A stretch of DNA of 64,000 nucleotides from Verrucomicrobiota bacterium. Lineage in GTDB: Bacteria; Verrucomicrobiota; Verrucomicrobiia; Chthoniobacterales; SZAS-18. A model generated the notes under the pieces. The model made no database searches. It was not told where the DNA came from and saw only the letters and a list, made by a program, of their open reading frames with translations. Shown here in pieces: positions 1 to 64,000 of this stretch; positions within the stretch are counted from its first letter, which is position 1, and every line of letters starts with the position of its first letter. The translations under genes and the position numbers were made by a program. Where the stretch lies: contig JANXRG010000033.1 in assembly GCA_025353105.1 (NCBI GenBank), positions 29,349 through 93,348 of the forward strand, given 5' to 3'.

Positions 1-234
1 GTACGGGATTTGCGTCAGGACGCCCGCGCCGTCGCCGGTCTTTGCGTCGGCGTCGAGCGCGCCGCGGTGCGTGAGGTTGCAGAGCGATTGCAGTCCGTAA
101 CGCAGGATTTGGTGCGAGCGCTTGCCGCTGACGTGCGCGATGAACCCAGTGCCGCACGCGTCGTGATCGTGCACGGGATCGTAGAGAGACCCGTCCCGGC
201 GAGACCCGTCGATGGCGGCTTGGTTGAGATTCAT
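1..234 (-). CDS. gltB: Glutamate synthase large subunit, N-terminal fragment (cut by window edge)
   Basis: The minus strand is open from an ATG at 234 to the window edge (78 codons); the ORF track omits it because it has no stop. The translation contains DACGTGFIAHVSG, then LTHRGALDADAKTGDGAG and TQIP, which is the signature of the class II glutamine amidotransferase domain of GltB. The cysteine in DACG is the expected N-terminal nucleophile after propeptide removal. In the family this domain releases ammonia from glutamine for channelling to the synthase site, giving glutamate. No clear Shine-Dalgarno precedes the ATG. The remaining roughly 1400 residues would lie left of the window. Identification is by motif only but is specific. 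Confidence 0.9.
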   Translation of the reverse strand, partial: MNLNQAAIDGSRRDGSLYDPVHDHDACGTGFIAHVSGKRSHQILRYGLQSLCNLTHRGALDADAKTGDGAGVLTQIPY

Positions 235-412
235 ACGGTCAAGGGTTGGCAGCCGAGCAGGACCCGACAGCAATTGTTCCAGCGGCCGCAAATCCCTCCG
301 CGGCCCGGCTGCAACCCTTTCTCCCAGTCCCTGAACGACTTCATCGAAACGCACGAAACCTAGCGCGACCGCGCGAAATGAAAACGATTTTTTCCGCGGC
401 GCGCCACCCGCA

Positions 413-2248
413 TCAGCGTCGCTCGAGTTCCGCCCGGAGCAGATTCGTTTCCTCCGGCAGAAGCTGGCTGGTCAGGCCGCACTCGAGCAGGGGTCGCGCT
501 TCGTCGCGACGGCCGATGCTCGCAAGCATCAAGCCGTAGTACGCCGAAAAATACGGATTCGCCGCGGCCCCGGCGTTTCGGGCCTCAAGCAGCCGTAATG
601 CCTCCGCCGTCTCACCGCGCAGGTGCAGGGAAAGCGCGAACGCGATCAGGCTGTCGAGATTTTCCGGTTCGGCGGCGTGGACCTCGGCCGCCAGCTCGTG
701 CGCGTGCGGAAGTTGGATGCGACCGATCAGATAAAGCATCGCAAGATTGCGCTTGGCCGCGAGATCACCCGGCCGCAGTTCGATGATTTTCTCGAACACG
801 CGCCGGAGGCCCACGGCATCGCGCCTCCCGCGATAATGGTCGTACAGCCGAGGCAGCATCGTCGCGGTTTGCGCGGGCTCGGCGCGTAGCAAGGCCCACT
901 CGGCCTCCACCTGCTCGTCCGGCCACGACCAGCTTCCCGTGGTCTGAATCAGCGCCCGCAGCACCGGCACCGAGTCACCCGCCGCCCGGAGCGCGGTGAG
1001 CCAGCGCGTGTGCGCAATGCCCACGTCGCCCCGCTCGCGCGACGCGCGGGCCGAGTACGCCAGGCGGTAGGCTTCAAACTGGCCCCAGGAGTCGCCGGCG
1101 ACCGTCAGCGTTTCGAGATCCATCCACCGGGCCGCGGCAATGTAGCCGTCGGCGCGCACCATCTGCACGGGCGGAGCGAGGCGCACCTCCTCCGGCAGCG
1201 TCGACAGCCAGCTCTCGCCCTCGGCGGCGCGACCATGCGCCAACAACCATCGGCAGAGCTCGAAAATTTCGACCGGCTTCGTCGCCGCGCGCGCCTTCAC
1301 CTGCGCAAGCTGGTCCTCAAGCTGCGGCGGTGCCGCCACCAGGATCACCCCGAGATGCAACAGCCGGTCCGCGATGGTCGCCTGCGCGTCCGTTGCGGCA
1401 ATCCGGGAAACTCGCAAGGCCTGCTCGCGATCGCCGTCCTGAAGGCTGGCGACGGTCAGCGCACGCGCCGCGTCGAGCCGGCACTCCGGTTCCTCAACCA
1501 TTCGTTGAATCGCGTTGCGGGCGGCGAGACGCGCAGCGGGATCCCGCGAACGCTGCAGCTGGAGCACGGCCAGGCTCAGCGCGGCGGAATGGTTTCGCGG
1601 ATCCTGCGCGACGAGCTTCGCAAACGAGGTCTCGGCCTCGCCCAGTCGTCCGGCCAGCAAATCATAGTGCGCCCGGCCGCGCAGGTAGTCCGCCCGATCG
1701 CGTTCGCCGGGCGGCACGGCATCGAGCGCCTGCCCCGCGGACGCGAGTTGATTGAAACGCAGCGCCGCATCGACCCAGGCAATTTTCGCCGCGGCGTCCG
1801 CCGGGTCGAGCTCGGCCACGCGACGGCGGTGAAAGATGGCCTGGGGTGATTTCGCGCGGTCCGCAACCTCGGCCATGAGCCGGTGCGCGGCAAGATCGTC
1901 CGGGCGCGAACGGAGCAGTAAATAAAGGGCAAAAGCCGACTGCGGCAGATCACCGCGCTGTGCGGCCGCCGTGGCGGATTGGTAAAAACGCCGCGCGCGC
2001 CATTCGGCGTAAGCGGCGCGTCCCCCGAGGAACGCGGCCACCACCATGGCGAGGAGCACGACCTGAAAACTCACGCTCACAACGCGGCGCGCCAACCGGC
2101 CCGGAAACCCGACCCGCATCAGCCCCCGGCGCAGTCGGCGGGAAACGCGGCGACCGAAACCGCGTGGAACGCGCGTCCAGCTTGAGTTCGCACGGCTCCG
2201 CGACGCGGCGGACGGCTCGCCAGGCTGGACGACTTTGCGAACAATCAT
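413..2248 (-). CDS. TPR-repeat membrane-anchored protein of the exosortase locus
   Basis: A 611-residue protein. A very basic, Arg-rich cytoplasmic stretch (about residues 1-55) is followed by one transmembrane helix (about 58-78) and then helical TPR-like repeats to the end, recognisable by alternating Ala/Leu-rich helices and D-P-A-D turns. Its ATG overlaps the TGA of the exosortase gene (ATGA at 2245-2248), so the two are probably translationally coupled. TPR proteins commonly accompany exosortase/EPS clusters (PrsT-like role), where they are thought to scaffold polysaccharide or protein export; that role here is inference. A protein of the same design is encoded at 23975-25768. The specific family is not recognised. 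Confidence 0.8.
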   Translation of the reverse strand: MIVRKVVQPGEPSAASRSRANSSWTRVPRGFGRRVSRRLRRGLMRVGFPGRLARRVVSVSFQVVLLAMVVAAFLGGRAAYAEWRARRFYQSATAAAQRGDLPQSAFALYLLLRSRPDDLAAHRLMAEVADRAKSPQAIFHRRRVAELDPADAAAKIAWVDAALRFNQLASAGQALDAVPPGERDRADYLRGRAHYDLLAGRLGEAETSFAKLVAQDPRNHSAALSLAVLQLQRSRDPAARLAARNAIQRMVEEPECRLDAARALTVASLQDGDREQALRVSRIAATDAQATIADRLLHLGVILVAAPPQLEDQLAQVKARAATKPVEIFELCRWLLAHGRAAEGESWLSTLPEEVRLAPPVQMVRADGYIAAARWMDLETLTVAGDSWGQFEAYRLAYSARASRERGDVGIAHTRWLTALRAAGDSVPVLRALIQTTGSWSWPDEQVEAEWALLRAEPAQTATMLPRLYDHYRGRRDAVGLRRVFEKIIELRPGDLAAKRNLAMLYLIGRIQLPHAHELAAEVHAAEPENLDSLIAFALSLHLRGETAEALRLLEARNAGAAANPYFSAYYGLMLASIGRRDEARPLLECGLTSQLLPEETNLLRAELERR

Positions 2249-3897
2249 GAGGTCGACGCCGGACGAATCAATGTCGGCAGCAGGTCAGCGAATTCGCGCT
2301 CGGCGTCCGAGGCGGAACCGGCGTCGAAAAGGACAACCTCCAGCATCTGCTGCCCGAGGTTGCGCCGGCCCGCCAGCGCGACGCGGATTCGTTTTCCGAT
2401 GTGATCGAGCGCGCCGGTGGACACGAACGGATTGAAGCCCAGCTCCGACCGCGGCACGTCCTCGGTCAGAGAATAAAAAACGTGGAGTGGCTGATCCCGT
2501 CCGCCGGCGCGGCGGAAAAACTCAAAGTGCTGAAACGCGATTCCGGAGCTGCTGGCCTCGACCGGCCACACGCGCGGGCCGTGATCCGCCACCTGACTCA
2601 ACCCCGACGCGGGCAGGCAGACGTCGGGCCGGTGATCGGCCGCGAGCTGCGCGGAATTGCGTCCCGGTTTCCATCGGAAAAAATAGACCATGCGCTCGCG
2701 CGGGCGACCGCCGTCTGACGCCGACCAGATCACGCCGCGTCCCTCGTCGAAGCGGAGAATGCGCGCGGCGTTCTCCGCGATCGCGAGTTCGCGGAAGCCC
2801 GGGGCGCGCTCGGGCCAGACGACGGTCCAGCGCGGCGCCGTCGCCAGGGCGCGTTCGTGCCAGCGGAACCAGCTCTCGACGCCGAGTTCCGCGATCGCCA
2901 GCCACGCAGTGACGGTGATGAAAATCCACGTGGGCAGCGACGCGGCAGACGGGTCCGATGGATCTCTCGCCGCGGCCGGCGGGGCCGAGCCGCCGCGCTT
3001 GAGCCACGCCGCGATTCCAACCGAGCCAAGGAAAACGGCACCGAGAATCAGATACCCGATGACGTTGTGCTGCCGCTCGACGGCCGCGAGACCGCCGCTG
3101 GCCGCCAGCCAGACGAGGTAGATCGCGCGGATGACATTCGCGAGCAGAGCGACGCCGACCGCGCCCGCGAGCATCACGCCGCGTCTCACCGCAGAAAAAC
3201 GATACAGCTCGCCCAAGAGCAGGCCGAGCATCAACGAGGTCTGTAACGATCGGACGCCGCTGCAGGCCTCGTTCACGCCGACGACGCCGCTGCCGATGCG
3301 GATGAGATTACCCTCAGCCAACGCTGGCACCCCGAGGAGCGCCACCACATCGACCGCGATTTGGGCGACGCCGCGCATTAGTTGCTGGATCACGAAATCC
3401 TCGAGGCCACGCGTCCACGGGACCGCGACTAGAAAAAAGAGCACGGGAAACACAAAGTGCCGCAGCCACGGCCGTCCACCCGAGATCCACAAAACGAGCA
3501 GCGTGAGCCCGGAAACCGCCAGCGCGTGAACCCAGCCCAGCGGTCGCCATTCGGGATTGGCGATCTCAACGAGTCGAAAAAACGGGATCAGCGCGAGCAG
3601 GACCACCACCAGGCCGACCGCACCCAGGTGCCAGACACCCCGCAATTCCGGCGGCCGGGCCGCAGGACGGTCGGGCCAGCGAAGCGTGAAAAGGGCCGCC
3701 GCGAGGAGCGGCACAAACCAGCCGTAGCTGTACTGCTCGCTGAGCGACCACTCGGCGCTCAGGAACCACGAAAGTGCTCCCCACAGCAGCGCAACACAGG
3801 CAATCACCGCGATGGAACGACCGCGAACCCGCGACTCGGATGGCGACGAAGCGAGCGCCGCCACGGCGTTCGATGACTCCGGGCGTGGATGTCGCAT
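2245..3897 (-). CDS. Exosortase with fused C-terminal EpsI domain
   Basis: A polytopic transpeptidase-like protein of the exosortase/archaeosortase family. After several transmembrane helices it carries VNEACSGVRSLQ (catalytic Cys about residue 212), LLANVIRAIYLVW (Arg about 257) and RQHNVIGY (His about 277), the Cys-Arg-His triad of the family. The C-terminal third, ending in a region with HRPDVCLPASG, matches EpsI/DUF3485, often a separate gene but here fused. Exosortases process PEP-CTERM proteins at the inner membrane; a candidate substrate lies at 25775-26452. The ORF track starts at a TTG (3936); I prefer the ATG at 3897 (MRHPRPESSN), giving 550 residues, although neither start has an obvious RBS. 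It is co-transcribed with the TPR gene and divergent from the EPS export genes. Confidence 0.93.
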   Translation of the reverse strand: MRHPRPESSNAVAALASSPSESRVRGRSIAVIACVALLWGALSWFLSAEWSLSEQYSYGWFVPLLAAALFTLRWPDRPAARPPELRGVWHLGAVGLVVVLLALIPFFRLVEIANPEWRPLGWVHALAVSGLTLLVLWISGGRPWLRHFVFPVLFFLVAVPWTRGLEDFVIQQLMRGVAQIAVDVVALLGVPALAEGNLIRIGSGVVGVNEACSGVRSLQTSLMLGLLLGELYRFSAVRRGVMLAGAVGVALLANVIRAIYLVWLAASGGLAAVERQHNVIGYLILGAVFLGSVGIAAWLKRGGSAPPAAARDPSDPSAASLPTWIFITVTAWLAIAELGVESWFRWHERALATAPRWTVVWPERAPGFRELAIAENAARILRFDEGRGVIWSASDGGRPRERMVYFFRWKPGRNSAQLAADHRPDVCLPASGLSQVADHGPRVWPVEASSSGIAFQHFEFFRRAGGRDQPLHVFYSLTEDVPRSELGFNPFVSTGALDHIGKRIRVALAGRRNLGQQMLEVVLFDAGSASDAEREFADLLPTLIRPASTS

Positions 3898-3991
3898 GGT
3901 CTGTCTGGACGATGGCCGTTCCCGCCTCAACTTCAAGCCGATAGACGGGACGCGGCCTAAAACCTATGGTGCCACTCGCCCCGTCCTTCGC

Positions 3992-4708
3992 ATGAATCTC
4001 CCCCTTGTTCCCGCCGCTCGCGCGCTCGTCCTTGCGCTGGTGGCGGCGTGCGCCGGTTGCGACGCCGCGTCGGGCGTGTCCGCGGTGGTGCTGGCCACGA
4101 AGGGCGGAGTGTCGGCCGGCGACCGGGCGGACGCGCGCATTGTGCACGGCGAATTTCTGGCGCCGCCGGTAATGATCCGGACCGGACCGGATGCGGCCGT
4201 CGTGCTGTCGCCGCTACCCGGGATCATGATTCGGTTGGAGGACGACAGTGAGTTTATGCTCGACGACGTCGCACTGCGCAAACACGGTGAAGACGTCACC
4301 GTGCGCTTCGTGCGCGGCCGCCTTGCAAAGGGTCGCGCGCAGATCTGGGTCGACGAGTTCAAGCGCGGCGGCGTGGATTTTCACATTCGGTCCGCCGCCG
4401 CCGATCTCGTTCTCGCGCGTGCGGTGCTCGCGGATCTGGCGGTGGAGACCGACGCTTCGGCCCGTGTGATCTGCGTGAGTGGCGGGCTGGTGGCAGCCGG
4501 GGTGCCGTTGCTGACCGGCCAATGGATTCCGCTGGCCGCCGGAACGGTGCGACCCGCCCCGCGCGAGGCGGCGGACAACGATGGAATGTGGGCGCAGCTG
4601 CTCGAAATTCGCCGCATCGAACCGCAGTTGCTGGAATTGCAGGCGCGCCAACGCGAACGCACCCCCGGTCAATTCGCGGGATTACAGCAGCCGACCTCGA
4701 AAAATTAA
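3992..4708 (+). CDS. FecR-like domain lipoprotein
   Basis: I start the gene at the ATG at 3992 (MNLPLVPAARALV), because the longer ORF would run into the divergent exosortase gene. The 238-residue product begins with a hydrophobic signal ending LVAACAGC, which fits a lipobox. Residues about 40-160 form a beta-rich stretch with TGPDAAVVLSPLPG and VRFVRGRL, resembling the FecR periplasmic fold. FecR-like proteins are frequent near exosortase and EPS genes in Gram-negatives, but their function there is unresolved. It opens the rightward export gene set. The lipoprotein call and the FecR call are both by pattern, not by alignment. Confidence 0.7.
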   Translation: MNLPLVPAARALVLALVAACAGCDAASGVSAVVLATKGGVSAGDRADARIVHGEFLAPPVMIRTGPDAAVVLSPLPGIMIRLEDDSEFMLDDVALRKHGEDVTVRFVRGRLAKGRAQIWVDEFKRGGVDFHIRSAAADLVLARAVLADLAVETDASARVICVSGGLVAAGVPLLTGQWIPLAAGTVRPAPREAADNDGMWAQLLEIRRIEPQLLELQARQRERTPGQFAGLQQPTSKN

Positions 4709-4752
4709 CTTGGCAAGCTGGCCGCGAGCCATCACTTTGGCATTAAGAAAAT

Positions 4753-4780
4753 TTGTAGCGGTTCGATTTGTGCTATAGAT
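4753..4780 (+). promoter_or_regulatory. Candidate sigma-70-type promoter for the 4833 gene
   Basis: An AT-rich island in otherwise GC-rich DNA contains TTGTAG (4753-4758) and TATAGAT (4774-4780) with a 15-bp spacer, about 50 bp upstream of the ATG at 4833. The short spacer makes it weak. It suggests the 4833 gene may have its own promoter within the export operon. Confidence 0.35.
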
Positions 4781-4832
4781 AGCGCTGGCGCGGTCGACCA
4801 CCCATATCCAAGCATCCCTTAACCAAAGCCTT

Positions 4833-5420
4833 ATGCGTTCTCCGTTTCGTTCACCCGCGATCACGCTGATGACCCTGTGTGCGTTTGTTCAAATCACGGT
4901 TTGGCAGGACGTTTCCGCCGTCGCTTCCGCATCGTCGGGTGAATTGCTGGCGGCCGAGCTGCCGCCCGGTCTCACCATCGCCACCGCACCAACTCCAGTT
5001 TTGGCCCAGGCTGTCCGCTCATCGATCACGAAGCGTCAGGACATGGCGGTCTCCATTCTCCGTGTCGCCCTGCTCAGCCGGGCGAACAAGCGTCGCGACG
5101 GCAGCAAGGGCATGGTGAAGCGGGTCGACCGCAGCAAGGGTAAGACCGGCTGGTCCGGGCTGGACCCGGCCGATGTCCTGGAGTTGACGAAAGCGGCGAT
5201 AGCGGCGGCGCCGGATCAGGCGCAGGCGCTCATCAACGAGGCCATCGCGATTTCGCCGGAGAACGCGGCAGACCTGCAGAATTTGCTTCCGCCCGGCGGT
5301 TCGCTGCCGATTTTAATTCCCGACGTTTGGGGCGGCATACTCCCGATTCCCGGCGGGTCGCAACCTGTGAATCCGGGCAACAGCACCGGACCTTTCACGG
5401 TCATTTCGCCGGAACGGTGA
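4833..5420 (+). CDS. Secreted protein of unknown function in the EPS export operon
   Basis: A 195-residue protein with an N-terminal hydrophobic segment (about residues 8-25) followed by small residues typical of signal-peptide cleavage. A basic patch (RANKRRDGSKGMVKR) lies mid-protein. A short alanine-rich helical pair follows, AAIAAAPDQAQALINEAIA, with aspartate/proline turns reminiscent of TPR-like helices. The tail is rich in Pro and Gly. I do not recognise the family. Its position between the FecR-like lipoprotein and the outer-membrane barrel suggests a periplasmic accessory role in polysaccharide export, which is inference from context only. Confidence 0.7.
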   Translation: MRSPFRSPAITLMTLCAFVQITVWQDVSAVASASSGELLAAELPPGLTIATAPTPVLAQAVRSSITKRQDMAVSILRVALLSRANKRRDGSKGMVKRVDRSKGKTGWSGLDPADVLELTKAAIAAAPDQAQALINEAIAISPENAADLQNLLPPGGSLPILIPDVWGGILPIPGGSQPVNPGNSTGPFTVISPER

Positions 5421-5494
5421 TGCTTGGAGTTAAGGATTCGGCTGTCGGCGACGGATTCCCGCAACCGGATAATGACCCCGCGAATTTTCTTTTG

Positions 5495-6769
5495 ATGATT
5501 ACCTCACCGTTTCCAATGTCCCGGCGGCGCTCGACTTTGCTTGCCGCCGCCGCGATGATCGTGGCCGCCGCCGCAACCGCGGACGCGCAAATCTTAATTG
5601 GCCCGCTGGGCGAGGCCGCGGGTCCGTCCACGCTGGGATTCCCCACGACCGTGGGAGGTTATCCGGCTTCCGCCACGGGCGAGGTGGGAGGCGAGGCGCG
5701 GAGATTTAAATACTCGTTCCGGCTGACCCTCGGCGCGCTTTACGACAGCAACATTTTCATCAGCAAAACGAACCGGGTGCACGATTACGAGTTTACCATT
5801 ACCCCGGGCGTGACCCTCGGGTGGGGCGACGTCTTTGGGCGCACCCGTAATTATCTCCGGCTTGACTACGCGCCCTCGTTCCAGTTCTTCGCGAACCATT
5901 CCTCGCAGGATAATATCGGCCAGAACCTGCTGATCGACGGCAAGTACACCACCGGCAAGGCGACGTGGCGTGTCGCTGAATCGTTCCAGGTGCTCAATGG
6001 CGCCAACACCGATGTCGGCAACCGCGTGACGCGGCAGATCACGGCGACGACGCTGGGCGTCAATTACCTGCTCAGCGACAAGACGAATATCGATGTCTCG
6101 GCTAACTTTGCCTACCAGGGCTTTCATCGTCAGCTCAATACCTGGACTCTGAGCGGGGCCGGGTATTTCAACTATGTCTACAGCCCGAAGCTGACGGTCG
6201 GGCTCGGTGTTGTCGGCGGCTTGACGACTGTCACGGGTCCGAACAATCCGGACCAGACGTTCGAACAAACCAACCTCCAGGTATCCTATCAGGCGACGGG
6301 AAAAATTTCCTTGAATGCGACGGTCGGCGTGGAGTTTCGCCAATTCTCGGGGGTGCGCAGCGACTACGTCACGCCGGTCTTTACCCTCAGTGGCGTGTAC
6401 CAGCCATTTGACGGCACGACCGTCACGCTCGCCGGGTTTCGCCGCATCCAGCCGTCTTCGTCGCTCGTGGGCCAGAATTTTACCTCGACGGGTTTCACCC
6501 TCTCGTTCCGGCAGCGATTCTACCAGCGGCTGTACCTCACGGGTTCCGGCACGTTTGAAAATTCGTATTACTCCGCCAACGTGCCCCAAGCCATCGCCGT
6601 CCGGAATTCGAATTACCTCTCGGGCACGATCGGGCTGGACTACTACGTCCGTGAAGGCTGGACGGTGGGGGCGTTTTACCTGAATCGTCAGAGCTTCGGC
6701 AACGCGGCCGCGGCACCGTTCGACTTCCTCGATCATCAGGTCGGCGTTCGTTCGACGATCAGCTTCTGA
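5495..6769 (+). CDS. Outer-membrane beta-barrel protein (BBP2-like) of the EPS locus
   Basis: The product starts MITSPFPMSRRR (ATG 5495; ATG 5516 is equally possible), has a signal peptide ending around ATADAQ, and then about 390 residues of alternating beta-strand pattern rich in Tyr, Thr and Asn, ending in VGVRSTISF with a C-terminal Phe as expected for a BAM-assembled barrel. The strand pattern and the opening LGALYDSNIF resemble the BBP2 family of putative porins found in exosortase-associated EPS loci. A role as outer-membrane partner for polysaccharide secretion is likely from context. The upstream 170 bases of the ORF-track version (5327-5494) overlap the preceding gene and lack a signal peptide, so I dropped them. 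Confidence 0.8.
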   Translation: MITSPFPMSRRRSTLLAAAAMIVAAAATADAQILIGPLGEAAGPSTLGFPTTVGGYPASATGEVGGEARRFKYSFRLTLGALYDSNIFISKTNRVHDYEFTITPGVTLGWGDVFGRTRNYLRLDYAPSFQFFANHSSQDNIGQNLLIDGKYTTGKATWRVAESFQVLNGANTDVGNRVTRQITATTLGVNYLLSDKTNIDVSANFAYQGFHRQLNTWTLSGAGYFNYVYSPKLTVGLGVVGGLTTVTGPNNPDQTFEQTNLQVSYQATGKISLNATVGVEFRQFSGVRSDYVTPVFTLSGVYQPFDGTTVTLAGFRRIQPSSSLVGQNFTSTGFTLSFRQRFYQRLYLTGSGTFENSYYSANVPQAIAVRNSNYLSGTIGLDYYVREGWTVGAFYLNRQSFGNAAAAPFDFLDHQVGVRSTISF

Positions 6770-6827
6770 GCGATCGCCTTTGCCCAGCGCGTTGCGCGGG
6801 CGGGTCTCCTGTGGTTGTCTTCCGTCG

Positions 6828-7415
6828 ATGTTCCGATTCGCGCGCCTTTTTCTCCTCGTGATCGTGGGTTGCGGCGGCGTGTCCCCACTGGCGGCCCAGA
6901 CCGGCGATGCCGTCTCCGGCTCGTACATCCTGTCGCCGAATGATCAAGTGCAGATCGAGGTGTTCCAGGAGGACGATCTGCGGACGAATGCAAAAATCTC
7001 AAAGGAGGGGACGATCACGTTCCCGTTGCTCGGCGCGGTGAAGCTCGCCGGGCTGACGCAGAGCCAGGCCACGGCGCGGATCACGGAATTGTTGAAGCGC
7101 GATTTCCTCGTCAACCCGCGCGTGGGCATGACGGTGGTCAATTTTTCGAAGAAGCGTTTCACGATCCTCGGGCAGGTGAACAGTCCGGGTATCAAGGAGA
7201 TGCCGGATCAGGAGGGCCTGGACCTGCTGGAAGCCATCGGCATGGCCGGTGGTTACACGCGCATCGCCAACCCCGGCCGCATCACGATCAAGCGACGTGA
7301 GGGCGGTGCGGAAAATGTGATTCAAGTCGACGGGAAGGCGATGGCGAAGGGCAACGGCAAGGGATTCCAGGTGAAGCCGGGTGACACCATCACCGTGGCC
7401 GAGAGTATTTTTTGA
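6828..7415 (+). CDS. Polysaccharide export protein, Wza-like (poly-export plus SLBB domain)
   Basis: From the ATG at 6828 the 195-residue product has a hydrophobic signal with LVIVGCGG, compatible with a lipobox, and then YILSPNDQVQIEVFQEDDL, the start of the poly-export domain. The region FTILGQVNSPGI through EAIGMAGGYTRIANP is the SLBB-type beta-grasp domain. Wza-like proteins form the periplasm-spanning and outer-membrane secretin-like channel for exopolysaccharide. It is shorter than classical Wza (about 380 residues), with a single SLBB domain, as is usual in exosortase-type loci. The next gene starts 11 bp downstream of its stop, so the two are operonic. Confidence 0.9.
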   Translation: MFRFARLFLLVIVGCGGVSPLAAQTGDAVSGSYILSPNDQVQIEVFQEDDLRTNAKISKEGTITFPLLGAVKLAGLTQSQATARITELLKRDFLVNPRVGMTVVNFSKKRFTILGQVNSPGIKEMPDQEGLDLLEAIGMAGGYTRIANPGRITIKRREGGAENVIQVDGKAMAKGNGKGFQVKPGDTITVAESIF

Positions 7416-7426
7416 CCCCAAACTCC

Positions 7427-9619
7427 ATGTCATCCACCCGCGGCCCCGCTGCCTCGCCGTCCCCCAACCGGTCGATCGATCAGCTTTCCGAACTTTTCCA
7501 GACGCAGGGTTCGTTCGATTACCGGCACTTCCTGCACTTTGCGCTGTCGAAGTCATGGATCATCCTGCTGCTGCTGCTGGCCGGGTTGTTGATTGCGATC
7601 AGTTACATCGCGCGCACCCCGAAGGTGTACCAGTCGCGCGCGGTGCTGGAAGTCGACATCGCCCCGCAAGCCATTCTCACCGTCCAGGATGTCCGCCCGC
7701 AGAATTTGGGCGCGCTCGATCAGCTTCGTACGATCGAGCAAAACCTGAGCAATCGCACGCTCATGCAACGCGTGGTCCGCGCGTTGGATCTCACGCGCAA
7801 CCCTGATTTCATGCCGCCGCCCGACACCGGCGGCGCCTACAGCGAGGATGCCCTCGCCGGGGCGCTGGGCGGAATGGTCAGCCCGCTGATCCGCCGCGGC
7901 ACGCGCCTGATCGACATCTTCGTTCAGCACGGCGACCCGAAAATTGCGCAGTTGATCGCAAACGCCGTCGGCCGCGAATACATCCGCCAGTCGATCGAAC
8001 GCCGCTCCGGCACCTCGGAATTAGCGCTGCAGTTCTTGATGGAGGAATCGGAGCGCCTGAAGAAGAAGGTACGCGACTCCGAGCAGGCGTTGCAGGATTA
8101 CCGCGAAGTGCAAAAATCCGTCTCGTTTGAGAACCAGGAGAACATCGTCCTCGACAAGCTCAAGGACCTGAATTCCAAGCTCACCTCGGTGAAGGCCGAC
8201 CGGATGCGGCTCGAGAGCGACTTCGCGCAGATTCGGCAGTACGAGGGCAACGTGGACAAGCTGCTGACCGTCCCCAGCATTTCCAACCACCCGACGGTGA
8301 TTGACCTCAAGAAGGAAATCCAATCCCTTGAGGCGAACATCGCGACGCTGGCCCAGCGCTACAAAGACAAGCACCCGAAGATGATTTCGGCGCGCACGCA
8401 GCTCTCCGAGGTTCAGTCGAACATGCGCCAGAATGTGCTCAAGCTGCCCACGCAGATGCAGAGCGAATTTGAAAAAACCAGTTCCCAAGAGCGCAGTTTC
8501 GAAGCCGCTCTCAGCGAGCAGGAGAGAAGCGCCCTCGAACTTTCCAAGAAGACAATTCGCTACAAGGAGCTCCAGCGTGATCTCGAAACCGATCGCGCCC
8601 TCTTCGAATCGGTGCTCAAGCGGATGAAGGAGACCGACCTGAGCAAGGGCATCCAGGCGGATCCCGTCCAGGTCGTCGAGGCCGCCACCTTCAACTCCGC
8701 GCCCATCCGGCCGGACACGACCCGCGCGATTGCCACCGGCATCATCCTGGGACTCGCTGCGGGTCTCGGGATCATCCTGATCTTGATGTATTTGGATTCG
8801 TCGGTGAAGACCGTGGATCAGGCCGAGAAAATCTTCGGGTTGCCGACCGTTGCGGCCATTCCCCAGCTCAAGGACCTGGCCCAGGACACGACCCTCGTCA
8901 TGGCGCGCGATCCCAATTCGGTCGTGGCCGAATCCTTCCGCTCCCTGCGCGCGTCGCTCGCCCTGCTCGGCCCCGAGGCCGAACGGAAGATCTCGCTTTT
9001 CACGAGCGCGCTGCCCGGCGAGGGAAAAAGTTTTTGCTGCACCAACTATTCCATTTCGCTCGCGCAGCAAAACCTCCGGACGCTGGTGATCGACGCCGAC
9101 ATGCGGCGTCCCTCGCTCCACAAAATCTTCAAGATTCCGCGCAGCAACGCCGGCCTCACCGAGTATCTCGTCGGCACGGCAACGCTCGACGAAGCCGCGC
9201 AGAAAACCGAGATGGAAAATCTCTTCGTCCTGCTCGGCGGCGAAAAGGCGCCGAATCCGGCCGAGCTGCTGTCGGGGAACGGTTTCGGCGAATTGATGAC
9301 CGAGGCGCTTAAATCGTTCGACCGCATCGTGGTTGACACCGCTCCGCTCGTGCCTGTGAGCGACACGCTGTTGCTTTTACCCTACATCCAGACGGTCTGC
9401 ATGGTCGTGCAGGGCGGCAAGACGCCCCGCAACGCCGTCCTTCGCGCCATTGAGGTCATGAAAAAAGTCGGCCAGCGGCCCGATGGCATTGTGCTCAACA
9501 AGATGCCGCGGCGGTCAGGCATCGATTACTACTATTACTACGGCGAGCACGGCTACCACGAGGGCGTGTATGGATCCGCCCCTGCGCCCGGCGCGCGCCG
9601 CAAGGAAAAGATCGCCTGA
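7427..9619 (+). CDS. Wzc/GumC-type chain-length determinant with C-terminal BY-kinase
   Basis: A 730-residue protein starting at the ATG at 7427. It has an N-terminal transmembrane helix (about 45-65), a Wzz-type periplasmic domain with long coiled coil (about 190-400), a second transmembrane helix (about 430-450) and a cytoplasmic ATPase. The kinase motifs are ALPGEGKSF (Walker A, about 527-535), VIDADMRRP (Walker A prime) and RIVVDTAP (Walker B). The tail carries a tyrosine cluster, YYYYYGEHGYHEGVY, the usual autophosphorylation site. In the family, cycles of autophosphorylation control polymer length and export through the Wza-like channel encoded just upstream. The domain fusion is of the proteobacterial Wzc type. 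Confidence 0.95.
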   Translation: MSSTRGPAASPSPNRSIDQLSELFQTQGSFDYRHFLHFALSKSWIILLLLLAGLLIAISYIARTPKVYQSRAVLEVDIAPQAILTVQDVRPQNLGALDQLRTIEQNLSNRTLMQRVVRALDLTRNPDFMPPPDTGGAYSEDALAGALGGMVSPLIRRGTRLIDIFVQHGDPKIAQLIANAVGREYIRQSIERRSGTSELALQFLMEESERLKKKVRDSEQALQDYREVQKSVSFENQENIVLDKLKDLNSKLTSVKADRMRLESDFAQIRQYEGNVDKLLTVPSISNHPTVIDLKKEIQSLEANIATLAQRYKDKHPKMISARTQLSEVQSNMRQNVLKLPTQMQSEFEKTSSQERSFEAALSEQERSALELSKKTIRYKELQRDLETDRALFESVLKRMKETDLSKGIQADPVQVVEAATFNSAPIRPDTTRAIATGIILGLAAGLGIILILMYLDSSVKTVDQAEKIFGLPTVAAIPQLKDLAQDTTLVMARDPNSVVAESFRSLRASLALLGPEAERKISLFTSALPGEGKSFCCTNYSISLAQQNLRTLVIDADMRRPSLHKIFKIPRSNAGLTEYLVGTATLDEAAQKTEMENLFVLLGGEKAPNPAELLSGNGFGELMTEALKSFDRIVVDTAPLVPVSDTLLLLPYIQTVCMVVQGGKTPRNAVLRAIEVMKKVGQRPDGIVLNKMPRRSGIDYYYYYGEHGYHEGVYGSAPAPGARRKEKIA

Positions 9620-9630
9620 GCAGAGGTCGT

Positions 9631-9753
9631 TCACGACCAGTTCGGCGGGAAAAACCAGGCGCGCGGCTTGCCGACATTGCAGTGCAGCGACCGGGCCATC
9701 CAGTTACCGCACCAGGCGCTAAGGAAGAACAGCAGGCGGGGGATTTGGTTCAT
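9631..9753 (-). CDS. Possible 40-residue Trp/Cys-containing small protein
   Basis: Below the ORF-track length cut-off, an ATG at 9753 opens a 40-codon frame to a TGA at 9631. It overlaps the 3' end of the M48-like gene in another frame. The product contains five Trp and two Cys residues and ends KPRAWFFPPNWS, an unusually structured composition for random sequence. It may be a small translated ORF, or the remnant of an alternative C-terminus of the upstream gene displaced by a frameshift. There is no homology I can name and no clear RBS. Confidence 0.3.
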   Translation of the reverse strand: MNQIPRLLFFLSAWCGNWMARSLHCNVGKPRAWFFPPNWS

Positions 9754-10804
9754 TGGGACTGAGGGAATGCAGCCGATCGGCGAGCGGCGGGATGGGATGA
9801 AAGATATATGATTTTCGGCGCGGCAGCTCGATGTCCGTGGCGTTCAGCTGTTGGAGGAGAATCAACAATTCGCGCACCGCTTCGACCGGCGCGTGGGTCA
9901 GTAAAAAACCGTCGGCCCGCCGGTTCCAGTAACGGTTCCATGCGGGCCACACGAACAGCGCGACAAAGCACCACGTCGTCATGATCGCCATGCCCAGCAA
10001 CGCGGAGTTCAGCGCCGGTAACGCGCCGATCACCAGCGGCGCACTCCAAATCATCGCCAGCCCTGCCAACAGCCAGACCAGGCAAATCAACAGCGCCGTC
10101 CGCCGGAATCCCGCTCGATGTTGAAATACCTCGCGCACCGCCATGAGCGCGGCTTGGTGCGGCGTGAGATACTTCACCACGCTGGTCGTCATCCCGACCG
10201 CCGGCAGTCCGGTCTCGTCGTCACCGGCGAGAAACGTGGGGCCGATGGAAAAACCGTTCGCGGCGAAAGAGTCGCTATCCTCGATCCAGCGAAGCCGCAC
10301 GGGCGGATGCTTCATCGCGGCGAGCGCATCGCGTACATCGTTGTCGAAATCCGGGTCGGGCCCTTCAGCCGGACGCCAGGATCGCGGACCAAGCCGAGAC
10401 TGGTACTCACCGGCGAAGAAACAGACCGCCAGCAACAGAAAGGTGAAGCCGACGCGCCATGGCCACCAGAGGCCGGCACCATAGCCGAACACGAGCCCCC
10501 CGCAGAGCGAGGCCACGAAATACCGCGCCGCGCCGCGGCACCAATCGGCCAGCCAGCGCCCGAGCGACTGCTCCGACCGTTCCACCAGTCGTTCCACCGC
10601 GTGTCCCATCAGCAGTTCAAAGGGCAACAGCAGCAGCATGCCGCCGGCGAGGCAGACGGCGAGCAACGCCGCAAACGGCCAGTGCGGCAGCAGGCGCTGG
10701 AGGACCGGCGCGAGCGCGAATAGCATCCACGCCATCGAAAGATTTAGGGTGATCGCGGTGATCCCCGACCACAACCGCACGCGTTGATAGCTTGACGCCA
10801 GCAT
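9719..10804 (-). CDS. M48/Ste24-like membrane protein with degenerate zinc site
   Basis: I start at the ATG at 10804 (MLASSYQRVRLW), because the longer ORF overlaps the divergent gene at 10902; this gives 361 residues. Four or more transmembrane helices flank a soluble region laid out like M48 peptidases: SDSFAANGFSIGPTF, then a beta strand, then LTPHQAALMAVREVFQHRAG, then WNRRADGFLL, and a late HPIPPLADRLHSL resembling the family's HPP..eRi..L tail. The HExxH position reads REVFQ (224-228) and the third-ligand ExxAD position reads NRRAD, so all expected zinc ligands are missing. I infer an inactive pseudo-peptidase. It is convergent with the tyrosine-kinase gene. Confidence 0.6.
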   Translation of the reverse strand: MLASSYQRVRLWSGITAITLNLSMAWMLFALAPVLQRLLPHWPFAALLAVCLAGGMLLLLPFELLMGHAVERLVERSEQSLGRWLADWCRGAARYFVASLCGGLVFGYGAGLWWPWRVGFTFLLLAVCFFAGEYQSRLGPRSWRPAEGPDPDFDNDVRDALAAMKHPPVRLRWIEDSDSFAANGFSIGPTFLAGDDETGLPAVGMTTSVVKYLTPHQAALMAVREVFQHRAGFRRTALLICLVWLLAGLAMIWSAPLVIGALPALNSALLGMAIMTTWCFVALFVWPAWNRYWNRRADGFLLTHAPVEAVRELLILLQQLNATDIELPRRKSYIFHPIPPLADRLHSLSPNEPNPPPAVLP

Positions 10805-10901
10805 AAGACAGAGATTAGAAGCAGCTTTCGTGACCGGCAATGGCTCATCGGGGCGGCGACAAAGATTTTGCGCCGGCAAGGGCGGAACGGTAGTCTTCAC
10901 C

Positions 10902-11282
10902 ATGGTCGCGAAACTGGGATTCTTCGCCGTTCTTTTTGCCGCCATCGGCGGCCTTGCCGCGATGGGCTGGCGCCTGGTCGATCGCCCCACCGCCGCTGGG
11001 GCGATGTGCCCTGCGGGGTACGGCGACCACGGCGCGCAGGCCGCGATCGCGGCGTACAACACCATTCAAGCTGAGTTGACGCGCGGCTCGTTGCGGAACT
11101 TGAATCGACAGGCCGCGTTGCTGGCCGATTTCTTTGAGCCACTGAACCCGGAGATCGCGGGATCCGCGCGACGCCTCGCGGCCCTGCGCGATCTCGCGGC
11201 GGCCCGCGCGGAGTTCGCCCGGCTCAGCCGACTTTTCGTTCCCTCGTCCGCCCAACCGGCAGCCACGCCGCCGCGCGTGTGA
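10902..11282 (+). CDS. Small membrane-anchored hypothetical protein (DUF3347-like)
   Basis: From the ATG at 10902 the product has 126 residues: an N-terminal transmembrane segment (about 4-22), a short linker with a single Cys, and a helical domain (about 45-115) with NTIQAELTRGSLRNLNRQAA and AAARAEFARLSRL. The helical pattern resembles half of a DUF3347 domain, found in periplasmic metal-efflux adaptors, but this is a weak resemblance. It is divergent from the M48-like gene and 16 bp upstream of hemL, so it may be in the hemL transcript. The function is unknown. Confidence 0.6.
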   Translation: MVAKLGFFAVLFAAIGGLAAMGWRLVDRPTAAGAMCPAGYGDHGAQAAIAAYNTIQAELTRGSLRNLNRQAALLADFFEPLNPEIAGSARRLAALRDLAAARAEFARLSRLFVPSSAQPAATPPRV

Positions 11283-11298
11283 AGAGACATCATCCCGC

Positions 11299-12582
11299 AT
11301 GTTGCCCCGCCCCCGCTCTTCCGCCGCCTTTGCCGAAGCCAAACGATTCATCCCTGGCGGCGTGAACTCGCCGGTCCGGGCGTTTCGCGGCGTCGGTGGC
11401 GAACCCTTCTTCGTTCAGCGCGCAAGCGGATCGAAAATTTACGACCTCGACGATCGCGAGCTGCTTGATTTTGTCGGCACGTGGGGTCCGGCGATTCTCG
11501 GCCACGCCCCCAAGGTCGTGCTCGAGGCCGTGGCCGACGCCGCTTCGCGCGGCGTGAGCTTCGGCATTCCGAATGCGCTCGAGGTGGAAATGGCGCGCAC
11601 GATCTGTGCGTGGGTGCCATCGATCGAAAAGGTTCGCATGGTCAACAGCGGCACCGAAGCGACCATGAGCTGCCTCCGCCTCGCGCGCGGCTTCACCGGC
11701 CGCGACAAGGTGATCAAGTTCGAAGGCTGCTATCACGGCCATGTCGACTCGCTGCTCGTCAAGGCCGGCAGCGGCGCGCTCACGCACGGGCAGCCCGACA
11801 GCGCCGGCGTCCCCGCCGCCCTGGCCGCGCTGACGATCACGCTGCCCTTCAATGACGCCGACGCGCTGAGATCGATCTTCGCGCGCGACGGCAAGGAGAT
11901 CGCCGCCGTCATCGTCGAGCCCGTGCCCGCCAACGCCGGACTCTATTTGCCGAAGCCGGGCTTCCTCGAACTCCTGCGCGAACTCTGCACGGAACACGGC
12001 GCGCTGCTGATCTTCGACGAAGTCATGACCGGCTTTCGGCTCGCGAAGGGCGGCTATCAGGAAATCTGCGGCATCCGGCCGGATCTCACCGCCCTCGGCA
12101 AGGTGATCGGCGGCGGGCTGCCCGTGGGCGCATTCGGCGGTCGCGCCGACATCATGGATTATCTTTCGCCGGATGGTCCCGTGTATCAGGCTGGCACGCT
12201 GTCGGGCAATCCGCTCGCCATGGCGGCAGGTCTCGCGCAATTGCAGGAGCTCGAACGCACCGACGCCTACCGCAAGCTTGAGCGGCTGGGTGCGCAATTC
12301 GAAGCAGGCACCCGCGAGGCGCTGCTCCGCGCGGGGAAGAAATTCCGGTTCCAACGAATCGGCTCGATGTTCTGCCTCTACTTCACCGAGGGCGAAGTCT
12401 GGAATCTGGAGGACGCCCAGCGCAGCGACAAGGCCGCCTTCGCCCTGTACTTCCATCATTGCCTCGACGCCGGCGTGTATTTTGCGCCCTCACAGTTCGA
12501 GGCTGGATTTCTTTCGCTCGCTCACACGACGGCGGATCTGGAATTCGCCGGCCACGTGGTGGCTGGCGCGCTCGCCGCGTAG
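11299..12582 (+). CDS. hemL: Glutamate-1-semialdehyde 2,1-aminomutase
   Basis: A 427-residue class III aminotransferase fold enzyme. The opening FIPGGVNSPVRAF, the aminomutase block MVNSGTEATMSCLRLAR, IFDEVMTGFRL and the PLP-lysine segment TALGKVIGGGLPVGAFGG (Lys about 267) are diagnostic of HemL. It converts glutamate-1-semialdehyde to 5-aminolevulinate, the second step of the C5 tetrapyrrole route, in the cytoplasm. The length is standard. The ATG at 11299 lies 16 bp after the preceding gene. Its 3' side borders a transposase remnant. Confidence 0.97.
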   Translation: MLPRPRSSAAFAEAKRFIPGGVNSPVRAFRGVGGEPFFVQRASGSKIYDLDDRELLDFVGTWGPAILGHAPKVVLEAVADAASRGVSFGIPNALEVEMARTICAWVPSIEKVRMVNSGTEATMSCLRLARGFTGRDKVIKFEGCYHGHVDSLLVKAGSGALTHGQPDSAGVPAALAALTITLPFNDADALRSIFARDGKEIAAVIVEPVPANAGLYLPKPGFLELLRELCTEHGALLIFDEVMTGFRLAKGGYQEICGIRPDLTALGKVIGGGLPVGAFGGRADIMDYLSPDGPVYQAGTLSGNPLAMAAGLAQLQELERTDAYRKLERLGAQFEAGTREALLRAGKKFRFQRIGSMFCLYFTEGEVWNLEDAQRSDKAAFALYFHHCLDAGVYFAPSQFEAGFLSLAHTTADLEFAGHVVAGALAA

Positions 12583-12767
12583 CCGGTCACTTCGGCGGCG
12601 GAGCGGGTGCCAGTTATCGCGCACATCGATCAAGATTCTTACGACCTCGTGCACCACATTTCTGATCTTATACCATCTCTTTAAGATAGTCCGACTATTA
12701 TGTTTTGGCAGTAGTGTTTGCTTGGTCGTGCAGCCAGGGACGACCAATCAAGGAGAGGACGAGTTTG

Positions 12768-13022
12768 GCGTCCTCCCAATATCGTCGCAAGCCGGGAACA
12801 AGTGACTGGCGGAGATCGTCGATCGTTTTGAACAGCGTGTGCGAAGGCTTCAACGCGGTCATCGAAACCATTAAGAAGAACGCGCGCGGCTTCCGTCGCT
12901 TCGAATCCTTGCGCGACCGTATCCTCTTTCGCCTCGGCCAACTCGACCTGCGCACCCCAGCCGCTTTCCACCTCGCCCACCTTCAACCCTTCGAGCCCAC
13001 AAAATTAACCGAAGAGCCTTGA
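12768..13022 (+). pseudogene. ISL3-type transposase, C-terminal remnant
   Basis: The frame contains LNSVCEGFNAVIETIKKNAR, then GFRRFESLRDRILFRLGQL. This matches the C-terminal end of DDE transposases of the IS204/IS1001/IS1096/IS1165 (ISL3) type, which typically read EG.N..I..ik..ArG followed by a short helix. Only about 85 codons remain; the catalytic DDE core is absent. The stretch 12583-12767 between hemL and the remnant is locally AT-richer and holds no recognisable gene, and could be further decayed insertion-sequence DNA. The minus-strand ORF 12681-12986 is a shadow. Confidence 0.55.
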
Positions 13023-13076
13023 TTACACATCTCCGCCGTGGTGAGAATCGGCGTCGTTGCGGTGAAAAACGATCGC

Positions 13077-14924
13077 TCAGCGCGCGGACGAGAGTTCGAA
13101 AATCTTTCCCCAATCGCCCGCGGCCACGACGCGATCGGGCACATCCCAGGGACGCGTTGATTTCGCGTAACGCTTTTTCTCACGCGAACCCCAGTACACG
13201 TGCGTCACGCCGAGTCGGGCCGCTGACTTGTGCCAGCCGCGACGCCCCAACATCAGCGTCTCCACTTCGCGACGAAGCAGATCGTAGTCCAGTCCGTAGC
13301 CGTACAGGTGACCGTCGTAACCCATCGCGATGCGCCGGCCCAGCAGCACGAGCGGATGATTGTATTCCGGGGCACAGACAAACCGGGCGGACATCGGAAT
13401 TGGCTGCAAAGAAGACGCCAGCTCGTCGATCTCCGAACGCTTCGCGATTTCGTACCCGTGTTCGCCCGCCCGCAGCCCACCCGCGAGCGACACCGCGCCG
13501 GAAAAGAAAAGCAGACCGCATCCGATCGAGCGCACCATGGCCGGCGCGGGCGCGAGCAGCAGTTCCCACGCAAAGGGCAGCACAATCAAATAGGACCAGA
13601 TCATCAACTTCGTGTTGTCCCATTCCCACGGCGCAAACGAAATGAGCGCGCAGGCGACGAAGGCAACGCCCGCCGGGATCACGAACGCCTCCGCCGCATC
13701 CGTGCAATCGCCGCCGTTCAGGATTGCGCCGACTCTCCGCCAGGCAAGCCGCGCCCAAAGCCAGGCCGCGATGGGCAGCGACAGCCCGAAATTTACGATC
13801 CAGAATCCGAACGAGCTCTCATTCCTTTTTTGCATCCAACCAATGCTCCAATGGATTGAATTCGCACCGCCAAAATCGGTCATCAGTGCCATCAGTGCCG
13901 CCGCCGGCGGGAGCGAAAGCGCGAGCAGCGCCACGATGTGGCGGCGGATGTCCGCATTTGGAAAATAGAAGACCGCCCAGAATCCGAGCAGGGCGACCAC
14001 AAATAGGAACGCATAAAGCTGAAACCACGCGAGGCCGAGCAGAAGTGTGACCTCGATCCAAAGCGGCAGGAACGGTCCGGTTTCCCGCGGCGCGGGCAGC
14101 GGGGCGATCAAGGATGCGGGCTCTTCAGCGCGCAGCCACGCTCGCGCGATCGGCGCCGCGTTCTCCGCGCCGCGGGTCCCCGCGACGCGTCGCGGAGCAG
14201 AGCGCGGGAAAAATTCCCCGCGCCAGTGCGCCAGCAAGATGAGGCCGGCCGGCAGCGCATAAAGAAAACCGCGCTGCGTCAGGAAGATCGCCGTGGGCAG
14301 CGGCTTCCAGGCCAGCGCCATCTGGTAATCCTTCAGCTCGCCCGTCGACCAGATCGCGAAGCCCGCGAGACCGCCGGCGAAGAGGAAACCGGAGATGGCA
14401 AACGAACCCCCCCAGCGCCGTAACGCCACGACGGCAAGCGCGGAGCCGGCCAGCCCGCACCAGGTCAGCGTGCGCCGCTCATCGCAGCCGAGCGATTGCA
14501 GCATGCCCTGGAAAAAATCCGCGCCCGGATAGTAGCGAAGCAGCGCCCACGCGTGCAGCGGATGATCGGGCCAGAGCGGCTCGCCCGCCGCAAACATCTT
14601 CGCGTACAGGATGTGGCGGCAGATGTCGCCGAGATTGTTCGGCGCGCCGACCTTCAACAAATCCTTGTCGAAGTAGAGCAGCCAGCAGAACGACCGCACC
14701 GCGAACAGGGCGAAAACGATCCACAGCAGCACTTCCCAGCGCGTGACCGGGCGCGGCGCGGCGCGCGTCGTTTGAAAAAACGCGAGGACGCCGACGGCGA
14801 GTCCAAACAGCAGGCCGAGGCCCGCGCGTTCCGGCGAAAGCGATCCGGCCCGGAGCGAAAGTGCAAACGCGGAGAGCGACGCGGCTGAAACCGCGGTGAG
14901 AATGGCGACAGCAAAACGCATCAT
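13077..14924 (-). CDS. Polytopic membrane protein, putative glycan/lipid-linked sugar transferase family
   Basis: A 615-residue protein with at least ten hydrophobic helices spread over the first 500 residues and a soluble C-terminal region containing AMGYDGHLYGYGLDYDLL and GVTHVYWGSREKKRYA, a layout shared by GT-C-type membrane glycosyltransferases and related proteins. No catalytic DxD is certain. Its ATG overlaps the stop of the Agl23-like gene upstream (ATGA, 14921-14924), so the two form one translationally coupled unit. The exact substrate is unknown; a role in surface glycan or glycoprotein formation is inferred from the partner and from the divergent glycosyltransferase at 16600. Confidence 0.75.
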   Translation of the reverse strand: MMRFAVAILTAVSAASLSAFALSLRAGSLSPERAGLGLLFGLAVGVLAFFQTTRAAPRPVTRWEVLLWIVFALFAVRSFCWLLYFDKDLLKVGAPNNLGDICRHILYAKMFAAGEPLWPDHPLHAWALLRYYPGADFFQGMLQSLGCDERRTLTWCGLAGSALAVVALRRWGGSFAISGFLFAGGLAGFAIWSTGELKDYQMALAWKPLPTAIFLTQRGFLYALPAGLILLAHWRGEFFPRSAPRRVAGTRGAENAAPIARAWLRAEEPASLIAPLPAPRETGPFLPLWIEVTLLLGLAWFQLYAFLFVVALLGFWAVFYFPNADIRRHIVALLALSLPPAAALMALMTDFGGANSIHWSIGWMQKRNESSFGFWIVNFGLSLPIAAWLWARLAWRRVGAILNGGDCTDAAEAFVIPAGVAFVACALISFAPWEWDNTKLMIWSYLIVLPFAWELLLAPAPAMVRSIGCGLLFFSGAVSLAGGLRAGEHGYEIAKRSEIDELASSLQPIPMSARFVCAPEYNHPLVLLGRRIAMGYDGHLYGYGLDYDLLRREVETLMLGRRGWHKSAARLGVTHVYWGSREKKRYAKSTRPWDVPDRVVAAGDWGKIFELSSAR

Positions 14925-16531
14925 CGCGATCCGGGGCTCGTGTCGTCCTCGGGTTCATCCTCTTCCATCGGTGCCGCGGGCGCCGGTTCCGGTCCCGCGG
15001 CGCCCGGCATAAACTCCGGGGTGCGGCCCTCCATCAGGCGCGCGAAGACCGACGCACGCAGGAACGCATAGGTGTTTGGGGCCCCGGGGAAGAGCTGCAC
15101 CATCTCCTTGTAATACGGCTCGTCGAGACGCGCCTCCACCTCGGCCAGCCGAGTGACGCTGACCAGGACGAAGTCGGGTGTTTCCGGCGGGAGCGCCCGA
15201 TTGCCGCGGTAGTATCCCACCCGGGTAAAATCGCCCAACAGCCAGGGAATTGGGTACGACGATTTGCCGACGATAAAACCGCGCAGGTGCAAATTCTTGC
15301 GATCCAAGCGGGCGAGATCGAGCACCGGGTCGGTGAAGTTGGCCAGGTTCTCAAAGGTTTGCACATAGACATACGCTTCGTGTTCGTTGGCGTAGTCGTG
15401 GAAATTCAGCCGCCACGCGCGAATGCCCGAGGCCGCGCCAAGTCCGATCACGATCGTCATCGCACCCGCCCGGGCCAGCCACACCGGCCCGCGCGACGAC
15501 GAAACGACGTCCATCCATTCCGCCACCCAAGCGGCGCCAAGCAGAAGGAACGGCCACGCGATGGCGATGACACACCAAGGCGTCTTGTACGGGATAATTG
15601 TGTACGCCGTGAGGACGCCGAGCGCGTAGATTGACAGGCCGCGCAGACGCGAATCTGCGGCCGCCAGCAGGTAACGGAAGGATGCCGCCAAACCGAGGAG
15701 CGTGAACCACTCGTAGCGCGCCATCAGGCCAAGCCAGTAGGGCCAGGACTTGAGATGACCCTTGTTCTGCGCGCCCGTTTCCGCCCATGCCGAAAACGTG
15801 AGATACAGCCCCTTCAGATCTCCGAAATGGTAGAACGTCGCCGAGTAAAAAAAAACGATGACGGCGAGGCCGCTCCCCACCGCCAAAATGACGTCCCGCC
15901 ATTCCAGCGTCCCGGCGGGGCGGATTTCGGGATCGTGCGACGGAAAGACCTCGCTCCAGATTTTTGCGCAAGGCCACGCCAGCAGCGCGCAGCCCAAGTG
16001 AAGCGCGTAGGTCTCTTTCGTCAGGACCATTCCGGTCACTCCCGCCGCAGCCATCCATAAATCCGCTCGCGCGCGCCGCTGCCACAGCCCCACCCAGCCT
16101 AGAAACGCCATCACCAGAAACAGCACCAGCCACGTCTCATGAATCGCGTCGCGGTGGTAGTAGACGAACGCGGGCGACACCGCCATCGCCAGCCCAGCGA
16201 TCACGCACATCCGCGCCGGAAAGAACCGCCGCAGCGGAAAGAGCAGCAGCGCCACGGTCGCCAGGCCGGCCAGCACCACCGGGCCACGCAGCGCCCACAG
16301 ATTCCGGCCAAACAGGCACTTGCTCAGGAACAACGCGTAAAAATGCAGCGGGCCATGGTAGTTCGTCGGGTCGTAGCGAAACGAGCCGTTGCGCTGAATC
16401 TGGTCGGCGAACCAGCCGTTCACGCCCTCGTCAAAATGCGGCGGCCGCAGGTCGAGCGACCACACGCGCAACACGGCAGCGAGGGCGAGCACGGCCAGCG
16501 CGAGCGAATTTCGGCGGAGGAACGCAGGCAT
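14921..16531 (-). CDS. TIGR03663/Agl23-like membrane glycosylation protein
   Basis: A 536-residue GT-C-like membrane protein. The early periplasmic motif RPPHFDEGVNGWFADQI with YHGPLHFY is characteristic of the TIGR03663 family, annotated as flippase activity-associated protein Agl23. About ten transmembrane helices follow, with an acidic Pro-rich tail (MEEDEPEDD). Archaeal relatives act near lipid-linked oligosaccharide flipping; bacterial function is not established. The downstream membrane gene overlaps it by 4 bp. The start ATG at 16531 sits 68 bp from the divergent glycosyltransferase. Confidence 0.8.
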   Translation of the reverse strand: MPAFLRRNSLALAVLALAAVLRVWSLDLRPPHFDEGVNGWFADQIQRNGSFRYDPTNYHGPLHFYALFLSKCLFGRNLWALRGPVVLAGLATVALLLFPLRRFFPARMCVIAGLAMAVSPAFVYYHRDAIHETWLVLFLVMAFLGWVGLWQRRARADLWMAAAGVTGMVLTKETYALHLGCALLAWPCAKIWSEVFPSHDPEIRPAGTLEWRDVILAVGSGLAVIVFFYSATFYHFGDLKGLYLTFSAWAETGAQNKGHLKSWPYWLGLMARYEWFTLLGLAASFRYLLAAADSRLRGLSIYALGVLTAYTIIPYKTPWCVIAIAWPFLLLGAAWVAEWMDVVSSSRGPVWLARAGAMTIVIGLGAASGIRAWRLNFHDYANEHEAYVYVQTFENLANFTDPVLDLARLDRKNLHLRGFIVGKSSYPIPWLLGDFTRVGYYRGNRALPPETPDFVLVSVTRLAEVEARLDEPYYKEMVQLFPGAPNTYAFLRASVFARLMEGRTPEFMPGAAGPEPAPAAPMEEDEPEDDTSPGSR

Positions 16532-16599
16532 GGAGGGAGCGCGGAGATTAGCATGGACAGTCTTCTTGTTCCGCCAATAGGTTTCGGCGTCCCGACCTC

Positions 16600-17358
16600 A
16601 TGGAGCTTTCAATCGTCATCCCGGCCTATAACGAAGCCCATCGGCTGCCGGGAAATCTCCCCAAACTTCTGGCCTGCCTCGACCAGCTCGCGCTCGCCGG
16701 CGGTTTCGAGGTGATCGTTGTCGTGGAGAAAAGCGAGGACGACACCGTCGAGCGCTGCCGCGCGGCGGTCGCCACGCGACCGGAGGTCCAGGTCATCGCG
16801 AACCCGGTGAAGCGCGGCAAGGGCCACGCGGTGCGCACCGGCATGCTCCTCACCACCGGCGACATCGCATTCTTCATGGACGCCGACCTCAGCACGCCGC
16901 TCGCCTCCATCGCGCAATTCGTCGCACACTTCGCGTCCCATTCGGGCACCGACGTGTTGATTGGCAATCGACGACATCCGCGGAGCGTCATCGGCGTGCC
17001 GCAAGGCCTGATGCGGCGCAAGCTGAGCGACGCGTTCAATCTCTTCGTGCAGGCCCTCATCCTGCCCGGCTGCGCGGACACGCAATGCGGTTTCAAGGCC
17101 TTTCGCCAACGCGCCGGACGCGAGGTGTTTTCGCGCCAGCACCTCGACGGCTTCAGCTTCGATCTCGAGATTCTTCTCCTCGCCAAGCGTCTTGGTTTCA
17201 CCGTTGAAGACCTGCCGGTGGATTGGTGCGATGAGCCCGCCTCGACGTTACGCCCACTGCGCGACGGCTTGAAAATGCTCCGCGACATTTTTGTTGTCCG
17301 GTCGCTCGTGCGACGCACCCTGATCGAGAAACCGCTCGCGATCGAGCGGTGCGCGTGA
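16600..17358 (+). CDS. GT2 glycosyltransferase, dolichyl-phosphate glucosyltransferase-like
   Basis: A 252-residue GT-A fold enzyme: MELSIVIPAYNEAHRLP opens the nucleotide-binding domain, MDADLSTPL holds the DxD-type metal site, and QCGFKAFRQRAGREVFSRQH with FDLEILLLAKRLGF is typical of the ALG5-like branch of GT2. It has no transmembrane domain, so it probably transfers a sugar to a polyprenyl phosphate at the inner face of the membrane. Divergent orientation next to the Agl23-like pair suggests a shared lipid-linked sugar pathway (inference). Confidence 0.88.
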   Translation: MELSIVIPAYNEAHRLPGNLPKLLACLDQLALAGGFEVIVVVEKSEDDTVERCRAAVATRPEVQVIANPVKRGKGHAVRTGMLLTTGDIAFFMDADLSTPLASIAQFVAHFASHSGTDVLIGNRRHPRSVIGVPQGLMRRKLSDAFNLFVQALILPGCADTQCGFKAFRQRAGREVFSRQHLDGFSFDLEILLLAKRLGFTVEDLPVDWCDEPASTLRPLRDGLKMLRDIFVVRSLVRRTLIEKPLAIERCA

Positions 17359-17377
17359 CCCGGCCGCCCCGAACCCC

Positions 17378-18475
17378 CTACCGCGTCAGGAGCGCCACCG
17401 CCTCAATCTCCGCGGTCTGCGGAAACATATCGATCGGCGTGACCGAATCGATCCGATAGCCGCCTGTTTTCAACCGCGCGAGATCGCGCGCCAGCGTCGC
17501 AGGGTGGCACGACACGTAAATCACGCGCGAGGGCCGCGCATCGACCACCGCGTCGGTCACGGCATGCGCCAGACCCTCGGCGGGCGGATCCAAAATTACG
17601 GTCGTCTCCGCGCTGCCCGTCGCCGCCAGCGCCTGCGGCAGCAGCAGCGCGACGTCGCCCTCGAGGTAACGCTCGTTCGCCTCGGCGCCGTTCCGCGCAT
17701 GTTCGATCGCGTATGTGTCCCACTCGATGCCGATGCACTGCGTGAATCGTGCACGCAACGCCTTGATGAACCAGCCCGCGCCGCAGTACGCGTCGACCAG
17801 GGCACCGCCGGCCGCGCCGGCCAGCATCGAGACGTGCTCGAGCATGAGCGCGGCCGCGGTGTCATTTGCCTGATGAAAAAAACGGTGGGTGCGATCCGCG
17901 CGCAGGGTGCGATGGCCGTCCTCCCGCCGCCGCCGGCGCGTCGTGGCCAGCTCGAACAGGAGGGCATTGACGGCGGGGGCAGCGATCTCACAACGGTTGA
18001 TCTCGACGAGCCGGTGGCCGCCGGCCGCGTGGAACCCGACGGCGCCATCTTTGAGATGCACCGTGATGCGATTGCGATATTCGAACGGCTGGGGGGACGC
18101 GATGATGGGCTTCACCGGCACCTCGCCCAGCTCCGCCTGCCCGATGCGCCGCAGTGTGGCGGCGAGCTGGGTTTCTTTTAGGGTTAATTGCGCTTCGTAC
18201 CGCAAATGCTGATACCGGCAGCCCCCGCAGTCGCCAAAGTAGCGGCAGCGCGGTTCCACGCGATCGGCCGACGCCGTGAGCACCGAAACCAGGCGTCCCA
18301 ACGCGAAGTTCTTTTTCACCGAGGCAATTTCGACCTCCACCTCCTCGCCCAACGCGACAAACGGCGTGAAGAGCACGCGACCGTCTTCCAGGCGGGCGAT
18401 GCCGTCACCCCCGAACGCCACGTCCGTGATTCGCACGCGATGACGCGTGCCGGGCGTGGGGACAATCGTGCTCAA
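17378..18475 (-). CDS. TRAM-domain class I RNA methyltransferase (RlmD/TrmA-like)
   Basis: A 365-residue protein. An N-terminal TRAM OB-fold (residues about 5-65) is followed by CRYFGDCGGCRYQHL, three Cys of the Fe-S cluster, then a Rossmann SAM domain with DAYCGAGWFIKAL and DPPAEGL. The C-terminal VSCHPATLARDL contains the catalytic cysteine. The family makes 5-methyluridine in 23S rRNA or tRNA; which target applies here cannot be told. It is shorter than E. coli RlmD (about 430), the deficit lying in the central domain. The start is TTG, with no in-frame ATG nearby upstream. Confidence 0.9.
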   Translation of the reverse strand: MSTIVPTPGTRHRVRITDVAFGGDGIARLEDGRVLFTPFVALGEEVEVEIASVKKNFALGRLVSVLTASADRVEPRCRYFGDCGGCRYQHLRYEAQLTLKETQLAATLRRIGQAELGEVPVKPIIASPQPFEYRNRITVHLKDGAVGFHAAGGHRLVEINRCEIAAPAVNALLFELATTRRRRREDGHRTLRADRTHRFFHQANDTAAALMLEHVSMLAGAAGGALVDAYCGAGWFIKALRARFTQCIGIEWDTYAIEHARNGAEANERYLEGDVALLLPQALAATGSAETTVILDPPAEGLAHAVTDAVVDARPSRVIYVSCHPATLARDLARLKTGGYRIDSVTPIDMFPQTAEIEAVALLTR

Positions 18476-18624
18476 GGGAGGGAAGCGCAGGAAAGGTGGG
18501 AGCGGTGCGTGACGCGCCGAGGGAGTGACTCACGGGCCGGGCAAAATCAAGTCATCCGTACCGGTCCCCGCGCGACGGCGAGATTGCGGCGGGCCGGCGG
18601 GGGTGGCGAGGGAAAACTCGGTGT

Positions 18625-19284
18625 TCAACCGAACATCCTCGTCCAAAGGCTCGTGAACACCGCGTTGCCGGTGAGCCACAGGACGATGAGATAAGCCCAG
18701 GCGGCAACGCCGATAATGTACCCGAGCAGAATCAACATTCCGTCCCCCTCCATCCATCCGATCGCCAGAAAAATGAGCGAATACGCCGGGATCGTGTTCG
18801 TGAACGGAACCGGAAAAGGCAGACCAAGAAAGAATCCGCTCGAGACGATCATCGCGCCGACGAACCGCTTCGCGAACCTTGACTCAATGAGAATGCCCAG
18901 GCGGCCGCGCTTCAGAAGGCGCTCAAGCTTGACTGCAAACCATGTGCCCTTCGCCACGATTCGTTTGAGCCGTTCATACTCGATCGTCACACGCTTTGCG
19001 CGGCGCGGCAGGCGCGGATGCACGCCCGCCAACAAACAGACGCCGATGGCCATGATCGCGAGACCGAACGGCGTCGAGATGCCGGGAATCGACACCGGCA
19101 GGCTGAACGGAATTGAGAAAAACAGCATGAGCATCCCGTAGGTGGTGCTCTCCGGCAGCGACTCCTCGATTTGCTCCATCGTCATCGCCTTCCCGTCGGC
19201 CCGCTCAAGCAACAGACGCAGCTCCGCCGAAAAGTTGAGGTCGGGAATTGGCGGCGGCGGGCCGGCAGTCGGCGCCGGCGTCAT
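18625..19284 (-). CDS. ExoD family membrane protein
   Basis: Start at the ATG at 19284 (MTPAPTAGPPPP), which overlaps the TerC stop by 4 bp (ATGA), giving 219 residues. A cytoplasmic N-terminus with LRLLLERADGKAMTMEQI is followed by helices including FFSIPFSLPVSIPGISTPFG and FFLGLPFPVPFTNTIPAYSL, the two conserved proline-rich hairpins of ExoD. In rhizobia ExoD affects exopolysaccharide production, with unknown biochemistry. Translational coupling to TerC suggests a joint membrane role. Confidence 0.88.
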   Translation of the reverse strand: MTPAPTAGPPPPIPDLNFSAELRLLLERADGKAMTMEQIEESLPESTTYGMLMLFFSIPFSLPVSIPGISTPFGLAIMAIGVCLLAGVHPRLPRRAKRVTIEYERLKRIVAKGTWFAVKLERLLKRGRLGILIESRFAKRFVGAMIVSSGFFLGLPFPVPFTNTIPAYSLIFLAIGWMEGDGMLILLGYIIGVAAWAYLIVLWLTGNAVFTSLWTRMFG

Positions 19285-20135
19285 CGGAACGCAGATTTTG
19301 ATCGAAACACCGTGGCAATCAAATCGATGGCCTTGGTCACGGGCCAGAAAAGCGCTTCGACCGATCGGGCGATCCATCGCATCAGGTGATGCGCGACACG
19401 GACGAACGGCCGGAGCCCCGCGCGAACCGCGGGCAGCCGACCATAGGCAAGGGAAGCGACGATGATCGAAACGACGCCGATGAATTTACCCATCGGGCCG
19501 AGATGCATCGAGAATTGCATTTCCGCGAGCAGGATCACTCCCACGAATCCCACGAGCAGGAACGCCGTGTCCTCGAGAATCGGGAACCGCTCAATGAGCT
19601 TGATGCAATAACCGGCCATAAAGCGCAGGGCGAGGATGCCGATACCGACGCCGACATACACGGCCCAAAGCTTCGGCGTCATCGCCACCGCCGCGACCAC
19701 GTTGTCCACGCTCAGGCTCGCGTCGAGAAACAGAATGCCGGTCACCACCGAGAAAAAAGTCCGCTCCACGTGGGGTGGAACCGGCGTGGGCACGCCCGCG
19801 ACTGCGGTCACCGCAGCCTCCATCACCGCATCCTCCTCGGCCGTCAGTTCCTTGCACATCAAATAAACGAGGTAGGCTGCGCCCAGCAGCTTCAACCAGT
19901 CGTTCTCGAGGATGACCGAAGCGAACAGCAGACAAACGCAGCGGAACCCGTACGCGCCGGCCATCCCCCAATTTAGCGCTCGGGGTCGCAGCCGCTCCGG
20001 CAGACGGCTCGCCATCGCCGCAATCGCCAGCGAATTATCCACGGAGAGCAGCCCCTCGATCAAGATCAACGAGAGGACGACCGGGATGGTCTCGAGCACC
20101 TCCGGGGAGGACGGGAACGCCATGTTCGCAGACAT
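19281..20135 (-). CDS. TerC family integral membrane protein
   Basis: From the ATG at 20135 (MSANMAFPSS) this has 284 residues and seven to nine helices. The conserved acidic membrane motifs are LLSVDNSLAIAAMASRL near the N-terminus and ASLSVDNVVAAVAMTP in the middle; these aspartates define the family. TerC-type proteins are linked to manganese or tellurium homeostasis and to loading of exported metalloproteins. The ORF-track start at 20165 is less likely because it adds a charged stretch. A further ATG at 20123 is also possible. It is divergent from the Gre gene. Confidence 0.9.
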   Translation of the reverse strand: MSANMAFPSSPEVLETIPVVLSLILIEGLLSVDNSLAIAAMASRLPERLRPRALNWGMAGAYGFRCVCLLFASVILENDWLKLLGAAYLVYLMCKELTAEEDAVMEAAVTAVAGVPTPVPPHVERTFFSVVTGILFLDASLSVDNVVAAVAMTPKLWAVYVGVGIGILALRFMAGYCIKLIERFPILEDTAFLLVGFVGVILLAEMQFSMHLGPMGKFIGVVSIIVASLAYGRLPAVRAGLRPFVRVAHHLMRWIARSVEALFWPVTKAIDLIATVFRSKSAFR

Positions 20136-20332
20136 AAGCCCGTCCCACCGGGGCCACAACCGCATTCGCTGCGGCTTAGCCTCGGGCGTGTGCGGTGAAT
20201 GGCGCTCCCAGAGGGAAGTTGAGACCGCTGGGGCTCGCCACCAGCCCGTCTGCTGGTTTCACATTTCCGTTGCCGATCGGCACCGATTCGGTAGCTTCCG
20301 CCCCCGCCGGATCAAGGTGATGGCGGCCAAAT

Positions 20333-23494
<3,162 letters not shown>

Positions 23495-23495
<1 letters not shown>

Positions 23496-23902
23496 TGGCC
23501 CGGCGTTTTGATTCCGAGACGACCTTCGACGAGGAGCAGGAGTTGCTCCTTGAGCGCCATGAGCGTCGCGTCCGGTTGCTGACCGCGTTCAACCGCGTCA
23601 TCGCATTTTTGATCGTCGTGGGCATCGTTGCAGCGGCGGTCGCATACATCCTGCCGGAGCTGCGCCGCCAGCGCGAGGCGCAGGCGCAGGTCGAGGCGCT
23701 CCGGCGGCAGGTTGAGGTCCGGCGCATCGAGGTCGCGCGGCAGACGCGGCAGGTTTCCTGGTTGCAGAATAATCCCGAATACCTCGGCATCTACGCGCGC
23801 GACAAATTCGATTTGATGAAGGAGGGCGAGACGGTCTTCCGGTTGGAACCGGTGAGGCCCGATCGCGTCCCCGGCCGCCCCGCGCCCGGCGCACCCGAGT
23901 AG
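23495..23902 (+). CDS. Septum formation initiator (FtsB/DivIC-like)
   Basis: A 135-residue bitopic protein: a short basic/acidic cytoplasmic part, one transmembrane helix (about 33-53, VIAFLIVVGIVAAAVAYIL), a coiled coil (about 55-90) and a short C-terminal NPEYLGIYARDKFDLMKEGE, which is the typical FtsB/DivIC ending. In the family it joins FtsL and FtsQ in the divisome. It overlaps the enolase stop by one base (TGATG), the common eno-ftsB gene order. Confidence 0.85.
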
Positions 23903-23974
23903 CGTCATTCCCTCCGCCGGCTTCGCGCGAGGAAATCCCTTGCGCCGTGGGCGCCGCGGTGACATCGCAACCGC

Positions 23975-25768
23975 ATGCAGGATGAACCGCCCGGCCCACC
24001 CCTGAGCCCGGGCGCGCCCGTGGCCCGGCCGCGCACGGACCTGACGTATGAGGAATTCATGGCGCGAAGACGTCGTCGTGTGCTCCGCAAATACCTGCCC
24101 GCGGTGATCGCGGTTGCCCTCGCGATGTTTTTCGGCGGCAAGCCGGCCTATCGCGCCGTTCGGGCCTGGCAGGCCCGGCGTCTCGCGCGCGAGGCGAACA
24201 CACTCATCGATCAGGAAAAATGGAGCGAAGCCAGCCGACGGGTGCAGGACGCTTATCTCCTGCGCCCGAATGAGCCTGAGGCCGTCCGCGTCTCGGCGCG
24301 CCTGCTCACGCGGATCGCGCGCCCCGGCGAGGCGGCGCAATTTTGGGAAGAGCTCGCAAAACTCGGTCCGCTCACGCGCGCGGATCGGCGCGACTACGTT
24401 TCGTGCGCGCTGGCGGTCGGACAGTTGAATGTCGCCGAAACCCAGCTCGCCGCGCTCGCGGCCCTGCCGGGCGGCGCCGATTCGCCCACCGACTGGCTGC
24501 TGACCGCCGAGCTGGCGGCGACACGGGCGGAGACCAGCAAGGCCCTCGATTACTCGCGCCGTGTGATGGGCGCGGGCAACCGCGCGACGTCGCGTGAGCG
24601 ATTCATCGCGAGCCTGCTGGCGTCGAACTTGCCCGATCCCGCGGGCCGGCGCGAAGCCGCGGCCCAGATGACAATGCTTTCGGAAAGCGACTCGCCAGAG
24701 GCTCTCGAGGCGCTGATCTGGCACGCGCGTCGCCGGATCGCCGGCAACGTGGATCCGGAGGCCCCCTCCGTTTCCGATCTCGTGGCCCGCCTCAATCGTC
24801 ATCCGTCCTCGCGCCCGATCCATCAGCTCCTCGCGCTCGAGCTGGAAATGCGCATCGACCCCGGCGCGCACGACGAAATCATTGGCCGCGCGATCGCACG
24901 CTTCGGCGGCACGGCCGATCGCGACACGCTGGCGCGGCTGGTTTCGTGGTTGATCGAGCAGCGAGAGCCCGCCCGCGTCCTGGAGCTCGTGTCGTTCGAT
25001 CGCTCCCTTGAGAGCGCGGAACTATTCGTCAGCCGGCTGGATGCACTCGGCGCGCTGGGCCGCTGGGCGGAGGTGAAGTCGGCGATCGACAGCAAACGCT
25101 TCCCGCTCGAACCCATCCTCGAGGAGATCTATCTCGCGCGCGCCCTGGCGAAGCTCGGCGACACGCAGGCGGGCGAAAATCGCTGGCGGCGCGCGCGGCA
25201 GGCCGCCGCGGGAAATGCCGACCGACTGGCGATGATTGCAAGATTCGCGGACGGGACCGGCGCGCCTGCGGCGGCCGAGGCGGCCTATCGCGACGCCGTG
25301 GCGACCGCCCCGAACCTGCGTCCGGCCCAGGAAGCGCTCCTGAAATTTCTGAATGACTCGGGTGACACGCCGAAAACGCTCGCGCAGCTTCGCGCGATGA
25401 TTCGCATCTGGCCTGAGGATCGCGGTCTGCAAAATGACGATGCGTATTTCTCCGCGCTGAGGGATGAGTCTGTCGGGGAAGCGGCCGCGACGGCCGAGCG
25501 ACTTTTCCGGGAGCAACCCACGAGCCTTCCGCATCGCACGGCGCTCGCGCTGGCGCGCCTGCGCCTCGGGCAAAACACCGCGGCGCTCGACGTGTTTCGC
25601 GGCATCATCATTCCCGAAGGGGTCGCGCAGCCCAGCACGCGCGTGGTCCTGGCGGCAGTGCTCCGGGCCAATGGCTTTGATCTCGAAGCGCGCGCCGAGG
25701 CGGACAAGGTTCCCCGCGCGCGCCTGAAAAAAGAGGAGCGTCTGCTCCTCGACGCCGCGATCAAATGA
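23975..25768 (+). CDS. TPR-repeat membrane-anchored protein, paralogue of the 413-2248 protein
   Basis: A 597-residue protein with a proline-rich start, a basic patch (RRRRRVLRK), one transmembrane helix (about 40-57) and then TPR-like helices to the end. The segment after the membrane, GGKPAYRAVRAWQARRLA, lines up with GGRAAYAEWRARRFYQ of the 413-2248 protein, and both then continue with the same helical spacing and the same total length. It is therefore probably a diverged paralogue. Convergent with the PEP-CTERM gene (6 bp between stops). The function is unknown; a place in exosortase/EPS biology is inferred from both neighbourhoods. Confidence 0.75.
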   Translation: MQDEPPGPPLSPGAPVARPRTDLTYEEFMARRRRRVLRKYLPAVIAVALAMFFGGKPAYRAVRAWQARRLAREANTLIDQEKWSEASRRVQDAYLLRPNEPEAVRVSARLLTRIARPGEAAQFWEELAKLGPLTRADRRDYVSCALAVGQLNVAETQLAALAALPGGADSPTDWLLTAELAATRAETSKALDYSRRVMGAGNRATSRERFIASLLASNLPDPAGRREAAAQMTMLSESDSPEALEALIWHARRRIAGNVDPEAPSVSDLVARLNRHPSSRPIHQLLALELEMRIDPGAHDEIIGRAIARFGGTADRDTLARLVSWLIEQREPARVLELVSFDRSLESAELFVSRLDALGALGRWAEVKSAIDSKRFPLEPILEEIYLARALAKLGDTQAGENRWRRARQAAAGNADRLAMIARFADGTGAPAAAEAAYRDAVATAPNLRPAQEALLKFLNDSGDTPKTLAQLRAMIRIWPEDRGLQNDDAYFSALRDESVGEAAATAERLFREQPTSLPHRTALALARLRLGQNTAALDVFRGIIIPEGVAQPSTRVVLAAVLRANGFDLEARAEADKVPRARLKKEERLLLDAAIK

Positions 25769-25774
25769 AGTCCG

Positions 25775-26452
25775 TTACGCGGGCACGGGCTGCGGCTCGC
25801 GCCGGTCGGCCAACTTGCGTGCCAACCACAGCGCAGTGAGTGCACTGGCCAGAATCCCGCCGAAGACCGTGGCTGGCTCCGGCACGCCCGTGATAATGAT
25901 GCCTTCGGTCGAAACGTTGCCGAGGCCCATCACCCCGCCATTCGACGCATAGCCGTAAAACCGAAACTCGGCGTTCGCGCCGAAATTGCTGCCCTGGAGC
26001 AGGACGTCCGCGAAATTCCACGTCGTGCTCGCCGGGCCCAGCCCGACGGAGAAGGGTTGAAATGCCACGAGGCTGCCATTCACGAAAAGACTGACGATCA
26101 GACCCTGCGGTCCCACCACATCGCGTCCCAGATCAAACACGAGTTGCGTGAGCGTGATGTTGTTGCCCAAGGCTCCACTGACCGTGAACGAAAGATATTG
26201 CGAGAGATCGGGAACGACCGCGCTGGGGAAGCCGGTGGTCTGAAAAGAGGTTCCGGGAGCCGCCGTGAGCGGACCCACGCGCGTGAAATCTGAAAAGAGT
26301 GGAGCCGCTTGGACGTTGTTGATGAAATCCTGCTGGGCGGTCACCATCCCGCTGCCGGGATTGCCCGGAAAATCGTACGTAAACAGACTCTGCGCGCACA
26401 CGGATGAGGTGCATGCGGCGAGGAGCGCGGCGAGTACAAAGAGACGCTTCAT
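25775..26452 (-). CDS. PEP-CTERM sorting-domain protein
   Basis: Start at the ATG at 26452 (MKRLFVLAALLAACTSS), giving 225 residues with a signal peptide ending near SVCAQ. The mature part is beta-rich with Asn, Gly and Ser, like other PEP-CTERM exported proteins. The C-terminus reads VPEPATVFGGILASALTALW followed by ARKLADRR: a PEP motif, a hydrophobic helix and a basic tail, the exosortase recognition signal. It is the only PEP-CTERM protein I found in the window and sits at the end of the glycan-synthesis cluster, so it is a plausible substrate of the exosortase at 2245-3897. Confidence 0.88.
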   Translation of the reverse strand: MKRLFVLAALLAACTSSVCAQSLFTYDFPGNPGSGMVTAQQDFINNVQAAPLFSDFTRVGPLTAAPGTSFQTTGFPSAVVPDLSQYLSFTVSGALGNNITLTQLVFDLGRDVVGPQGLIVSLFVNGSLVAFQPFSVGLGPASTTWNFADVLLQGSNFGANAEFRFYGYASNGGVMGLGNVSTEGIIITGVPEPATVFGGILASALTALWLARKLADRREPQPVPA

Positions 26453-26560
26453 GGGTAAAACCGGAGAGATCGGACTTGTCTGCTTCCCAAGTTTTCCGAC
26501 CTGAGTCAACGTAAAACTTCGGAGGTCAACGGCTTTGCGACTGCTGTAAACCCATCTCCG

Positions 26561-27430
26561 TCAGCCCCCGGGATGCAGTTTGCGCTCCCTCGTCTTCACC
26601 TGTCCCACCCACTCGTACCACGCGAGCGAACGACACAGCACCCAGCCGCGCCAGCCATCGCGGAAACCCTGCTTCAGGACGTAGTGATACAGGAAGCGCA
26701 GCCAGGGCCGCCCCGGCAGCCCCCGCGCGATGCGCTTGAGCCAGCGTTTGCGCGCGAGCGGCGAACCAAGCGGCGCGTCCGCCAGCGTATCGACCCCGCG
26801 GTCCTCGTGCAAGTCGTGCGCGACGGTCGCCTCCCAGTCGCTGTAGCGGTTGTGTTTCTCGATCCAGATGGCGTACGTCGGGAACGCGTAGTGATCCATC
26901 GGCGCGCGCAGGTAATCACTGCGTCCGTCGAGCAGCACATGCTCGTGCACTTCGTTGTCCCCGGCCGAATGATCGCCCGCCGGCATCTCCACTTTTTCGT
27001 AACGACCCAGCCGATGCCGGAACAAACGCAGATTCCAGCTCGGAAAATATCCGCAGTGTCCGATCCAGCCGCCCAGGAACCAAAACCGGCGGTTGAGAAA
27101 AAATCCATCCAGGCCCGGTCGCTGAATGGCCTCGCCGATCTCCCGTGCCAGCGCCGGCGGGATGCGCTCGTCCGCGTCGACGATGAGCACCCACTCGTGC
27201 CGCCACGGGACGCGCTCGAGCGCCCAGTTTTTCTTGCGGGGAAATTTTCCATCCCAGCGGAATTGCACAACCCGCGCGCCCATTTCTTCCGCTACGACCA
27301 CCGTTCCATCGGTACTCGCGGAGTCGACCACCACAATTTCGTCCGCAAAGGCAAGAGTGCGCAGGCAATCGCGGATATTGGCGATCTCGTTTTTCACGGG
27401 AACGAGAACAGAGACCGGAATCTTATCCAT
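26561..27430 (-). CDS. GT2 glycosyltransferase (WaaE/KdtX-like)
   Basis: A 289-residue GT-A fold glycosyltransferase: VSVLVPVKNEIANIRDCL, VVDSASTDGTV, then VLIVDADERIPPAL with the DAD metal motif, and a WNLRLFRHRLGRYEKVEMP segment typical of the WaaE/KdtX branch that adds sugars to lipid cores or EPS repeat units. It ends in a basic, aromatic-rich amphipathic region consistent with membrane association. It lies 36 bp downstream of the GT4 gene in the same direction, so it belongs to the same operon. Confidence 0.9.
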   Translation of the reverse strand: MDKIPVSVLVPVKNEIANIRDCLRTLAFADEIVVVDSASTDGTVVVAEEMGARVVQFRWDGKFPRKKNWALERVPWRHEWVLIVDADERIPPALAREIGEAIQRPGLDGFFLNRRFWFLGGWIGHCGYFPSWNLRLFRHRLGRYEKVEMPAGDHSAGDNEVHEHVLLDGRSDYLRAPMDHYAFPTYAIWIEKHNRYSDWEATVAHDLHEDRGVDTLADAPLGSPLARKRWLKRIARGLPGRPWLRFLYHYVLKQGFRDGWRGWVLCRSLAWYEWVGQVKTRERKLHPGG

Positions 27431-27466
27431 GCGGCAAAGCGACCATGAGCCGAAGCGGTGGGCTGG

Positions 27467-28690
27467 TCAATCGACCTCGATCCAGGTCGGCCGGTCTTGC
27501 CGGCCCAACAGCCAGCCGTAGGCCGCGAGCATTCGTTCGGCCGCGGTGGACCAGGCGTAGCGTTTTGCGATTAAACTAGGACCCCTCGCACCCATGGCAG
27601 ACAACGCCTCAGGTGGAAGTGACGTCGCTTCGCGCAACGCGACCGCGAGCGCCTCCTTGCCGGTCGGGATCCACCAACCGAGCCGTTCATTTTCAATTTC
27701 CGGCCACGGCGTCTCGCGAGTCGTAATCACGGGCAGGCCGCTGGCAAGCGCTTCGCCGATGACCAATCCAAAGTTTTCAGAATAGGTCGGCAGCACGAAC
27801 AAGTCTGAGTGGTAATAGATCGGCCACTTTGCACCATCCGCAATCGCACCAAGAAATTCAAAGTCTGCTTCCACGCCCGCCTCACGCACCGCGTCTTGAA
27901 CTTCTGCGAGGTGGCCTACCTCATCCGGCCCGACCACCGTCATTTTCCAACCAATTGGACGCACGGTCGCCCAAGCTCGCACCAGGTCGAGCAGCCCCTT
28001 CTTTGGGTGGATGCGCGAGAGAAAGAGGGCCTGGCGAGGCGAACACGGGGGTCGTGGCCCTACAAGGTTGGGCAAATCAATTCCATTGGCGACAATCGCT
28101 ATTGGATTGCGCAGACCCGCGCGTCGCAATCCCTCGGCCTCCTGGCCCGACGTGGCATGCAGCAGCGCCGCTTGCTCGAGATCGCGGCGTTGATATAGAC
28201 GCCACGCAAGATTCTTTTTCGTCGCGCGATGACCGCGAGCCCATGGCTCCAGCATGCCACGCGGACTCACAACCCGCGGCACACGACACCCGCACGCCGA
28301 CGAGGCGGTAACGTGATTCACGGGTAGCCACAGACCCGCGTCATGGACAATGTCCATTGCACCCTCCTTTAATCGACTTCGGATTGCCGCGCGCCACGGC
28401 CTCATAACACTCAGATCGCGCCACGCCGCTACCAAGGCAGAAACGTGTGAATCCGGAAGGAATTGCCCGGCTTCGCGCAAATCACGCCGAATGGAACACG
28501 GAACACGCACGAAGGAGGTCGGGACACCAGTCGGTGCGACGGTGTGATTGCTCGGGGCTGTAGTGACTATCTCCGCATGCGCCCCGGAGCTCACGAGCCC
28601 GCGAGCGAGCCCCGGCACGCTCCGCGCCGGGCCGCCGGAAACCGGCGAAATGTCCGCGACCGTGAGCAGGATCCGAATCTGGAGATTCAT
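27467..28690 (-). CDS. GT4 glycosyltransferase
   Basis: Start at the ATG at 28690 (MNLQIRILLTVADISP), one base after the stop of the O-antigen ligase gene; the ORF-track start lies inside that gene and is rejected. The 407-residue GT-B fold protein has the N-terminal ISPVSGGPARSVPGLARGL donor of the GT4 family, LFLSRIHPKKGLLDLV at the domain junction, and GEALASGLPVITTRETPWPE containing the Ex7E-type nucleotide-sugar motif. It probably extends the EPS repeat unit; the sugar is not predictable. Confidence 0.9.
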   Translation of the reverse strand: MNLQIRILLTVADISPVSGGPARSVPGLARGLVSSGAHAEIVTTAPSNHTVAPTGVPTSFVRVPCSIRRDLREAGQFLPDSHVSALVAAWRDLSVMRPWRAAIRSRLKEGAMDIVHDAGLWLPVNHVTASSACGCRVPRVVSPRGMLEPWARGHRATKKNLAWRLYQRRDLEQAALLHATSGQEAEGLRRAGLRNPIAIVANGIDLPNLVGPRPPCSPRQALFLSRIHPKKGLLDLVRAWATVRPIGWKMTVVGPDEVGHLAEVQDAVREAGVEADFEFLGAIADGAKWPIYYHSDLFVLPTYSENFGLVIGEALASGLPVITTRETPWPEIENERLGWWIPTGKEALAVALREATSLPPEALSAMGARGPSLIAKRYAWSTAAERMLAAYGWLLGRQDRPTWIEVD

Positions 28691-28691
28691 G

Positions 28692-30107
28692 TCACACGAT
28701 GGCCCGGTGCCGACGACGCCGGCCGCTCGTCTTCGTCGCGATCCAGCCCCAGCAAAGCCCCAGGTACACGGCGACGTAAAGTTGGATGGAAGCGATCTGG
28801 AGGGGGAAATCGACCAGCGCGTGCACGGCGACGCCGGCCAGCGCAAGCAGCACCGCGGGCAGCAGCAGGTCGTGCTGCGAAGCGCCCCCGGCCTCCGGCG
28901 TCCGGTAGTGCTTCACGCCGCGCGCAAAGCCACCAAAAAAAATGATCGACCAAAGCGCTGTGCCGAGTATTCCCCATTCGAGCAGCGTCTGCACGTAATC
29001 GGCGTGGAGGTACCGCCAGATGCCGTCGATTCGATCCCCCAGGAAATCGGTGTAGTACGGAAAGATGGCCTGGAAACAACCGGGACCGAAACCAAAGACG
29101 CCGGCATCGGGCACCGCGCTCACGCCGGCCGACTGCGCCAGGAGCCGCGTGCCAAGTAGACTGCCGGTGCCGAGCTGCCGCACCGTTTCCTGCCAACGTC
29201 CGATCTGGACCTGCAGGCCGATTGCCAGAATCACCATCAGGAGCACGAGCGTCACCGTGCCCAAGCCCCAGGCGAGGGTGCGACGCTGCCGCATCCACGT
29301 GAACGCGAGCAATCCGCGCGCAGGCCAGAGGATCAGGCCGACGGCCAGGGCACCGGCGATAATCTGTCCGGCGCGGGACGTGTTCATCACCGACGCGAGC
29401 GCGAACCCCGCGCCCGATGCAATCCACATCGCGAGCAACAGCGGCGGCGTTCGCCGCGAGAACGCACGCAGCAACGCCGCGCCCGCCGCGGGCAGGCAGA
29501 GATTAAGAAACGCCCCCGCGTTCGCGTGGTAATAGTACGTCGCGAAAAAACTCTTGCTGTACGAATCGGGACCGCGAACCGACGGGGCCTCCCAGAAAAT
29601 TGTCGGCGCCGCTGCCGCTCGCTGCACGACGCCGAGCGCCGCGATCGACGCGCCGGTCAGCGCGATCGTCGTCCACAATCGCAGGCGCCACTCGGACTCG
29701 GCCCCCATCTCGCAGGTGAGGAGCAGCGCGCCAAGCACGAGCGAAAGTCGGATCATGGCGGCGAGCGCCAGCGCCGAATCCACCGCGCCCGGTGCGAACC
29801 CCGCCAGCCCGGGCAGCGGCGCAAAGATCGAAACATCCGGGTCGTAAACCGCCCGCGCATTCAAGGTCATCCACCAGCCCAACGCAAGGATCGCCCCGAC
29901 CACGGACAGCAGCAGGCGGGGAAGATCCCGCAGCCCCCCCATCCCGCCGAACGGGATCGCCAGGAGGCGGACGGCGAGCGCGGCCGCGAGTCCGACGTTG
30001 AGCCAGTCGATCGCCCACAGACGCGTGCTCCCGAACGCCCACGGCGCGAAGACGAGCAGGGCGAGCAGCGCCCAGCGCGACAGCTCGATCAGGGCGCGTG
30101 CAACCAT
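28692..30107 (-). CDS. O-antigen ligase/polymerase family membrane protein
   Basis: A 471-residue polytopic protein with about eleven helices and a large periplasmic loop containing WEAPSVRGPDSYSKSFFATY and GAGFALASVMNTSRAGQI. The loop with a conserved Arg near NTSRAGQ and the later FGFGPGCFQAIFPYY segment match the Wzy/WaaL family. In an EPS cluster it most probably polymerises repeat units or ligates glycan in the periplasm. It ends 1 bp before the GT4 start. Confidence 0.88.
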   Translation of the reverse strand: MVARALIELSRWALLALLVFAPWAFGSTRLWAIDWLNVGLAAALAVRLLAIPFGGMGGLRDLPRLLLSVVGAILALGWWMTLNARAVYDPDVSIFAPLPGLAGFAPGAVDSALALAAMIRLSLVLGALLLTCEMGAESEWRLRLWTTIALTGASIAALGVVQRAAAAPTIFWEAPSVRGPDSYSKSFFATYYYHANAGAFLNLCLPAAGAALLRAFSRRTPPLLLAMWIASGAGFALASVMNTSRAGQIIAGALAVGLILWPARGLLAFTWMRQRRTLAWGLGTVTLVLLMVILAIGLQVQIGRWQETVRQLGTGSLLGTRLLAQSAGVSAVPDAGVFGFGPGCFQAIFPYYTDFLGDRIDGIWRYLHADYVQTLLEWGILGTALWSIIFFGGFARGVKHYRTPEAGGASQHDLLLPAVLLALAGVAVHALVDFPLQIASIQLYVAVYLGLCWGWIATKTSGRRRRHRAIV

Positions 30108-30117
30108 GCCGTCGGTT

Positions 30118-31584
30118 CTAGCGGCCCCGCGCGGAAAGGAGAACGTAAAGCGTCTTCAGCACAATCATCGCGTCGAGCAGAAACGAATGGTGCCGGATGT
30201 AATAAAGGTCGTACTTCAACTTCTCCACCGCATCGTCGTAGCCCGCCCCGTAAGGATAACTCACCTGCGCCCAGCCCGTGATGCCCGGCTTCACCAGGTG
30301 CCGGAGATGATACGAGGCCACCCGCGCCTCGTACTCCGCCACGCAATCAGCCGACTCGGCGCGCGGGCCGATCAGGCTCATGTCACCGCGAAACACATTC
30401 CACAACTGTGGCAGCTCATCGAGCCGGAAGCGGCGCAACCACCGCCCGAGTCCCGTGATGCGGGCGTCGCGCTCGAGGGTGTAGGGCGAACCCGGCTCAG
30501 CGTGCGCATGCATCGTGCGAAATTTGAACACCGTAAACGGCACGCGATCGCGCCCGATGCGGGACTGTCGAAAGATCACCGGGCGCCCCGTTCGCCACAG
30601 CACGAGGATCGCCACAATGAGGATCAGCGGCAACAGCAGCACGAGGCCAATGCTGGAGATCGCAAGATCACAAAGGCGCTTGAGGTGGAGGTAGGGGTAA
30701 TCGCGCGTGAATTGAAACCCCATCTGCAGCGGCCAGAGCGAATTGAGCGCGAAGACCGGAATCATTCGCCAGTGCGTTTCATAAAACGTTTCGAGCGTAT
30801 AAACGGGCACATCGAGAAAGTGCATCCGCACCAGCGTGTCCCGTACCTCGGGTCCCAGCTTCTCCGCCTCCTCGGCCACGATCACTCCGTCGTACGCGTC
30901 GCCCAGGGTCTGCAGTTTCTCGATGGCCCCACCCTCAATCGTGGGTGAGCCCGCCCCCGCCAACGCTTCGCCGACCCGGCGTTCATGCGGGTCGACAAAC
31001 ACGAGCTGCTGCCGGTTCGGTTTCTTCAGGTACGCCTCGTAAAAAGCCGTCGCGGCCGCACCCGCGCCGAGCACGAGGAAGCTCTTCCGCGCGGCTCGCG
31101 CCGCCACCCAAGGCGCAATCCGCCACCGATACGCGAGGGAAATCGGCAGAAACAATCCGAATTCACCGAGCAGCACCGCGCGGCTTGGCTTCACGAGCGT
31201 GTTGTAAGCGGCGATGGAGTAAATCGCGAGCGCCGCCAGCGATGTCGCCACCACCACGGCGATGAGATGCTCGCTGGTGTAACCGAAGCTCTTCATCTGC
31301 CGCCGCACGTCGTAGCCGCCAATGATGTAAAGCACCGGGACGAGCAGCGCGAGCGGCAGCCAGAAAAGGGTGAACTGCGCGTCCACCAGGTAATCGTTCA
31401 GGTTGGCCCACACGAGCACCCGGTGCGCGCCGTAGAAAACAGCGACATCGAGTGCGAGCAAACCCGTCGCGGAAAACCAACGCCGCGTCGCAAACTTGTC
31501 GCCCAGCGTCGCGCTGGCCCGGGGCGCGGCCGTCGCCGCCTCGGCAGGCGCGGGCTCCTCCTTTAACCGGGTGGCACTGCTCAT
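30118..31584 (-). CDS. Undecaprenyl-phosphate sugar phosphotransferase (WcaJ-like)
   Basis: Start at the ATG at 31584 (MSSATRLKEEPAP), giving 488 residues; the ORF-track start is 132 bp too early. Four N-terminal helices precede a Rossmann-like domain (FLVLGAGAAATAFYEAYL). A fifth helix leads into the catalytic bacterial sugar transferase domain, with VIFRQSRIGRDRVPFTVFKF and RLDELPQLWNVFRGDMSLIG. In the family this enzyme loads the first sugar phosphate onto undecaprenyl phosphate. It is the committing step for the cluster. Confidence 0.95.
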   Translation of the reverse strand: MSSATRLKEEPAPAEAATAAPRASATLGDKFATRRWFSATGLLALDVAVFYGAHRVLVWANLNDYLVDAQFTLFWLPLALLVPVLYIIGGYDVRRQMKSFGYTSEHLIAVVVATSLAALAIYSIAAYNTLVKPSRAVLLGEFGLFLPISLAYRWRIAPWVAARAARKSFLVLGAGAAATAFYEAYLKKPNRQQLVFVDPHERRVGEALAGAGSPTIEGGAIEKLQTLGDAYDGVIVAEEAEKLGPEVRDTLVRMHFLDVPVYTLETFYETHWRMIPVFALNSLWPLQMGFQFTRDYPYLHLKRLCDLAISSIGLVLLLPLILIVAILVLWRTGRPVIFRQSRIGRDRVPFTVFKFRTMHAHAEPGSPYTLERDARITGLGRWLRRFRLDELPQLWNVFRGDMSLIGPRAESADCVAEYEARVASYHLRHLVKPGITGWAQVSYPYGAGYDDAVEKLKYDLYYIRHHSFLLDAMIVLKTLYVLLSARGR

Positions 31585-31654
31585 AACATCGGGCACGAAA
31601 CCCTGACAACCCTGACGCGCTCCATGCGCGACACTAGGAGACGATCCCGCGGAG

Positions 31655-32887
31655 TCAATCGGGTTCTCCCGGAACTCGGGGCTCGATGCCCCACGTCGCC
31701 AAAAATTTATCGGCACTGGCCGCCACGGAATACTCCGCCGACAACGTGCGCGCGATCGCGCCCGCCTTCACCCACCGCGCTGAATCCGAGGCGAACTCCA
31801 CGATGGCATTCGTCAACGCGTCCGCGTCGCCCGCGGCGGTCACGACGCCGACGCCGCTTTCGCCCACGACGAGCGCCACCTCGGATGCCGGCGGACCAAC
31901 GAACACACAGGGACGACCGGCCGCCAGCACGCCGTAGAACTTACTCGGCACCGCGAGCCCGCTCAAGCGATCGGGCATCGTGACGAGATGGAGATCCGCG
32001 GCGCTCAGGCTTTCGGCCAGCCGCTCGCGGGGTTGCAGCGGGAGGAATCGCAGGTTCGAAAGTCCGCGCCGAGCGGCTTCCGCGCGAACGTCCTCCAGAC
32101 GCGGGCCATCGCCCACCAAGAGAAACACGATCTCCGGTCGATCGGTGCGCAGCCGGTCCGCTGCGTCGAGCATTTCATCAAAGCTGTGCGCGAGACCAAA
32201 ATTCCCCGAGTACATCACCACGAACGCATCGTCCGCCAGACCGTGCTGGCGGCGGAACGGATTTGAAGCGCGATCAATCGGTTGCACGCGCGACGGGTCC
32301 GACCAGTTCGGCACCACGCGGATTCGTTCCGCGGGCAAGCCGCGTTCGCGCATTCGATCCGCCATGCAGCGGCCGGGCACGACGACGAGATCGCATTGTT
32401 CCAAACCCCAGGTCGAGAGGCGGCGCAGCACGCGCGCGGCGGGCCCGCCGCGTGCCAGCACCTCGAGCTCCTCCGCCAATTCTGGATAAAGATCCTGCGA
32501 CCATTGGATCAGCCGTCCGCCCTTCGTGGCGCGGAGCAGCGGACCGAGTAACACCTGCAGCGGCGGATCGCTCGTCGTCACCACAAGATCCCATCGGCCG
32601 GGGAGCCGCCCGGCCGCGCGCAGCAGCGCGGGATAAATTCCCAGATAACTCAGCGCGCGCTTTCTGGTGCTCTCGCGCGTGAAGGCAAACGAACCCGGTA
32701 CGCGGCTCACCTCGACCCCCGGGATCGATTCGTCGCGCCCGCCGGCTGGGCTCGTCGTGGCCACCCCCACCCGCCAGCCGCGCGCGGCGAGTTCGCGCGC
32801 CAGCTCCGCCACCAGCTGACCGACCGCCGCCGGATCGGGCGGAAACGTGCGGCTGACAATGAGGACGGAACGCGGCGCGGTCGGCAC
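31655..32887 (-). CDS. GT4 glycosyltransferase (WcaI-like)
   Basis: I place the start at a GTG at 32887 (VPTAPRSVLIVSRTFPP) because upstream codons overlap the preceding gene; 410 residues. The fold is GT-B: FPPDPAAVGQLVAELARELA at the N-terminus, LIQWSQDLYPELAEEL, VVPNWSDPSRV and YSGNFGLAHSFDEML at the junction, and FYGVLAAGRPCVFVG in the C-terminal domain. WcaI-like enzymes add sugars to EPS lipid intermediates. It is followed by the sugar-phosphotransferase gene. Confidence 0.85.
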   Translation of the reverse strand: MPTAPRSVLIVSRTFPPDPAAVGQLVAELARELAARGWRVGVATTSPAGGRDESIPGVEVSRVPGSFAFTRESTRKRALSYLGIYPALLRAAGRLPGRWDLVVTTSDPPLQVLLGPLLRATKGGRLIQWSQDLYPELAEELEVLARGGPAARVLRRLSTWGLEQCDLVVVPGRCMADRMRERGLPAERIRVVPNWSDPSRVQPIDRASNPFRRQHGLADDAFVVMYSGNFGLAHSFDEMLDAADRLRTDRPEIVFLLVGDGPRLEDVRAEAARRGLSNLRFLPLQPRERLAESLSAADLHLVTMPDRLSGLAVPSKFYGVLAAGRPCVFVGPPASEVALVVGESGVGVVTAAGDADALTNAIVEFASDSARWVKAGAIARTLSAEYSVAASADKFLATWGIEPRVPGEPD

Positions 32888-32957
32888 GCCGCAAGACTGG
32901 GCTGGACGGGGCCACGCTCGCAAGCCGCAACCGGCGTTCGCGACCAAGGCCCGGATA

Positions 32958-33761
32958 TCAAAACTGTCCGACCCGGCGGAACCAACGCAACGCCTCACGA
33001 AGCTGGCTTAGCTTAATCACATGGTCGGCGTTGAATTGCTCCAGCCGCACGCGTCGAAAGCCGGTCTTCAGCATCGAGCTTTCGACTTGCGCGTGATGAT
33101 TGGGCGTGGCGGTCCTGTCGGTCCATCCGCTCGAAAGATAGATGGGCACGTCGAAAAACGAATCTGGCGGACGCTGAAGGTGCACAGCCGGGGAGAGCGT
33201 GTCCTCATTGATTCCCGTGAGAAAGACCCCGACGAGTCGGACTCCGCCGGTCTTGGCGAGTACCGGGGCCAGGTAAGCGCAACGATTGGCGCCGCCCGAA
33301 AGTCCGGCCAGCGCCACCGGCCATTTCACGGCGGTGGGCCAGCGCTGCCGCAGGGCTTCCAGTCCCGCCGCGATCATCGCGAAGCGCCACGCGCTGGAAT
33401 CGACCTTTGGGCGGATGGTGGCGTCGGTCCCGAGAACCACCCAACCCTCCGTGCGGGTGGCCATGCCAGACAGGTCCACATCCATGGTGCTGTCCCGTCC
33501 CAAGTCAGACGTCGAGATGACGATGAGCAACGGCCAGACCCGCGACGGATCAAAATTCTCGGGCAGCGCCAGCTTCATCCGGCCGGTGGCGGGCCGGGGA
33601 TTTCCGCCTCGCGCGGCGAGCTCCTGAAAAGGCTCGGGCACCGCGAAGGTGTATTCAAGGTCGCGGGCCTGCAGTCGCGGCGTGGGCGGCAGCGCACCGA
33701 GGACACCAGCGAGCAAGGCGATCCGCCAGCCGAGCGTCCGGGGAGGCGGTGTCGTACGCAT
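32958..33761 (-). CDS. Secreted alpha/beta-hydrolase
   Basis: A 267-residue protein with a signal peptide (LGWRIALLAGVLGALPP, cleavage near LQARD). ALAGLSGGANRCAYLAPVL provides a nucleophile elbow (Ser in GLSGG), and a late FNADHVIKLSQ contains the expected His. The acid residue may be in YLSSGWTDRTATP. It resembles feruloyl-esterase or polyhydroxybutyrate-depolymerase-like hydrolases. Substrate unknown. As the first gene of the leftward glycan cluster it may deacylate or trim glycan in the periplasm (inference). Confidence 0.75.
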   Translation of the reverse strand: MRTTPPPRTLGWRIALLAGVLGALPPTPRLQARDLEYTFAVPEPFQELAARGGNPRPATGRMKLALPENFDPSRVWPLLIVISTSDLGRDSTMDVDLSGMATRTEGWVVLGTDATIRPKVDSSAWRFAMIAAGLEALRQRWPTAVKWPVALAGLSGGANRCAYLAPVLAKTGGVRLVGVFLTGINEDTLSPAVHLQRPPDSFFDVPIYLSSGWTDRTATPNHHAQVESSMLKTGFRRVRLEQFNADHVIKLSQLREALRWFRRVGQF

Positions 33762-33795
33762 GAATCAGGGCTCTCTCTCGAAACCGCTCGACCGG

Positions 33796-34131
33796 CTAGG
33801 CCGGGACCGCATTCACGGGCGCGAGCACTTGCAGGGTCACTCGGATGACAAAATCTCTGACGCGTTCGCGGTAGGCTTGCATGTGCGGCGCGGCGCCATG
33901 AGCGGCGAGCGTTTCGATGCTCGACCACGTCTCGACGACGGTGACCACATCGGGGCGAACCGGAACCTGCCCGGGCACGCCGCTTACCAGATCGACCGCG
34001 GCGCCGTATTCGATGCAACCCACCTCGGCGTGAACCTCGGGCTCCAGTCGGGCAAACTCGCGCAGGAAGCGATCGCGCGTCCCGGGATGCAATTCGATGG
34101 CAGCGATTACGTGAATCAAAATGAACTCCAT
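33796..34131 (-). CDS. Antibiotic-biosynthesis-monooxygenase (ABM) domain protein
   Basis: Start at the ATG at 34131 (MEFILIHVIAAIELHPG), giving 111 residues. The short ferredoxin-like pattern (ILIHVIAAIELHPGTRDRFL, then CIEYGAAVDLV, VVTVVETWSSIETLAAH and HMQAYRERVRDFV) is that of the ABM/YgiN-like family, dimeric alpha+beta barrels found in quinone or heme monooxygenases and many orphan proteins. The function in this organism is unknown. Confidence 0.8.
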   Translation of the reverse strand: MEFILIHVIAAIELHPGTRDRFLREFARLEPEVHAEVGCIEYGAAVDLVSGVPGQVPVRPDVVTVVETWSSIETLAAHGAAPHMQAYRERVRDFVIRVTLQVLAPVNAVPA

Positions 34132-34523
34132 GGATGAACGTGCACCGGGCTCGCCTTCTTTGTCATATTCAAGGGTGCACTTCAGCAGAGTTTGCCGGAT
34201 GCCAGGGCCAACTGCGACGGCGCCCGACATCGCGGACGGATTTCACCGGGCGTTCGCCGGCGAGGACCAGGTCGGCCGCAGCATATACCTGCACGCCACG
34301 TTCAAGCACAACAGGCCCGAACAAAGGACGAAGCGAACTGAAAGGGGCTCGATCCATGGAGAGACGCACGCCAACAAATGACACCAAGCTCAGCGTCCCG
34401 CGCGGAGGAAGGCAAGCCAGAATGGCGGGACCTTCTGCTTGGAGACAATCCTCCTTGTTCCCTCCTCCTTGTTCCGTTTCCATTTCGTGACAGTGCCCCG
34501 CGTGGACTGATACGCTCCGAGGG
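34132..34523. other. Intergenic region of ~390 bp between divergent genes
   Basis: No convincing gene. The longest frame (minus 34169-34627) has no recognisable domain, runs into the neighbouring gene and lacks an RBS. The region holds a 14-bp direct tandem repeat, annotated separately, and should contain promoters for both divergent genes, although none stood out. Confidence 0.5.
34449..34476. repeat. Two-copy tandem 14-mer
   Basis: TCCTCCTTGTTCCC is followed directly by TCCTCCTTGTTCCG: two copies differing only in the last base, about 48 bp upstream of the metallopeptidase ATG at 34524. It may be a slippage product or a polypyrimidine promoter element. Confidence 0.8.
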
Positions 34524-35543
34524 ATGGAAGCGGCCGATTGGGTAACCCTTAACGACCAGGATCTTCTCGAGCGCCGCATCTCCAAGCTCGGCCTGTATCT
34601 CGACGGCTCAACTCTCGAGCCGCTCATTCGCCAGCTTTATGAGGAGCTCTCGGCGCACGGGCTCGCGTTTCATCCGCCCTGCCACCTCGGCGATGAGTGG
34701 TTCGTGCCGGTCGGCCTCCCGGCGATTTTCGTGCCGTTTTTTCTCGCGCACGACCGCCTGCGCACGCTCGAGCGGACGCTGATGCTCGAAGTCGAGGGCG
34801 GCACGCCGGAATCGTTCATGCAACTCATGCGGCACGAGACGGCGCACGCCTATGCCTACGCCTTCCAACTCCCGCGGAAGAAAAAATGGCAACAGACCTT
34901 CGGGCAAACCTCGCGGGAGGAGACGCCGCAGTTCTACCGGCCGCGCCCGTTCAGCCGCAGCTACGTGATGCATCTCGACGATTGGTACGCGCAGAGCCAC
35001 CCCGACGAAGACTTCGCGGAGACCTTTGCGGTGTGGCTCACGCCGGGTCTCGAATGGCGCAAGCGCTACGCTGGCTGGAAGGCGTTGCATAAACTCGAAT
35101 ACGTCGATGCCCTGATGCGCTCGCTCGCCGGCCGGCCGCCGGTTCATGCCCCGGAGTATCGCGTGGCCGAGTACGACTGCCTGAACCTCAAGCTCAAGAC
35201 GTACTACGCACGCAAACGAAAGCAGTATGAAGATTCCTATCCGGATTTCTACGACGCCGACCTGCGGCAGCTTTTTCCCGCCGCGGCCGACGGGCCGGAG
35301 CGAATCAAGGCCGGCACGTACTTGCGTGGGCGCCGGCGGCGGTTGATGAACACGGTGTGCCAATGGACAAACGAGAAGAGGTTTCGCGTGAACAAACTTC
35401 TTTCGCGGCTCATCGAACGGTCCGACCAGCTCGGGCTTCATGTGCTCAGGGACGATCCGCAGCAGGACATCGGAGTGACGACTTTCATCACGACTCTGGT
35501 GATGAACAATCTCTTCACGGGCAAGTTCAAGCGGACAAAATAG
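34524..35543 (+). CDS. Putative zinc-binding metallopeptidase, paired with an ATP-grasp ligase
   Basis: A 339-residue cytoplasmic-looking protein. QLMRHETAHAYAYAF contains HExxH (His104, Glu105, His108), and HPDEDFAETFAVWL supplies a plausible third ligand (Glu166), a gluzincin-like arrangement. It resembles the putative zinc-binding metallopeptidase family (PF15887-like) but lacks the family's zinc ribbon. The C-terminal half is basic and helical. The ATP-grasp gene starts one base after its stop, so they are co-translated. The substrate is unknown. Confidence 0.8.
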   Translation: MEAADWVTLNDQDLLERRISKLGLYLDGSTLEPLIRQLYEELSAHGLAFHPPCHLGDEWFVPVGLPAIFVPFFLAHDRLRTLERTLMLEVEGGTPESFMQLMRHETAHAYAYAFQLPRKKKWQQTFGQTSREETPQFYRPRPFSRSYVMHLDDWYAQSHPDEDFAETFAVWLTPGLEWRKRYAGWKALHKLEYVDALMRSLAGRPPVHAPEYRVAEYDCLNLKLKTYYARKRKQYEDSYPDFYDADLRQLFPAAADGPERIKAGTYLRGRRRRLMNTVCQWTNEKRFRVNKLLSRLIERSDQLGLHVLRDDPQQDIGVTTFITTLVMNNLFTGKFKRTK

Positions 35544-35544
35544 C

Positions 35545-36564
35545 GTGAAAAAGAAGCCCAAAATCCTCGCGCTCTTCGACGCCGTCGCGCCCACGACGCT
35601 CGACCAGGACCTGAGCGCGGAGATGAAGACGGAGGATTGGAAAACCGAGCGGAACGTCCTCGCGGCGCTCGGCAAGCTTGGCTGCGTGGCGGAACATCTC
35701 GCGATTTTCGACGACCTCGATTTGCTGCGGCAGAAACTCGCCAGCTTCGCGCCCGACGTGCTGTTCAACCTCGCCGACCAATTCAAAAACAATCGCGGGT
35801 TCGACCAGAACATCGTTTCGTTTCTCGAGATGCAGGGCGTGCCCTTCACCGGCTGCGGCTCGACCGGCCTCACGCTGTGCAAACACAAGGGCATCTCGAA
35901 AAAAATTCTCGGTTACCACCGCATCCGGGTGCCGGACTTCGTCACCATCCCGCGCGGCGGGCGCATCGCGCGACCCAAGCGCCTGAAGTTCCCCATCCTC
36001 GTGAAGCCGCTCAAGGAGGAGGCGTCGCTCGGCATTTCGCAGGCGTCGTTCGTCGAGACCGACGAGCAGTTCCGCGAGCGCGTTGCCTTCATCCACGAGA
36101 AGTACGACAGCGACGTGATCGCCGAGGAATACATCGAGGGCCGCGAGCTCTATGTCAGCGTGATGGGCAACCTGCGCCTGAGCGTGTTCCCGATTCGCGA
36201 GCTGGTCTTCCGCGAAGTGCCGCCCGACGAACCGAAGATTGCCACGTATCGCGCGAAATGGGACGAGGAATACCGCAAGCGCTGGGGCTTGCAGAATCAA
36301 TTCGCCGCGGGGCTCGACCCGGCGCTCGTGACGCGCATCGAGCTGACGTGCAAGCGCATCTACCGGTTGCTGACGATCGACGGCTATGCGCGCATCGACC
36401 TGCGCGTGACAGCGGCGAACGAGGTGTATTTCATCGAGGCGAACCCGAACCCGATGCTCGCGGAGGACGAGGATTTTGCGATGTCAGCGGCCAAGGCGGG
36501 TCTGGCGTATCCGCAATTGATCGAGCGAATCATCCGACAGGGGATGAAGACGGTGAGAGACTGA
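35545..36564 (+). CDS. ATP-grasp ligase, D-alanine-D-alanine-ligase-like
   Basis: A 339-residue protein with a GTG start at 35545, separated from the metallopeptidase stop by one base. Ddl-like N-lobe PFTGCGSTGLTLCKHKGISK, ATP-binding lysine in FPILVKPLKEEASLGISQ, VIAEEYIEGRELYVSVMG, and the metal-binding C-lobe YARIDLRV with YFIEANPNPMLAED. It ligates an amino acid or peptide carboxylate by an acyl-phosphate route. It is a Ddl-fold relative, and housekeeping Ddl would not be expected beside a peptidase, so a dedicated peptide-forming or modifying system is possible (inference). Confidence 0.85.
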   Translation: MKKKPKILALFDAVAPTTLDQDLSAEMKTEDWKTERNVLAALGKLGCVAEHLAIFDDLDLLRQKLASFAPDVLFNLADQFKNNRGFDQNIVSFLEMQGVPFTGCGSTGLTLCKHKGISKKILGYHRIRVPDFVTIPRGGRIARPKRLKFPILVKPLKEEASLGISQASFVETDEQFRERVAFIHEKYDSDVIAEEYIEGRELYVSVMGNLRLSVFPIRELVFREVPPDEPKIATYRAKWDEEYRKRWGLQNQFAAGLDPALVTRIELTCKRIYRLLTIDGYARIDLRVTAANEVYFIEANPNPMLAEDEDFAMSAAKAGLAYPQLIERIIRQGMKTVRD

Positions 36565-36583
36565 GCGGCGCCGGTCGGCACCA

Positions 36584-36606
36584 GAAACTCGAAACTCGAA
36601 GAAAAT
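36584..36606 (+). repeat. Dispersed intergenic repeat, copy 1
   Basis: A 23-bp sequence beginning GAAACTCGAAACTCGAAGAA occurs here after the ATP-grasp gene and exactly, in inverted orientation, at 50370-50392. It is embedded in a run of near-repeated words (TCGAAGTCTGAAATCTGAAT). Confidence 0.85.
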
Positions 36607-36644
36607 TCGAAGTCTGAAATCTGAATTCCGCAATCCAAAATCCG

Positions 36645-38429
36645 ATGCGAATCTCCATCACGCAGATCTTCACGGCGCTCGCCACGACGCTCGTTTTACT
36701 CTCGCCGTTTGAGGCACGAGCGCAGGCCGCGAAGCCGGCGCGGTCGCCCAGCGCGACCCTGAAGGAAGTGCTTTCGGACTATGAGCAATACATCAAGGCG
36801 GTCGATCCAATCGCGGCCGGTCAACGCGGCGACCTCGGGGCGCTCGCGCGCTGGCCGGACAACAGTCCGGAGGCGATTGCCGAAAATCAACGCCTGCTCA
36901 AGGCAATGCAGGCACAACTCGCGACGCTGGGGGACGCCAGGCTCTCGGACGAAGAGGCGCTCAATCGCGATCTGTTGCGCGAGCGCATGGAACTCGACGT
37001 GGCCGGCCTCGCGTTCGATGAGGAGCGGATTCCGTTCAACACCGGCGATGGGTTCTTCACCGTGCCCCACTACGCGGCCGATGGCGTCGTGTTGCGATCG
37101 GAACCACAGGCGCGCGCGTGGCTGGCCAAGCTCGCGGCGGTGCCGGCGTACTACGCGACCGAGACGGCCAACATGCGACGCGGGTTGAAGACTGGACTCG
37201 TGCGACCGCGCCTGGTCGTGGAGCGGGACGCGAGGGCCCTGCAGTCGCGCGCGACGCAGCCCCCGGAACGCCAAGCCCTGTTGAAACCAATCAACGGGTT
37301 GCCAGCGACGATGCCGGAGGCCCTGCGCAAGAGCCTGCAAACCGAGGGGCTTGAGATCGTGAGGTCGAAGATCCAACCCGCGGAGAAGCAACTCGCGGAT
37401 TTCTTCCAAAACGAATATCTGCCGCGGGCCTCCGATTCGATCGGCATCAGCGAGCAGCCGGACGGGAGGAATTTTTACCGTTACCTGATCTGGCGTCACA
37501 CTTCGACCAAACTCAGCCCCGAGCAGATCCATCAGATCGGACTGGCGGAGGTGGCGCGCATTCGCGAGGAGATGCTCGCGGTAATCGCCGAGATCGGTTT
37601 TAAGGGCAGCATCGCGGAATTCGTCGCGCAGCTGCGCACCGACAAGCGCTTCATCGCGGCCAGCACCGAGGAATACGTCGAGAAAGTGCGGGATCTCGCC
37701 AAACGGGCGGACGCCAAACTGCCGGCATTCTTCCACACGCTGCCGCGGCTGACGTACGGCGTGCGCGTGCTCGCGCCGGAACTGAAGGACTCCTCCTCCG
37801 GCTACAATCCGGGCAGTCCTGAGCAGGGCGTCGCCGGTTACATTCTCGTAAATCCCGGGCCGGTCGACCAGAGCCCGCTCTATGGGATGCCGGCCTGGGC
37901 GCTGCATGAGGGCGTGCCGGGCCATCACCTGCAGATCGCGCTGGCGCAGGAACGCACGGACCTGCCGCTATTCCGCCGCAACAGCGACATCAACGCGTAC
38001 GTCGAGGGCTGGGCGCTTTACTCCGAGCATCTCGGCATCGAGATGGGCATGTATCGCACGCCGCACGAGCACTTCGGCCGCCTCTCGCTGGAAATTTGGC
38101 GCGCCTCCCGGTTGGTGATTGATACGGGCATGCACGCGATGGGCTGGACGCGGGAGCAAGCGGTGGCGTTTCTGCGCGAGAACACGGCGCTGTCAGAGCC
38201 TTTTCTCAACTACGAGGTGGATCGCTACATCGGCTGGCCGGCGCAGGCGCTCGGATACAAGCTCGGCGAGATGCGCATCCAGCAGTTGAGGGCGCGGGCC
38301 GAGAAGGAATTGGGATCAAAGTTTGATCTACGGGCGTTCCATGACGCCGTGCTGCGGCCGGGACCGATGCCACTCGACCTGCTGGAGCAACAGATTGACC
38401 GGTGGATTGAGAAGTCACGACGTGACTGA
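36645..38429 (+). CDS. Secreted DUF885 family metallopeptidase-like protein
   Basis: A 594-residue exported protein with a signal peptide (ALATTLVLLSPFEARAQA). The DUF885 hallmark WALHEGVPGHHLQIAL gives a HExxxHH zinc motif, followed by INAYVEGWALYSEHLG and a late PFLNYEVDRYIGWPAQALGY. Family members are periplasmic or secreted zinc peptidases, some cleaving dipeptides, with few characterised. The ATG at 36645 lies downstream of a repetitive spacer. Length is normal for the family. Confidence 0.92.
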   Translation: MRISITQIFTALATTLVLLSPFEARAQAAKPARSPSATLKEVLSDYEQYIKAVDPIAAGQRGDLGALARWPDNSPEAIAENQRLLKAMQAQLATLGDARLSDEEALNRDLLRERMELDVAGLAFDEERIPFNTGDGFFTVPHYAADGVVLRSEPQARAWLAKLAAVPAYYATETANMRRGLKTGLVRPRLVVERDARALQSRATQPPERQALLKPINGLPATMPEALRKSLQTEGLEIVRSKIQPAEKQLADFFQNEYLPRASDSIGISEQPDGRNFYRYLIWRHTSTKLSPEQIHQIGLAEVARIREEMLAVIAEIGFKGSIAEFVAQLRTDKRFIAASTEEYVEKVRDLAKRADAKLPAFFHTLPRLTYGVRVLAPELKDSSSGYNPGSPEQGVAGYILVNPGPVDQSPLYGMPAWALHEGVPGHHLQIALAQERTDLPLFRRNSDINAYVEGWALYSEHLGIEMGMYRTPHEHFGRLSLEIWRASRLVIDTGMHAMGWTREQAVAFLRENTALSEPFLNYEVDRYIGWPAQALGYKLGEMRIQQLRARAEKELGSKFDLRAFHDAVLRPGPMPLDLLEQQIDRWIEKSRRD

Positions 38430-38565
38430 TGGAACTTAAGGGCTACGCGTTAAGCGTGAACGGAGACATCGGAGGCATCGGAGGCTCATTTGCGGCACCG
38501 GCATTCAAGTCCCATCACCCATAACTTGTCCCCGTGATGGCCCGTCACCTGCTTGGGACGACGGG

Positions 38566-39066
38566 ATGACCAAATGACTGACTTGGGCCCTTTGCCTCAC
38601 CCTCGCATTCACCGCAACGCTTTCTGCGAGATCGATAAAAGTTCCCGAAGACGATCCGGCCGTGACGGTGAACGTCCCTGATTCCTGGAACCCGGAGACG
38701 ATTGACGGGGGCATTACCACCGAGTCGGAAGACAAGGAGGCCACCGTTTTCTTTGAGGTCACCGACGCGAAGGGCACGGCCGCCCTCCTCGACGAGAATA
38801 TCAAGTGGTTAAAGGGCGAGAAAGTCACGATCGACCTGTCCACAAAATCCGAGAAGGAGTTCAAGGCCGGTTCGATGACGTGGAGCAGCGTCTCCTGGAG
38901 CGGCACCAGCGAAGAGTGGGGTCCCGCGACGATTGGCTTCGCCTTTTCGGACGTCGGCAACGGCAAAGTGCTGGTCATGACCTATTGGATCACCAAGAAG
39001 GGCATGGCCACACATGAGGCCGAACTGAACAAGATTTTCGAAAGCGTGAAGAAAATTAAAGGCTGA
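38566..39066 (+). pseudogene. Small secreted protein with an in-frame TGA at codon 4
   Basis: The ORF track lists only 38662-39066 from an internal GTG. Reading upstream in frame gives ATG ACC AAA TGA CTG ACT TGG and then a clear signal peptide (LTWALCLTLAFTATLSARS), so the natural start is almost certainly the ATG at 38566 with a TGA at 38575-38577 replacing codon 4. The mature 140 residues are mixed alpha/beta with VNVPDSWNPETIDGG and no recognised family. It may be a fresh nonsense mutation, a sequencing error, or a gene restarted at the CTG at 38578. Secretion from the GTG start would fail because the signal would be lost. Confidence 0.55.
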
Positions 39067-39241
39067 GCTGAGAGTCGAAGGTCGACCGTCGACGGCCAGA
39101 GATTAACCATTCAGGAGGGGGCCGTCATTGAGCGGTCCATCGTTTTGGCGCCGGGAAGGCAAGGCCGGAGTCGACCGAGTCGCTGAGACTGGGCATGATT
39201 CGTCGCTACGAAATCCCCGCCGTCTTCACTCAGCCCAAACC

Positions 39242-39937
39242 ATGACTTCCATGAACCCGGACGTTCCCCCCACCGTAAATCACATTTTCGTCGACTTCGA
39301 AAATGTCCAGGAAATCGATCCGGCCGTCATCGGCCGGACGTCGGTCCGATTCACGTTGTTGGCGGGACCCCGCAACACGAAGCTCGACATCACCGTGGTC
39401 AAGGGGCTCCTGAGCCATCCCGACGCGGCGCAATTGATCCAGCTCAATGCGTCCGGCAAGAATGCGCTCGACTTCGCACTCGCCTACTACGTCGGCCGTG
39501 CCGTGATTGGTGATCCCACCGGTCGTTTTCACATTGTGTCCAAGGACAAGGGTTTCGACCCGCTGGTCGAACACTTGCGTCTCAAGAACATCCAGGCCTT
39601 TCGACACGATAGTTTCGTCGCGCTCGACCTCGCGCGTTCGGTCAAGGTGAAGGCTTCCCCTGCGGTGCCATCACGATCCAAGAAAAAGCCCAAGGCTATG
39701 GTCAAGGTCTCGACTTCACGCCTGGATGAACTCGCGGCCAAGACGTTGGATCATCTCCGCCAAGCCACGACAAAGCCGCCGAAGAGTCTGCAGAAACTCG
39801 TCAGTCACTTGGGCACGCACTTGGGCAAGAAAATCACGGCGTCTGAGGTTCCTGGTTTGGTCGACAGCCTGAGGAGCGATGGGTATCTCACCATCGACGA
39901 AAAGGGCGCAGTCACCTACCTACTTGAGTCAAGGTAG
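39242..39937 (+). CDS. PIN-like domain protein with C-terminal winged-helix-like domain
   Basis: From the ATG at 39242 (MTSMNPDVPPT) this has 231 residues. HIFVDFENVQEID opens a NYN/PIN-type nuclease fold; GKNALDFALAYYVGRA and FHIVSKDKGFDPLVEHLRL supply the other acidic residues expected at the metal site. A Lys/Pro/Ser-rich linker (SRSKKKPKAM) leads to a helix-turn-helix-like C-terminal domain (ASEVPGLVDSLRSDGYLTID). It resembles NYN-LOTUS/OST-HTH fusions that bind RNA. It is probably an RNase, but the role is unknown. It is not paired with an antitoxin-sized neighbour. Confidence 0.7.
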   Translation: MTSMNPDVPPTVNHIFVDFENVQEIDPAVIGRTSVRFTLLAGPRNTKLDITVVKGLLSHPDAAQLIQLNASGKNALDFALAYYVGRAVIGDPTGRFHIVSKDKGFDPLVEHLRLKNIQAFRHDSFVALDLARSVKVKASPAVPSRSKKKPKAMVKVSTSRLDELAAKTLDHLRQATTKPPKSLQKLVSHLGTHLGKKITASEVPGLVDSLRSDGYLTIDEKGAVTYLLESR

Positions 39938-40079
39938 ATGGCACAACGACCGTAACGTTTCCCCTTCGCCACAATTCTCTCGCCGAAGCCGCGCTATCTC
40001 CAGTATTTCCTCAGAATCCACGCCGCTGCTCAATTCCGGCGGACCGTTTCCACCACAACCCAAAAGACGAAATCAAAGC

Positions 40080-40454
40080 ATGAAGAAGCTCATTCTCCCC
40101 CTCCTCTCCGTTGGCCTGTTGACCCTCGGTGCGCCGGCCACTTCCGCGCAGACGGCGACGGCGCCCAAGTCCGTGATCCATGTAGTCACCGTATCTTGGA
40201 AGCCCGATACTAAACCGGAGCAAATCCAGGCGGCGCTCGACGGCGTCAAGGCGCTTCCGGCCCGATACCCGGGCATCACGCGCGTGTGGACGAAGTCGAT
40301 CAAGGTCCAGGGCGGCAAGGCGAACGCTATCGTCATGGAGTTTGCCGACGAAGCCGCACTCAAGGCCTACACCGACAGCCCGGCCCAGATGGAATGGTAC
40401 AAAGTTTACGCTGCGATCCGCGGCGAGAGTACGACGTTTGACATCACGAATTAG
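40080..40454 (+). CDS. Secreted stress-responsive Dabb-domain protein
   Basis: From the ATG at 40080 (MKKLILPLLSVGLLTL) the product has 124 residues with a signal peptide ending ATSAQT. The mature part (VIHVVTVSWKPDTKPEQIQ, then RVWTKSIKVQ and AIVMEFADEAALKAY) is a dimeric alpha+beta barrel of the Dabb type. Secreted Dabb proteins occur in several groups, but the function is not known. The ORF-track start at 39879 overlaps the PIN-like gene and is rejected. Confidence 0.85.
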   Translation: MKKLILPLLSVGLLTLGAPATSAQTATAPKSVIHVVTVSWKPDTKPEQIQAALDGVKALPARYPGITRVWTKSIKVQGGKANAIVMEFADEAALKAYTDSPAQMEWYKVYAAIRGESTTFDITN

Positions 40455-40550
40455 CCGCCCCGTGGGCCGGGGGCGGAAACTCAAAAGTCGAAAAGTCGAA
40501 CGCCTGCGTCGCAGCCAGACCCGCAAATCGTAATCAGATTCAAGACGACC

Positions 40551-41234
40551 ATGTTTCTGAGATCGACCATCACGGTAACCGTTTGCTTTGGCCTCCTGGC
40601 CGCGCGTCCGCCGGCACTGGTCGCGCAGAATCAGCAGGAGATGAATCGCCAGGCCGCGGACGAAGCGGAGAAGGCGGACCAGAACTTGAATCGCGTCTAC
40701 CAAAAGGCGCTCTCGACGCTCGATTCCGACGGCCAGAAACTCCTGCGCACCTCCCAGCGGGCTTGGGTCGCCTACCGCGACGCGGACGCCGCCTCCGCCG
40801 CCGACGAGATGCGGGGCGGATCGGCCTCGCCGCTATTGTCCGATGGGACCAAGGCAGCATTGACGCGGGAACGCACCAAACTGCTTGTGGAGAGGTATGA
40901 CTCCCCGGCAATTTCTAACCCCGCGCCCGAACCACCCGCCAAGGCGGCACCGGGACCGACGAGTCCGGCGGGCGCGAAAACCAAGCGCGCCGCGGCGGAG
41001 CAATTCCTCGCTGCCTACCAGACGGGCGATCGAGTAGCGGCGGCCCAAGTCGCTGTCGAGACTGCGTTGAGACCTCTGACGTGGACTTCGGACATCGTCA
41101 AAATGAAGCCGGGTTTGAAGGTGAGGGACGAGAACGTAATTTCCTACAAGGGCGGCATGATCACGCTCGATTATTCGCAGAACCCCGACGGGAGCTGGGT
41201 GATCACGTCGCTTGGCTTAATCGTGACGGACTAG
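40551..41234 (+). CDS. Secreted LprI-like (DUF1311) protein
   Basis: A 227-residue protein with a signal peptide (VTVCFGLLAARPPALVAQ). NQQEMNRQAADEAEKADQNL and LLRTSQRAWVAYRDADAASA match the LprI/DUF1311 helical domain (MN..A...aD..LN..Y, then QRAW..YRDa), although the usual Cys residues are missing. The linker is Pro/Ala-rich, and the C-terminal part is a second small alpha+beta domain with ENVISYKGGMITLDY, not recognised. LprI-like domains may inhibit lysozyme. It ends against the convergent HAD gene. Confidence 0.75.
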   Translation: MFLRSTITVTVCFGLLAARPPALVAQNQQEMNRQAADEAEKADQNLNRVYQKALSTLDSDGQKLLRTSQRAWVAYRDADAASAADEMRGGSASPLLSDGTKAALTRERTKLLVERYDSPAISNPAPEPPAKAAPGPTSPAGAKTKRAAAEQFLAAYQTGDRVAAAQVAVETALRPLTWTSDIVKMKPGLKVRDENVISYKGGMITLDYSQNPDGSWVITSLGLIVTD

Positions 41235-41957
41235 TCAACGGCCGTCCAAATCGTCGACTGCCGGCTTGCGCGAGCGCAGCCACGCCGCGATTTCGCGAAT
41301 TTCGGCGAGTTGCACAAACTCTTTCCCGGCCAATTCCTCGGCCGACACGCGGTCGTGCACCCACGTGGTCGCGTACGGGATGTGAATCGCCGTCCCGCCC
41401 AGTTCCAGCACGGGAAGGATGTCCGACCGCAGCGAATTGCCGACCATGAGGAAATGCTCGGCCCGCACTCCGTGGCGCGTGAGAATCGTGCGGTACGTCA
41501 ACGCGGTTTTCTCCGCGACCACCTCGATCGCCGAGAAGCAATGGCTCAATCCCGAGCGAGCGAGCTTGTTTTCCTGGTCAAACAAATCGCCCTTGGTCAA
41601 GAGCATGAGTCGCCGGTCTCGCGCGAGGTCTTCCACGGTCTCCCGCACGCCCTCGAGGAGCTCAATGGGCGCGCAGAGCATCTCGCGGCCCCATTTCAGA
41701 ATACGCAATATCTCCGCACCCGAAATACGACCCTCGGTCAATTCAATGGCGGTTTCGATCATCGAGAGCACGAAACCCTTCACGCCATAGCCAAAGTGCT
41801 GGAGGTTTTTCGCTTCGGTGGCATTGAGCCGTTCCTCGATCCACTCGGCCGAATGATAAGGCGAGAGCATCTCGCGAAACTGGCTTGCCGTCGCAAGATA
41901 GAGCCGCTCGTTGTGCCAGAGCGTGTCGTCCGCGTCGAAGGCGATGAGGTCGAACAT
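41235..41957 (-). CDS. HAD superfamily hydrolase
   Basis: Start at the ATG at 41957 (MFDLIAFDADDTLWHNERLY); 240 residues. FDADDTLW contains the DxD nucleophile motif; LMLLTKGDLFDQENKL and FLMVGNSLRSDILP provide motifs II and III/IV. Cap domain about residues 15-90. It is a small-molecule phosphatase of unknown substrate. It is convergent with the LprI-like gene with no gap. Confidence 0.9.
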   Translation of the reverse strand: MFDLIAFDADDTLWHNERLYLATASQFREMLSPYHSAEWIEERLNATEAKNLQHFGYGVKGFVLSMIETAIELTEGRISGAEILRILKWGREMLCAPIELLEGVRETVEDLARDRRLMLLTKGDLFDQENKLARSGLSHCFSAIEVVAEKTALTYRTILTRHGVRAEHFLMVGNSLRSDILPVLELGGTAIHIPYATTWVHDRVSAEELAGKEFVQLAEIREIAAWLRSRKPAVDDLDGR

Positions 41958-42128
41958 TTTTTGGCGGAGCGGCGACGAAGCGAAGAACAATTATCCATGC
42001 CGAAGTCCGAACAAAGACGAATGCGAAATAACGCACGAAGGACGACCAGGGTCGAAGTTCAGGAAGCGATGGCCGGGGGGCGGAGCCCGTGGTGGCGATT
42101 GGTTATTTTCGAACGCGCCTCCGGCGTT

Positions 42129-42878
42129 TCAAGCATTCGGCGGTCGGCGTTCGGCAATCGGAGTCTTCAGTGCGGCCAGACGTCGGCGCAACGTTTCCAC
42201 GGCCGTCACACATAGCATCAGCCATGCGAGGCCAGCGGTCACCGCGGCCACGACATCGCTGAAATAATGCACTCCGAGCCCGATTCGACTGAGGCCGACC
42301 AGGGCGATCAAGACAACGGCGCACAGGATGGCGAAAAGGCGCCCGCGGACCGACGGCAAATAACGGAAGGCAAACACCGCGAGCAAACCGTAGAAAAGCG
42401 TCGCGGCCATGGTGTGGCCGCTGGGGAAACTGTAGCTATCCAACGCCTGAATGGGATCGGCAAAAAACGGACGCTGGCGATGAAAGGCCATCTTGATCAA
42501 AAGATTCAGCCCCGCCCCACCCGGGGTGATCAGGAGCAGAACGATTAGCCGGTACCAGTCGCGTCGCCGAGCCAGGTAGATCGCCAGCAACGCCGCCGTA
42601 CCGCCAATCCAGGCGGTCGACCCAAAAAAAGTCAGCGTCTTCATCGCCTCGACCGCGGCCGGCGTAGCGCGCGCATGGAACCAGTTTGCGATGCCCTCGT
42701 CGATGACCACAATCGGATCGCGGTTGACGACGTCCTCCGCAAGGGCTCCAAAAAGCCAGGCCGCGCCGACGAGCATCAACGCGCCGATCGTCAGGTGAAG
42801 ACCCAGCCAGCCTTCGGGAGAAAAGCGAGCGTGAATCCACGTACTTAGGGATTTTCGAGGCGCAAGATCAGGAGGCAT
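42129..42878 (-). CDS. PAP2 superfamily phosphatase (membrane)
   Basis: Start at the ATG at 42878 (MPPDLAPRKSLSTW), 249 residues; the ORF-track start adds a non-conserved stretch. Six helices carry the three PAP2 motifs: KMAFHRQRP, SYSFPSGHTMA and SRIGLGVHYFSDV. The family dephosphorylates lipid phosphates, including undecaprenyl pyrophosphate, on the periplasmic side, so it could feed the glycan pathway, though no context proves it. Confidence 0.9.
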   Translation of the reverse strand: MPPDLAPRKSLSTWIHARFSPEGWLGLHLTIGALMLVGAAWLFGALAEDVVNRDPIVVIDEGIANWFHARATPAAVEAMKTLTFFGSTAWIGGTAALLAIYLARRRDWYRLIVLLLITPGGAGLNLLIKMAFHRQRPFFADPIQALDSYSFPSGHTMAATLFYGLLAVFAFRYLPSVRGRLFAILCAVVLIALVGLSRIGLGVHYFSDVVAAVTAGLAWLMLCVTAVETLRRRLAALKTPIAERRPPNA

Positions 42879-43110
42879 GGCTTGAGCCGGGCGTCGTTGG
42901 CGGACCGGCGAAAACATCAGATAGCACATCGGCGCACCCAACGTGCGATCAGGATGGCAGCGCCGCGTTCGTATGAAAGAACCCGCCCCGACATTCATGG
43001 ATCTCCAAGAGCCGATCGAGCCCCAAGGGGTCCCTCCCCCGTGTTTCCCGTTTCTCTGCCCTCGTTAAGGCCTATTGACGAAAACGCCGCCGGTAGGCAC
43101 TCTCCGCGGC

Positions 43111-44286
43111 ATGCGAATCTTCGTGCCCCGGGAGATGAGCAAAGGCGAAAGCCGTGTGCCTCTGATTCCCGCGACGGTCGCCAAGCTCGTAAAGCTTGGC
43201 GCCGAGGTGGAAATTGAAACCGGCCTCGGCATCAGCATTCACCGACCCGACGCCGAATACGCCGCCGCCGGCGCCGTCGTCAATCCCTCGCGTCAGGCCG
43301 GACTTTCTGGCGCGGACATGATTCTCCGCCTTCAAAAGCCGCCTCTCGCCGAGATCGCGACGCTGCGGCAGGGCGTGATTCACATCAGCTACCTCGATCC
43401 ATTTAAGGAACATGAGCTCGTCGGAACGCTGGCCGCCGCCGGCGTCAGCGCGATCAGCAAGGAGATGATTCCACGCAGCACCATCGCACAGAAAATGGAC
43501 GCGCTCAGCTCGCAGGCGAATCTGGCCGGTTATTCCGCGGTCATTCTCGCCGCCGAGCGGCTGAACCGCATCTTTCCGATGATGACGACGCCCGCCGGCA
43601 CGATGCGTCCGGTCAGGGTGCTCGTCATCGGCGTGGGCGTGGCGGGCCTGCAGGCGATCGCGACCGCCAAGCGACTCGGCGCGCAGGTGGAAGCGTTCGA
43701 CACGCGACCAGTCGTCGAGGAACAGGTGAAATCGCTCGGGGCCAAGTTTGTGAAAATCGATCTCGGCGAGACGGGCCAGACCGCGCAGGGCTACGCCCGG
43801 GAACTGACCCCGGAGCAACTCGCCAAGCAGCGAGAGGTGCTCGCCGACCGCGTGGCGGCCTCGGAGGTGGTGATCACGACGGCGCAAGTCTTCGGTCGGT
43901 CGGCGCCCCGCATCGTCACCACCGAAATGGTCCAGCGGATGAAACCCGGCAGCGTGGTGGTGGACCTCGCCGTGGAGAGCGGCGGAAACGTGGAATGCTC
44001 GCGCCTCGGCGAGGAAGTGGACGTCAATGGCGTGCTCGTCATTGGCCTGCCCAACCTGCCCGGGCGCGTAGCGGCCGCCGCGAGCGAAATGTATTCGAAC
44101 AACATCGGAAACTTCGTCGAGCACTTCTGGGATACCAACGCCAAGGCGTTCCGGCTCGATCGGGAACACGACATTCTGAAGGGCTGCCTGATCACGCATG
44201 GTGGCGAAATTGTGCACGCAACGATCCGTGAACTGATCGAGTCACGCATGAGGGAAAACGGAACCGCGGGAGGCGCCGGCTCGTGA
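43111..44286 (+). CDS. pntAA: NAD(P) transhydrogenase subunit alpha, soluble part
   Basis: Start at the ATG at 43111 (MRIFVPREMSKGESRVPLIP), 391 residues. NAD-binding dI domain: RVLVIGVGVAGLQAIATAKR supplies GxGxxG, preceded by SSQANLAGYSAVILAAERLN. This is the separate soluble subunit of the proton-translocating transhydrogenase, which couples NADH-to-NADPH hydride transfer to proton movement. First gene of a three-gene operon (37 bp, then 4 bp spacing). Confidence 0.96.
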   Translation: MRIFVPREMSKGESRVPLIPATVAKLVKLGAEVEIETGLGISIHRPDAEYAAAGAVVNPSRQAGLSGADMILRLQKPPLAEIATLRQGVIHISYLDPFKEHELVGTLAAAGVSAISKEMIPRSTIAQKMDALSSQANLAGYSAVILAAERLNRIFPMMTTPAGTMRPVRVLVIGVGVAGLQAIATAKRLGAQVEAFDTRPVVEEQVKSLGAKFVKIDLGETGQTAQGYARELTPEQLAKQREVLADRVAASEVVITTAQVFGRSAPRIVTTEMVQRMKPGSVVVDLAVESGGNVECSRLGEEVDVNGVLVIGLPNLPGRVAAAASEMYSNNIGNFVEHFWDTNAKAFRLDREHDILKGCLITHGGEIVHATIRELIESRMRENGTAGGAGS

Positions 44287-44323
44287 TTTCCGCCCGCGTC
44301 CCGGCCCGCCGAAGTCAAATCTT

Positions 44324-44629
44324 ATGGAACACGAAACCCTAATCGGGGCGTTTTACGTTTTCGCGCTGGCGGCCTTCCTCGGCTACCAGGTGATCTCGCG
44401 CGTGCCGCCGTTGCTGCACACGCCGCTGATGTCGGCGACCAACGCGATTTCCGGCATTTCGCTGGTCGGATCGATCGTCGCCGCGGGCGCCCACTACAGC
44501 ACGTTCAGCACGGTCCTCGGATTCATCGCGGTGACGTGCGCGACCACAAACGTCGTCGGTGGATTCGTGATCACGGATCGGATGCTCCGCATGTTCAAAC
44601 GGAAACCAACGGTCAAGAAGGAGGATTAG
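44324..44629 (+). CDS. pntAB: NAD(P) transhydrogenase subunit alpha, membrane part
   Basis: A 101-residue protein of three or four hydrophobic helices with TPLMSATNAISGISLVGSIV, the invariant membrane motif of the PntA transmembrane segment. In many bacteria this is the C-terminal part of one PntA polypeptide; here it is a separate gene, a split known in various phyla. Confidence 0.96.
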   Translation: MEHETLIGAFYVFALAAFLGYQVISRVPPLLHTPLMSATNAISGISLVGSIVAAGAHYSTFSTVLGFIAVTCATTNVVGGFVITDRMLRMFKRKPTVKKED

Positions 44630-44633
44630 CCGC

Positions 44634-46013
44634 ATGCAAAGCAGCAGCTACTTCATCGAGGCCACCTACCTCCTCGCGTCGATCCTCTTCGTCATGGGGT
44701 TGAAGGGGATGAGCCACCCCGACACGGCGCGGCGCGGCATGCACCTGGCGGAATTCGGAATGTTGATGGCAGTTATCGGCACGTTGCTCCACCGGGACAT
44801 CGTCAGTTACGAGTGGATCATTGCGGGCTTGCTCCTGGGTTCGACAATTGGCGCGATGATGGGCGTGTGGGTGCCGATGACGGCGATGCCGCAGCGGACT
44901 GCGCTCTCGCACGCGTTCGGCGCGTTCGCGGCGGCGCTGGTGGGCGTTTCGGAATATTCGCGGCACGGCGCCGACCTGTCGAAATTCACGATGGGCGCGA
45001 TCGGATTTGAAGTGCTGCTGGGCGCCCTGACCACGACGGGCAGCCTGATCGCATTCGCCAAGCTTCAAGGCCTGGTGCGCGGGACGCCCGTGACCTACAG
45101 GGGTCAGAACGTCTTTAACATGGCACTCCTCGCGGTGACGGTGGCCTCCTTCATCTACCTGCTCGTCAACCCCGGCGCGTCGTGGGTTTTCTACTTGATG
45201 ACGGCGCTCGCTTTCGTCTTCGGCATCTTGCTGGTGATGCCGATTGGCGCGGCGGACATGCCGGTCGTGATGGCTCTGCTGAATTCCTATGCGGGACTTG
45301 CGTCGGCCGCGACGGGCTTCGCCCTCTCGAACAACGTGCTCATCATTGCAGGCACGCTCGACGGATTCTCCGGCTTCATCCTGTCCGTCCTGATGTGCCG
45401 CGCGATGAACCGCTCGATGACAAACGTGCTCTTTGGGGCGTTCGGATCCGTGTCGGCGGACACGGGCGCGGGCACGACCGGACATATGCGCGAGGTCGTG
45501 CTGGACGATGCCGCCATGCAACTCGCCTACGCGCGGCAGGTCGTGATCGTGCCGGGCTACGGCATGGCCACGGCGCAGGCACAGCACGTCGTGCGCGAGC
45601 TGGCCGACGTGCTGGAGGAGCGCGGAGTCACGGTGAAATACGCGATTCATCCGGTGGCGGGCCGCATGCCGGGCCACATGAACGTGCTGCTCGCCGAGGC
45701 CAATGTTCCCTATTCCTCGCTCTACGAATTGGAGCAGATTAACCCCGAGCTGCCGAGCACCGATGTGGCCCTCGTGATCGGCGCCAACGACGTCGTAAAT
45801 CCTGACGCGCGCGACAACCCCGGCAGTCCAATTGCCGGCATGCCGATCTTCGAGGTCGACAAAGCGAAATCCGTCATCGTCTTCAAGCGCGGCAAAGGCC
45901 GCGGATTCTCGGGACTCGAGAACCCGCTGTTTTTCAAGGAGGTCACCGGGATGCTGTACGGAGACGCAAAGGAATCGATCGCGCAGCTCGTTCAGGCGGT
46001 GCGGAAGGCATAA
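44634..46013 (+). CDS. pntB: NAD(P) transhydrogenase subunit beta
   Basis: A 459-residue protein with about eight or nine helices containing LNSYAGLASAATGFALSNN, and a C-terminal NADP(H)-binding dIII domain with VVIVPGYGMATAQAQHVV and VLVIGANDVVNP-type sequence (ALVIGANDVVNPDARDNPGS). It completes the proton-translocating transhydrogenase. It begins 4 bp after pntAB. Confidence 0.97.
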   Translation: MQSSSYFIEATYLLASILFVMGLKGMSHPDTARRGMHLAEFGMLMAVIGTLLHRDIVSYEWIIAGLLLGSTIGAMMGVWVPMTAMPQRTALSHAFGAFAAALVGVSEYSRHGADLSKFTMGAIGFEVLLGALTTTGSLIAFAKLQGLVRGTPVTYRGQNVFNMALLAVTVASFIYLLVNPGASWVFYLMTALAFVFGILLVMPIGAADMPVVMALLNSYAGLASAATGFALSNNVLIIAGTLDGFSGFILSVLMCRAMNRSMTNVLFGAFGSVSADTGAGTTGHMREVVLDDAAMQLAYARQVVIVPGYGMATAQAQHVVRELADVLEERGVTVKYAIHPVAGRMPGHMNVLLAEANVPYSSLYELEQINPELPSTDVALVIGANDVVNPDARDNPGSPIAGMPIFEVDKAKSVIVFKRGKGRGFSGLENPLFFKEVTGMLYGDAKESIAQLVQAVRKA

Positions 46014-46016
46014 GGA

Positions 46017-46124
46017 AAGTGATGAGTGAAAAGTGATACGTGACGAGCCCACGGCTCCACTCCATGGACGCGGACGGAGCCCGCCTTTTGCCGCTCATCA
46101 CTCGTCACTTGTCGCTCATCACTT
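46017..46124. repeat. 20-bp inverted repeat at a convergent gene junction
   Basis: AAGTGATGAGTGAAAAGTGA (46017-46036) pairs with a complementary arm at 46105-46124 with 18 of 20 positions matching. The right arm overlaps the last codons of the minus-strand gene ending at 46119. The intervening 68 bp hold no gene. It could form a long stem acting as a bidirectional terminator, but no U-tract was seen. Confidence 0.75.
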
Positions 46125-46547
46125 CCCCGTCACCTTCACCGGTCCGCTGATGCGCGTGGCGCGACCATTTTCAATGCGATAGCGCACCATCACCACCTCG
46201 CGCCGATCGACGCGATAAGTAATCGAAACCTGGCGCGAATCCGCGGACCATTCGGCGGAAAATGCGTCCGGGCCGGTGTCGAGAGGGTCTTTGATTTCTT
46301 CCAACGCGCCGATCTTCCGGCCGGTCGACGCGTTCATCAGATACAGATGAAAGTTGTCGTAGCCGAGATTGCCCTGGCCGTGCGCGGCGATGGAATATTT
46401 TCCATCGGGTGAGCGGCCATTCGTGATCACGACGAACTCGTCGGGTTTGAATTCGTAATTCGAGGTGGCGCGCGCTTGGGACGGAACGAAGGCCAGGCCA
46501 AGCGCGAGGCACGCGAGAGCGGCGACGGGAGACCGGAGGTTCTTCAT
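46119..46547 (-). CDS. Secreted hypothetical protein with beta-propeller-like segment
   Basis: A 142-residue protein with a signal peptide (VAALACLALGLAFVPSQARA). The mature part has NGRSPDGKYSIAAHG and DAFSAEWSADSRQVSITYRV, short blades like WD40/PD40 beta-propeller repeats (SPDGk and WSaDSrqv). Too short for a whole propeller, so it may be a fragment fold or an oligomer. Family not known. Confidence 0.75.
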   Translation of the reverse strand: MKNLRSPVAALACLALGLAFVPSQARATSNYEFKPDEFVVITNGRSPDGKYSIAAHGQGNLGYDNFHLYLMNASTGRKIGALEEIKDPLDTGPDAFSAEWSADSRQVSITYRVDRREVVMVRYRIENGRATRISGPVKVTGK

Positions 46548-46854
46548 ACGACGGCGGGTTTGATGAGAGATTCGGCGGCGAGGATACGATCTCGCGTTTC
46601 GGGATGAAAGATCGATCTGGACTGATCGGGCTTCGCGATTTCGCCTTTCTAATTCGACCTTTGACTGCCCGGCCGACGTTCTGTCGCCCCGCCTGGGTTC
46701 TAAATTTTCACGAACCGATCAGTTCGCGGTGCGCCTCAAGCGCTTCGAACATTCGTCATTCGTTCGGGCTTCGTCGTTCTGAGTTGCGTCCTTCGGTTCA
46801 CGTCGTGGACCTCGGCTCGTCGTTCGAAGCGCAGCGACGCCTGGTCTTGCCGGG
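46548..46854. other. Intergenic region of ~300 bp, nothing recognised
   Basis: The plus-strand ORF 46604-46858 shows no domain or RBS and low-complexity words (CGTCATTCGTTCGGGCTTCG); I regard it as spurious. No promoter, RNA or repeat stands out. Confidence 0.5.
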
Positions 46855-48642
46855 TTAATCGAGGTCGTAAACCTCGACGAGGGCGACGCCCGTGGCTCCG
46901 CCCTTACCGCTCACGACGGCGGTGTACGCACCCGGATTGAGCGTGATCACGATGGCCGACTCCGCGTCGTTGCCCGGCTGGAACGGGGTGGCGGCAATCA
47001 GGGCCTGCTGCGTGTCTTTCCAATTGTCATTCGTCGCAATCGCCTGATTCTGACCGTCGAAGATCGTCAGGGTGGGATCCGCCAGCGGCCCCTGAACGCC
47101 AGCCTGCGCCAGCGACGGGCCGATTCCGCGCACGATCACGCGCCGCGGGCCGGTGCCCGAAATCACGAAACCGCCAATGAGCACGTTGGCCCCCGTGAGG
47201 ACGCGGGCCCGCGCCGAGACGTTGATGGGCCGGCTGATCGAAGCGATCGGCGTATCGAGGTCATACACCTCCACCAGGCCCACTCCCATCTCGCCGCCTA
47301 TGCCGTAGACAATCGCGGTATACGCGCCGGGCGCCAAGGTTGCGATGATGGCGCTCTCGCGGTCGTCCGTGGGTGCGAAGGTCGTGGCGATGATTTCCGC
47401 CTGCTGCGAGGACCGCCAGTTGTCGTTCGCGCCGATGGATTGGCCCTGGCCATTAAAGAGAACGAGCCCCGGATTTGAGAGCGCCCCGGCAACGCCGCGC
47501 GCGACGAGGCTGGGCCCGATCCCGCGCACGAGGACGCGCTTGGGCGCGGTTCCGCCCACCACAAATCCGCCGATCAAATAGTTCTCGCCCGTCTCGACGC
47601 GGCTGCGCGCCGAGATGTTGACGAGACTCGCCGTGGTCACGTCGCCGCCGCTCAAGACCCGATCCGCGGCCGCGGCAATTTGGAAATGCGCGGCGGACGT
47701 CGGATGGATGTCATCCCAGAATAGGTATGAATCGGGATTAACCGTGGTCTGAAATTGCGCGCTGTTCTGCGTGTTCGTGAAACCGAAGTAGCCCGGCTGG
47801 GCGACGAGGGTTTGGAACAGGGTGAAAATATCCAGCCGGTAAATCCGCGCGGCGATGCCTTGGGAAGCGAGCGATGACGAGGTGGCGTCGAGCACAGCGT
47901 TGAGCTGCGTTCGGTAGCTGGCTGACGCGGCGTTCAACGCGGCCGCTCCGGCCGTCAGATTGTAATGCGGCACGGCCCCGAGTGGGGGGATGTTGGGCAC
48001 GAGAATATTCCGCGCTCCAGCCACGGCGAGCCGGGACACGAGGGCGCCGACGCGGTTGGCCGTGGCGGTGACATTGGCGGCGCCGGCATCATCGAAGAGA
48101 TCGTTGCCTCCGCCCCAGACGACATAAAGCGCACCGGGGTCGGGCGTGTGGCTCGCCAGATAGTTCGTAATTTGCTGTCCAAGATTATCGATCCGGATCG
48201 CAAGCTGGCCTCCGCCAAAGGGTGTGACGTTGGAGATGACCGTTCGCTGAATGACGCCGTCGTTCGTGGTGGCGCCGCCGAACGCGTAATCCAAGCCGAG
48301 GGAAAGGCTGTAGAACGCGGGCGCCCGCTGAAGGAATTTCCCGGCAAGTTGTTCGTGCCAGACTCCGGCAAACCGCAGGGACGGCGGGAACGTGTTCGTG
48401 CTATTAGTGAATCGTCCGTCCGCATAGTCAAAATCGTGCCCCGGATAACTGAGGAAGAAGAGGTCGTTGACCCGCCGCGTGATGTTGCCGTCGTCGGACA
48501 GGCTGTCCCCAAACACAATGATTTGGGTGAAGGACGGCGGCGTTTGGCCCAGGGCTGGCCGAGACGGTAAAGCGCACGCGAGGGCGAAGAGGAAACCCAC
48601 CCCGACGAATCGAAGGATAAAACGAATGGAAACAAATGACAT
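46855..48642 (-). CDS. Secreted SGNH/GDSL hydrolase with two tandem C-terminal domains
   Basis: Start at the ATG at 48642 (MSFVSIRFILRFVG), 595 residues with a signal peptide ending ALGQTPP. The GDSL block is IIVFGDSLSDDGNI, block III VVWGGGNDLFDDAG, and the catalytic DxxH is DDIHPTSAAHF. Residues about 340-595 consist of two similar ~125-residue units, each with a LIGGFVV/ISGT, RVLVRGIGPSL or RVIVRGIGPSL, NDNW and GAYTAIV/GAYTAVV sequence. The repeat domain is common at the ends of large verrucomicrobial exported proteins (recollection). Probably a secreted carbohydrate or lipid esterase. Confidence 0.9.
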   Translation of the reverse strand: MSFVSIRFILRFVGVGFLFALACALPSRPALGQTPPSFTQIIVFGDSLSDDGNITRRVNDLFFLSYPGHDFDYADGRFTNSTNTFPPSLRFAGVWHEQLAGKFLQRAPAFYSLSLGLDYAFGGATTNDGVIQRTVISNVTPFGGGQLAIRIDNLGQQITNYLASHTPDPGALYVVWGGGNDLFDDAGAANVTATANRVGALVSRLAVAGARNILVPNIPPLGAVPHYNLTAGAAALNAASASYRTQLNAVLDATSSSLASQGIAARIYRLDIFTLFQTLVAQPGYFGFTNTQNSAQFQTTVNPDSYLFWDDIHPTSAAHFQIAAAADRVLSGGDVTTASLVNISARSRVETGENYLIGGFVVGGTAPKRVLVRGIGPSLVARGVAGALSNPGLVLFNGQGQSIGANDNWRSSQQAEIIATTFAPTDDRESAIIATLAPGAYTAIVYGIGGEMGVGLVEVYDLDTPIASISRPINVSARARVLTGANVLIGGFVISGTGPRRVIVRGIGPSLAQAGVQGPLADPTLTIFDGQNQAIATNDNWKDTQQALIAATPFQPGNDAESAIVITLNPGAYTAVVSGKGGATGVALVEVYDLD

Positions 48643-48753
48643 CATAAGACTTACAAGCGGCCGAGCGATCAGGGACTGAATTTTGCCGACGATGGCCAAT
48701 TCCCCGCTGGCTTCGACTGCTGATACGGGCTTCCCGAGTGTACCGCGAAGCTG

Positions 48754-48775
48754 CCCCCGGGTTTTCGGCGGGGGA
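48754..48775. other. Strong G/C hairpin in non-coding DNA
   Basis: CCCCCG is separated by 10 bases from CGGGGG, giving a very stable stem-loop. No adjacent gene start is near enough to assign it. It might be a terminator, an RNA structure or unrelated. Confidence 0.4.
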
Positions 48776-49033
48776 CCATCATGGCGTGCCAGCTACCGGA
48801 ATCGGCCCTCCTTATCAAATCGCGCTCAATATTCTGATTGATGCGCGGGAGCAGATTCGAAAATGGAGCCCGCCAAGCCGTTCCAGCCCGGCGCCAAGGA
48901 TGGCCGTTCGCAAGTGCCGCCGGATTCGAACATCATTCAATTGACGACGAGGGCCTACGCCCAACCCCTAACCCATAACTCCGAGCCCTTAACCGCCCTT
49001 GCTCTTCGCCGGGATGCGGACTTACCTTGCGGC

Positions 49034-49246
49034 GTGGACGAAGAACCGCCACTCGATCCGTTGAGCCTGACGCCTGAGGAAAAGGAGTCGGCGGCGGCGT
49101 ACCTGCGGACGACCTTTCGGATGCATCCGATGGAGCCCGAAGAGAAGGACAAGCCGGCCGCAGCACCGTCCCCAATCGGTGACGAGGCGGGCGCCGTGAA
49201 ACTCGTCCTGTTGAAAAAGGACCAAGGCGACGACCTTCCGGCGTAA
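49034..49246 (+). CDS. Possible small acidic protein
   Basis: Within the ORF 48863-49246, the section from a GTG at 49034 (GVDEEPPLDPLSLTPEEKES) onward has a coherent acidic, helix-favouring composition, giving a product of 70 residues. Upstream codons look non-coding. No family recognised. It sits 81 bp before the EamA transporter and could share its transcript. Confidence 0.35.
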   Translation: MDEEPPLDPLSLTPEEKESAAAYLRTTFRMHPMEPEEKDKPAAAPSPIGDEAGAVKLVLLKKDQGDDLPA

Positions 49247-49327
49247 CCGGGAATCAATGCGGGCATCGTTTCCGGGGACCGCGGGAAGCCGCCTTTACGA
49301 GCCGGGGTTTCCTCGCGACTGTCGCGC

Positions 49328-50278
49328 GTGAAACCGCCCCTCGCATCGCCCGGACCGCCGGTTCGGCCGCGCCGGGACTGGCGAATAGCCGCGGCCTTTC
49401 TTGCGCTTTGCATCATTTGGAGTTCCACGTGGCTCGTCATCAAGGTGGGTCTCCGCGACCTTCCGCCGATCTCTTACGTAGCGATTCGCTTCGTGATCGC
49501 GATTGTTTTGCTCGTGGCGATTTCCGCCGGTCGGGTCCGACTGCTGCCCACGCGCCGTGAGGATTACACGTTGCTGGCGTTCACGGGCGTCCTGATGTTT
49601 GCGGTGAATTACGGCCTGCTCTTCTGGGGCGAATTGCACGTCTCGTCCGGGCTGGCGGCGGTGCTGCAGGCGACCATTCCCATCTTCGGACTCGTCTTCG
49701 GACATTTTCTGCTGCCCGCCGAACCTCTGCGCTGGCAGAAGCTCGTCGGCTCGATCGTGGCGCTGGGCGGCGTGGCCGCGATTTGCGCGCGCCTGCTCGA
49801 TTTCAACGGTTTGCTGGCCTTTTGGGGCGGGCTCGGGATCGTGGTGGGCAGCGCGTGTGCGGCGTACTCCAATGTGCTGATGAAGGCCCGCGCGATCCCG
49901 CTCGCGCCCGCGATGATCGCGGCGTGGCAAATGATTTTCGGTACCGCGCCCATGCTCGCAACCGGATGGATCTTCGAAGGAAATCCACTCCGCTTTCATT
50001 GGAGTGCGGTCGCCATTTTTTGTTTGCTGTATCTGGCCGTGTTTGGCTCGGCCCTCGCGTTTCTGCTGCTCTACTGGCTGATGCCGCGCATGAAGTTGGC
50101 GAGCCTCCAGACGATTTCTTTGATCACGCCGCCCGGCGCCATCGCGATCGGGTGGGTGGCAGGCGGCGAACGCCTTTCCCTCTCGTTTCTTTTCGGCACC
50201 TGCCTGGTGCTCGTGGGCGTGTGGATGATCTTTCGCAAAATCGACGAGCCGGGCGAGAAGTCTCGAACCACGAATTGA
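49328..50278 (+). CDS. EamA/DMT family transporter
   Basis: A 316-residue protein with ten helices in two EamA halves: FLALCIIWSSTWLVIKVGL and VLQATIPIFGLVFGHFLLPA in the first, GIVVGSACAAYSNVLMKARA and SLQTISLITPPGAIAIGWV in the second. Drug/metabolite exporters of this type move amino acids or small compounds; substrate unknown. GTG start at 49328. After it come the repeated-word spacer and a methyltransferase gene. Confidence 0.9.
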   Translation: MKPPLASPGPPVRPRRDWRIAAAFLALCIIWSSTWLVIKVGLRDLPPISYVAIRFVIAIVLLVAISAGRVRLLPTRREDYTLLAFTGVLMFAVNYGLLFWGELHVSSGLAAVLQATIPIFGLVFGHFLLPAEPLRWQKLVGSIVALGGVAAICARLLDFNGLLAFWGGLGIVVGSACAAYSNVLMKARAIPLAPAMIAAWQMIFGTAPMLATGWIFEGNPLRFHWSAVAIFCLLYLAVFGSALAFLLLYWLMPRMKLASLQTISLITPPGAIAIGWVAGGERLSLSFLFGTCLVLVGVWMIFRKIDEPGEKSRTTN

Positions 50279-50369
50279 ACACGAATAAACACGAACGAAC
50301 GGAAGAACCCCGAGTTTCAAACCACAGATTTCGCAGATTTCCGCAGATTATTTGTTCTTAAGCGTTGGC

Positions 50370-50392
50370 ATTTTCTTCGAGTTTCGAGTTTC
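50370..50392 (-). repeat. Dispersed intergenic repeat, copy 2 (inverted)
   Basis: The exact reverse complement of the 23-bp sequence at 36584-36606. The surrounding spacer 50270-50430 has near-repeats such as CACGAATTGAACACGAATAA, CACAGATTTCGCAGATTTCC and TTCGAGTTTCGAGTTTCGCG, which appear to be accumulated words, not a gene. Confidence 0.85.
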
Positions 50393-50443
50393 GCGCTTCG
50401 AGTTTCGGAGCAAAGCGACGACCATGGTGCGGATCGAACCCCC

Positions 50444-51181
50444 GTGAAACCCTTTCGCAATCTCGCCCAAACGCGCACGCCCGATGGATCGCAGTTCACG
50501 CTCCATGAGCACGACGGCGAATATTTTCTAAAGCTCAACGGCCGCCAGCTCATGAGCACGACGTCCACCTCATCGGAACTCCTGCTCGCGCAACTCCCCT
50601 GCCAGTCGCTCTACCGCCAGCCCGATGCCTGCGTGCTGATCGGTGGACTCGGACTCGGCTTCAGCCTGAAACGCGTCCTCGAACTCGTCGGCCGCCGCGC
50701 CACCGTGCAGGTGGCGGAATTGCTGCCCGAGGTGGTCGCGTGGAACCGCGAGTTCCTCGGCAAGGTGAACGGCGCCCTCCTCGATGATCCGCGCGTCGAG
50801 GTTCTCGTCGCCGACGTTTTCGAAGTCATTCGCCGCGCGGACAAAGCCACGTTTGACGTGATCCTCCTCGACGTGGACAACGGACCGACTTCCTACGTCC
50901 AGCGCGACAACTCGCGCCTCTACGACCGTCGCGGTTTCGGGCTCATCGCGCGCGCGCTCAAGCCCGGCGGAAAAGTTGCATTCTGGTCCGCCGAGCCGGA
51001 ACGGTTTTTCGTGGAGCACCTCGAGCGCGCCGGATTCAAGGTCGAATCCCACCCGGCCAAGGCGCACGAGCGCTCGAAGCGGTGCGCGCACGTCATTTAT
51101 GTGGCGGAAAGAAGTGCGCCGCCGCCGGCGGGCGAACCGGCAGGTCGAAATGTAAAACTCGAGACCCGCCGGAGGCCCTGA
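50444..51181 (+). CDS. Spermidine-synthase-like methyltransferase-fold protein
   Basis: A 245-residue protein from a GTG at 50444. CVLIGGLGLGFSLKRVLEL is the AdoMet-type glycine loop, AELLPEVVAWNREFLG the acidic strand 2, and FDVILLDVDNGPTSYVQRDN the family's motif near the catalytic site, as in spermidine synthase relatives lacking the decarboxylated-AdoMet site. Function unknown. The Pro/Arg-rich tail may be non-structured. Confidence 0.8.
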   Translation: MKPFRNLAQTRTPDGSQFTLHEHDGEYFLKLNGRQLMSTTSTSSELLLAQLPCQSLYRQPDACVLIGGLGLGFSLKRVLELVGRRATVQVAELLPEVVAWNREFLGKVNGALLDDPRVEVLVADVFEVIRRADKATFDVILLDVDNGPTSYVQRDNSRLYDRRGFGLIARALKPGGKVAFWSAEPERFFVEHLERAGFKVESHPAKAHERSKRCAHVIYVAERSAPPPAGEPAGRNVKLETRRRP

Positions 51182-51207
51182 GCGCCGGTAGCCGGCAAAC
51201 ACCGGCC

Positions 51208-51708
51208 TTACCGGCTGACGATGCCCTTTTCCTCGGCCTTCATGCCCGTGTGGTACGTGCTGTAGACAACGATCGGAATGTGCAGCGCGCCGAGATGAAT
51301 CTCAACGAGCGGTTTCACTTTTTCCCAGTCCAATCCGCCCACCCCGGTCGCGAGACGCGGCAGCGCGAGGCTGGTGATCTTTTCCGTCTCGATCCACCCG
51401 TGCAGCTCGCGCAGGCAATGATTGACGTTTTCAATCGATGCCTTGCCGGGATGCGCGTGCTCGTTTGGCGCCGGTTCCTGGGTGAATAGATTGATGACTC
51501 GCCGGCCGTCGGCACCCGACCAGACCCACAAGCCACCCGGCTTGGGATGCGCCGTGTGCAGATAGTGGCGGAAGTCCTTGTAGAGCGCGGGCCAATCCTC
51601 GCGCAAACTCAAAGCCAGGCCGTGGTCAAAATGATCGTTGGGCGCGATGCCGTGGGCGATGGCTTCGGCTTGGGAAAGGAGGATGTCACCGGAAACGTGT
51701 TGAATCAT
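51208..51708 (-). CDS. Macro domain protein
   Basis: Start at the ATG at 51708 (MIQHVSGDILLSQAEAIAHG), 166 residues. VSGDILLSQAEAIAHGIAPN is the macro-domain signature with a variant NA-type loop, and LALPRLATGVGGLDWEKVKP is the second phosphate loop. It binds and possibly hydrolyses ADP-ribose derivatives. The NAN motif reads HGI, as in TARG1/DarG-like variants. No partner DarT-like toxin was seen nearby. Confidence 0.85.
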   Translation of the reverse strand: MIQHVSGDILLSQAEAIAHGIAPNDHFDHGLALSLREDWPALYKDFRHYLHTAHPKPGGLWVWSGADGRRVINLFTQEPAPNEHAHPGKASIENVNHCLRELHGWIETEKITSLALPRLATGVGGLDWEKVKPLVEIHLGALHIPIVVYSTYHTGMKAEEKGIVSR

Positions 51709-51831
51709 AGTTGTCGCTGAACATCGCACGCCGGGCGCAAAGTCGCTGTGCCTCCCTTGTCGGAAGTGACACCAATCTTGGCGTGCGAGCGCGGACCAGA
51801 ATCGATTTTTCAAGAGCGCGACCGCGCGAAC

Positions 51832-53139
51832 TCACGTCATTCCCAGATCGATGGTGAGTTTTCGCAGACCCCACAGCAGACCCGCGTTGCCGGCGACAAA
51901 CCAAGGCCAGAAATGGGCCGGACGTTGCACCGCGAGCAGCACGTTGAAAGCGATGGTCATCGGCAGAAGCACTCGCGTCGCGGCGATGTTTCCCACCCAG
52001 ACCTGTGGGCCGAGAATGAAAAGTAGGGCGGTGAAAGCAATCCCACTCCACCACAGCGCGGAATCCAACTTGGGAAACCGCCAAAGATAAATGGCTTGCA
52101 CCACCAGACAGATCGGCGTCAGGAGCAGGAAGAACCGGCGGTCATTCGGCCGCTCAAGGAAATCCGACCAGCCGACCGCCACGCGCTGAACGATGGCGGC
52201 GCCGGGAAGCTCAAAGTTCCCGTCGGGCCCGCCGCCCCAGCTGCGCAGGTGGAGAAAAAGGTACACGTACCACGCCACCGCCGGCAGAACGACGGCACAA
52301 AGTCGGACAAAATTCCTCCGCTCGAACAACGGCAGGCCGATCACGCAGGGGATCGCGCTCAGCACGGCGGTCTCGCGAGTGAGAATGGCGGTGGCCAGCA
52401 ATGCGATCCGGGTCGCCGCCAACGGAAACACGACGGCGACAAAGATGAGCGTGGCCGCGGGGAGATCACTCAGGGCGCGGTGCAACGAATCCATGGTCCC
52501 GGTCGTCAGCACGGCGGCAGCGACGACCGCCCACTGCGGCGGGGAGGTCGGTCGCACGGCGAGGATCACCGCGCCGAGCAACGCGAGGAAGAAGACGTAA
52601 TTGAGAGACGCCAGGATGTTGAGCGTCAGGGCGGGATTGCCAAACCCGAGCACGTTCGAAATGAGCGGCAGGAATATACGCCGCGCGCGATAGCCGGCAT
52701 CGTCGACCGCGGCGCCGGTTCGCGGATCGCGGAGAAATGGATCCATCGCGATCTGTGCGTAATACTGCGCATCGTAGCCGTGAAGGAAATCGCGGGGCGG
52801 GTGAAGTCCCGCGACGGCGGGCACCGAGGAGGCTTCGAACTGCGTGCCGAACTGGATCAGATTCAGCAAGCCTCCCGGCCGGGCGAGCTGCGAAAAGAAG
52901 TAAACGGTTGGGATCAGGGCGACCAGCAATCCGCCGAGCAACCACCGGCTTCGCGCCGAGCGCGTTTTATTCCGTTCTTCGCCGCGCTCGACGGATAGTT
53001 GGTTGGTGGGCACGCCCGCCCCCTTCTCCCGTTCCGCTACGGTGGTCAAATCATCCACCGAGAGACCATTCAAAAAGTTCGACCTGCTGTGGCCTCGACG
53101 GCGGGCACCACGCTCCATCAATCGCGGCAAGATTTCCAT
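51832..53139 (-). CDS. Polytopic membrane protein, glycopolymer-formation-like
   Basis: A 435-residue protein. A charged N-terminus is followed by 8-10 helices; FLHGYDAQYYAQIAMDPFLR and DDAGYRARRIFLPLISNVLG match a family of GT-C-like membrane proteins (AZOBR_p60025-like) thought to help form cell-surface glycopolymers. No neighbouring glycan genes, so the assignment is by motif only. Confidence 0.7.
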   Translation of the reverse strand: MEILPRLMERGARRRGHSRSNFLNGLSVDDLTTVAEREKGAGVPTNQLSVERGEERNKTRSARSRWLLGGLLVALIPTVYFFSQLARPGGLLNLIQFGTQFEASSVPAVAGLHPPRDFLHGYDAQYYAQIAMDPFLRDPRTGAAVDDAGYRARRIFLPLISNVLGFGNPALTLNILASLNYVFFLALLGAVILAVRPTSPPQWAVVAAAVLTTGTMDSLHRALSDLPAATLIFVAVVFPLAATRIALLATAILTRETAVLSAIPCVIGLPLFERRNFVRLCAVVLPAVAWYVYLFLHLRSWGGGPDGNFELPGAAIVQRVAVGWSDFLERPNDRRFFLLLTPICLVVQAIYLWRFPKLDSALWWSGIAFTALLFILGPQVWVGNIAATRVLLPMTIAFNVLLAVQRPAHFWPWFVAGNAGLLWGLRKLTIDLGMT

Positions 53140-53144
53140 TTTTA

Positions 53145-53330
53145 GTCAGGACCCCTAAACGATGCGATCCACTTCGCCACCGTGCCTCGCGCGTGCTCCG
53201 TTCGGCGTTCCGCAGAATGGTTCGCATTGTGATATTTGAGGTCCCAATCCCAGATTTGCCGCGCAATGGTGGGTTAAGACGAAGCACGCCCAAACCATTG
53301 TCCGATCTCTTGTCCTGACCCGCTTATTCC
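53145..53330. repeat. REP-like sequences similar to the RAYT element ends
   Basis: Three short blocks resemble the terminal repeats of the RAYT element at 61.5-62.8 kb: GTCAGGACCCC (53145-53155), GTGATATTTGAGGTCCC (53229-53245) and GATCTCTTGTCCTGACCC (53304-53321). The two latter are in the same orientation as the element's right end. They may be a small non-autonomous REP cluster. Confidence 0.45.
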
Positions 53331-53444
53331 TTCGTCAACGTTGGCCCAGCGCAGGTGGGAGTCACCGGGATGCCCCTTACCTTCATGGATGGCACTGTCC
53401 CCAGCGCCAACGACGGTTTTTATCGCGTGGTGGTCGATCCCTGA
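53331..53444 (+). pseudogene. C-terminal tail remnant of a secreted protein
   Basis: A short open frame ends FMDGTVPSANDGFYRVVVDP and a stop. The pattern ..FTDGT.PSAN.GFYRVV resembles the final segment of large exported verrucomicrobial proteins. There is no start codon or N-terminal part. I infer a decayed gene fragment. Confidence 0.4.
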
Positions 53445-53532
53445 TCAAGCGGCGCGGCGAATCGGCCCGTGCCACGCTTTGCCCAATAGTACCAAACTTT
53501 AGGCGGCGGGCCAGCGTGCGAATTCCAGCGCG

Positions 53533-53733
53533 TCATTCGGAAATCCGCACGTGCGCCAGCTGTTGGGTCGAAGCGCTCGAGAGGAGCCAGCGCCACGAGA
53601 AGAGTCCGGCGAGACCGACGGAGGTAGTCAGCGTGGCGAACACGAGATTATCCACGATGGATCCGCTAAAGGTGGTTGCCAGCGTGACGTTTCCAAGACC
53701 CAGCATGAGGCTGCAAATTGTCATCATACCCAT
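53533..53733 (-). CDS. Possible small membrane protein
   Basis: From the ATG at 53733 (MGMMTICSLMLGLGNVTLA) this encodes 66 residues with two hydrophobic segments, LMLGLGNVTLATTFSG and LVFATLTTSVGLAGLFSWRW. No homology recognised, no RBS seen. In a decaying region it may be a remnant. Confidence 0.25.
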   Translation of the reverse strand: MGMMTICSLMLGLGNVTLATTFSGSIVDNLVFATLTTSVGLAGLFSWRWLLSSASTQQLAHVRISE

Positions 53734-53930
53734 TTCTCGTCGCCAAGGCGCGTGGCAGATGCATCGGGGACACAAAAAATTCCGGTTCGCCGCTGCCGGG
53801 AAATGCCAAACAAATGACCTGTCGCTCTGTAGATTACAGTGAAGCAGCCCGCTTGTAGACTGTCGCACACTGCAGCCAAGGTGCGTTCCAACTCTGGAAC
53901 AGGAAACAAGGCCGAAGGCGGCCCGGTCGA

Positions 53931-55379
53931 ATGAATCAACAAGATAAATCCCGCCTGAACGCCCTGCTCGCGGCGACCGCGATATTCGCCGCGTGGGGTT
54001 CGCCGCACCTCGCTGGCGCAGGACGTAGTCGAGGGATCCAAGCCTCCCAGCATCGTGATCGAAAGTGTCGCGGTGGTGGATGTGGTGCGCGGTGAGACCG
54101 CGGGTCCGCGGACGGTGCTAATCGTCGATGGACTCATTGCCGCAATCGGAAAGCCGGAAGCGATCGCCCTTCCGCCCGCAACGGTGCGAGTGGATGGTCG
54201 AGGCCGTTATCTCATGCCGGGACTCGTGGACATGCATGTGCATCTTTTCAACAACGCTTCGCGCCGGGCGCCGAACGAGTGGGCATTCCCACTTTTCGTC
54301 GCCAACGGCGTCACGGCCGTCCGCAAGATGAGGACCGAGCCCGCGCAGATGGCCGTGGTGGAAGGTGGGCGCGCCAAGGTGGACCGGGGCGAGCTCATCG
54401 CTCCCCGCGTGGTGGCGGCGGGCATGGCCGCGGGCGCCGGGACCGTGGAGGCGACGCGCCGGCAGGTGCGGGAAGCCAAGGCGGCCGGGGCGGATTTTGT
54501 GAAGGTCTTTTCGGAAGTGCGCGAGCCGCAATGGCGCGCGATCCTCGAGGAGGCGCGCGCGCTGCAAATGCCGGTGTGCGGACACATTCCCGGCGAGGTG
54601 AGCCTGCTCGAGGCGGCGACGGCCGGGCAGCGAAGCAATGAACATCTCACCCAGGTCTATGAGACGTGCTCGGCCAGGGAAAGGCAATGGCTCGGCACTC
54701 GAAAGGGATTGGACGGCGCGAAGATCGTTGAACTTCGCGACGCGCAAGAACAGGAGGTGCTGGAGAGTTTTGACCCGCTCGTTTGTGATCGGATCGCCGC
54801 CGCACTCGCCAGGACGGACCAAGTTCAGGTGCCGACCCTGGTCCTTCCATATTTCGAAGCGCGCGGCTCACCGACGACTTTTCGTGACGACCCACGCTGG
54901 CGTTACCTGCGCCCGGATGAACAGGCGCGATGGCAGCGGTTTCTCAAAATCAGGGAACACGCCGTCGAAGACCAGAAGCTGGCCGCCCGCCGTTGGGAGG
55001 TTTCCCGTCAAATCGTTAAGTCGCTGCCGGCGGCCGGGGTGCGCTTGCTGGCCGGGACCGATGCGCCCATGCGCTCGTCTATCCGGGTTTTGCGCTGCAC
55101 AAAGAACTGGAGCTGCTCGTGGAAGCCGGCGTGAGTCCGACGGACGCGCTGCGCGCTGCCACCGTCTGGCCGGCTGAATTCCTGGGTGTGAGCGACCGCA
55201 GCGGCTCCATCGCCGTGGGAAAGCGCGCGGACCTGGTGTTGCTCGACGCCAATCCGCTTTCCGATATCCGCCACACGCAGCGCATTCGCGCGGTCGTCCT
55301 GGCTGGTCGATTGTTGCAGCGCGCCGATCTCGACACGCTCCTTGGTGCCGCAACCGATCCCCAAGCAAGTGCTCGATAA
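53931..55379 (+). pseudogene. Amidohydrolase (imidazolonepropionase-like), two frameshifts
   Basis: The reading frame changes twice. A signal-like N-terminus from the ATG at 53931 (MNQQDKSRLNALLAATAIF) is in frame 0; the core from about 54010 is in frame 1 (VDGRGRYLMPGLVDMHVHLF with the HxH metal site, then ADFVKVFSEVREPQW and LLAGTDAPM); from about 55070 the natural continuation, ALVYPGFALHKELELLVEAG, is back in frame 0, ending at 55379 with GKRADLVLLDANPL. One extra base near a G4 run (about 53993) and one missing base near 55070 would restore a single ORF. The ORF track splits it into 54055-55134 and 55119-55379. Confidence 0.8.
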
Positions 55380-55482
55380 AGGCCCGGTGCATTCGTAGAT
55401 TCTAGTTTGTCGCTGGCAGTGCCGACCGGGCGCACCTGCAAAAAACTTCCGCGCAACTTCACCCTCGATATCTCCAAGACCC

Positions 55483-55722
55483 ATGTCCGAACCCGTCATC
55501 GCCCAAAAATCCCCGATTCCCGTTACCGTGGAGGCCGGCAAGACCTACTACTGGTGCGCGTGTGGCAAGAGTGCTTCGCAACCCTTTTGTGATGGGTCGC
55601 ACAAGGGAAGTGAGTTCGCTCCCATTGCCTTCACCGCCGAGAAAGCTGAGCAGGTTTACTTCTGCGGCTGCAAGCATAGCGGCAACCGCCCCCTTTGTGA
55701 TGGCTCCCACAAGCGACTTTAG
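55483..55722 (+). CDS. CDGSH iron-sulfur domain protein
   Basis: A 79-residue protein with two CDGSH motifs: YWCACGKSASQPFCDGSHKG and FCGCKHSGNRPLCDGSHKRL. Each binds a 2Fe-2S cluster with three Cys and one His. It is intact, unlike its neighbours. Probably involved in electron transfer or cluster handling; the specific partner is unknown. Confidence 0.93.
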   Translation: MSEPVIAQKSPIPVTVEAGKTYYWCACGKSASQPFCDGSHKGSEFAPIAFTAEKAEQVYFCGCKHSGNRPLCDGSHKRL

Positions 55723-55767
55723 CCAGAAATCCATAGTGGGCCGGTCGTTTCCAAGATTCACCAACTT

Positions 55768-56086
55768 CTACGGCGGAATGTCGATCGACCGAAACTCGCC
55801 GGCGCCAATTTCCTCGACCGCCGATCTGACCAAGGAGGCCGGCGTCGTGATGCGTCGGATGTCGTTGGTTGAAAGCTCAAGTATGGCGATACGTCGACCG
55901 GTTAGATTCTGCTGGTATCGGAGGTTTTGATCGGAGGTCACGAAGACTTCGATTCCGCCTCTGCCACGCGCAGCAAGTCGCCGTTCTTCATGCCGGTCCA
56001 GCCGCGACGCGATAGCTGGTGACCTCGTGACCGGGAAAAATGCTCCGCATCGGCCACGGGACGCATTCGTCGAGCCCGATTTTCAC
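55768..56086 (-). pseudogene. PIN-like (DUF5615-type) toxin, two frameshifts
   Basis: A GTG at 56086 overlaps the DUF433 stop (GTGA). Reading three frames in succession gives KIGLDECVPWPMRSIFPGHE, then RGWTGMKNGDLLRVAEAE, then GIEVFVTSDQNLRYQQNLTG and a tail to the stop at 55768. Together these make a normal DUF5615 PIN-like protein of about 105 residues, so the gene has two frameshifts. Pairing with DUF433 is the usual type II toxin-antitoxin arrangement. Confidence 0.7.
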
Positions 56087-56302
56087 TTCCGCGACCCAGC
56101 CAGCAATTCGGTGCCGGAATACTCCAGGACGCGAACAGCCGTCTCACGGGGAACCGAGGGAAAATTCCCGAGGAATTCGTCCAATGTGTAGTTTCGCTCC
56201 AGATAATCAAACAGACTGCGCACGGGGACGCGCGTGCCCGTTGAAAACGGACGTTCCGCCCAGGACATCCGCGTCCGTGCTCACCAGATCATGCACGTTC
56301 AT
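56083..56302 (-). pseudogene. DUF433 antitoxin-like, one frameshift
   Basis: The N-terminal part from the ATG at 56302, HDLVSTDADVLGGTSVFNG, is in a different frame from the rest, TGTRVPVRSLFDYLERNYTL to FPSVPRETAVRVLEYSG. The expected family sequence is sDpdVLGGTpVF.GTRVPV, so one base has been lost or gained in the middle. The ORF track shows only the second part (56083-56268). It overlaps the PIN-like toxin start. Confidence 0.7.
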
Positions 56303-56436
56303 GCTGATGATACCGTACGGCAAACCCAACGCTTCGCCAAGATCAACCATGGTACCGGGAGAAGGGAAGCAAGTAAGTGGACCTTTCCCGTGGTAGATTC
56401 CTGTCTCATGCTGGAACGGCTTGACGACTGGCCGCC

Positions 56437-56455
56437 GTAGCTACATTGTAGATAC
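56437..56455. promoter_or_regulatory. 19-bp palindromic operator candidate upstream of mazE-like gene
   Basis: GTAGCTACA-T-TGTAGATAC is a 9+1+9 inverted repeat with one mismatch, ending immediately before the ATG of the antitoxin gene. MazE-type antitoxins bind their own promoter at palindromes of this kind; here it would also cover the start region. Confidence 0.55.
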
Positions 56456-56698
56456 ATGCAAACCGCCGTGCAACGATGGGGCAACAGCCTGGCGCTGCGC
56501 ATTCCCAAGAACTATGCCCAAGAGACCCGGATCACGGAAGGGTCCAAGGTGGAACTGACGCTCAAGTCCGGCGCACTCGTCATCCGTCCCGTCGTGCGCA
56601 AGCAGCACGCGTTGGCCGATCTGCTCAAGCAGATCACGAAGTCGAATCGGCATGCAGCCATTTCGACCGGGGCGAGGGTCGGTCGGGAGGCTTGGTGA
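56456..56698 (+). CDS. MazE/AbrB-type antitoxin
   Basis: An 80-residue protein. QTAVQRWGNSLALRIPKNYA is the AbrB/MazE swapped-hairpin DNA-binding domain; EGSKVELTLKSGALVIRPV completes it. The C-terminal part (LADLLKQITKSNRHAAI) is the toxin-binding region. Its stop overlaps the toxin start (TGATG). Confidence 0.93.
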   Translation: MQTAVQRWGNSLALRIPKNYAQETRITEGSKVELTLKSGALVIRPVVRKQHALADLLKQITKSNRHAAISTGARVGREAW

Positions 56699-57045
56699 TG
56701 GCTGGATATATCCCCCAGCGCGGTGATTTGGTCTGGCTGAGTTTTAGTCCCCGAGCCGGGCATGAGCAGGCGGGCCGGCGTCCGGCCTTCGTCCTTTCGC
56801 CGGGGGCGTACAATCGCAAGACGGGCTTGTTCCTGGCGTGCCCGGTGACCTCGAGGATCAAGGGATATCCATTTGAAGTGCGACTTCCCGCTGGTCTTGC
56901 CATTGGCGGCGTCGTGCTGGCCGACCAGGTCAGGAGTTTGGATTGGAAAGTGCGAAAGGCGGAATTCGCCGGACGCACCACCGAGGCAATCGTGGAGGAT
57001 GTCGTGGCGCTCGTGCTGCCGTTGATCTGTGAACTGGAGCCCTGA
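56698..57045 (+). CDS. MazF/PemK-type endoribonuclease toxin
   Basis: A 115-residue protein from the ATG at 56698. YIPQRGDLVWLSFSPRAGHE, RRPAFVLSPGAYNRKTGLFL and VVLADQVRSLDWKVRKAEF are the characteristic MazF/PemK blocks (conserved Arg, Ser/Thr and DQ..S). It cleaves mRNA; the MazE-like protein neutralises it. The pair is intact. Confidence 0.95.
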   Translation: MAGYIPQRGDLVWLSFSPRAGHEQAGRRPAFVLSPGAYNRKTGLFLACPVTSRIKGYPFEVRLPAGLAIGGVVLADQVRSLDWKVRKAEFAGRTTEAIVEDVVALVLPLICELEP

Positions 57046-57059
57046 AAAAAAGGACGAAA

Positions 57060-57285
57060 GACCTGTCCCACGAATGGCACTAGGTTAACGGCCGTTTGGG
57101 AAGTTTTTACCCTCTCGGCGCTGAGCACGAACGCCCGTCAGTCATGCTTCAGTACCTCTCCTCAATTGTCGTCATTCCAGAAGGAAAACAAATTCCCGCT
57201 CGGTGTGACCAGGCGCGTGCAATCAGATTTCACGAGCCTTCTACTCTGGAAAACCCCGCTTATCTTAGTGCCATTCGGACCTGTC
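57060..57285. mobile_element. ~226-bp element with terminal inverted repeats (MITE-like)
   Basis: The left end reads GACCTGTCCCACGAATGGCA, continuing CTAGGTTAACGG; the right end on the complement reads GACAGGTCCGAATGGCACTA, continuing AGATAAGCGG. GAATGGCACTA is shared exactly and the flanks align with a 3-bp gap. The interior has no transposase; ORF 57096-57341 is probably not a gene. The right end lies within the end of the cyclase remnant, so the element appears to have truncated it. Confidence 0.6.
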
Positions 57286-57384
57286 CGTTTGTGCTTGCAG
57301 CCAAATTGAACGGAGCGCGCTGTAGCTCGCCATGTCCGTGAACACGATAGCGGCGAGCTTTCGTTGATCGGTGCCGGAGCTCAT
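57265..57384 (-). pseudogene. Class III adenylate cyclase, N-terminal remnant
   Basis: An ATG at 57384 overlaps the stop of the kinase gene (ATGA). The 39-residue frame reads RKLAAIVFTDMASYSAL, the start of a class III nucleotide cyclase catalytic domain (usually VVFTDMVGYSAL), and then runs into the terminal repeat of the 57060-57285 element and stops. Cyclase-TPR genes commonly follow such kinases, so an operon of kinase and cyclase was interrupted. Confidence 0.65.
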
Positions 57385-60011
57385 CGGTCGAGGCCCGTCT
57401 TCTTCAAGAGCGCCTTGAACCGCGGCTCGTTGCGCACGCTGTCATATAGCGGATCGCCATTGATCGCAAAAAGGGAGGGATCCTGCTCTTCAAAGCACCT
57501 CTCCAGCCAATCCAATGCTTTCGCCTTTTCACCGAGCCCCAGATAAACTAACACTCGGGGCGCCGGTGAGACGTATTGCTTCGTCGCCAACTCGTCCAAG
57601 TCGCGAAGGATCTGCTCCGCTTTGGCACGATCACCGGTTGCGCCGTAGACGAATCCGAGTGAACCGACATACCAGGGCAGGTAGTCCAGCGTGGCGGCTT
57701 TTTGAAACTCCGCCAGCGCGTCGACCATATTCCCCTTCCAGAAATAGCACGTGCCTAGGCCCAGGTGGGCATAGGCATTATTCGCATCCAACTCCAATGT
57801 CTTGTTCAGTTGAACAATTGCTTCGTCGTACCGGCGCGCCCATTGCAGAAAAAGCCCGAGGTCGGCATTGAACAAAGGATTCAGTGGATCCAGATCCAAC
57901 GCCTTCTTCACCTTGGCGATCGCGTCATCGAAGCGGCCGTACGCCATCAGGTTCAAGCCATATTGGTCGTACGCCGGGGCCAGGTTGGGATTCAATTCCA
58001 GGGCGCGGTCGAGTTCCTTGTCCGAGCCAGGAAAATCCTCCAACGCGCTAAAGAGAGCCACGGCCAGCGAAAGGTGCGCTTCGGCCAGATTAGGATCGAG
58101 GGCCAGCGCCTTGAGCGCCAGGTCCTTTTCCTTGGCCCAGGCCTCCCGGCCCGACAACAGCTGTCCTCCACACCAGCCATAAGTGTCAGCCAGTCCGCAA
58201 TACGCCAACGCGAACGAGGGATCCATCTGCAGCGCTTGTTCGAAGTAGCGGATCGCGTTCGTCCAGCCAGCCTGCGTAAACTTGGCGAAATGGAAGCGGC
58301 CCAGCAGGTAGAGACGGTAGGCTTCCGGATTCTCGGTCGGTTTTTTTGCCAACGCGCGCGCATCTTCGACGCCAAGCTGCATTTGCAGCGCGCGGACCAC
58401 GCGTTGCGCCACGTCGCTTTGGAGGGCGAGGATGTCCTGCATGTTCCCGTCGTAGGATTCGGACCAAAGATGATAACCATCGGCCACGTTAATGAGCTGG
58501 GCGGTGATCCGAAGCTTGTCGCCGGCCTTGCGCACGCTGCCTTCCAGCACGGTGTCCACGTGCAGTTCCTCGCCGACCTTGCGGAAGATGCCATCTTCGG
58601 TCCGTCCCCTGAACGCGAAGGAGGAGGTGCGTCCCGGCACGCGCAGGCCTCTCACCTTGGCCAGCACGTTGAGCAGTTCTTCCGTCATGCCGTCGCTCAG
58701 ATATTCGTCGCCCTTGTCCGCGCTCAGGTTCACGAACGGCAGGACGGCGATCGCCTTGCGCAGCAGGGCGGGTTGCGGCGCGGGGGCGGGCGTCGCTAGA
58801 GCCGGGGGCGCCCGCGGATCGGTCGTCGCGGGCCGCGGTGTGCCCGTCTGCTTCGTTCCGAAAATCCAATACGACCCAGCACCTGTCAGCATCAGGACGC
58901 CGATTCCGACGGCGGTCCGCCACAGGCTGCCGCGACGAAACGCGACGTCGCGGCCGGGTCCCGCAGAAACCATCGCATCCGATTCCCGCGTGGTCAGTCC
59001 CGGATCGGCGGTCCCATGCTCCCCGGCTTGCATCCGTTCAAGGCAGCGCGCCAGTGCTTGCACGAGTTCGTCGGCGTTCGCAAACCGATTGGCAGGATCC
59101 TTCTCCAGCAGCCGCGCGAGCACCGCCTGCAGACTGGCCGGCAGATGCGCGATGCCGGCGAGCGGCGCCGCCTGGGCCACGTGCTGGTTCAACAACTCCC
59201 GGTGCGTCCGTGCGCGAAAGGGTGGCGCGCCCGTCAGCATTTCCCACAGGATGCAGCCGAGCGAATACTGGTCGGAGCGGCCGTCGATCTCCCCGCGCTC
59301 CTCGCATTGCTCCGGACTCGCGTACAACGCCGTGCCGCGAAAACCGATCGTTTGCGCGTCCAGCTCGGTGCCCAAACGCCCGCCCCCAAAACCGCGCGCC
59401 AGGCCGAAGTCGATGATCTTGATCTGCCACGCGTCGGGATTCGCCTCGACTGGTTGGCCGGATTTCCCGCGGCCGGTCGGAACGATCATCAAGTTGGCCG
59501 GCTTCAGATCGCGATGCACGATCTGCTGCGCATGAATCGCCTCGAGACCGCGCGCGATTTGCAGCGCGAATGAGACCGCCACGCGCGGCGCGATCGCTCC
59601 GCGTGCCCGCAGCCAATCCTGCAACGATTCGCCAGCAATGAACTCCATCGCATAAAAAAGATTCCCCGGCGTCGTGCTGAGAAAGAGCACACTTGCGACG
59701 TTTGGATGGCGCACCCGCGCTGCAGCGCGCGCCTCGCGCAGGAACAGCGCTTTCGCCTTAGGATCGTCGACCTGCCCGGGCGTGATGAGTTTCAGCGCCA
59801 CGTCCACGCGCAGTTGTTCATCGAACGCCTTGTAGGTGACCCCCATCGCGCCGCGGCCGAGTTCCCACGTCGATCCATTGGGACGCCGAAGAACGCAATA
59901 CTGCGCGAATTTCAAATCGGAACCGACCAATTCCGCAGGTTGGGGTTCATCCGCCACGGCTGAAGCATAGTCGCTTTGGGCGCCATGGGAATCCTTCTCG
60001 TTCAGCAACAT
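57381..60011 (-). CDS. Ser/Thr protein kinase with TPR sensor domain
   Basis: Start at the ATG at 60011 (MLLNEKDSHGAQSDYASAV), giving 876 residues; the longer ORF-track start is not supported. Kinase domain: WELGRGAMGVTYKAFDEQL (P-loop), DVALKLITPG (Lys), IVHRDLKPANLMIV (catalytic Asp), KIIDFGLARG. A transmembrane helix (VGIGVLMLTGAGSYWIFG) precedes a periplasmic FlgO-like part (IAVLPFVNLSADKGDEYLSD) and several TPRs. Receptor-like kinases of this type are common in Verrucomicrobia and Acidobacteria. The cyclase remnant overlaps its stop. Confidence 0.93.
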   Translation of the reverse strand: MLLNEKDSHGAQSDYASAVADEPQPAELVGSDLKFAQYCVLRRPNGSTWELGRGAMGVTYKAFDEQLRVDVALKLITPGQVDDPKAKALFLREARAAARVRHPNVASVLFLSTTPGNLFYAMEFIAGESLQDWLRARGAIAPRVAVSFALQIARGLEAIHAQQIVHRDLKPANLMIVPTGRGKSGQPVEANPDAWQIKIIDFGLARGFGGGRLGTELDAQTIGFRGTALYASPEQCEERGEIDGRSDQYSLGCILWEMLTGAPPFRARTHRELLNQHVAQAAPLAGIAHLPASLQAVLARLLEKDPANRFANADELVQALARCLERMQAGEHGTADPGLTTRESDAMVSAGPGRDVAFRRGSLWRTAVGIGVLMLTGAGSYWIFGTKQTGTPRPATTDPRAPPALATPAPAPQPALLRKAIAVLPFVNLSADKGDEYLSDGMTEELLNVLAKVRGLRVPGRTSSFAFRGRTEDGIFRKVGEELHVDTVLEGSVRKAGDKLRITAQLINVADGYHLWSESYDGNMQDILALQSDVAQRVVRALQMQLGVEDARALAKKPTENPEAYRLYLLGRFHFAKFTQAGWTNAIRYFEQALQMDPSFALAYCGLADTYGWCGGQLLSGREAWAKEKDLALKALALDPNLAEAHLSLAVALFSALEDFPGSDKELDRALELNPNLAPAYDQYGLNLMAYGRFDDAIAKVKKALDLDPLNPLFNADLGLFLQWARRYDEAIVQLNKTLELDANNAYAHLGLGTCYFWKGNMVDALAEFQKAATLDYLPWYVGSLGFVYGATGDRAKAEQILRDLDELATKQYVSPAPRVLVYLGLGEKAKALDWLERCFEEQDPSLFAINGDPLYDSVRNEPRFKALLKKTGLDR

Positions 60012-60762
60012 CGCTCGCCAGATGCTGGATATTCGGAAACGCGCGCGTCCGCCGGCGTTCAGCCGACGAAGGAGGTTGTCGCGCATTTGTACCGCGATGA
60101 CATAACCGCCTCTGAGATCGGTGAAAGCAAGGCAACCAGACGCTCCAGTGATTGATGACGCCGTCGACGCCCTCGTGCGCGATGCGCGCATGCTCCTGAT
60201 ACTTCCTGGCCCCGGAGGCTGCGGAATACACCCGAAAACGATATGGCCGGGTCTGGGGCATTCCCATGTATGCTGCCGCTGAATTCGGCGCTTACGGTCG
60301 CGTGGAAGCCCGTCACCATTACCCCAAGACGTGGCCATTGGTGCGGGTATCGGCATTGCCAGCAGCTTTCTTTTTACGCGTCCCTTCGTCGGATTCAACG
60401 TTCAGCCAACGGTCGGCAAGAAATCGGCCGGCGTGACGTTCTCAATGGAATTCTGACCCGACAAACATCCTACTGCTCAGCGGTCGGCGTCGCTTCCGGA
60501 ATTACGGGCTTCCCTTCGCCTCGCCGGTCTCTCGATTTGGGACGTTGAATGGAGTTCGCGCATTTCCCGATGGATCACAAACCAATAGCCACACAGCTGG
60601 CCAAGAGCTCATTCCCGTCGTGGAGGTGAAACTTGGTCTCTACTCAAACATATTGATTACGCCTGGGCAAGAAGCCCTGCGTGATTCGTTGCGCCCGTTA
60701 TAACTTCAGCACCGGACCGCCATATTCGGACCCGCTTGGAATGGTTTGCCCTTAATGAACGA
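60012..60762. other. Degenerate ~750-bp intergenic region with one gene tail
   Basis: No intact gene. A plus-strand tail is annotated separately (60316-60456). ORFs 59947-60267, 60059-60319 and 60243-60548 lack domain features. The remainder shows no repeat or RNA I could identify. Confidence 0.5.
60316..60456 (+). pseudogene. C-terminal tail of an outer-membrane beta-barrel protein
   Basis: A frame without start codon reads GIGIASSFLFTRPFVGFNVQ and ends VGKKSAGVTFSMEF with a C-terminal Phe, the pattern of the last strand of a beta-barrel. Upstream sequence is not in frame. I infer the remnant of a deleted porin-like gene. Confidence 0.35.
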
Positions 60763-61350
60763 ATGAAACCGCCAAAACAAGCCGCATGGCTTACGGCCCT
60801 GGTTGTTGCGGTCGGGGCCTCAATTTGTGCCTTCAGCCAGGATCGGCCGGACTCAGCCAAGCTCATTGCAGCCCAGCGTGAGGCGATGCTTCCATTAGCC
60901 TTCCTTGACGGGGTGTGGAGGGGCCCGGCATCTGCAATTCTGCCCTCCGGTGAGCAGTATAACATTACGGAGACCGAACGGGTTGGTCAGTTTCTTGACG
61001 GCTCGCTTAGGGTGATCGAGGGGCGCGGGTATGATGCGAGCGGCGCCGCCACGTACAACGCGTTTACAATCATCTCATATAACCCTTCCACGCACGCGTA
61101 TACGATGCGTTCGTATGCCCTGGGGTTTGTCGGCGACTTCCCTCTAGCCGTTTCGGCCGATGGTTTCAGCTGGGAAATCCCCGCAGGCGCGATGACGATT
61201 CGCTACACGGCCACCATCAAGTCCGGCGTTTGGCACGAGGTCGGTGAGCGGATCGTGCCAGGCAAAGAGCCGGTTCGCTTCTTTGAGATGGACTTAAAGC
61301 GGGTGGGCGACTCGGATTGGCCGCGCGCCGGAGCGATTAGCCCAAAATGA
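60763..61350 (+). CDS. Secreted protein of unknown function (DUF1579-like beta-barrel)
   Basis: Start at the ATG at 60763 (MKPPKQAAWLTALVV), 195 residues with a signal peptide ending FSQD. Mature part: LAFLDGVWRGPASAILPSGE, YNITETERVGQFLDGSLRVI, FTIISYNPSTHAYTMRSYAL, a small lipocalin-like barrel resembling DUF1579 (flDG.W.G.g......g...t.T...v...ldG..l). Function unknown. The alternative start at 60736 adds nine residues. Confidence 0.7.
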   Translation: MKPPKQAAWLTALVVAVGASICAFSQDRPDSAKLIAAQREAMLPLAFLDGVWRGPASAILPSGEQYNITETERVGQFLDGSLRVIEGRGYDASGAATYNAFTIISYNPSTHAYTMRSYALGFVGDFPLAVSADGFSWEIPAGAMTIRYTATIKSGVWHEVGERIVPGKEPVRFFEMDLKRVGDSDWPRAGAISPK

Positions 61351-61520
61351 AAATTGAAGAATGACAGGGGAGAACGACGACGGTGCGCATCGCGCCCGAG
61401 CGCCGGTCGGCCGCCGGGAACGAATGAAGGACGTCCTCGTGTCTCCGACAATTTTGGATTAACCGCTGCTGCGGAGATCGGCGTATTTCGGCGTACCCGT
61501 TCTTGAAATAGTTGAAATAG

Positions 61521-61701
61521 GGGTCGGGACATCAAATATCATACTATTGGGCTTGACGTGGCGTTGGGCGCTGCCCTTCACTGCGAAACATGCCCCGCCA
61601 ACTGAAATACGAAATAAGGGTCGGGACATCAAATATCATACTATTGGGCTTGACGTGGCGTTGGGCGCTGCCCTTCACTGCGAAACATGCCCCGCCAACT
61701 G
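61521..61701. repeat. 97-bp tandem duplication at the left end of the RAYT element
   Basis: Bases 61521-61604 and 61618-61701 are identical over 84 bp, offset by 97 bp. The unit contains the left inverted repeat, the presumed promoter and the first codons of the transposase (ATGCCCCGCCAACTG). The first copy's ATG (61590) is out of frame with the second (61687), so only the second drives the full protein. Confidence 0.95.
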
Positions 61702-62799
61702 CGCCTCGAACTGGCCGGTGGGCATTATCACGTGATGGCGCGGGGCGACCGGCGGGAGCCCATCTTCCTCAACGTCGCGGACCGGGAGGATTTCGTGGGC
61801 CTGCTGGGCGAGGTCTGTCAGCGCCACGGGTGGCGGGTGCACGCCTGGGTGCTCATGGGCAACCATTACCACCTGCTGCTGGAAACTCCGCAACCCAACC
61901 TCGTCAGCGGAATGAGTCAGTTGCAGCAGACGTACACGCAACGCTTCAACCGGCGGCACCGGCAGAGCGGACATCTTTTCGGCGGCCGCTACAAGGCAGT
62001 GCTCGTGGAGGGTGATCTCGAAGGGCCAGATCAGCGCGCGCGTCTGGAGCGAAGCCGGGTGCGTGAGCGGAGCGATTATTTCACGATCGTAGCGGACTAC
62101 ATTCACCTGAATCCGGTGCGTGCCGGCTTGGTGAGCTTGGGCCGGGGTAAAGGCCTGATGGGCTACGCGTGGAGTAGCCTGGTGCAGGCGTATGCGCGAC
62201 CGGCGAGCCGGCGAGCGCGGTGGATGGAAGTGGGCCCGGTGCTGGCGGGCTACGAGCAAAGCGACACGCCGCGGGGCCGCCAGCGGATGATGACCGAGTT
62301 GGAGGGGAAGGCGCGGGCGGAGGCAGCGCAGAAGGTGGGGCTGAGGGTGCCGGAGGGCCAGAGCCTGCAGTCGACGTTGCGCCGGGGGTGGTACTTTGGG
62401 AGTCAGGAATTTGGAGAGCGGACGCTGCGGCTGGTGGGCAAGGTCGGGGCGAAGTTGAGTCGGAAGGGCGAGCATTACGAGGGGGCGCGCGTGGCACGCG
62501 ACCACGGCGAGAAGGAAGCCGAGCGCTTGAGTACGTTGGGGCTCAAGGAGGTCGCGCGCCCTGGGAGTGGGAGTGCCCGGAGACGCAAACGGAAGGGGCG
62601 TGCGGTCGGGGAGCGTCTGGCGGCGGCAGCGGTGGCGAGCGTGGTGCGCGAACGCACCTCGGTGTCGGTGGCGTGGGTGGCGCAACGATTTAGATTTGGC
62701 AGCGCGGGCAACGCGTCGCAACAGATGTACCACTGTCGGCAGCAGGCGACGCAGGACCGAGCCCTCGCGTCGCTGCTCGCCCGCCTGCGCGCACTATGA
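61687..62799 (+). CDS. REP-associated tyrosine transposase (Y1_Tnp/RAYT)
   Basis: A 370-residue protein. GGHYHVMARGDRREPIFL, HAWVLMGNHYHLLLETPQP (HUH-type His pair: HYHLL) and TQRFNRRHRQSGHLFGGRYK with a catalytic Tyr downstream match the Y1 transposase fold of RAYT proteins. The C-terminal 170 residues are basic and helical, longer than the shortest RAYTs, and include RERTSVSVAWVAQRFRFGSA, an HTH-like segment. Such proteins are linked to mobilisation of REP/REPIN palindromes. Intact. Confidence 0.93.
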   Translation: MPRQLRLELAGGHYHVMARGDRREPIFLNVADREDFVGLLGEVCQRHGWRVHAWVLMGNHYHLLLETPQPNLVSGMSQLQQTYTQRFNRRHRQSGHLFGGRYKAVLVEGDLEGPDQRARLERSRVRERSDYFTIVADYIHLNPVRAGLVSLGRGKGLMGYAWSSLVQAYARPASRRARWMEVGPVLAGYEQSDTPRGRQRMMTELEGKARAEAAQKVGLRVPEGQSLQSTLRRGWYFGSQEFGERTLRLVGKVGAKLSRKGEHYEGARVARDHGEKEAERLSTLGLKEVARPGSGSARRRKRKGRAVGERLAAAAVASVVRERTSVSVAWVAQRFRFGSAGNASQQMYHCRQQATQDRALASLLARLRAL

Positions 62800-62902
62800 T
62801 ATCTGATGTCCTGACCCCTATTCTGAGCTTTCGCGACGTGAGCGCCGAGCGCGTCAGGAGAGCTTCCGCCATCCTGTGCTGCTCTCGGGAGGCAGAGATG
62901 CG

Positions 62903-63112
62903 GTGAGATACTTTGATTCAGGCCGTGTTATCACGATCGAGGTGGAGTGGATCGGAGGCAACAGGTTCCAAGTTTACAGCAAGGGCATAGTCCAATGGGA
63001 AGGGCAGCCGGAGTCTTCAGCAGTTACCAACGAAGAAAAGAAGAATATTCTTGAGATGCTGTCTAAGCACTACAGCAAGAGGCGAAAAATCCTTGTCGAG
63101 TCTCCAGGCTGA
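62903..63112 (+). CDS. Small hypothetical protein next to attC
   Basis: A GTG at 62903 follows GGGAGG by about 10 bp, giving a 69-residue product: VITIEVEWIGGNRFQVYSKG with a charged helical tail (EEKKNILEMLSKHYSKRRKI). The ORF-track start at 62876 is less likely. No family recognised. It ends 15 bp before the attC core, as a gene cassette ORF would. Confidence 0.6.
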   Translation: MRYFDSGRVITIEVEWIGGNRFQVYSKGIVQWEGQPESSAVTNEEKKNILEMLSKHYSKRRKILVESPG

Positions 63113-63127
63113 TAGCACGGTTCCGCC

Positions 63128-63229
63128 GCCTAACCAGGCGCTGCACCTAACCGATTCGGCGGAGGGATGTCTGCGCCGATTTTGGAGTTGCGTTCCGCCT
63201 CATCGGCAGGTGAGCTTGGGTCGTTAGGC
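63128..63229 (+). other. attC recombination site of an integron gene cassette
   Basis: GCCTAAC (63128-63134) and GTTAGGC (63223-63229) are exact complements, 102 bp apart overall. Inside, CTGCACCTAACCGATTCGGC on one side matches the complement of GCCTCATCGGCAGGTGAGC on the other with a few unpaired bases, so the single strand folds into the imperfect stem with R and L boxes typical of attC. The next ORF starts 7 bp after the core. Confidence 0.8.
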
Positions 63230-63236
63230 GATTCGC

Positions 63237-63800
63237 ATGCCTTCACTCGATGCACGATTGATTGTTGCTGATCTCTCTTCGGGTGATTCGGCTCGCTTTG
63301 AGGATGCAACTCTGATCATTTCGGAGATCGAAGCCGACTCCAAAATCGATCCACAGCCGTTTGTCGAATCGCTCTTTTCGGAGAATGACAAGGTCGTCTT
63401 CTGGTCCGAAATTGCGCTTGAGCATCTCGGAGTCCGTGCGCAACAGAGTATCCCTGCGCTATTGACCGTTCTGGAGCGCGGCTCTCCTCTTTTGCGACAA
63501 GCCGCTGTCAAAACTCTTGCCCGAGTAGGGCCGTGCGATGGTCCCGCTAGAGAGGGTATTTTCAAAGCATTCGGCGATGCGAGTTCGTTTGTGCGCCGCG
63601 AAGCACTTCAGGCCTGCATCCACCTGCACGGGCACTCCCGACGCGAGCTTGATTTGATTTCAGCGATGTCGGCCGATCCCGATGAGGCAGTTTCGTCTTG
63701 GAGCGAGATCGCATTACGAAACATTCGCCTAGGCGATCTCCAATCGCCTAACCCCTATGAAGGGTGTCAAGCGTGGCAGGCGATATTGAGTTGGGGGTGA
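63237..63800 (+). CDS. HEAT-repeat protein, cassette gene
   Basis: A 187-residue protein of helical repeats: IALEHLGVRAQQSIPALLTV, SPLLRQAAVKTLARVGPCDG, ASSFVRREALQACIHLHGHS and DEAVSSWSEIALRNIRLGD are successive HEAT-like units. It begins 7 bp after the attC core, with no promoter of its own. Function is unknown. Another R-box-like GCCTAAC lies at 63746-63752 within the ORF. Confidence 0.8.
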   Translation: MPSLDARLIVADLSSGDSARFEDATLIISEIEADSKIDPQPFVESLFSENDKVVFWSEIALEHLGVRAQQSIPALLTVLERGSPLLRQAAVKTLARVGPCDGPAREGIFKAFGDASSFVRREALQACIHLHGHSRRELDLISAMSADPDEAVSSWSEIALRNIRLGDLQSPNPYEGCQAWQAILSWG

Positions 63801-64000
63801 GGAGTGGGTTTACATGCGAGGTGGGGGTTGGCAGGTTTGGTTGATCTTCGGGACGCTTCCTCTTCGGATTCGCGTGAGTGCGGTCTGCCTCACGGAGATA
63901 TACTCCTATCCATGCGTGCCTTTTTTAAAGGGCAGCATCAGGTGACCAATACAGTCGGGTGAAGAGGAACAAAGGACCCAGTCTAATCTATGGCAGCGAG

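Follow-up and report, generated by a model that had tools for sequence, protein, structure and literature searches.

Two adjacent genes lie on the plus strand at positions 34524 to 36564 of the window, which is the whole stretch of 64,000 nucleotides analysed, from a Verrucomicrobiota genome of 3.72 Mb. The first gene (34524..35543, plus strand) starts with ATG and encodes a putative HExxH zinc peptidase of 339 amino acids, assigned to a divergent subfamily of Peptidase_Mx (PF15887) without a zinc ribbon. The last 17 residues of this protein, TTLVMNNLFTGKFKRTK (35490..35540, plus strand), form a C-terminal tail that is nearly invariant in homologues. The second gene (35545..36564, plus strand) starts with GTG and encodes a Ddl-like ATP-grasp ligase, also of 339 amino acids, in which the ATP/Mg and catalytic residues are kept and the residues for D-Ala recognition are replaced. 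According to the ORF coordinates a lone base (35544) separates the two genes, so that the TAG of the peptidase and the GTG of the ligase are exactly 1 base apart.

A sequence-only reading of this DNA had described the two open reading frames, their 1-base spacing and their families. The frames and the spacing are present as described, and the family calls are upheld by matches to PF15887 and PF07478. No sigma-70-like site was found near the pair in a promoter scan, a scan that says little. The DUF885 gene downstream was considered as a partner and rejected, as it is missing from the table of shared neighbours across pair loci.

The peptidase and its C-terminal tail

The PF15887 match of the peptidase scores 28.4 bits (cut-off 27) and covers only positions 89-164 of the 236 in the model, which is the catalytic core. 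Each of the 24 diverse family members in alignment A3 also matches this model, with E-values up to 0.01. The zinc motif RHExxHA...YAQxHPxEDFxETFA is invariant in these members down to 34% identity, including R103, H104, E105, H108, Y155, Q157, H159, P160, E162, D163 and E166. The window protein has RHETAH at residues 103-108 and YAQSHPDEDFAETFA at 155-169, so both the HExxH motif and the downstream acidic zinc-ligand region (HPxEDFxETFA) are present. The match to PF15890 is weak and the M15 families give no match. The N-terminal CxxC zinc ribbon of five PF15887 relatives from the same order is absent from the window peptidase; the ribbon is a feature of these relatives and not a requirement of the Pfam family. 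There is no hydrophobic N-terminal segment and the peptidase is therefore probably cytosolic. The predicted structural model is poor, with a mean pLDDT of 57. Longer ORFs of about 460-560 amino acids with peptidase motifs such as RHExGHA and YAQKHPDEDWAETFA, and without a ligase, occur in contigs filed as viral (L192-L198).

Among 69 class-level homologues the tail TTLVMNYLFTGKFKRTK hardly varies, down to its last residue, while its codons vary synonymously; it is unchanged at loci where the ligase lies 100-270 nt away. The synonymous variation and the loci with a distant ligase rule out that the tail is a translation-start element of the ligase. The motif is weak or absent in the distant pair peptidases L144-L146, L148 and L149, and in more distant members only a [T/R]G[K/R]F-like remnant, if anything, is left at this position. 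It is also absent from the zinc-ribbon PF15887 proteins and from the phage relatives, neither of which has a ligase beside it. The tail may have no more than a structural role.

The ligase compared with D-Ala-D-Ala ligases

The ligase matches PF07478 (Dala_Dala_lig_C) with an E-value of 1.4e-30, and Ddl structures are the best fold matches of its predicted model (pLDDT 73). Among the matches listed, the NCBIfam Ddl models all score far below their curated cut-offs, the best with 126.9 bits against 243. The host has its own Ddl on another contig (C121). This enzyme shares 28% identity with the pair ligase, falls among the true Ddl enzymes and retains the recognition residues missing from the pair ligase. 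Phylogenetic analysis places the codirectional pair ligases, including one from a contig filed as viral (L191), in one group with 100/100 support and the Ddl controls in a separate group with 100/99 support.

Residue roles (ATP, Mg, transition state and D-Ala recognition) were assigned after E. coli DdlB. The equivalents of DdlB Lys97, Lys144, Glu187, Lys215, Arg255, Asp257, Glu270 and Asn272 are kept in the codirectional clade; in a second clade, found at tail-to-tail loci, Lys144 is replaced by Gln. Lost from the pair ligase are the HGxxGE motif, Ser150, Tyr216 (replaced by Trp) and Gly276, and an alignment with the Ddl controls places Glu and Asp in the window ligase at Ser281 and Leu282 of DdlB. 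Neither of the Ddl signatures HGxxGE[DN]G... and RxD...ExN[STP]xP[GA], written after the PROSITE patterns, occurs in any pair ligase. The first was found in 3/3 Ddl controls and the second only in the control from K. pneumoniae. To judge from these residues the ligase looks active: those that are kept support an ATP-dependent acyl-phosphate chemistry, and those that are changed support a substrate other than D-Ala-D-Ala.

Distribution and arrangement of the pair

Many Verrucomicrobia from soil and water carry the peptidase and the ligase side by side. A contig scan with one genome per species gave 80 ligase loci, every one named as a Verrucomicrobia group, and the peptidase is next to the ligase in almost all of these 80 independent contigs, lying directly upstream in almost all that extend far enough. 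The exceptions are L026 and L081, where there is room on the contig and yet no peptidase match. In a set of 197 genomes from the host order, the peptidase occurs in 43, the ligase in 45 and the two together in 39 (Fisher p about 3e-30; p for co-occurrence about 1e-28 to 1e-30). The sequence-only reading, which had likened the genes to pairs that make and trim a peptide or modify a protein tail, had noted that its proposal would fall if the pair were not conserved; the pair is strongly conserved, and the census rules out that the genes are chance neighbours. The remaining 10 of the 49 carriers in the order are single-gene cases, all at contig ends as judged from contig extents or from coordinates at the first bases. 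In G328, a genome that had seemed unlinked, the two genes share a contig and the ligase starts about 0.9 kb past the peptidase.

In a phylum sample of 289 genomes both genes were found in 20/22 carriers, a count in which the tail-to-tail clade is pooled with ligases that reach 40% identity or more, the pooling having been chosen after the data were seen. One carrier has the peptidase with no ligase detected (G124) and one the ligase with no peptidase detected (G056). In another genome (G098) the two genes are on separate contigs. These three genomes count against the functional reading preferred below. The sampled mates of the host's own genus and family are without both genes, and therefore loss, transfer or mis-binning has occurred.

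No peptidase match was found in the plasmids scanned, and a single-sequence scan of a viral collection gave no match. An alignment scan of the same collection found phage-type contigs with the peptidase domain only, and one contig with the pair (L191:4968-7087), where it lies beside a GH31 gene and the peptidase is only 39% identical.

Spacing was compared in 73 codirectional loci. The gap is at most 20 nt in 57 of them, including 6 with overlapping genes, and 108-270 nt in 15. Long gaps contain palindromic repeats of several unrelated sequences (L027, L030, L031, L046, L047, L053, L061, L062, L068, L072 and L082), which look as if elements had been inserted repeatedly just past the peptidase stop. 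A second, broken copy of the peptidase gene was seen about 5 kb from an intact pair (G272:C1:208309-209108, in L140). In L120, L125, L126, L127 and L151 the two genes are tail-to-tail, and the tree places these ligases in a separate clade adjoining the ligases of a lysine-aminomutase-like cluster. One peptidase family thus pairs with two clades of ligases, each in its own geometry; this speaks for a functional bond and for a linkage that is more than operon inertia. The sequence-only reading had called the genes co-translated. This is plausible for the pair in the window, with its gap of 1 base and the short gaps at most codirectional loci, but does not hold in general because other lineages have intergenic repeat elements or the tail-to-tail order.

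A conserved third gene or a precursor peptide, suggested as something to look for, was not found at the pair loci. When ORFs within about 6 kb were clustered, no family beyond the pair and its shadow ORFs occurred in more than 18 loci. Short ORFs (at least 15 codons) within 300 nt did not recur broadly, and those in the window match no others.

Possible function and known systems

The reading we prefer, tentatively and at a little less than an even chance, is that the pair is a self-contained two-protein module for ligation and hydrolysis in the cytosol, of a make-and-cut or make-and-control type. The ATP-grasp enzyme would activate a carboxylate with ATP and then join it to an amine. The ligase would in this way add a residue, and the zinc peptidase would either cut the bond made by the ligase or itself be controlled by the ligation. 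This is the simplest reading because an intact zinc peptidase is almost always near the ligase and there is no other partner. As no third gene accompanies the pair, the target is most likely the end of a protein or peptide encoded elsewhere, or the conserved tail of the peptidase itself. The catalytic motifs are intact, the Ddl recognition residues are lost, the linkage exists in two arrangements without a third gene, and the tail is conserved; from these sequence features we infer a peptide-type chemistry, a cytosolic location and opposing or regulatory roles of the two proteins.

The main rival is a pathway for a small peptide-like metabolite, in which the ligase would couple a pair of amino or diamino acids, the product then being released, recycled or detoxified by the peptidase. 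Such a pairing of ligase and peptidase can be found in dipeptide antibiotic pathways. Outside the pair clades, the nearest ligases adjoin lysine-aminomutase-like, acetyltransferase, diaminobutyrate or diaminopropionate genes, a setting that fits small-molecule synthesis as well. In the window ligase, a basic substrate could be favoured by the acidic residues that the alignment places at the second-substrate site. However, near the pair no gene for a precursor enzyme, an exporter or resistance was found to be conserved, and the ligases of such clusters fall outside the 100/100 clade of codirectional pair ligases. We regard this pathway as rather unlikely.

More doubtful still is a specific version of the module reading, namely that the ligase modifies the C-terminal tail of the peptidase and thereby switches the peptidase on or off. 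The absence of a third gene would agree with this, as would a tail that is near-invariant under free synonymous change, is kept when the ligase is distant and is missing from the zinc-ribbon and phage relatives that have no ligase beside them. On the other hand, conservation of a helix and tail can have structural reasons, and the tail motif is missing from several of the distant pair peptidases, so tail modification is not a universal rule. If this version were true, writer and target would be the whole system, and the modification of a protein tail would be of a kind for which no description was found in the literature searched.

That the ligase is the ordinary or a spare D-Ala-D-Ala ligase of the cell, with the peptidase as a chance neighbour, is very improbable and already contradicted: D-Ala-D-Ala ligase models are its best family models and Ddl structures its best folds, but the Ddl models listed stay far below their curated cut-offs, a separate Ddl exists on C121, the pair ligases lie outside the Ddl group without both Ddl signatures, and the co-occurrence with the peptidase is overwhelming. 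This was the other outcome that would have undone the sequence-only reading. Genes labelled as D-alanine--D-alanine ligase by similarity can be something else.

The module, if it is one, is found across Verrucomicrobiota without other fixed parts, which makes it small and directly testable. To our knowledge, bacteria offer few known examples of a ligase and a protease that write and erase peptide bonds as a pair. The sequence-only reading knew of no described system with exactly this pair, and a literature search of partial coverage, with the 2009 amidoligase survey outside it, found no description either.

Zinc-ribbon proteins with the PF15887 core are homologous to the pair peptidase by profile and have the same HExxH and HPxED zinc motifs, but they differ in the N-terminal zinc ribbon, the lack of the tail and the lack of an ATP-grasp neighbour (five loci in the order). 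Close relatives of the ligase occur in the phylum in a cluster of tandem Ddl-like ligases, one of the two being sister to the tail-to-tail pair ligases; this cluster differs in having two ligases, no zinc peptidase and another gene set. The tandem arrangement is conserved in Verrucomicrobiota (L119, L121, L122, L123, L124, L132, L134, L135, L136 and L137), mostly with a GNAT acetyltransferase and a lysine-2,3-aminomutase-like radical SAM protein, and in L132 one ligase is fused to a GNAT domain. Distant Ddl-like ligases were seen on plasmids near genes for diaminobutyrate or diaminopropionate synthesis (L108, L204). On an Agrobacterium plasmid (L202:3047-4780) a Ddl-like ligase lies beside a C39-like peptidase with a transglutaminase gene near.

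The VanG/VanXY and VanA/VanX clusters for glycopeptide resistance resemble the pair in that a Ddl-like ligase gene is directly followed by a peptidase gene (L200). The VanX and VanXY peptidases are of the M15 type. VanG/VanXY differs from the pair in its true Ddl-type recognition motif, in the vanT gene next in the cluster and in having no Peptidase_Mx. The Anbu operon (Anbu, ATP-grasp, alpha-E and transglutaminase) has been proposed as a peptide-synthesis system with a peptidase (PMC5666114). It differs by the proteasome-like Anbu peptidase and by extra conserved genes, whereas the pair loci show no conserved extra gene. RimK/RimB of Pseudomonas (RimABK) is a protein-tail modification system in which an ATP-grasp ligase is co-encoded with a protease, the two acting on the ribosomal protein RpsF (PMC12239564; PMC11957791). 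RimB is a retropepsin-like aspartic protease and not an HExxH enzyme, and RimA is a third partner. Unlike RimK, the ligase of the pair is of the Ddl-like kind and its listed matches include no RimK model, and in the profile search the pair peptidase matches zinc-peptidase models only. By the sequence features compared, the pair is a member neither of RimK/RimB nor of the Van systems nor of Ddl.

Follow-up and report, generated by a model that had tools for sequence, protein, structure and literature searches.

The window, i.e. the whole stretch of 64,000 nucleotides analysed here, corresponds to positions 29349–93348 of contig C16, and its right edge is the end of that contig. At this right end, a recombination site of the attC type was located between two short ORFs, which are preceded on the left by a transposase element. 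The features are as follows.

60515–60550, + strand: possible decayed right half of an attC, TTCGCCTCGCCGGTCTCTCGATTTGGGACGTTGAAT (right-half matrix; tentative)
61516–62822, + strand: REP-associated Y1 transposase element with inverted ends of about 28 bp (PF01797, NF047646), directly left of cassette 1
62876–63112, + strand: cassette 1 ORF, 78 aa (weak Imm74-like match)
63128–63229, + strand: attC recombination site, 102 bp (covariance models R1 and R2, covariation)
63128–63134, + strand: R'' box GCCTAAC (sequence; pairs with R')
63140–63152, + strand: L'' box GCTGCACCTAACC (alignments, pair count, box scan)
63205–63215, + strand: L' box GGCAGGTGAGC (sequence, box scan, pair count)
63223–63229, + strand: R' box GTTAGGC (sequence)
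63237–63800, + strand: cassette 2 ORF, 187 aa, with HEAT repeats (HEAT_2, E = 8e-11, 42.5 bits)
63746–63752, + strand: R''-like GCCTAAC within the HEAT ORF, at its 3' end; a further attC may begin here

An earlier note on this DNA had described GCCTAAC...GTTAGGC as a 102-bp attC site with an imperfectly paired interior, and this description was confirmed. These boxes are complementary at 7/7 positions and fit RYYYAAC and GTTRRRY, respectively; the crossover is presumed to fall after the first G of the R' box. Box scan, pair count and covariation all revealed an inner L''/L' stem whose two extrahelical bases lie on one side, a feature by which attC sites are recognised. These bases are G63143 and A63149 of the L'' box, which correspond to C and T, 5 nt apart, on the bottom strand. 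It was also noticed that the site folds better than shuffled sequences on both strands (z = −2.35 and −3.00). The layout proposed in the earlier note was borne out as well, since the site begins 15 bp after the stop of the small ORF (63112) and ends 7 bp before the ATG of the HEAT ORF (63237).

Similar sites were gathered from other contigs of the same genome, nine sites were aligned and the proposed pairs were counted. For the R''/R' stem together with the 12-bp L''/L' stem, 94.2% of the cells were paired, versus 19–36% when the partners were slid by 1 to 3 columns, and 14 cells had changed on both sides, versus 5.7 in shuffles (0/500 as high). Two sequence types could be distinguished, type A (the window site, C79:74 and C25:795) and type B (CACTGGAGCGAACC...GGTCGCTCAGTTTG), which differ at several L-stem pairs in a compensatory manner. 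In both types, the L'' arm has two unpaired bases; read on the bottom strand, one is a T and the other, for the majority of sites, a C, with a distance of five bases between them, and some type-B sites allow two adjacent placements of the second base. Close relatives of the window attC are on C79 and C25, with 86–88% identity. With a simple box scanner, only sites whose boxes are best preserved were picked up.

A covariance model trained on nine sites (R1) scored the window attC, itself a training member, at 103.8 bits. To guard against circularity, a second model (R2) was built from five type-B sites of C25 and C75 only. Although not trained on the window site, R2 detected 63128–63229 with 76.8 bits (E = 1.5e-17), the next-best match in the window having 13.5 bits; by this result, the window attC stands far beyond chance. 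A search of the window against Rfam gave no match, and therefore the identity of the attC rests on the models built in this analysis. The extrahelical pattern here is T-N5-C, as opposed to T-N6-G, the pattern most efficiently excised in published assays, in which T-N5-C gave weak excision by IntI1 (PMC3053210). Judged by its sequence, the window attC would thus be a plausible, not an assured, substrate for recombination.

The cassette 1 ORF may start at GTG 62876 (78 aa) or at GTG 62903 (69 aa), the latter being the start coordinate used in the earlier note. Its similarity to Imm74 (PF15603) had an E value of 1.3e-4 and a score of 22.5 bits, below the cut-off of 27.1, whereas the HEAT_2 match of cassette 2 was above the cut-off. 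The previous statement that neither ORF has a known function has to be modified by these two matches. Neither ORF matched PADLOC, and a search of 196 other genomes of the order detected no homologue of either at the thresholds used, which is what captured cassettes would be expected to show. Relatives of the HEAT ORF sought in plasmids and viral contigs were not found.

On the left, the transposase element carries a Y1 transposase gene at 61687–62799 (PF01797, E = 9e-11; NF047646, E = 7e-17) between inverted ends at 61516–61543 and 62795–62822, and it is not part of the cassette machinery. Its left end shows a tandem duplication of about 100 bp (61504–61701). That an older attC had been split by this element (CTGAGCTT at 62823) was considered; the models did not support it, and we make no such claim. 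Further to the left, the segment 60515–60550 ranked second in the window with a right-half matrix made from 11 sites, scoring 22.0 against a maximum of 21.2 in 20 simulated windows; with only 12.8 bits in R1, it is possibly a relic of an attC. It was also observed that 57381–60398 on the minus strand encodes a Kinase/TPR-type protein of 1005 aa, which belongs to a large paralogous family, for which 43 matches were listed in this genome; as these are six-frame pieces, the number of genes is lower. Because this family has many copies, the kinase gene to the left of the array gave no information in an empty-site comparison.

On the right, the array cannot be followed directly, because C16 ends at the window edge, where its connection with any of the other array contigs is lost. 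Following the full attC, C16 has a lone R''-like box 0.6 kb further (63746–63752) in a region resembling C25:1748–1806, which lies just ahead of a C25 attC; no right half was recognisable between this box and the contig end, and neither R1 nor R2 matched there. Breakage of the contig at a repeated insertion sequence was rejected, as the last 246 bases of the window are unique in the genome.

Across the whole genome, the 15 best R1 matches, all of at least 33 bits and nine of them training members, were distributed over C16 (1), C25 (5), C75 (5), C79 (3) and C29 (1). Those on C25, C75 and C79 form related arrays of 3 to 5 sites standing at the ends of the contigs. Contig C99 probably also ends in a related array, its start being the R''-L'' portion of a further attC on the minus strand. 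The adjacent cassettes C79:215–919 and C79:1098–2246 encode one TIR protein each, one being a full-length match to ThsB of PADLOC (E = 1e-118) and the other containing a CAP12/Pycsar-type TIR domain, and an OmdA/DUF1905 protein follows the last C79 attC. In C25, a HicA/HicB toxin-antitoxin pair (367–800) constitutes one cassette between the attC sites at 247–351 and 795–896. Integrons commonly carry cassettes with toxin-antitoxin or phage-related genes (PMC8618304). Outside arrays, isolated and frequently degenerate attC-like sites were also observed (C29:15612, C51:26123, C15:27799, C111:37363, C37:8464, C59:6234 and C69:10440); many of these scattered sites share a right half like CTTTACTTTCCGCCTCGTCGGTCGCTC, and they are possibly solitary cassettes or relics of old arrays.

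A search for intI, as suggested in the earlier note, revealed one full-length integron integrase in the assembly, at C50:47–1060 on the plus strand (TIGR02249, 419.5 bits, cut-off 265), with no TIGR02249 match on C16 and none above the cut-off in control genomes. The gene is at a contig edge; C50 ends 46 bases before the first listed intI start, so that the attI side is cut off. An alignment of the protein with 2A3V, a Vibrio integron integrase listed as IntI4, covers 309 residues (E = 1e-82) and takes in the catalytic R..HxxR..H..Y as well as the IntI-specific insert. Among the residues listed as contacting the extrahelical bases (PMC3053210), P232, H240 and H241 appear conserved in this alignment. 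Q145, K209, Y210 and W219 likewise appear conserved, and W157 is read as R. Tyrosine recombinases of C99, C15 and C61 were rejected as IntI, having at most 81.9 bits with TIGR02249 versus 419.5 for C50, and that of C10 was rejected for having no match among the TIGR02249 matches listed.

The R2 score, the covarying stems and the sister arrays bear out the earlier proposal of an attC at the margin of a cassette array, and we put at roughly 0.93 the probability that 63128–63229 is an attC linking two cassettes at the left margin of an array that continues past the contig end. The C16 cassettes point rightwards, so whichever way intI faces, it and attI would belong on the left side of the array. 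An integrase beyond the right edge, as one option of the earlier note had it, is therefore unlikely, the intact intI being on C50. Since intI is missing from the left side and C50 carries the only full IntI found, the other option, an integrase-less array (CALIN), is the better of the two, and we regard the array as probably a CALIN, the genome having its intact IntI on another contig. Sorted by direction, the contig ends comprise three array starts (C50 with intI, C16 and C99) and three array ends (C25, C75 and C79), a count that, as inferred from a draft assembly, fits one integron plus two CALINs.

It is unlikely, though worth weighing, that the array is a dead relic with fixed cassettes and an attC that is no longer a substrate. 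The lack of intI alongside the C16 array, a cassette 2 attC that is not recognisable and the diverged attC-like remnants elsewhere in the genome are consistent with this, but the R boxes of the window attC are perfect, its L stem is nearly intact, and it has the close relatives on C79 and C25. Rather improbable, in our view, is a complete integron in which C16 and C50 were one element, split by assembly breaks, by an inversion or by inserted DNA, for instance the transposase element. An intact IntI whose attI side is cut off at the C50 edge would agree with it, and CALINs are reported to be over-called in draft assemblies because near-identical attC sites break contigs (PMC9024848); against it, the C16 cassettes read away from chromosomal sequence lacking intI, with the only full IntI found on C50, and the tally of starts and ends points to one integron plus two CALINs. 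Another inverted repeat resembling attC, e.g. a terminator or a REP-like hairpin of the nearby transposase, is hardly tenable, for although such transposases act on hairpins (PMC8266576) and one adjoins the site, its element has unrelated inverted ends of its own, the site has the same-side extrahelical bases and the cassette layout, and this reading is refuted in practice by the covariation, the genome-wide R1 matches and the score with the R2 model from other contigs.

In the cell, the bottom strand of the attC would fold into a hairpin, which IntI would cut at the R box and recombine with attI or another attC. Each unit of ORF plus attC could then be excised and re-inserted as a circle. If the array is a CALIN, its cassettes could be mobilised in trans by the C50 IntI. 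A wider and quite speculative proposal is that one IntI serves three separate arrays of one chromosome, and perhaps the scattered single attC sites as well, in trans via T-N5-C hairpins, and that the arrays jointly hold a reserve of genes for defence and immunity (ThsB-like TIR, CAP12-like TIR, HicAB and possibly Imm74).

Integrons have already been listed for Verrucomicrobiota among many phyla (PMC8618304). Of 57 related genomes (this genome included), 20 had an IntI above the cut-off, and R1 matches were present in 7/7 genomes of the family. In the same-family genome G019 (C229), eight attC sites run away from an adjoining divergent intI in the textbook arrangement; these belong to the same attC family by R1 (46.8–59.5 bits), and the difference from the window array is that intI lies directly beside the array there. 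In the same-genus genome G014 (C70), six weaker attC sites (19–35 bits) share the strand of intI and follow it downstream, an order opposite to the usual divergent one.

The window array resembles a CALIN in having cassettes of attC plus ORF without an adjacent intI and with intI elsewhere in the genome. It differs in that only one complete attC can be seen, fewer than the two attC sites per 4 kb or so that define a cassette array or CALIN, because C16 ends. With sedentary chromosomal integrons, such as the Vibrio cholerae superintegron and the Xanthomonas integrons, the system shares an IntI gene, a family of similar attC sites, and cassettes with toxin-antitoxin and defence-type genes, whereas it is smaller as far as seen, is split into several arrays and has an IntI 45–56% identical to the 80 nearest relatives found in other genomes. 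The window array is thus a further example of a well-known gene-capture system, not a new kind of system, and it leaves the understanding of how integrons work unchanged. It illustrates the break-up of cassette arrays at contig ends in draft genomes, and for a probably uncultured lineage it documents a clear integron system that has an intact integrase and an attC family of its own. The two captured window genes and the two TIR-type genes of the sister array are candidates for defence functions.
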